The notes under the pieces were generated by a model. The model saw nothing but the letters and a program-made list of their open reading frames with translations. It ran no database searches and was not told the origin of the DNA. From positions 1 through 20,890 of the forward strand of contig CAKTJM010000015.1 in the NCBI GenBank assembly GCA_934567745.1: 20,890 nt of DNA. The letters are read 5' to 3'. Positions 1 through 20,890 of the stretch are shown one piece after another (the stretch's first letter is position 1; every line of letters begins with the position of its first letter). The DNA is from an uncultured Eubacteriales bacterium. Lineage in GTDB: Bacteria > Bacillota > Clostridia > Oscillospirales > Oscillospiraceae. The position numbers were made by a program, and so were the translations under genes.

Positions 1-1542
1 GAACACCGGCGAGAACAGCCGGTACAGCGCCGTCAGCAGCCGCTTCGGAAGCCTTGCCCGCTCGCAGTCCTCCCGCGTGACCAGGTGGCACCGCGCCAGC
101 GTCGTCACGAAGTCCCAGCGCACCTCCTCCACCGCCGGACCGCCGCACAGCCACACGCCGTTCTCGAACTGAAGGTACAGGCTGCGATAGTCCAGGTTGC
201 AGCTCCCCACCGACGCATACAGGTCGTCCGCGACGATCGTCTTCGCGTGACAGAAGCCCGGCGAGAACTCATAGATCTTCACGCCCGCCTCCAGCAGCTC
301 CGGATAGTGCGACCGCGTCACCGCGAAGACGACCTTCTTGTCCGGGATGTGCGGCGTGATGATCCGCACGTCCACCCCGGACCGCGCCGCCGTCGTCAGC
401 GCCGCCGACATCGTCTCGTCGATGACCAGATACGGCGTCATGATATAGCAGTACCGCGTCGCCTTGCCGATCATCTGCTGATACAGCCCCGCGCAGACCG
501 TGTCCTCGTCCAGCGGGGTGTCCACATACGGCACCGCGATGCCCGCGCCGGACTGCACCGGCACGGCCCGCGGCAGGAAGGCGTCCGCGTCCACCTCCTC
601 GCCGGTCACGTCCGACCACTGGGCCAGGAAGAAGACCGCCAGGCTCCACGCCGCCGGACCGCGCAGCAGGACCGCGTTGTCCTTCCAGACGCCGAAGCGC
701 TCGAGCCGCCCGACGTACTCGTCCGCCAGGTTCAGCCCCCCGACGAAGCCCGCTACGCCGTCGATCACGCACAGCTTGCGGTGGTCGCGGTTGTTCTGGT
801 GGATCGACAGCACCGGCCGGAACGGCCGGAACACCTCGCACCGGATGCCCGCCTCCCGCAGCTGGGCCGGATAGTCCGACGGCAGGGTCACCGCCGAGCC
901 CATCCCGTCGTACAGGACGCGCACGTCCACGCCCGCCTGGGCCTTCGCGATCAGGATCTTCAGGACCTCGCTCCACAGCGAGCCCTCCGCGATGATGAAG
1001 TATTCGAGGAAGATATAGCGCTCGGCCTTCTCCAGCTCCCGGAGGAAGGCGGGCAGGAAGGCCTCGCCCATCAAGAAATACTGCGCCTCGGTCCCGACAT
1101 AGCCGGGACACTGGGCCGCGCGCTCAAGGTAGCGGATCTGCTGGGCGCAGTCCGGCCCGTACCGCCGCCGTTCGGCGTCGGTCAGGCCGGGGGGCAGGTT
1201 CTCGCGGTAGAACCCCGCGCAGTCGGCCATCCCGCCGCGCGGCCGGCGGATCCCGCCGAGGATCAGGTACATCATCCCGCCGACGAAGGGCAGGAGCAGG
1301 ATCGGGACGATCCACGCAATCTTATACGCCAGGCGGCTCTTCCGCGTGGAGATGTGGAGCGAGACGAGCGCGCTGACGAGGATCGACAGCCAGTAGGCGT
1401 AGATGGCGTACTGCTTGAAGCTGTAGAACACCACCGCGAAGAAGGCCGCCTGTAGGGCGATGCCCACCGCCACGGCGAAGACCCGCTGACGGCGCGGGGA
1501 GAAGAGACTGTGCAGCTTGTCGCGGATGGGTCGGTCGCTCAT
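1..1542 (-). CDS. cls: Cardiolipin synthase (3' end cut by window edge)
   Basis: Predicted membrane enzyme that joins two phosphatidylglycerols into cardiolipin plus glycerol. The frame is open from the ATG at 1542 to the window edge (514 codons, no stop). Hydrophobic segments lie near residues 20-40, 45-62 and 75-96 (PLDc_N-type anchor). Two phospholipase D HKD motifs follow: NRDHRKLCVID (H254, K256, D261) and CHAKTIVADD (H432, K434, D439), the pair needed for the phosphatidyl-enzyme mechanism. The last visible residues, LYRLFSPVF, resemble the usual C-terminus of the family, so only a few residues are probably missing. The start is set by AAAGGAGG about 9 bases upstream. It begins 19 bases after the dnaE stop, so it is probably co-transcribed with dnaE. 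Length fits the bacterial Cls family (about 480-515 residues). Confidence 0.93.
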   Translation of the reverse strand, partial: MSDRPIRDKLHSLFSPRRQRVFAVAVGIALQAAFFAVVFYSFKQYAIYAYWLSILVSALVSLHISTRKSRLAYKIAWIVPILLLPFVGGMMYLILGGIRRPRGGMADCAGFYRENLPPGLTDAERRRYGPDCAQQIRYLERAAQCPGYVGTEAQYFLMGEAFLPAFLRELEKAERYIFLEYFIIAEGSLWSEVLKILIAKAQAGVDVRVLYDGMGSAVTLPSDYPAQLREAGIRCEVFRPFRPVLSIHQNNRDHRKLCVIDGVAGFVGGLNLADEYVGRLERFGVWKDNAVLLRGPAAWSLAVFFLAQWSDVTGEEVDADAFLPRAVPVQSGAGIAVPYVDTPLDEDTVCAGLYQQMIGKATRYCYIMTPYLVIDETMSAALTTAARSGVDVRIITPHIPDKKVVFAVTRSHYPELLEAGVKIYEFSPGFCHAKTIVADDLYASVGSCNLDYRSLYLQFENGVWLCGGPAVEEVRWDFVTTLARCHLVTREDCERARLPKRLLTALYRLFSPVF

Positions 1543-1561
1543 GACGCGGTCCTCCTTTCTC

Positions 1562-4500
1562 TTATCGCAGGACGACGTTCCCGTCGCCCAGCAGCTCGCG
1601 CAGCTCGGCCAGCAGCGCGTCGTGCAGCAGGCACGTCGCACCCTTGCGGCGGCCCGTCGCCGCGAAGAACAGCACCGTCGGGCTGTCGCCGGGGAAGAGG
1701 GCGAAGAGGTCCTGGATGCGTTGGAACAGCCACCCCTCGTCGGGGAGCCGGAGATAGAGCGTCCGCCCCTCCGGCCGCACCGGCGCGGCGGCCTGCGCGG
1801 CCGTCTGCGGAGCAGATGCGTCCGGCTCCTCCAGCGACGCGACGCGGTCGGCGAGCAGCTGGGGAGGCTTGTCCTCACGGGCGGAGATGCGCCCGGTGAC
1901 GGTGACGGCCCGCCCCTCGGCCAGGGCCGATCCGGCCTCCTCCAGCACGCGGGAGAAGACGAGCAGCTCCAGGCTCGCTCCGTCGTCCTCCAGGGTGACG
2001 TAGGCCATCAGGCTGTCGTTCCGGGTGGTCTTGACCCGCCGCGTGAGGACGATCCCGGCCAGGGTGACCTTCTGCCCGTCCTGATACCGCGTCGGCCCGC
2101 CGGGCTGGGCGAAGTCGGCCTTGAGCGGCGCGATCGGCACCGCGCCGCGCCGCACCGCCTCCTCGCGGAAGGCGTCCATCGGGTGGCCGCTGAGATACAG
2201 GCCCGTGACCTCCTTCTCCATCGCCAGCAGGACGGGCAGCGGCAGCTCCGCCCGGTCGGGATCGATGACCAGCTCCACCGGCTCCCCACCGTCCCCGCCG
2301 GAGGCGGAGAAGAGGTCGAACTGCCCCTCCAGGTTCTTCCGGCGGCTGCGGACCAGCCCGTCGAGGTACGGGCCGTAGGCGTCGAGCAGCTGCGCCCGGC
2401 GCAGGCCCATGCTGTCGAAGGCGCCGGAGCGGATCAGGCTCTCCAGCACGCGCTTGTTCAGGTCCCGCCCGAGCATCCGGTCGCAGAAGTCGGAGAACGA
2501 GGCGAACGGCCCGCCCGCGGCCCGCTCGTCCAGCACGTTCTGGGCGAAGCCCCGCCCGACGCCCTTGAGCGCCGCCAGGCCGAAGCGGATGTCCGGCCCC
2601 GAGACGGTGAAGTCCGCCCCGGACCCGTTCACGTCCGGCGGCAGCAGGCGGATGCCCATCGCGCGGCACTCGGCGATGTACTCGGCGACCTTGTCCTGCA
2701 CGTCGAGGACGGAGGTCAGCAGTGCGGCCATATACGCCCGCGGGTGATGGCACTTGGACCAGGCGGTCTGATAGGCCACGACGGCGTAGCACACCGCGTG
2801 GGCCTTGTTGAAGGCGTAGTTGGCGAAATCGAAGATCTCGTCATAGATGCTCTGCGCCACGTCCTCCGGGATCCCGTTGGCGGCGCAGCCGCAGATGCCG
2901 CGCTCCGGGTCGCCGTGGAGGAAGGCGCCGCGCTCGCGCTCGACGTCCTTGGCCTTCTTCTTGGACATGGCGCGGCGGATCATGTCGGCCTGGCCGAGGG
3001 AGAACCCGGCCAGCCGGCGGAAGATCTCGATGACCTGCTCCTGATAGACGATGCAGCCGTAGGTGACGGCGAGGATCGGTTCGAGCAGGGGGTGCTTGTA
3101 GACGATCCGGCTCGGATCGTGGCGGCAGGCGATGAACCGCGGGATCGAGTCCATCGGTCCCGGCCGGTACAGCGCGATGATGGCGGTGATGTCCTCGATG
3201 CTCTGCGGCTTGAGCCCGACGCACACGCCGGTCATCCCGCCGGACTCCATCTGGAACACCCCGCAGGTGCGCCCCTCGGAGAGCATCCGGAAGGTCTCCG
3301 GGTCGTCCTCCGGGATGGCGTGCAGGTCGAAGGCGGGGTCCTCCTGCCGCACGAGCCTGGCCGCATCGTCCAGCACGGTCAGGTTGCGCAGGGCCAAAAA
3401 GTCCATCTTCAGCAGGCCCAGCTCCTCCAGGGTCGTCATGGTGTACTGGGTGACGATGGACTCGTCGTTCTTGGCGAGGGGGACGTAGGTGTCCACCGGC
3501 GCGCGGGTGATGACGACCCCGGCGGCGTGGGTGGAGGCGTGCCGCGGCATCCCCTCCAGCGCCTTGGCCGTGTCGATGACCCGCTTGGCGGTGGGGTCGC
3601 CCTCATACTGCTCGCGGAACGGCTTGGAGACGGTCAGCGCCTGGTCGAGGGTGATGTGCAGGGCGTTGGGGACGAGCTTCGCGATCGCGTCGGCCTCGGC
3701 ATACGGCACGTTCAGCGCCCGCGCGACGTCGCGGATCGCGCCCTTGGCGGCCATGGTGCCGAAGGTGACGATCTGGGCGACGTGGTCCATCCCGTACTTG
3801 CGGCAGACGTAGTCGATCACCTCGCCCCGGCGTCGGTAGCAGAAGTCCACGTCGATATCGGGCATGGACACGCGCTCCGGGTTGAGGAACCGCTCGAAGT
3901 AGAGGGAGTATTTCATCGGGTCGATGTCGGTGATGTCCAGGCAGTAGGCGACCATGGACCCGGCCGCGGAGCCGCGCCCCGGTCCGACGGGGATGCCGCT
4001 GCGCTTGGCGTAGCCGATGAAGTCGGCGACGATGAGGAAGTATTCGACGAAGCCCATCCGCCCGATCATGGCCATCTCATAGGTGAGCTGGTCGCGATAG
4101 GCCGGGGGCGCGTCGGGATAGCGCCGCCGGAAGCCCTCCTCGCACAGGTGGGCGAAGTAGGCGCTGCTGTCGGCCCAGCCCTCCGGCACGAGGAACTCGG
4201 GCAGGTGGTAGGTGCCGAACTGGAACTCGACGTTGCACTGCTCGGCGATCCGGACGGTGTTGGCGACGGCCTCCGGCCACTCTGGGAAGAGGGCGGCCAT
4301 CTCATCCTCGGACTTGAGGTAGAACTCGTCCGTCTCGAAGCGCATCCGGTTCGGGTCCTGGATGGTCCGCCCGGTCTGGATGCACAGCAGGACGTCCTGG
4401 ACGGCGGCGTCCTCCCGCGTGAGGTAGTGCGCGTCGTTCGTGACGACGAGGGGGATGCCGGTCTCGCGGTGGAGCCGCAGCAGCCCGCGGGCGACCTCGG

Positions 4501-5047
4501 CCTGTTCGGGGATGCGGTGGTCCTGCAATTCCAGATAGAACCCGTCCGGCCCGAAGAGGGCCTGATGGTCCTCGGCGATCGCCTTCGCCCCGGCGTAGTC
4601 CCCGGCCAGCAGCCGCTGAGGGATGGCCCCGGCCAGACAGGCAGACAGGGCGATCAGGCCCTCGTGGTACTGCTCGAGCAGCTCCCGGTCGATGCGGGGC
4701 TTGCCGTAGAAGCCCTCGGTGAACCCGCGGCTGACGAGGGCGCAGAGGTTGCGATAGCCGGTCTCGTCGCGGCAGAGCAGCACGAGGTGGTTGGGCTTGT
4801 CGTCGCCGCGCTCATGGTCCCGGTCGAAGCGGGACCGGGGCGCGACGTAGACCTCGCACCCGATGATGGGCTTGATCCCGGCGGCCTTGGCGGCCTTGTA
4901 GAAATCGACCGCGCCGTACATGACCCCGTGATCGGTGAGCGCGACGGCGGGCTGGCCCAGCTCCTTGGCGCGCCGGACGAGGTCGCCGATGCGGCAGGCC
5001 CCGTCGAGGAGGCTGTATTCGGAGTGGACATGGAGATGGACGAACAT
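1562..5047 (-). CDS. dnaE: DNA polymerase III subunit alpha, DnaE1 type
   Basis: Replicative polymerase subunit of 1161 residues, the usual DnaE1 length. The N-terminal PHP domain starts MFVHLHVHSEYSLLDG and keeps all nine canonical metal-site residues (H6, H8, D15, H40, E65, H87, C137, D205, H207). The polymerase core shows GPGRGSAAGS (about 355-364), the catalytic PDIDVDF (D397, D399) and the third aspartate in LKMDFLALR. The C-terminal region has an OB-fold stretch (VTLAGIVLTRRVKTTRNDS onwards). In Firmicutes, DnaE usually works beside PolC, extending primers on the lagging strand; PolC is not in this window. The start is supported by AAGGAGG directly upstream of the ATG at 5047. It lies downstream of rapZ-whiA, as often in Clostridia, but a repeat-filled gap separates it from whiA. 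Confidence 0.97.
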   Translation of the reverse strand: MFVHLHVHSEYSLLDGACRIGDLVRRAKELGQPAVALTDHGVMYGAVDFYKAAKAAGIKPIIGCEVYVAPRSRFDRDHERGDDKPNHLVLLCRDETGYRNLCALVSRGFTEGFYGKPRIDRELLEQYHEGLIALSACLAGAIPQRLLAGDYAGAKAIAEDHQALFGPDGFYLELQDHRIPEQAEVARGLLRLHRETGIPLVVTNDAHYLTREDAAVQDVLLCIQTGRTIQDPNRMRFETDEFYLKSEDEMAALFPEWPEAVANTVRIAEQCNVEFQFGTYHLPEFLVPEGWADSSAYFAHLCEEGFRRRYPDAPPAYRDQLTYEMAMIGRMGFVEYFLIVADFIGYAKRSGIPVGPGRGSAAGSMVAYCLDITDIDPMKYSLYFERFLNPERVSMPDIDVDFCYRRRGEVIDYVCRKYGMDHVAQIVTFGTMAAKGAIRDVARALNVPYAEADAIAKLVPNALHITLDQALTVSKPFREQYEGDPTAKRVIDTAKALEGMPRHASTHAAGVVITRAPVDTYVPLAKNDESIVTQYTMTTLEELGLLKMDFLALRNLTVLDDAARLVRQEDPAFDLHAIPEDDPETFRMLSEGRTCGVFQMESGGMTGVCVGLKPQSIEDITAIIALYRPGPMDSIPRFIACRHDPSRIVYKHPLLEPILAVTYGCIVYQEQVIEIFRRLAGFSLGQADMIRRAMSKKKAKDVERERGAFLHGDPERGICGCAANGIPEDVAQSIYDEIFDFANYAFNKAHAVCYAVVAYQTAWSKCHHPRAYMAALLTSVLDVQDKVAEYIAECRAMGIRLLPPDVNGSGADFTVSGPDIRFGLAALKGVGRGFAQNVLDERAAGGPFASFSDFCDRMLGRDLNKRVLESLIRSGAFDSMGLRRAQLLDAYGPYLDGLVRSRRKNLEGQFDLFSASGGDGGEPVELVIDPDRAELPLPVLLAMEKEVTGLYLSGHPMDAFREEAVRRGAVPIAPLKADFAQPGGPTRYQDGQKVTLAGIVLTRRVKTTRNDSLMAYVTLEDDGASLELLVFSRVLEEAGSALAEGRAVTVTGRISAREDKPPQLLADRVASLEEPDASAPQTAAQAAAPVRPEGRTLYLRLPDEGWLFQRIQDLFALFPGDSPTVLFFAATGRRKGATCLLHDALLAELRELLGDGNVVLR

Positions 5048-5070
5048 GGGGCCTCCTTTCTAAGAGAGCG

Positions 5071-5150
5071 GCGACGTGGGATCCCCGGAAAGCCTCCCTT
5101 GCGTAAAGGGAGGTGGCTCGGCGCAGCCGAGACGGAGGGATCGGAGACGT
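5071..5150 (+). repeat. Double-hairpin repeat, copy 1
   Basis: Two hairpins sit back to back: CCTCCCTT (5093-5100) pairs with AAGGGAGG (5106-5113), and CTCGGC (5117-5122) pairs with GCCGAG (5126-5131). A conserved tail follows (GACGGAGGGATCGGAGACGT). It is nearly identical to copy 3 at 5331-5412. From general familiarity, repeats of this kind are widespread in intergenic regions of gut Oscillospirales; no function is visible here. Confidence 0.85.
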
Positions 5151-5255
5151 AGAGTGTTGGGACCCGTCGCGATGAGCGCATCACGCACCTGGACGGCGTG
5201 TCCCGACGATCGCGGGGGAAGAACGGCCTTCTGGCGGAGCGAGGTCGATGCACGC

Positions 5256-5313
5256 GACGTTCCGATCCCTCAGTCAGCCGTTCCGGCTGACAGCTCCCTT
5301 TACGCAAGGGAGC
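5256..5313 (-). repeat. Double-hairpin repeat, copy 2 (inverted, diverged)
   Basis: Read on the minus strand this has the same architecture as copies 1 and 3: GCTCCCTT pairs with AAGGGAGC, then GTCAGCC pairs with GGCTGAC, followed by the GAGGGATCGGA tail. Both stems differ in sequence from the other copies but remain fully paired, which supports selection for, or descent from, a folded form. Confidence 0.75.
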
Positions 5314-5330
5314 CAGTTCGCTCGACTGCG

Positions 5331-5412
5331 GCGACGTTGGGTCCCCGGAAAAGCCTCCCTTGCGCAAAGGGAGGTGGCTCGGCGACAGCCGAGACGGAGG
5401 GATCGGAGACGT
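5331..5412 (+). repeat. Double-hairpin repeat, copy 3
   Basis: Almost identical to copy 1. The first loop is GCGCA instead of GCGTA and the second loop is GACA instead of GCA, so the changes fall in loops while both stems are unchanged. It ends about 33 bases from the whiA stop codon. Confidence 0.85.
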
Positions 5413-5444
5413 GGGATGCACCGGAACGGCCACATCCAGCCCCC

Positions 5445-6341
5445 TCACCCCCTCTGACTCAACTCGATCAGCTTCTGCATCCGGTGGTTCAGCGAGGACT
5501 TCGTGACCGGCGGGTCGCACAGGGCGGCCAGCTGGGCCAGCGACAGCTCCGGGTTCTCCATCCGCAGCCGCGCGGCCTCGCGCAGCTTGGGGGTCAGCTC
5601 CTCCAGCGTCCCCGCCTCCTCCAGCGCGGCGATCGCCCGGCGCTGGACCAGGGCGGCGTCCACCGTCTTATCGACGTTGGCCGCCTCGCAGTTGACCCGG
5701 CGGTTGACGCCGTTGCGCAGGAGCTTCTCCGCCTTGGCGTTCATCAGCTCCATCGCCGCCACCGGCGCGCCGATCTCCGTGAGCAGCTCCTCGATGGCCT
5801 CGCTCTGCTTGAAATAGGTGATGTAGCTGCCCTTGCGGGTGACCTGCTTCGGCTCGTGCCCCGCCTCCCGCAGGAGGGCGGCCAGCTCGCGGCTCACGCG
5901 CAGATGGGTGGTGGCCAGCTCAAGGTGGTACCCCTTCCGCGGGTCGGTCACGGACCCGCCCGCGAGGAAGGCCCCGCGCAGGAAGGCCGCGCGGCAGTGG
6001 TCCTCCTCCAGCATGGCGAAATTGATGTGGTGCGCCGGTCCGCCCGGATCGAAGGCGCACAGGTCCCACACCCGCGCGAGCTTGACCGGGTCGGTCAGCG
6101 TGCAGATGCCCTTGCCGCCCGCGTCCGGCCCGCTGCGCTCGTCGAAGCGCAGGCCGAAGGCCCGGTGGAACAGCAGCGGCAGCCGCTGGGCGAAGGCGGC
6201 GGACTCGGTGACGATCCGCACCTGCTGGGTGGTGAAGGTATTGCAGTAGAGCAGCACGCCGCAGGCCTCTGCCTGGGCGCAGCAGCGGCGGGCGAGCTTC
6301 GACCGGCACAGCTCGGCCTTGACGTCGGCGGAGAAAGACAT
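5445..6341 (-). CDS. whiA: WhiA, DNA-binding regulator
   Basis: 298-residue protein beginning MSFSADVKAELC, the hallmark start of WhiA. The N-terminal two thirds form the LAGLIDADG-like fold (without nuclease function in this family); the C-terminus (about 245-295) is the helix-turn-helix part with KSSLNHRMQKLIELS. WhiA controls sporulation genes in Streptomyces and affects cell division and chromosome segregation in Bacillus. A good GGAGG precedes the ATG. It lies 21 bases after rapZ, so the two are almost certainly one operon. The usual middle gene of this cluster, yvcK/mgfK, is absent. Confidence 0.95.
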   Translation of the reverse strand: MSFSADVKAELCRSKLARRCCAQAEACGVLLYCNTFTTQQVRIVTESAAFAQRLPLLFHRAFGLRFDERSGPDAGGKGICTLTDPVKLARVWDLCAFDPGGPAHHINFAMLEEDHCRAAFLRGAFLAGGSVTDPRKGYHLELATTHLRVSRELAALLREAGHEPKQVTRKGSYITYFKQSEAIEELLTEIGAPVAAMELMNAKAEKLLRNGVNRRVNCEAANVDKTVDAALVQRRAIAALEEAGTLEELTPKLREAARLRMENPELSLAQLAALCDPPVTKSSLNHRMQKLIELSQRG

Positions 6342-6362
6342 AGCGATCGGATCCTCCCTTCC

Positions 6363-7226
6363 TCAGCGGCCCATGTCGCGGTGGACCTCTTCCACGCGAT
6401 AGCCCTTCTGCTTGAGGAACTCGGTCACGGCGTGGGCGATGGCGACGGACCGGTGGTGGCCGCCGGTGCAGCCGATGGCGATGACGAGGGAGGACTTGCC
6501 CTCCTCGGCGTATTGGGGCAGCAGGAAGGAGAACAGCTCCTCCAGATGCCGCAGGAACTCGTTCGTCTGGCGATAGCCGAACAGGAAGGACCGCACGGCC
6601 TCCTCCAGGCCCGTGCACTCCTTCAGCTCCGCGATGTAGAAGGGGTTGGGGAGGAAGCGCACGTCGAAGACGAGGTCCGCGTCGATGGGGATGCCGTACT
6701 TGAACCCGAAGGAGGTCACGGAGACGGTCATCGCCTCGTTCAGGCTCCCCATGCCGAACAGGCGCAGCAGCTCGGCGCGGAACTTGGACAGGTTCAGCCC
6801 GGTGGAGTTGAGGATGTGGCTGGCGCGGCGGCGGACCGGCTCCAGCGCGATCCGCTCCAGCCGCACGGCCTCCGGCAGGGAGTAGCCCTGCCGGGTGAGC
6901 GGGTGGGTGTGCCGGGTCTCCTTGTACCGGTTGATGATGACCTCGTCGGAGGCCTCGACGAAGAGGAGCTGATAGGCCAGATCCATCTCGTGCAGCCCGT
7001 CGAGGGCCTGGAACAGCTCGTCGAAGGTCTGTCCCCCGCGGATGTCGGTCACGAGGGCGACGCGGCTATATTTCCCGGTCCCGGCCCCGGCCATGCAGAT
7101 CCCGGCGAAGCTCTGGATCAGGGCCACGGGCAGGTTATCGACGCAGTAGAAGCCGAGGTCCTCCAGGAACGCGGCGGCGGAGCTCTTGCCCGCGCCGGAC
7201 AGGCCGGAGATGATGATGAATTCCAT
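6363..7226 (-). CDS. rapZ: RapZ/YvcJ family nucleotide-binding protein
   Basis: 287 residues, normal for the family. The P-loop GLSGAGKS is at residues 8-15, followed by DLGFYCVDNLP; a DIRGG motif follows, and the C-terminal domain carries the signature IGCTGGHHRSVAIAHAV. In E. coli RapZ is an RNA-binding adaptor that controls GlmS by small-RNA decay; in Gram-positives YvcJ is a nucleotide-binding protein of less clear role, so the E. coli function should not simply be transferred. It is the first gene of the rapZ-whiA unit and has its own promoter in the divergent region shared with the response regulator. Confidence 0.95.
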   Translation of the reverse strand: MEFIIISGLSGAGKSSAAAFLEDLGFYCVDNLPVALIQSFAGICMAGAGTGKYSRVALVTDIRGGQTFDELFQALDGLHEMDLAYQLLFVEASDEVIINRYKETRHTHPLTRQGYSLPEAVRLERIALEPVRRRASHILNSTGLNLSKFRAELLRLFGMGSLNEAMTVSVTSFGFKYGIPIDADLVFDVRFLPNPFYIAELKECTGLEEAVRSFLFGYRQTNEFLRHLEELFSFLLPQYAEEGKSSLVIAIGCTGGHHRSVAIAHAVTEFLKQKGYRVEEVHRDMGR

Positions 7227-7245
7227 GGCGCGCCCTCCTCTTTGG

Positions 7246-7288
7246 CCGGACCGTGCGCCCCGAGAACAGGGCCTTTCGGTCGGTCCGG
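7246..7288 (-). promoter_or_regulatory. Inverted repeat in the rapZ leader
   Basis: CCGGACCG (7246-7253) and CGGTCCGG (7281-7288) form a perfect 8-bp stem in the untranslated leader of rapZ, between its promoter and its ribosome binding site. It could be an RNA hairpin or a protein site; nothing else supports a specific role. Confidence 0.4.
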
Positions 7289-7311
7289 CGGATATCGTGG
7301 TCTATCTTATC

Positions 7312-7341
7312 AGTATACCACATCCCTCCCGCCGGACGCAA
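7312..7341 (-). promoter_or_regulatory. Predicted sigma-A promoter of rapZ-whiA
   Basis: Read on the minus strand: -35 TTGCGT (7341-7336), 18-base spacer, -10 TATACT (7317-7312). It is placed about 85 bases upstream of the rapZ start, with no competing candidate nearby. Confidence 0.55.
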
Positions 7342-7384
7342 GGACAAGAGGGCCGCCCCGCCCTTTGGCCCGTCCCGGCCCCAT

Positions 7385-7426
7385 CTTAAGGAGTCCTTAA
7401 GGTTTTCCCACCTTGTTTCTTAAAGG
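7385..7426 (+). promoter_or_regulatory. CTTAAGG repeats, candidate response regulator boxes
   Basis: CTTAAGG occurs at 7385 and again at 7396, an 11-base period, and the variant CTTAAAGG follows at 7419. The first two also form a perfect palindrome (CTTAAGGA-G-TCCTTAAG, 7385-7401). OmpR/VanR-class regulators usually bind direct repeats one helical turn apart just upstream of the -35 box, which is the position here, so autoregulation of the downstream two-component system is likely. Confidence 0.55.
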
Positions 7427-7441
7427 CTTTTCCGCTACACT
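7413..7441 (+). promoter_or_regulatory. Predicted sigma-A promoter of the two-component operon
   Basis: -35 TTGTTT (7413-7418), 17-base spacer, -10 TACACT (7436-7441), giving a leader of about 20 bases before the response regulator start at 7470. The CTTAAGG repeats abut and overlap it. Confidence 0.65.
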
Positions 7442-7469
7442 AGGGACCAGAGAGAAGGGAGGCAGACCC

Positions 7470-8168
7470 ATGTACAACATCCTCGTCTGCGACGATGAGC
7501 GCGACATCGTCTCGGCGCTCGCCATCTACCTCGGCACCGCCGACTACCAGGTCTTCCCGGCCTACGACGGGCTGGAGGCCCTGCGCATCCTTGAGCGGGA
7601 GGACATCCACCTCGTCCTGCTCGACGTCATGATGCCCAAGCTCGACGGCATCTCCGCCCTCGGGCGGATCCGGGAGCACTCGAACGTCCCCGTCATCCTC
7701 CTGACCGCCAAGAGCGAGAACACTGACAAGATCCTCGGCCTGGACGTCGGGGCGGACGACTACGTCACCAAGCCCTTCGACCCCGTCGAGCTGCTCGCCC
7801 GCGTCCGGTCGCAGCTGCGCCGCTACCTCCAGCTCGGCGGCGGGCAGGTCAAGCCCACCGCCCTCGGCGTCGGCGGCGTCGCCATGGACGACCGCACGAA
7901 GACCGTCACCCTCGACGGCGAGCCGGTCGCCCTCACCCCGCGGGAGTACGACATCCTCCGGCTCCTGCTCCAGCACCCCGGCACCGTCTTCTCCCCCAAG
8001 CGGATCTACCGCGCCGTCTGGGGCGAGGAGCCGTACGGCGTGGAGAACGCCGTCGCCGTCCACATCCGTCATCTGCGTGAAAAGCTCGAGATCGTCCCGT
8101 CCGACCCGCGGTACATCAAGGTCGTCTGGGGCCAGGGCTATAAGATCGAGGAGGGGAGACCGAAATGA
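7470..8168 (+). CDS. OmpR/VanR-type response regulator
   Basis: 232-residue transcription factor. The receiver domain has the acidic pair D8/D9, the phosphoacceptor D52 in LLDVMMPKLDG, T79 in ILLTAKSE and K101 in YVTKPFDP. A winged-helix DNA-binding domain occupies about 130-230 (VALTPREYDILRLL and VHIRHLREKLE). The sequence around ILLTAKSENTDKILGLDVGA resembles the VanR-like subgroup, which is a subfamily label and does not imply glycopeptide resistance. I chose the ATG at 7470 over an in-frame ATG at 7413 because AAGGGAGG lies 8 bases upstream, the family starts here, and the longer form would begin inside the promoter. Its stop overlaps the kinase start (ATGA). Confidence 0.95.
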   Translation: MYNILVCDDERDIVSALAIYLGTADYQVFPAYDGLEALRILEREDIHLVLLDVMMPKLDGISALGRIREHSNVPVILLTAKSENTDKILGLDVGADDYVTKPFDPVELLARVRSQLRRYLQLGGGQVKPTALGVGGVAMDDRTKTVTLDGEPVALTPREYDILRLLLQHPGTVFSPKRIYRAVWGEEPYGVENAVAVHIRHLREKLEIVPSDPRYIKVVWGQGYKIEEGRPK

Positions 8169-10042
8169 GATACACCGCCCGCACCGCCGTCGCCGCCTTC
8201 GTCCTGTGCGTCGCGGCCTTCACCGTTGGCGTGCTGTGCTTCGTCCAGCTCGAGCCGCTGATCACCGGCGGCTATTACGAGGGCTACGGCCAGGACAACG
8301 TCATCACCTCCGTGGCGGAGCTGGAACTGGATACCCAGTGGGACCGGTTCGACATCGAGTACGACCGCACGTCCGATCTCGGCTGCCGTGTCACGGACCG
8401 CGGCCTGGACCCCAACGTCTGGTACACCGTCAGCCAGAACGGGCGGGAGCTGCTGCGCGGCGGCCCGGCGGCCCCGGCCCTGCGCAGTGCGACCGACTTC
8501 CTGGCCCGCTACACGAACACCGTCTATCTCTCGGACGACCAGGCCCCCTACACCGTCACCCTCTATCTCGTGGACCGGAGCCACTTCGTCAGCAGCGAGA
8601 TCAGCCGCTCCATCGAGCGGGCCGTCAGCCGGATGGCCGACGCCGACGCCTATCTGACCGGCGCGGTCGTCGGCGGGGTGATCGCCCTGGCCAGCCTGGC
8701 CTACCTCGTCGCTGGCGCGCTCCGCCGCGCCCGGCCCGAGGGGGACGGGAACGCCGCCGACGCCTTCGACCGGAGCGTCCCCGCCGATCTCTGCCTGGTC
8801 CTGTGCCTCGCCCTCGCGTACCTCACGCAGGTGAGCTTCCCGGCGTCTGGCTGGTGGCGCAGCCCCGGCTCCCTGCTCTTCGACGGCGCGCTCCTGGTGC
8901 TCTTCGCCACCTGTACGCTGCCCCTGGGCCTGTCGCTCGTGCGGCGGCTCCCCGGCGGCCGCTGGAAGGAGGGCCTGCTCGTGCGGCGGCTCTGGGCCAA
9001 GGCCAGGACGACCGTCCGCTTCGCCGTCAGCCGACGGGATCTGCTCGCCGTGACCATCGTCGTCTTCGCGGTCCTCTCCGTCCTGGAGGGCCTCTGCGGC
9101 CTCTACTTCAGCTGGGGCGGCTGGATCTTCTGGGCCCTGATCCGTCTGGGTGAGTTCTTCCTCGTCGTCTACGCCGTGGTCTATTGGAAGATCCTCCGCG
9201 AGGGCGCGCACGAGCTGGCCGCGGGCGACCTGGCCTACCGCGTGCCGATCGAGGACCTGCGCGGCCCGTTCCGCGGGATGGGCGAGGACCTGAGCGCCAT
9301 CCGCGGCGGCATCGAGAAGGCCGTGGAGGAGCAGATGCGCTCCGAGCGGATGAAGACGGAGCTGATCACCAACGTCTCGCACGACATCAAGACCCCGCTC
9401 ACGTCCATCGTGAACTACGTGGACCTGCTGGACAAGGAGGACCTGCCCGACGGCCCGGCGCGGGAGTACGTCGCGGTGCTCGTGCGGCAGGCGGCGCGCC
9501 TGAAGAAGCTCACGGAGGACCTGGTCGAGGCGTCGAAGGCCTCGACGGGCAGCCTGGAGGTGGACCTCCAGCGCACGGACGTGAACGTCCTGCTCGACCA
9601 GAGCGCGGCGGAGTACGCCGACCGGCTGCGGGCGCAGGACCTCACCCTGGTCCTCCGCCCGGCGGAGGGCGAGGCCCTCGTCCTGGCGGACGGGCGGCTG
9701 CTGTGGCGGATCTTCGAGAACCTGCTGGGCAACATCGTGAAATACGCCCTGCCGGGCACGCGGGTGTACCTGAGCTGCACGGCGGAGGAGGCGACGGTGC
9801 GGATCGTCTTCCGCAACATCTCGCGCGACCCGCTGGACGTCCCGCCGGAGGAGCTGATCGAGCGCTTCGTGCGGGGGGACGCCGCCCGCAGCACGGAGGG
9901 CAGCGGTCTGGGCCTGGCCATCGCGAACAGCCTGACGGACCTCCAGCACGGCACCTTCGCCCTGGACCTCGACGGGGACCTGTTCAAGGTGACGCTCACC
10001 TTCCCCCGCCTGGAGGAGGGGCTGGACGGCCCGACACCCTGA
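8165..10042 (+). CDS. Multi-TM sensor histidine kinase
   Basis: 625-residue membrane kinase that should phosphorylate the preceding regulator; their ATGA overlap implies coupled translation. TM1 (about 8-28) is followed by an external region of about 135 residues, then five more predicted TM segments (about 164-186, 207-224, 237-259, 293-315, 320-342). A HAMP-like linker leads to the H-box NVSHDIKTPLTSIVNYVDLL with H406. The N-box is FENLLGNIVKYA (N519, N523) and the G2 box GSGLGLAIAN begins near 579. A classical DxGxG box is not apparent; FRNISRDPLD stands in its place, as in many VanS-like Firmicutes kinases. The extra membrane segments suggest sensing within the membrane as well as outside; the signal is unknown. 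Confidence 0.93.
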   Translation: MRYTARTAVAAFVLCVAAFTVGVLCFVQLEPLITGGYYEGYGQDNVITSVAELELDTQWDRFDIEYDRTSDLGCRVTDRGLDPNVWYTVSQNGRELLRGGPAAPALRSATDFLARYTNTVYLSDDQAPYTVTLYLVDRSHFVSSEISRSIERAVSRMADADAYLTGAVVGGVIALASLAYLVAGALRRARPEGDGNAADAFDRSVPADLCLVLCLALAYLTQVSFPASGWWRSPGSLLFDGALLVLFATCTLPLGLSLVRRLPGGRWKEGLLVRRLWAKARTTVRFAVSRRDLLAVTIVVFAVLSVLEGLCGLYFSWGGWIFWALIRLGEFFLVVYAVVYWKILREGAHELAAGDLAYRVPIEDLRGPFRGMGEDLSAIRGGIEKAVEEQMRSERMKTELITNVSHDIKTPLTSIVNYVDLLDKEDLPDGPAREYVAVLVRQAARLKKLTEDLVEASKASTGSLEVDLQRTDVNVLLDQSAAEYADRLRAQDLTLVLRPAEGEALVLADGRLLWRIFENLLGNIVKYALPGTRVYLSCTAEEATVRIVFRNISRDPLDVPPEELIERFVRGDAARSTEGSGLGLAIANSLTDLQHGTFALDLDGDLFKVTLTFPRLEEGLDGPTP

Positions 10043-10105
10043 CCGCATCGCCCCCGAACGGACCAAGACGAGATGAGAGCGACCGAATGGAAAGGAGCGA
10101 ACGAC

Positions 10106-10367
10106 ATGAAACGATACGGTGTCCTCACGCTCGCCCTGTCCACGGCGGCATGCGCCCGCACGGCCGCGACCGTGCGGGAGATGGCCCCGGACGAGCAGGC
10201 GATGGTCTACGTGGAGACCGTCGTCCCGCAGGAGCTGGACCGGATCGACTTCACCTTCTGCTGCGGTGCGCAGGTGTGGCTGCGCCACGGCCCTGCCGGT
10301 GACGGTCACCGGATCGGCCGACATCACCGCCGAGTCCCTCGGCGGCCTCCCGAATTGGCCCGAATGA
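10106..10367 (+). pseudogene. Small exported protein, probably frameshifted
   Basis: A good AAAGGAG precedes the ATG at 10106. The product starts MKRYGVLTLALSTAACART, a signal-peptide-like stretch with a possible but atypical lipobox cysteine at 16, then TVREMAPDEQAMVYVETVVP and DRIDFTF. After about 10270 this frame turns into Arg/His-rich sequence typical of out-of-frame GC-rich DNA and ends at 10378. The next frame instead reads LPVTVTGSADITAESLGG and ends PNWPE with a stop at 10365-10367. One extra base (or two missing) near 10270-10290 would join them. It follows the kinase by 63 bases in the same direction and could have been an accessory envelope protein of that system. A sequencing error or a genuine 90-residue protein are the alternatives. 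Confidence 0.5.
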
Positions 10368-10385
10368 TGCCTAGATAAAGAGGAA

Positions 10386-10408
10386 GGCCCGCCCCAATGG
10401 GGCGGGCC
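10386..10408 (-). terminator. Left bracket hairpin of repeat element A; minus-strand terminator
   Basis: GGCCCGCCCC (10386-10395) pairs with GGGGCGGGCC (10399-10408) around a 3-base loop. On the minus strand it is followed by TTCCTCTTT, so it probably ends the DUF1836-tatD-radical SAM transcript after reading through the element. Confidence 0.65.
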
Positions 10409-10409
10409 G

Positions 10410-10612
10410 CAGCGTGTCAAAAAAGCCTCGCAGAGTTTCGTGCCCGCAGGCACGAAATAGAGTCGAGTCATTTTCTCCGGCGACATGTGCGTCGGAGAAA
10501 ATACTTCTCAGCCCGTAAGTGTGCGAATCGTCCGCCGCAGGCGGACGGTGCGTTTGCGCAACGGGCTGCATCCCCTCTGCCGGAAAACCCCGCAGGGGTT
10601 TTTCGACAGCCT
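10410..10612 (+). repeat. Structured ~200-bp intergenic element, copy A
   Basis: A non-coding element lying between convergent genes, matched without gaps by copy B at 18475-18677 with about 16 substitutions, nearly all within 10515-10563. The ends are imperfect inverted repeats (TGTCAAAAAAGCC on the left; TGTCGAAAAACCC on the right, read on the minus strand). Internal pairings: TTTCGTGCC/GGCACGAAA (10436-10457), ATTTTCTCCG/CGGAGAAAAT (10470-10502), CAGCCCGT/ACGGGCTG (10509-10568) enclosing GTCCGCC/GGCGGAC (10530-10546), and a terminator-like right-end hairpin (10578-10608). Both strands have open frames through it, but copies differ by base-pair-preserving changes rather than silent ones, so I regard it as a folded RNA or MITE-like element. 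Confidence 0.85.
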
Positions 10613-10613
10613 G

Positions 10614-10642
10614 ACCGGCCCATCCCCAAGGGATGGGCCGGT
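10614..10642 (+). terminator. Right bracket hairpin of repeat element A; plus-strand terminator
   Basis: A 13-bp stem (ACCGGCCCATCCC with its complement, 3-base loop CAA) followed by GTTTTCTGGTTTT, a fair U-rich tail on the plus strand. It resembles the left bracket hairpin, differing by paired substitutions (GC/GC versus AT/AT in the middle of the stem). Confidence 0.7.
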
Positions 10643-10666
10643 GTTTTCTGGTTTTGTCAGAGGTCT

Positions 10667-11281
10667 TCACCCCGAATACGGCCGCACGCGGAACCGTGCG
10701 CCCAGCCCCTCGGCCAGCGCCCGGCACGCGGCGATCTCCGCCGGGGACTTGTCATAGTCCACGATGGTCACGGCCACGTCCGGCAGGACCTTCGCCGCCT
10801 CGCGCACGAAGTCGAGCATCGCCTGCCAGGCCACCGCCCCGGAGCCGGGGCGCGTCACGCGCAGATACTCCTCCGGCGTCGAGCCGTTGAGCGACACGGA
10901 CACCGCGTCCAGCCGCCCGACCAGCTCCGGCACGATGTCCCGGTGGTTGATCAGGCTCCCGTGCCCGTTCGTGTTCAGCCGGATCCGCGGCAGGTCCGCC
11001 CGGCCGCTCTCGTGCAGCCGGTCGCACAGCCACAGCAGATCGTCCAGCCGACACGTCGGCTCGCCGTAGCCGCAGAAGACGATCTCCTCATACGGCCGCA
11101 GATCGCGTGCCAGGATCTCGTCGAGCACCGCCTGACGCGGCGGCTCCTCCCGGAGCCACAGTCCGCCCAGACTGGCGTCGTCCTGGTCGCGGATGCAGAA
11201 CACGCACGAGCAGTCGCAGCGGTTGGTCATGTTGATGTACAGCCCGCCGTAATAATCATAGGTGATGATGTCGCCTAGCAT
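10667..11281 (-). CDS. TatD-associated radical SAM protein
   Basis: 204-residue small radical SAM protein. The iron-sulfur motif is C22-x3-C26-x2-C29 (NRCDCSCVFC) and the SAM-binding glycine/glutamate motif is GYGEPT (71-76). Its fusion-like adjacency to tatD matches a known family of radical SAM proteins encoded beside TatD, whose substrate is not established. It starts 21 bases after the tatD stop, with AAAGGAC as a modest ribosome binding site. It is last in the DUF1836-tatD operon. It is shorter than many radical SAM enzymes but has the core, so it may be a minimal barrel. Confidence 0.88.
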   Translation of the reverse strand: MLGDIITYDYYGGLYINMTNRCDCSCVFCIRDQDDASLGGLWLREEPPRQAVLDEILARDLRPYEEIVFCGYGEPTCRLDDLLWLCDRLHESGRADLPRIRLNTNGHGSLINHRDIVPELVGRLDAVSVSLNGSTPEEYLRVTRPGSGAVAWQAMLDFVREAAKVLPDVAVTIVDYDKSPAEIAACRALAEGLGARFRVRPYSG

Positions 11282-11302
11282 GTCGCACCGTCCTTTCGTC
11301 TC

Positions 11303-12064
11303 TCACTCGATCCCGAACAGCCGCTTCCCGTTCTCCGTCGTGGCCCGCACGACCTCCTCCACCGGCAGCTCCTTCAGCTCTGCGATCGTCTCCGCCATGC
11401 GGTAGACGTAGCGGGAGTCGCACCGCTTCCCGCGGTACGGCGTCGGGGCCATGTACGGCGCGTCGGTCTCGACCATCATCCGTTCGAGCGGCGTCTGGCG
11501 GATGACCTCCGGGGCCTTGCGCACGTTCTTGAACGTGATCGTCCCCGTGAACGACAGGTGCCAGCCGAGCCGCACCAGCGTCTTCGCGTCCTCCGCGCTG
11601 CCGGAATAGCAGTGGAACACGCCCCGCACCGCCGGGAACCGCCGGACCGTGGCGAGCGAGTCCGCGTGGGCCTCACGGTCGTGCACGATGACGGGCAGGT
11701 CCAGCCGCTCCGCCAGCGCGAGCTGCGCCGCGAAGACCTCCTGCTGCAGGTCGTGCGGGACCTCCTTCCAGTAGTAGTCCAGCCCGATCTCGCCGATCGC
11801 CTTGACCTTCGGGTGCTGCGCCAGTCCCTCGACCTGCGCGAGCCAGTCCTCCGGCAGCCCGAGCGCGTCCTCGGGATGGACGCCGACGGCGGCATAGACG
11901 AACGGCCAGCGCTCCGCCAGCTCGATCGCCTGCCGCGAGGAGGCCAGGTCGCAGCCGGGCACGAGGACCAGGCCGACGCCAGCCTCCGCCAGGGACGCGA
12001 GGACCGCGTCCCGGTCGCCGTCGAAGGCCTGATCGTAGTAATGGGCGTGGGTGTCGAAGAGCAT
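11303..12064 (-). CDS. tatD: TatD family metal-dependent hydrolase
   Basis: 253 residues, amidohydrolase-type barrel. Metal and catalytic residues expected for TatD are all present: H6 and H8 in DTHAHYYD, E92 in IGEIGLDYYW, H128 in VIVHDREAH, H151 in VFHCYSGS, and D201 in VETDAPYMAPTP. TatD enzymes act as 3'-5' exonucleases or DNases in several bacteria, and D-aminoacyl-tRNA deacylase activity has been described for relatives; which applies here cannot be told. Its ATG overlaps the DUF1836 stop by one base (TGATG), implying coupled translation. Confidence 0.95.
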   Translation of the reverse strand: MLFDTHAHYYDQAFDGDRDAVLASLAEAGVGLVLVPGCDLASSRQAIELAERWPFVYAAVGVHPEDALGLPEDWLAQVEGLAQHPKVKAIGEIGLDYYWKEVPHDLQQEVFAAQLALAERLDLPVIVHDREAHADSLATVRRFPAVRGVFHCYSGSAEDAKTLVRLGWHLSFTGTITFKNVRKAPEVIRQTPLERMMVETDAPYMAPTPYRGKRCDSRYVYRMAETIAELKELPVEEVVRATTENGKRLFGIE

Positions 12065-12720
12065 CAGTCCTTCGCCTCCTTCTCGTCCGCGGCCCTCTGG
12101 GCGAGCGGATGGATCCCGCGCTCGTCGTTGATCCGCTCCTGCTCCTTGACCCGGTCGGGGTCCGCCCCGCGCAGGTGGAGCAGCTTCTCGGCCATGATCC
12201 GGGACAGGCCCGCCGTCAGGATCGTCTGGATGATGATGTCCTCGACGGAGGCGTCGCCCTCGCGCTGGGGGTCGAGGATGTCCTTGACCGACGCGCGCGT
12301 CTGGGCCGTGAAGAAGTTCGCGACGTATTGCAGCCGCGCGACATAGGCGGTGTAGAAGCTCCGGACGGTCTCCTCGTCGGACTCGTCCGGCAGCAGCTGC
12401 CGCAGATAGCTGATGCTCACGCCCTGCTTGAGGGTGAAGATCATGATGAGATAGGCGATGTGGATGCGGTAGTACTTCCGCTTCTCCGGCGCGGGCATGA
12501 CGCGCAGGCGGACGTAGTTGTTGATGGTCGTGGGGGTGACGGGCCGGTCGCCCTGATCCTCGACGGGGATGAAGTCGAGGTACTGCCCCAGGAGGGCGAT
12601 CACCTGATCCATGTACAGCCCGATGTCGGGCAGCTCCTTCCAGGCGGGGAGCTTGTAGTGGTTGAGATAGCCCTCCCAGCGCAGCAGCTTGTGCGCGACG
12701 AGGTCCTTGTCATAACTCAT
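12064..12720 (-). CDS. DUF1836 family protein, likely DNA-binding
   Basis: 218 residues. The central part (TTINNYVRLRVMPAPEKRKY, then RIHIAYLIMIFTLKQGVSIS) is characteristic of DUF1836, a Firmicutes family that resembles MerR-like winged helix-turn-helix proteins. A C-terminal region contains a long helical stretch (VEDIIIQTILTAGLSRIMAEKL) that may mediate dimerisation or ligand binding. The function is not known. It is the first gene of the tatD operon, has AACAGGAG upstream of its ATG, and sits behind a leader of about 250 bases. A regulator of its own operon is one possibility, suggested by the palindrome at 12941-12961. Confidence 0.85.
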   Translation of the reverse strand: MSYDKDLVAHKLLRWEGYLNHYKLPAWKELPDIGLYMDQVIALLGQYLDFIPVEDQGDRPVTPTTINNYVRLRVMPAPEKRKYYRIHIAYLIMIFTLKQGVSISYLRQLLPDESDEETVRSFYTAYVARLQYVANFFTAQTRASVKDILDPQREGDASVEDIIIQTILTAGLSRIMAEKLLHLRGADPDRVKEQERINDERGIHPLAQRAADEKEAKD

Positions 12721-12940
12721 AGTCTCTCCTGTTCTGTTGGGGGACCCTGGACGGCGTCCCGCACGGCGTCTGGCGGATCTCCTCCGCCGCTCCTGCGTTG
12801 CCGGAGCTTGAAAGCCACCAAGGCTTCCTGCGCTCCTGCGCCTTGGTGCGGCGAAGCAGCTCTCGCCACCCGCGCGCGCGTGCCGCCGCCCAGTGCCCCT
12901 GTGTCGAAGACGTTTTCTCGTTCTTCCTATTACGTGTAGC

Positions 12941-12961
12941 GATATCCAGATGCTGGATATC
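12941..12961. promoter_or_regulatory. Palindromic operator candidate before DUF1836
   Basis: GATATCCAG-ATG-CTGGATATC, a perfect 9-bp inverted repeat about 7-27 bases after the predicted start site of the DUF1836-tatD operon. It is AT-richer than its surroundings and sits where a repressor would block transcription. An RNA hairpin at the 5' end of the leader is the alternative. Confidence 0.5.
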
Positions 12962-12974
12962 CGCGTCTGCTCTT

Positions 12975-13003
12975 ATTGTAACACCGGGAACGGGAGACTA
13001 CAA
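12975..13003 (-). promoter_or_regulatory. Predicted sigma-A promoter of DUF1836-tatD-radical SAM operon
   Basis: Read on the minus strand: -35 TTGTAG (13003-12998), 17-base spacer, -10 TACAAT (12980-12975). The start site would be near 12968. Confidence 0.6.
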
Positions 13004-13060
13004 CGATAAAATGCGAAAATCTTTCAGGAGAGCTAGACTGTCATATCACATGGGTGAGAT

Positions 13061-13867
13061 CTATCCCCTCGCCCCAAACAGCACCGCCCGCCCCGCGCGG
13101 TCCAGGTGGGCCGCGCGGCGGCTCGTCTCCCGGGCGAAGGCGGCCAGCGTCGGGTCTTCGATGCCCTCCGGCAGCGGCCCGAGCCGGTCCAGGTCCGCCT
13201 CCTCCAGATCGAGGGCGTAGGGGTCCCGCCCCAGCGCCGCCAGGGCCAGCGCCTGGGCCGCGACGGGGGCGTAGAGGTTCACGTGCAGCCCGTACCAGTC
13301 CGGGCACGACCGTTCGAGCACCGCCCGGACGCCCGCCGCCGGGAAGCGGCGGAGGAAGTCGTTCTCCCCCGCCAGCCGCTCCAGCCAGTGCAGGAGATAG
13401 TCCGCCCCCTGGCCGGGGACCGGGTCCGGCAGGGCGAGGGGATAGTCGATCGAGCACGGGATCTCGTGCGCGGCGAAGCGCAGGTCGTACCGCCGGAAGA
13501 ACGGCCCGATCCCCCGCAGGGTGTCCAGCAGGGCGCGGTTCGCCGCGGGCGGCAGCTCGCGGCACAGCCGCTGCCACAGGGCATAGGCCCGCGCGGTCTG
13601 GTCCCGCAGCCGGTCACGGCCCGCCGCCAGCGCGGCGGACCAGTCCCCGTCGAGCAGCGCCCGCCACCGCGGCCCGGGCGCCGGACCAATCTGCAATGTG
13701 CAGCACAGGCTCTCCAGCAACTGCTCGGCCTGCTCCGCGGGCAGCGCGCTGCTCTGCCCGCCGGTCCAGCGGCGGCATTCGTCGGCCAGCAGCGCGCCGA
13801 GCTGTCCCTGGAAGCGCGCCAGCTCCTCCCCCGTCAGCGGGGCGGCGAGGTCAGTCCGCATCCCCAT
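13061..13867 (-). CDS. Hypothetical protein resembling DUF6179
   Basis: 268 residues, no signal peptide or membrane segment. Features resembling my recollection of DUF6179: a GGQSSALPAEQAEQLLESL segment (about 38-56), IGPFFRRYDLRFAAHEIPCS (about 148-167) followed by DYPLALPDP, and GENDFLRRFP. These conserved blocks rich in aromatic and acidic residues suggest a folded enzyme-like or structural domain, but no catalytic motif is evident and the function is unknown. It overlaps the preceding gene by 17 bases. Two close ATGs are possible (13867 and 13861); GGAGGAGGGCG upstream serves either. Family assignment is from memory of the motifs. Confidence 0.75.
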   Translation of the reverse strand: MGMRTDLAAPLTGEELARFQGQLGALLADECRRWTGGQSSALPAEQAEQLLESLCCTLQIGPAPGPRWRALLDGDWSAALAAGRDRLRDQTARAYALWQRLCRELPPAANRALLDTLRGIGPFFRRYDLRFAAHEIPCSIDYPLALPDPVPGQGADYLLHWLERLAGENDFLRRFPAAGVRAVLERSCPDWYGLHVNLYAPVAAQALALAALGRDPYALDLEEADLDRLGPLPEGIEDPTLAAFARETSRRAAHLDRAGRAVLFGARG

Positions 13868-14309
13868 CGCCCTCCTCCCATTCGGTCCCGCGCAGGGAGC
13901 CGGTGTGCCCGATGCGCACGAGATCGTAGCGGTCCACGTCGGCCAGCGGCTCGATCGCCCCGTGGGCCGGTCCGTCGTAGAGGAGGACGAGGGCGTCGAG
14001 CAGCTCGCCGTCGGTGAGGGCCCCGGCGGTCGCGCGGCGGTGGTGGTAGAAGAGGGCCTGGAGCGCCGCGAGGTCCTCGGCGGCGCGCCCCGGCTCGTCC
14101 AGCCGGGGGCCGAAGCGGGCGATCAGCTGCGGCAGGACGCCGCCGTCCAGCTCGACCAGGCCATTGTCCCGCAGAGCGGCGAGACGGCGGCCGTCCAGGT
14201 CGCGGAGCTGATCGGGCGTGAGCGCCAGCCCGCACCGCGCGGCCAGGTCGAGACACCGCGCCGCCGGAGCGGGCGTCGGGCGGAGGGGGAGAAGGGAGAG
14301 ATGAGACAT
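13851..14309 (-). CDS. Hypothetical protein resembling DUF6323
   Basis: 152 residues, predicted cytoplasmic and mostly helical. It contains GLVELDGGVLPQLIARF, ALQALFYHHRRATAGALTDG and ALVLLYDGPAHGAIEPLA, blocks that resemble DUF6323 proteins of Clostridia, which I recall as genetic neighbours of DUF6179. The function is unknown. A strong GGAGGTG precedes the ATG at 14309, and the next gene overlaps its end by 17 bases, so the two are probably made together and may interact. Family assignment is from memory. Confidence 0.78.
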   Translation of the reverse strand: MSHLSLLPLRPTPAPAARCLDLAARCGLALTPDQLRDLDGRRLAALRDNGLVELDGGVLPQLIARFGPRLDEPGRAAEDLAALQALFYHHRRATAGALTDGELLDALVLLYDGPAHGAIEPLADVDRYDLVRIGHTGSLRGTEWEEGDGDAD

Positions 14310-14344
14310 CGAGAGGGCACCTCCTGTTCAGATGAGATGCAGGC

Positions 14345-14373
14345 ATGGTACCACCGCGCGGGAGCAAGGACAA
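14345..14373 (-). promoter_or_regulatory. Predicted promoter of the DUF6323/DUF6179-like pair
   Basis: Read on the minus strand: -35 TTGTCC (14373-14368), 17-base spacer, extended -10 TGG-TACCAT (14350-14345). It is back to back with the plus-strand promoter at 14377-14405, the two -35 boxes being 3 bases apart. Confidence 0.5.
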
Positions 14374-14376
14374 GAC

Positions 14377-14405
14377 TTGAAATTTCAGCCATTTTGTGGT
14401 ATAAT
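14377..14405 (+). promoter_or_regulatory. Near-consensus sigma-A promoter without a gene downstream
   Basis: TTGAAA (14377-14382), 17-base spacer, extended -10 TGG-TATAAT (14400-14405). This is the best promoter match in the window. Transcription would start near 14411, run through the hairpin at 14420-14454 and then antisense into the 3' end of the YD-repeat gene. No plus-strand gene follows. Confidence 0.6.
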
Positions 14406-14419
14406 AAGGGCAGAAAACA

Positions 14420-14454
14420 AGACCGCGCGGCGTATTTTTTACGCCGCGCGGTCT
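14420..14454 (-). terminator. Terminator of the YD-repeat gene
   Basis: A 15-bp perfect stem (AGACCGCGCGGCGTA and its complement) with a TTTTT/AAAAA loop, 23 bases after the stop at 14478. On the minus strand it is followed by TGTTTTCTG. On the plus strand the tail is weak (GTTCGTGTC), so it is mainly a minus-strand terminator. Confidence 0.75.
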
Positions 14455-14477
14455 GTTCGTGTCATTCGTTCGCCGAT

Positions 14478-15926
14478 TCACCCGATCGGCACAGTCTGAT
14501 ACTCGCTGTACGTCACCAGCCCATCCCCGTCGCCGGACCAGCTCTTGATCTGGTTGCCATACTGGTCATAGGCATAGTAGAGGGTCGCGTCGTCATAGAC
14601 CACGCGCACCGGGTTGTTCCCCTGATCATAGGTATAGGCGGCCGAGCTGATGGTCTGCCCGTTGCTCAGCATCGTCAGGGTGGCCATGCGCCCCTCCCGA
14701 TCGTAGGTGTAGTTGTCGATGCTCTCGTTCGAGATGCGCCCGTTCGTCACGGTGACCTCGCGCAGCTGCATGAGCTGCCCGGCGTTGGCATAGGACCACG
14801 TCTTGGTGGTGGTGTTGCCGTTGGCATCGGTATAGACCTCCGTCAGCGGGTCGCCGGCCGCGGTGAAGCTCCGCTCCGTCGTGGTCGTGGCCGTGTCCCC
14901 ATAGGCGGGATGATGCACGGTGACCTCCTTCACGCAGTTGCCGTGCCGGTCATAGGTGGAGGTCGTCTCATACAGCAGCGCGCCCCGATAGGTCACGGAA
15001 TGGACCACCTGGCCCTTCGCGTCGTCATAGGTATAGGTGTCGTAGCCCATCTCCCCCTGGGGGTTCGTGTGCCGCTCCCAGATCTGGCGGCCCGAGGTGT
15101 CCCAGTAGTACTCGTAGAGGTCCCAGGTGCCGTCGATCTCCTCCCGGAAGCTGGTCTGGTGGCCCGCCGCGTCATAGGTGAAGGTCTGGACGTACGACGT
15201 GTCCGCGTCCCGATAGGTCCGGCGGATCAGCTGGTCCTGTGCATCGTATCCATAGGTATAGGTATAGGGCGGCTCTTCGGCGCCCGCCTGCCCGCTCTCG
15301 GAGGTCAGTCTGCCCTTGCTGTCGTAAGTGTAGACGACGTCGTAGGCGGTCCGCCCGTCGGTGAGCTTGCAGTAGCTGCGCGTCGGCACCCATTGGAGCT
15401 TCTGCCCCAGATAGACGGTATACGTCTCCTGGTCCCAGGAGACATCGACGCCCATGGCGTCGGCCACGGCGCGGACGGGCAGATAGGTCGTCCCGCCGTA
15501 CAGGAACGGCTCGACGACGTTCCCGCTGGCGTCCCGCGGGGTGATGAGCTTGCCGTCCACCTCCAGCTTGACGTCGCGGTAGGAGATGCCGATGCTCTTG
15601 TCGCGGTGGGTCGTCATGGCGGGCCCGGCCGGGGCGGTGCGCGCCGCGCCGGAGGTCAGGCGGACGGTGTAGGTCGCCTGGTCCCACGCCACGCCGACGC
15701 CCAGGGCATCGGCCACGGCGCGGACGGGGAGATAGGTCGTGCCGTTGTACAGGAACGGCTCCACCGGCGCGCCGCTGGCGTCCCGGGGGACGATCGGCAC
15801 GCCGTCGGCGACGATGGTCACGTCACGATAGGCGGCCTGGATGGTCGTGTCCTGTGACGCGGCGAGGGCGGGGGAGATGCTCAGCGCGAGGGAAAGGGCC
15901 AGTGCGATGGGGACGATCCGTTTCAT
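14478..15926 (-). CDS. Exported protein with two stalk domains and YD/RHS-type repeats
   Basis: 482 residues. A signal peptide (residues 1-22, cleavage after ALA) is followed by two copies of the copper amine oxidase N-terminal-like stalk domain (about 28-90 and 111-174), each with PRDASG, EPFLY.GTTYLPVRAVADA and a WDQ.TYTV end. The rest (about 195-480) is a run of degenerate tyrosine-rich YD repeats (VVYTYDSKGRLTSE, YGYDAQDQLIRR, FTYDAAGHQTSF, YTYDREGRMATL, YYAYDQYGNQIKSW). YD repeats fold into beta-rich shells in RHS and teneurin proteins; no toxin domain or autocleavage core is visible at the end. A surface or wall-associated role is likely, the ligand unknown. It diverges from the SLH 5'-nucleotidase gene. 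Confidence 0.88.
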   Translation of the reverse strand: MKRIVPIALALSLALSISPALAASQDTTIQAAYRDVTIVADGVPIVPRDASGAPVEPFLYNGTTYLPVRAVADALGVGVAWDQATYTVRLTSGAARTAPAGPAMTTHRDKSIGISYRDVKLEVDGKLITPRDASGNVVEPFLYGGTTYLPVRAVADAMGVDVSWDQETYTVYLGQKLQWVPTRSYCKLTDGRTAYDVVYTYDSKGRLTSESGQAGAEEPPYTYTYGYDAQDQLIRRTYRDADTSYVQTFTYDAAGHQTSFREEIDGTWDLYEYYWDTSGRQIWERHTNPQGEMGYDTYTYDDAKGQVVHSVTYRGALLYETTSTYDRHGNCVKEVTVHHPAYGDTATTTTERSFTAAGDPLTEVYTDANGNTTTKTWSYANAGQLMQLREVTVTNGRISNESIDNYTYDREGRMATLTMLSNGQTISSAAYTYDQGNNPVRVVYDDATLYYAYDQYGNQIKSWSGDGDGLVTYSEYQTVPIG

Positions 15927-16002
15927 ATGCTCGCATCCTCTCTATCCTGTTTTTTCTCTCATCCTGCGGCCGACCGCGTGTGCCGGGCCGCGCTTTGTCT
16001 CC

Positions 16003-16032
16003 ATGATACCATGGGCGGCGGGGCGGCGGCAA
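16003..16032 (-). promoter_or_regulatory. Predicted promoter of the YD-repeat gene
   Basis: Read on the minus strand: -35 TTGCCG (16032-16027), 18-base spacer, -10 TATCAT (16008-16003), about 75 bases upstream of the start codon at 15926. Confidence 0.5.
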
Positions 16033-16051
16033 GCGCCGCGCGATTTTTTCG

Positions 16052-16066
16052 GCGACATTTTGTCGC
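16052..16066. promoter_or_regulatory. Inverted repeat between divergent promoters
   Basis: GCGACA-TTT-TGTCGC lies between the two divergent promoters, just upstream of the -35 box of the 5'-nucleotidase gene. It is a plausible binding site for a regulator of both genes, but short. Confidence 0.35.
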
Positions 16067-16073
16067 GATCGCG

Positions 16074-16102
16074 TAGAAAAAGGCGGCGGGATGGGGTATA
16101 AT
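16074..16102 (+). promoter_or_regulatory. Predicted promoter of the SLH 5'-nucleotidase gene
   Basis: -10 is a perfect TATAAT (16097-16102); -35 is a weaker TAGAAA (16074-16079) with a 17-base spacer. It gives a leader of about 45 bases before the AGGAGG and ATG at 16155. Confidence 0.6.
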
Positions 16103-16154
16103 AGCGGCAACGACCCGGCTCCGACCGGGAAAACGCGAAACAGGAGGATCTGCT

Positions 16155-18371
16155 ATGAAGAAACGTTTCCTTGCCCTCTTCCTCGCCCTCGTCATGGCCT
16201 TCGCACTGGCCATCCCCGCGGGCGCCGTGGAGAGCGAAACCACCGAGGCCCCCACTGCGGAGGCTCCCACCACCGAGACACCTGTGGCCCCCGCGGAGCC
16301 GACCGGCTCGATGGCCGGGTCCCTGGTCATCCTGCACTCGAACGACGTCCACGGCGCGATCGACGGCTATGCCACGATCGCCGCGATGAAGGCGTCCTAC
16401 GAGGCGGCCGGTGCGGCCGTCCTGCTCGTCGATGCGGGCGACTACATCCAGGGCGACCCCTCCGTCAGCATCTCTGAGGGCGCGACCGCCGTCGAGCTGA
16501 TGGACCTGGCCGGGTATGACGTCGTCACCCTCGGCAACCATGAGTTCGACTATGGCTACGCCAACCTGAAGAAGCTCGCGGACAGCGCGAAGTTCCAGAT
16601 CGTCGCCGCCAACGTCCTCTACGACGGCAAGACCGCCTTCGACGCGAACACCGTCATCGAGAAGGACGGCAAGAAGATCGGCGTCTTCGGCCTCGTCACC
16701 CCCGAGACCGCCACCAAGGCCCACCCCGGCAAGATCCAGGGCGTGACCTTCCTCGCCGGTGCGGACCTCGTCGCCTGCGCCAAGGAGCAGGTCGCGGCCC
16801 TTGAGGCGAAGGGCTGTGACGTCATCGTCTGCCTCGGCCACCTCGGCATCGACGCCGAGTCCACCGGCAACCGCTCCATCGACGTGCTCGAGAAGGTCGA
16901 TGGCATCGACGTCTTCATCGACGCGCACTCCCACTCCACCCTCGCGGACTATCAGAAGCTCGTGAAGGACGGCGTCGTCAATGGCGCGACCGTCACCTCC
17001 ACCGGCACCAAGTTCGCCAGCGTCGGCGTCGTCACCATCGCGGCCGACGGCACCGTCACCGCGGAGAACGTGGCCCTCGACAAGGCGGGCGTGACCCCCG
17101 TCGCGGCCATCGCCGACCGTGCGGCCGCCATCAAGGCCGACATCGAGACCGAGTACGGCAAGGTCTTCGCCAAGACCGAGATCGACCTCAACGGTGAGAA
17201 GGCCCCCGGCAACCGCACCCAGGAGACCAACCTCGGCGACCTCATCACCGACGCCATGCTCTGGCAGGCCAACAGCCTGGGCGAGAAGGTCGATGCGGCC
17301 ATCACCAATGGCGGCGGCATCCGTGCCAGCATCGCCGCGGGCGACATCACCAAGAAGGACGTGAACACCGTCCTGCCCTTCGGCAACACCCTGTATATGG
17401 TCAAGGTCACCGGCGCTGAGTTGGAGAAGGTCCTTGAGGTCTCCACCTGCGCCGCGCCCGACGCGCTGGGCGGCTTCCCGCAGGTCGCGGGCATCACCTT
17501 CGTCCTGAACACCGGCACCCCGTTCGCCAAGGGCGACGCCTATCCCGATTCCACCTACTTCGCCCCGAAGTCCGTGGACCGCGTCACCGTCCTGACCGTC
17601 GGCGGCGAGGCCTTCGACCGCGACGCCACCTACACCATCGTCACCAACGACTTCCTCGGCGCGGGCGGCGACACCTATTACGGCTTCAAGACCTCTACGA
17701 TCGGCTACGATCTGGGCGTGCCCATGGACGAGGTCCTCATGGACTACATCACCTCCGAGCTGAAGGGCGTCGTCACCGCCGAGCAGTACGGCGACACCCA
17801 GGGCCGCATCACCCAGATCAGCTATTCCGACGTCAAGGCCACCGCGTGGTACAACACCGCCGTGAACTACGTCACCCTCACCGGTCAGATGAACGGCGTC
17901 GGCGGCGCGTTCCAGCCGAACACCGACCTGAACCGCGCGATGATGGTCACCATCCTCTACCGCCTGGCCGGTTCCCCCGAGGTCACCGGCGAGAGCACCT
18001 TCACGGACGTCCCCGCGGGCCAGTGGTACACCAACGCGGTCCTGTGGGCGGCCAAGGAGGGCATCACCACCGGCATCAGCGAGACCACCTTCTCTCCGCT
18101 GACCTCGATCAGCCGTGAGCAGCTGGCAGCGTTCTTCTATCGCTTCGCGCAGTACACCGAGCAGGACGTGACCGTCGGCGAGGACACGAACATCCTCAGC
18201 TATGACGATGCCCAGACCATCTCGGAGTATGCGATCCCCGCCATCCAGTGGGCCTGCGGCTCCGGTCTCATCACCGGCACCACGGAGACGACCCTGTCCC
18301 CGAAGGCCACCGCCACCCGCGCCCAGGTCGCCACGATCCTGATGCGCTACACCACCGACGCGGACCTCTGA
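16155..18371 (+). CDS. S-layer-anchored 5'-nucleotidase/metallophosphatase
   Basis: 738-residue exported protein. A signal peptide (1-24, ending AGA) is followed by a Thr/Glu/Pro linker (about 25-52) and a metallophosphatase domain (about 56-300) with HSNDVHG (61-67), DAGDYIQG (93-100), GNHEFDYG (127-134), CLGHLG and DAHSHS. The 5'-nucleotidase C-terminal domain (about 338-550) includes NGGGIRASI and GGDTYYGF, the substrate-binding parts. Three SLH repeats end the protein (about 557-605, 615-665, 676-736), which should hold it to secondary wall polymers. The likely role is hydrolysis of extracellular nucleotides, freeing nucleoside and phosphate. Codon use is strikingly biased to C-ending codons compared with neighbours, suggesting high expression. 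AACAGGAGG supports the start. Confidence 0.94.
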   Translation: MKKRFLALFLALVMAFALAIPAGAVESETTEAPTAEAPTTETPVAPAEPTGSMAGSLVILHSNDVHGAIDGYATIAAMKASYEAAGAAVLLVDAGDYIQGDPSVSISEGATAVELMDLAGYDVVTLGNHEFDYGYANLKKLADSAKFQIVAANVLYDGKTAFDANTVIEKDGKKIGVFGLVTPETATKAHPGKIQGVTFLAGADLVACAKEQVAALEAKGCDVIVCLGHLGIDAESTGNRSIDVLEKVDGIDVFIDAHSHSTLADYQKLVKDGVVNGATVTSTGTKFASVGVVTIAADGTVTAENVALDKAGVTPVAAIADRAAAIKADIETEYGKVFAKTEIDLNGEKAPGNRTQETNLGDLITDAMLWQANSLGEKVDAAITNGGGIRASIAAGDITKKDVNTVLPFGNTLYMVKVTGAELEKVLEVSTCAAPDALGGFPQVAGITFVLNTGTPFAKGDAYPDSTYFAPKSVDRVTVLTVGGEAFDRDATYTIVTNDFLGAGGDTYYGFKTSTIGYDLGVPMDEVLMDYITSELKGVVTAEQYGDTQGRITQISYSDVKATAWYNTAVNYVTLTGQMNGVGGAFQPNTDLNRAMMVTILYRLAGSPEVTGESTFTDVPAGQWYTNAVLWAAKEGITTGISETTFSPLTSISREQLAAFFYRFAQYTEQDVTVGEDTNILSYDDAQTISEYAIPAIQWACGSGLITGTTETTLSPKATATRAQVATILMRYTTDADL

Positions 18372-18401
18372 TCCACGCAGCGTCGCACATAAGACACAGC
18401 G

Positions 18402-18431
18402 AAGCCCCCGCTCGTTCGAGCGGGGGCTTTT
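18402..18431 (+). terminator. Terminator of the 5'-nucleotidase gene
   Basis: A GC-rich palindrome (AAGCCCCCGCTC paired with GAGCGGGGGCTT) followed by TTTT, about 30 bases after the stop codon. A textbook Rho-independent terminator on the plus strand. Confidence 0.9.
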
Positions 18432-18446
18432 CATCTCGTCAAAAAA

Positions 18447-18475
18447 GAGAGCGCAGGCGTGAGACCTGCGCTCTC
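18447..18475 (-). terminator. Left bracket hairpin of repeat element B; minus-strand terminator
   Basis: GAGAGCGCAGG (18447-18457) pairs with CCTGCGCTCTC (18465-18475). On the minus strand it is followed directly by TTTTTTGAC, so it is the likely end of the cysE-cysS transcript. Its sequence is repeated exactly at 18679-18706. Confidence 0.75.
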
Positions 18476-18677
18476 AGTGTGTCAAAAAAGCCTCGCAGAG
18501 TTTCGTGCCCGCAGGCACGAAATAGAGTCGAGTCATTTTCTCCGGCGACATGTGCGTCGGAGAAAATACTTCTCAGCCCACAAGTGTGCGAGTTGTCCGT
18601 CGAAGACGGACGGCGAGTGCATGCAGGGGGCTGCATCCCCTCTGTCGGAAAACCCCGCAGGGGTTTTTCGACAGCCT
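18475..18677 (+). repeat. Structured ~200-bp intergenic element, copy B
   Basis: Same length as copy A (10410-10612). The first half is identical to it; the apical region differs. The internal stem GTCCGTC/GACGGAC replaces GTCCGCC/GGCGGAC of copy A, a compensatory C-G to T-A change. The right-end hairpin (18643-18673, TGTCGGAAAACCCC paired with GGGGTTTTTCGACA) is fully paired here. It too lies between convergent genes (5'-nucleotidase and cysS). Confidence 0.85.
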
Positions 18678-18678
18678 A

Positions 18679-18706
18679 AGAGCGCAGGCGTGAGACCTGC
18701 GCTCTC
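18679..18706 (+). repeat. Right bracket hairpin of repeat element B
   Basis: A 28-base exact copy of 18448-18475, itself a hairpin (AGAGCGCAGG paired with CCTGCGCTCT). The plus-strand tail (TCATCTTATCTTATT) is only weakly terminator-like. Confidence 0.8.
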
Positions 18707-18742
18707 TCATCTTATCTTATTATCTGGGTCGCGAAGCCCGGC

Positions 18743-20191
18743 TCACACGCGCTTCCAGGTCGCGCCGTCCTTGCGGTCGACCAGCTCGATGCCCTGGGCC
18801 TTCAGCTCGTCGCGGATCCGGTCGGCCTCGGCGAAGTTTTTGGCCTTCTTCGCCTCGTACCGTGCCAGGACCAGCGCGTCGATCGCGGGGTCGCCCTCGC
18901 CGGTGATCGTGTAGCCGCCGGACGCCTGGGACTGGCTCGCCTTGGCCTGCTCGGCGCGGCGGGCCTCCGCCTTCTTGAGAAGATCCAGGCTCAGCACCTC
19001 GTCATAGCTGCCGATCAGCGCGCACTTCGTCGCGTCGGTCGTCTTCAGCTTCAGCACGTCGTACAGGGCCGTCACCGCCAGCGCGGTGTTCAGGTCGTTG
19101 TCCAGCGCGGCGCGGAACTTCTCCTTGCCCTCGGCCAGGACCGCCTCATCGACGTCCCCGCCCTTCGGGTCGAGCGCCGCGATGCGGCCGATCAGCTTGT
19201 TGAAGGTCCCGGCGGCGTTGTCCAGGTTCTCCCAGGTGAACACCAGGCCCTTGCGGTAGTGGGACTGCAAGCAGAACAGGCGATAGGCCAGCGGGTCGTA
19301 GCCCTTCTCCTGCAGCAGGGACACGGTGAGGAACTCGCCGCTGGACTTGGACATCTTGCCATGGTTCGTGTTCAGGTGGTGGACATGGAACCAGTGGGTG
19401 CACCAGGGGTGGCCGAGATAGGCCTCGGACTGCGCGATCTCGTTCGTGTGGTGCGGGAAGGCGTTGTCGATGCCGCCGCAGTGCAGGTCGAGGTACTCGC
19501 CCAGGTACTTCATGGAGATGCAGGAGCACTCGATGTGCCAGCCGGGGTAGCCGACGCCCCAGGGGGAGTCCCACTTGAGGGCCTGGTCCTCGAACTTGGA
19601 CTTGGTGAACCACAGCACGAAGTCGTTGCTGCTGCGCTTGTTCGTGTCCTCCTCGACGCTGTCGCGCACGCCGACGGCCAGATCCTCGGCGTCGTGGTCG
19701 TTGAAGACGTAGTAACGGTCGAGCTTGGAGGTGTCGAAGTAGACGTTGCCCCCGGCGATGTAGGCGTAGCCGGTGTCGAGCAGCTTGGTGATGACCTTGA
19801 TGTATTCGTCGATCATCCCGGTGGCGGGCTGGACGGTGTCCGGCCAGCGGATGTTCAGCTTGTCGCAGTCGGCGCGGAAGGCGTCGGTGTAGAACTGGGC
19901 GATCTCCATGACGGTCTTGTGCTCGCGCTTGGCGCCCTTGACCATCTTGTCCTCGCCGGTGTCGGCGTCGGAGGAGAGGTGGCCGACGTCGGTGATGTTC
20001 ATGACGCGGTGGACGTCATAGCCCTCCCACCGGAGGGTCTTCTCCAGCACGTCCTCCATGATGTAGGAGCGCAGGTTGCCGATGTGGGCGAAGTGGTAGA
20101 CGGTGGGGCCGCAGGTGTACATGGACACCTTGCCCGGCTCGTGGGTCCGGAACTCTTCCTTCTTGCGGGTCAGGGAATTATACAGCTTCAT
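18743..20191 (-). CDS. cysS: Cysteinyl-tRNA synthetase
   Basis: 482-residue class I synthetase that charges tRNA-Cys. The HIGH-type motif is HIGN (36-39) within TCGPTVYHFAHIGN; the KMSKS motif is exact at 279-283. Zinc ligands expected for CysRS are C27, C222, H247 and E251. I chose the ATG at 20191 over an in-frame ATG 27 bases upstream (20218) because AAGGAGG lies just before it, and because the protein then begins MKLYNSLTRKKEEF as CysRS does. Its start overlaps the end of cysE by 14 bases, so its ribosome binding site is inside cysE. Confidence 0.97.
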   Translation of the reverse strand: MKLYNSLTRKKEEFRTHEPGKVSMYTCGPTVYHFAHIGNLRSYIMEDVLEKTLRWEGYDVHRVMNITDVGHLSSDADTGEDKMVKGAKREHKTVMEIAQFYTDAFRADCDKLNIRWPDTVQPATGMIDEYIKVITKLLDTGYAYIAGGNVYFDTSKLDRYYVFNDHDAEDLAVGVRDSVEEDTNKRSSNDFVLWFTKSKFEDQALKWDSPWGVGYPGWHIECSCISMKYLGEYLDLHCGGIDNAFPHHTNEIAQSEAYLGHPWCTHWFHVHHLNTNHGKMSKSSGEFLTVSLLQEKGYDPLAYRLFCLQSHYRKGLVFTWENLDNAAGTFNKLIGRIAALDPKGGDVDEAVLAEGKEKFRAALDNDLNTALAVTALYDVLKLKTTDATKCALIGSYDEVLSLDLLKKAEARRAEQAKASQSQASGGYTITGEGDPAIDALVLARYEAKKAKNFAEADRIRDELKAQGIELVDRKDGATWKRV

Positions 20192-20855
20192 GCCGATCCT
20201 CCTTGTGTTCGTTCTCATTCGTGATGGTCTTATCGAGATAACGCTCGAGCCAGGCCACGCGGGAGGAGAGGGCCTCCATCTCCTTCTGCACGGGGTCGGT
20301 GACGCTGACCTGGTCGACGTCGTGGACGAAGTCGGGGCGCTCCCCGGCGATGCGGACGACGCGGGCGGGGACGCCGACGGCGGTGGCGTTCTCCGGCACC
20401 TCCGCCAGGACGACGGCGTTGGCCGCGATGCGCGCGCCGTCGCCGACCTTGAACGGGCCGAGGACCTTCGCGCCGGTGGAGAGCAGGACGTTGTTGCCGA
20501 TGGTGGGATGGCGCTTGCCCTGGTCCTTGCCGGTGCCGCCGAGGGTGACGCCGTGGTAGATGAGGCAGTCGTCGCCGACCTCGGCGGTCTCGCCGATGAC
20601 GATGCCCATACCGTGGTCGATGACGAGCCGGCGGCCGAGCTTGGCGCCGGGGTGGATCTCGATCCCGGTCCAGAACCGGCTCCACTGGGAGATGGTCCGG
20701 GCGAGGAATTTCAGGTTGTGTTCGTAGCAGGCGTGGGCGGCGCGGTGGTACATCGTCGCGTGGACGCCCGGATAGAGGAGGAAGACCTCCAGCTTGCTGC
20801 GCGCGGCGGGGTCGCGGGCCTGATAGGCCGCGAGGGTCTCGATGAGATGGGACAA
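20178..20855 (-). CDS. cysE: Serine O-acetyltransferase
   Basis: First step of cysteine synthesis: serine plus acetyl-CoA gives O-acetylserine. About 225 residues, the short Gram-positive/plant-type length. The left-handed beta-helix hexapeptide region includes IEIHPGAKLGRRLVIDHGMG, VIGETAEVGDD and IYHGVTLGGTGKDQGKRHP, with the two catalytic histidines in DHGMG and YHGVTLGG. The C-terminus (QKEMEALSSRVAWLERYL) looks like a short coiled coil. I prefer a TTG start at 20855: AGAGGTGA lies at ideal distance, whereas the in-frame GTG at 20864 is part of that same Shine-Dalgarno sequence. Pairing with cysS couples cysteine supply to its use. Confidence 0.94.
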   Translation of the reverse strand: MSHLIETLAAYQARDPAARSKLEVFLLYPGVHATMYHRAAHACYEHNLKFLARTISQWSRFWTGIEIHPGAKLGRRLVIDHGMGIVIGETAEVGDDCLIYHGVTLGGTGKDQGKRHPTIGNNVLLSTGAKVLGPFKVGDGARIAANAVVLAEVPENATAVGVPARVVRIAGERPDFVHDVDQVSVTDPVQKEMEALSSRVAWLERYLDKTITNENEHKEDRHEAV

Positions 20856-20858
20856 GAC

Positions 20859-20866
20859 GGTCACCT
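20859..20866 (-). promoter_or_regulatory. Ribosome binding site deciding the cysE start
   Basis: AGAGGTGA on the minus strand, one mismatch from the AGGAGGTGA core, 3 to 4 bases upstream of the TTG by its last base and about 8 by its GG. It overlaps the alternative GTG codon. Confidence 0.6.
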
Positions 20867-20890
20867 CTTATTGGGTCATGGGGATGAAAA

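Follow-up and report, generated by a model that had tools for sequence, protein, structure and literature searches.

A short repeat that occurs twice in the window (the whole 20,890-nt stretch of DNA that was analysed) is very probably a MITE of an IS1182 subgroup in Oscillospiraceae, one that targets a stem-loop, would be joined at its feet and often leaves the whole hairpin copied. The evidence comprises the repeat and its family, the ends of the element, duplicated hairpins around many copies, one syntenic site that lacks the element in relatives, and insertion sequences (IS) that match the element in their ends and in the kind of duplication. The original prediction had suggested a non-autonomous mobile element settled in terminators, and this suggestion is well supported by the hairpin duplication and by the IS1182 elements that share its ends.

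The two window copies, W1 (10410-10613, plus strand, starting with CAGCGTGTCAAAAAAGCC and finishing with GGGGTTTTTCGACAGCCTG, ends taken from the alignment) and its repeat W2 (18475-18677, plus strand), align without gaps as originally described, with 92% identity and 17 differences in 203 bases between 10410-10612 and 18475-18677. Fifteen of the 17 differences fall in element positions 106-153, and at base level they bear out the predicted apical clustering and pair-preserving changes: 126 C>T together with 132 G>A converts GTCCGCC/GGCGGAC to GTCCGTC/GACGGAC, 107 T>C is matched by 152 A>G, and the neighbouring pair 106/153 is broken (G-C to A-G). The imperfect inverted-repeat ends noticed earlier are TGTCAAAAAA / TTTTTCGACA, and the final bases of W1, TTTTTCGACAGCCTG, match the end of an IS1182 element (L307). 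Both copies lie between convergent genes, as the flanking ORFs attest: W1 between a sensor histidine kinase (8165-10042, plus strand) plus a small ORF on the same strand and a radical SAM gene (10667-11281, minus strand), and W2 between a 5'-nucleotidase with SLH domains (16155-18371, plus strand) and cysS (18743-20218, minus strand), these genes being assigned from the ORF list and a domain scan. The reported lack of a transposase holds for the five flanking ORFs that were scanned, the remaining window ORFs having been read in the list only. When the surroundings of W1 were searched in 400 genomes, 10 matched, mostly through the radical SAM gene, and the 13 loci inspected contained no element and had lost the synteny.

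Two hairpins that were overlooked in the original prediction frame each window copy; the interval it had marked, 10386-10642, is bounded exactly by the two outward terminator-like hairpins of W1, which the consensus scan places at 10386-10408 (minus strand, on the radical SAM side) and 10614-10642 (plus strand). These two are similar, not identical (17 of 23 positions alike), a similarity reached or exceeded by 76 of 20,000 random GC-rich hairpins, and they could represent a diverged duplicate, chance, or recombination between copies. W2 lies between two identical copies of the stem-loop AGAGCGCAGGCGTGAGACCTGCGCTCT, the left at 18448-18474 (minus strand, terminator-like with its preceding A run and on the cysS side) and the right at 18679-18705 (no strand assigned), and its flanking duplicate matches at 28 of 28 positions. 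Left of this duplication a separate terminator-like hairpin (18402-18429, plus strand), recognised by eye and listed by the scan in part only, adjoins the 5'-nucleotidase gene. The consensus terminator scan found three sites at W1 and four at W2, against 0.6 and 0.4 expected; at W2 it marked the left hairpin on the minus strand, where it would serve cysS, and did not list the right copy. Since the left hairpin is marked for cysS and the 5'-nucleotidase gene has another hairpin beside it, the duplicated hairpin was, judging from sequence and orientation, probably the cysS terminator, and W2 would now lie in the 3' untranslated region of cysS.

Two other repeats were seen in the window. A hairpin repeat, CCTCCCTTGCGYAAAGGGAGGTGGCTCGGCG, has two copies 261 bp apart (5077-5123 and 5338-5384) between the ORFs at 1562-5047 and 5445-6341, and a 102-nt direct repeat (15414-15515 and 15663-15764, 85% identical) lies inside the ORF at 14478-15926, where it is perhaps a duplicated protein domain.

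The search of other Oscillospirales genomes that had been proposed as a check revealed a multicopy family, and a single genome can give as many as 72 matches. A 20-mer taken from the central hairpin was found unchanged in 54 contig stretches, under titles such as Oscillospiraceae, Flavonifractor, Oscillibacter, Clostridiales and Eubacteriales, and also in four viral contigs. A 203-bp query from Flavonifractor An10 gave 72 matches in An10, 53 in the genome G003 and 44 on the 861-kb Vescimonas fastidiosa plasmid, numbers of matches rather than of copies, as certain copies yield two; all 14 records searched with this query matched, having been preselected for carrying a copy. A covariance model based on 26 copies, applied to 245 genomes, all from the order, with stringent filters and no more than 10 candidates scored in each, matched at least 38 of them. 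The interiors of the elements are variable, and short versions keep chiefly the 5' and 3' modules. Matches were found in two of 72,556 records of a plasmid collection (34 places on one, one on the other) and in four of 50,697 records of a phage collection, all unannotated 'Bacteriophage sp.' scaffolds; a 31-base pattern made of the left flank and hairpin of one viral contig (L056) was present in no other viral contig. An autonomous version was sought in the collected loci with separate models of the 5' and 3' ends. Nine pairs were more than 280 bp apart: two were larger variants (about 310 bp), and in the other seven the ends of adjacent plasmid copies had been weakly paired with each other. 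On the plasmid, the 2.9 kb separating two like hairpins proved to hold a duplication of an NhaC antiporter gene rather than an element.

In An10, an unrelated-looking insert splits one element copy (L105, 2121-2347) at the central apex and has two copies of the hairpin TTGCCCCGAAGGGGCAA near its own ends; a like sequence adjoins the copy L003 117, and the insert is perhaps a second hairpin-duplicating family.

The duplication of the flanking hairpin recurs across the family. With partial hits and copies near contig ends excluded, and with 26 of 120 copies dropped as identical, 94 unique full copies remained, W2 included, and 41 of them have a duplicate in the left and right flanks that scores at least 14; when flanks of different copies were paired to obtain the chance level, 5 of 3,000 pairs (0.17%) reached this score. 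A first scoring of extracted copies had given a duplicated stem-loop in 26 of 56. The duplicates are 15-43 nt long and are mostly whole terminator-like stem-loops: on a strict count 30 of the 41 contain an uninterrupted stem of at least six pairs, and the other 11 include several interrupted stems, a few partial-hairpin matches and a weak one at 377045. No duplication was detected in 53 of the 94 copies. Its presence tracks the TGTC end, being found in 33 of 50 copies with this end vs 8 of 44 without it (p = 3e-6), and the TGTC end is missing in 36 of the 53 copies that lack a duplication.

Insertion sequences of the IS1182 family are known for long, variable target duplications (the listed length is 0-60 bp), and for this reason the IS1182 transposase model NF033551 was searched. 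Matches were obtained in 6 of 15 element-bearing genomes, three of them above the cut-off, and none in the other nine. Among the nine is a V. fastidiosa genome (G600) that carries the plasmid with 44 element matches (100% identity over 2,301 bases); many element copies may thus now be fixed. Among 300 genomes of the family, 28 matched NF033551 at E 1e-80. Element-type ends are paired 1496-1738 bp apart (one mismatch allowed) in 9 of 34 NF033551 loci; the ends common to the element and the IS are CAGNNTGTCRAAAAA / TTTTTCGACAGNNTG, with terminal repeats of the form CAGNNTGTCRA..A. Among the 25 loci without such a pair are members of other IS1182 subgroups, incomplete genes and loci at contig edges.

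Five of the IS, 1496-1571 bp in length, are flanked by a duplicated whole hairpin of 29-36 bp. The two hairpins are identical in L332 (30 bp), L333 (29 bp) and L337 (31 bp) and differ by two mismatches in L307 (36 bp), which resides in An10, the genome with 72 element matches, and in L306 (35 bp, genome G025), where the loop is inverted. As for the other four, L330 and L340 each lie between hairpins that differ, a single hairpin accompanies L335, and the contig of L339 ends 2 nt past the IS. The five partner proteins score 370-402 bits against NF033551 (cut-off 270) and all contain DDE_Tnp_1, DDE_Tnp_1_6 and DUF772 domains, which makes them IS1182 transposases. A deleted relic of an An10-type IS, with both ends kept, lies between two different hairpins in another genome (G004). 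The sequence shared by MITE and IS is limited to the terminal 15-17 nt and a similar 3' hairpin, and we infer from these ends that an IS1182 transposase would mobilise the element in trans.

In a minority of cases the loop of the second hairpin resembles that of the first more closely when read as its reverse complement (L306, L094 2002 and L112 1502, and further L009 2687, L052 4752 and W01 145559). These look as if one hairpin copy had flipped, during repair or later.

A syntenic site without the element was found for one copy. At this locus of Flavonifractor An10 (L090), convergent ORFs 327 bases apart enclose the order hairpin-element-hairpin. Three genomes (G143, G213 and G002) have the same convergent gene pair, 80-83% identical, without the element: the gap between the matched gene stretches is 43, 49 and 67 bases, respectively, vs 323-330 in the query, and it holds one A-hairpin-T stretch. 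The convergent ORFs of G143 are 47 bases apart, and the hairpin of the empty site differs in sequence from that of the occupied site in An10. Two further candidates were rejected, G003 for an element copy elsewhere on the contig bearing the right-hand gene, and G363 for synteny that is too broken. No second empty site emerged from L092 and L094, where the flanking genes are on separate contigs in relatives, from L095, which gave no flank match at E 1e-60, or from the IS L307, whose flanks are not together.

Placement relative to genes was assigned by hand for 33 near-full copies among 48 hits in the first 800 kb of the V. fastidiosa plasmid, relying on the deposited gene table, which is known to be incomplete; a short annotated ORF overlapping the copy at 376848 was disregarded, and the copy at 131235, with a duplicate score of 12 and a non-adjacent match, was left uncounted as a duplicate. 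Of ten copies with an adjacent duplicated hairpin, eight are between convergent genes and two lie past the end of a gene whose partner runs in the same direction. The 23 copies without one comprise 3 convergent, 4 divergent and 16 same-direction placements (8/10 vs 3/23 convergent, Fisher p = 4e-4). The convergent setting described for the window copies is enriched on the plasmid only among copies with a duplicated hairpin.

By eye, some copies are directly upstream of a ribosome-binding site. The plasmid copies at 335618, 423103 and 310487 follow a promoter-like TATAAT or a stop codon and precede the ribosome-binding site, so they would be in 5' untranslated regions; those at 335618 and 423103 are without the CAGNNTGTC end, and their 3' end reads TTTTTTCGCCAG. 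The same plasmid (NZ_AP023416.1) has frequent 22-nt hairpins, GGGCCGATG..CATCGGCCC (e.g., at 257387, 259759 and 264695), which form a further repeat family.

The element itself is strongly folded. W1 has a folding energy of -100.9 kcal/mol, compared with -66.8 +/- 4.4 for 200 dinucleotide shuffles (z -7.7), and fold and covariation together delineate six helices on the plus strand: helix 1 (10437-10456), helix 2 with the conserved apex GGCGACATGTGCGTC (10470-10502), the branched arm of helices 3-5 (10509-10568), CAGCCCGT...ACGGGCTG, which encloses GTCCGCC/GGCGGAC and contains helix 5 (10527-10549), and helix 6, a 3'-terminal hairpin (AAAACCCC/GGGGTTTT, 10578-10605) similar to the one in which the IS1182 element L307 ends. 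In the alignment of the 26 copies behind the covariance model, two-sided changes occur in 27 of 54 pairs, with a covariation score of 0.258 vs 0.126 +/- 0.006 after shuffling and 0.054-0.078 for slid versions of the structure; this set was picked by its helix 2 pattern, so helix 2 was mostly unable to vary. In a plasmid set free of that selection (46 matches in 800 kb), two-sided changes occur in 36 of 54 pairs, 4 of 13 in helix 2, a count biased by the fitting of the alignment to the structure, and the score is 0.287 vs 0.092 +/- 0.005 for shuffles. Helix 4 has no two-sided changes in either set, and five of the six helices covary. The structure conservation claimed in the original prediction is thus upheld beyond the shuffled controls in both alignments, though the scores are subject to the relatedness of the copies and to subfamily structure.

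This fold, the covariation in five of six helices and a strongly conserved apical loop could suggest a non-coding RNA or 3'-UTR domain with a function of its own (3'-end formation, stability or protein binding) that is incidentally multicopy, and the copies that by eye follow a promoter-like sequence or stop codon and precede a start codon would agree with it. However, the covariation signal would look alike for DNA or RNA pairing, and correction between arms of a DNA palindrome could add to it, as could subfamily structure. An RNA domain also leaves unexplained the up to 72 matches per genome, the variable interiors and short versions, the terminal repeats held in common with IS1182, the hairpin duplications and the empty site. 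Moreover, 20 of the 23 plasmid copies without a duplicated hairpin are outside convergent gene pairs, and the Rfam covariance models gave no match in the window at gathering score. We consider this explanation unlikely.

It is also conceivable that no insertion took place and that each convergent gene had a terminator to itself, the two then being made alike inside an extended inverted repeat through template switching or gene conversion. Palindromes can correct each other, which would suit the 5 of 41 duplicates with an inverted loop, and W1, L330 and L340 are flanked by two different hairpins. In contrast, the loops are direct in 34 of the 41 duplicates (two are tied), relatives have a single hairpin at one syntenic site, and five IS1182 elements are flanked by the same duplication, which together make homogenisation very improbable. 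The mixed hairpins at W1, L330, L340 and the relic in G004, as well as the flanks of L092 and L094 that are split in relatives, would fit recombination between copies. Group IIC introns insert at terminator hairpins, yet it is hardly credible that a retroelement or a group IIC-like intron inserted downstream of terminators here, given the terminal inverted repeats, the duplication of whole hairpins and the DDE-transposase partners, whose ends are the same.

Insertion of an IS1182-type MITE into a stem-loop most likely proceeds as follows. The transposase would synapse the element ends and recognise the stem-loop by its shape, the target being able to extrude a cruciform, and would join the element at the 5' feet of the hairpin. 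With shape recognition and joining at the feet, gap repair would duplicate the entire stem-loop, irrespective of its length. Each convergent gene would still end at an outward hairpin with a T run, the inner sides of the hairpins would lose theirs, and the inserted element would become part of the 3' untranslated regions. Since the whole hairpin is copied, the genes on both sides probably keep their stop signal, as far as the arrangement of hairpins and T runs indicates, and transcription termination would survive insertion. We are more tentative about an extended version, possible though doubtful, in which a shape-reading transposase sets the duplication length by the size of the stem-loop, and can therefore enter a terminator without destroying it, and in which the passenger is a mobile RNA domain selected for its fold whose copies in 3' and 5' untranslated regions now act as regulators.

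Other structured or mobile repeats share parts of this behaviour. REP/BIME elements with RAYT and derivatives of IS200/IS605 have subterminal hairpins and spread through intergenic regions; to our knowledge, target duplication is not expected of them. The elements described here differ in having DDE-type partners and long duplications, and we rank the group IIC intron, HUH/REP and ncRNA-gene readings below that of an IS1182 MITE. Like BOX, RUP, SPRITE, ERIC and QMITE, they are short, multicopy, structured, intergenic and gene-less, and a MITE review names terminator-like repeats (PMC10969869); compared by the descriptions consulted there, none of these five is described as duplicating a terminator.

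The closest likeness is to IS1272 and TnSha1, IS1182-family elements of staphylococci that target stem-loops without sequence consensus, often terminators (Wan et al., 2017, PMC5678879; Furi et al., PMC4923244): transposase family and stem-loop targets are the same, and the terminal repeats are about 16 bp. In the accounts of IS1272 and TnSha1 given in these papers, the stem-loop is partly deleted or replaced without target duplication, whereas here the whole stem-loop is duplicated, and there is in addition a MITE family with dozens of copies. Instead of an IS1272-type loss, the hairpin occurs twice in 41 of 94 copies and at 5 of 9 IS loci, counting the duplicated cases only. Duplication of a whole stem-loop was drawn as hypothetical pathway b by Wan et al. 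(2017, PMC5678879), and the Oscillospiraceae elements behave as this pathway predicts. Certain IS1182 members target palindromes (Siguier et al., as reported in PMC5678879 and PMC4923244), transposition of the IS1182 type may or may not duplicate or delete target sequence and may involve recognition of a target structure (PMC12056078, 2025), and ISPse1 is tabulated with a 4-bp duplication (PMC3281130). As PMC12056078 reports duplication by IS1182, duplication in itself has precedent in the family. Unlike other IS1182 members, the subgroup here has CAGNNTGTC ends, and in the passages of the literature consulted on those members we found no data linking duplication length to a stem-loop. Within the sections of the open-licence literature consulted, we found a description of neither this repeat nor natural duplication of a whole stem-loop by IS1182. 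Both the MITE family and this mode are new, the latter within an IS family already known; taken by itself the repeat is ordinary mobile DNA, and what stands out is its handling of the target.

Overall, many copies and autonomous elements provide natural evidence for a branch of IS1182 transposition that, in the account of PMC5678879, had been drawn only as a possibility. They predict a testable rule, that the length of the duplication equals the length of the palindrome, and suggest a low-cost life of the element within the terminators of convergent genes. In these common gut bacteria, a large repeat family lengthens and structures many untranslated regions.
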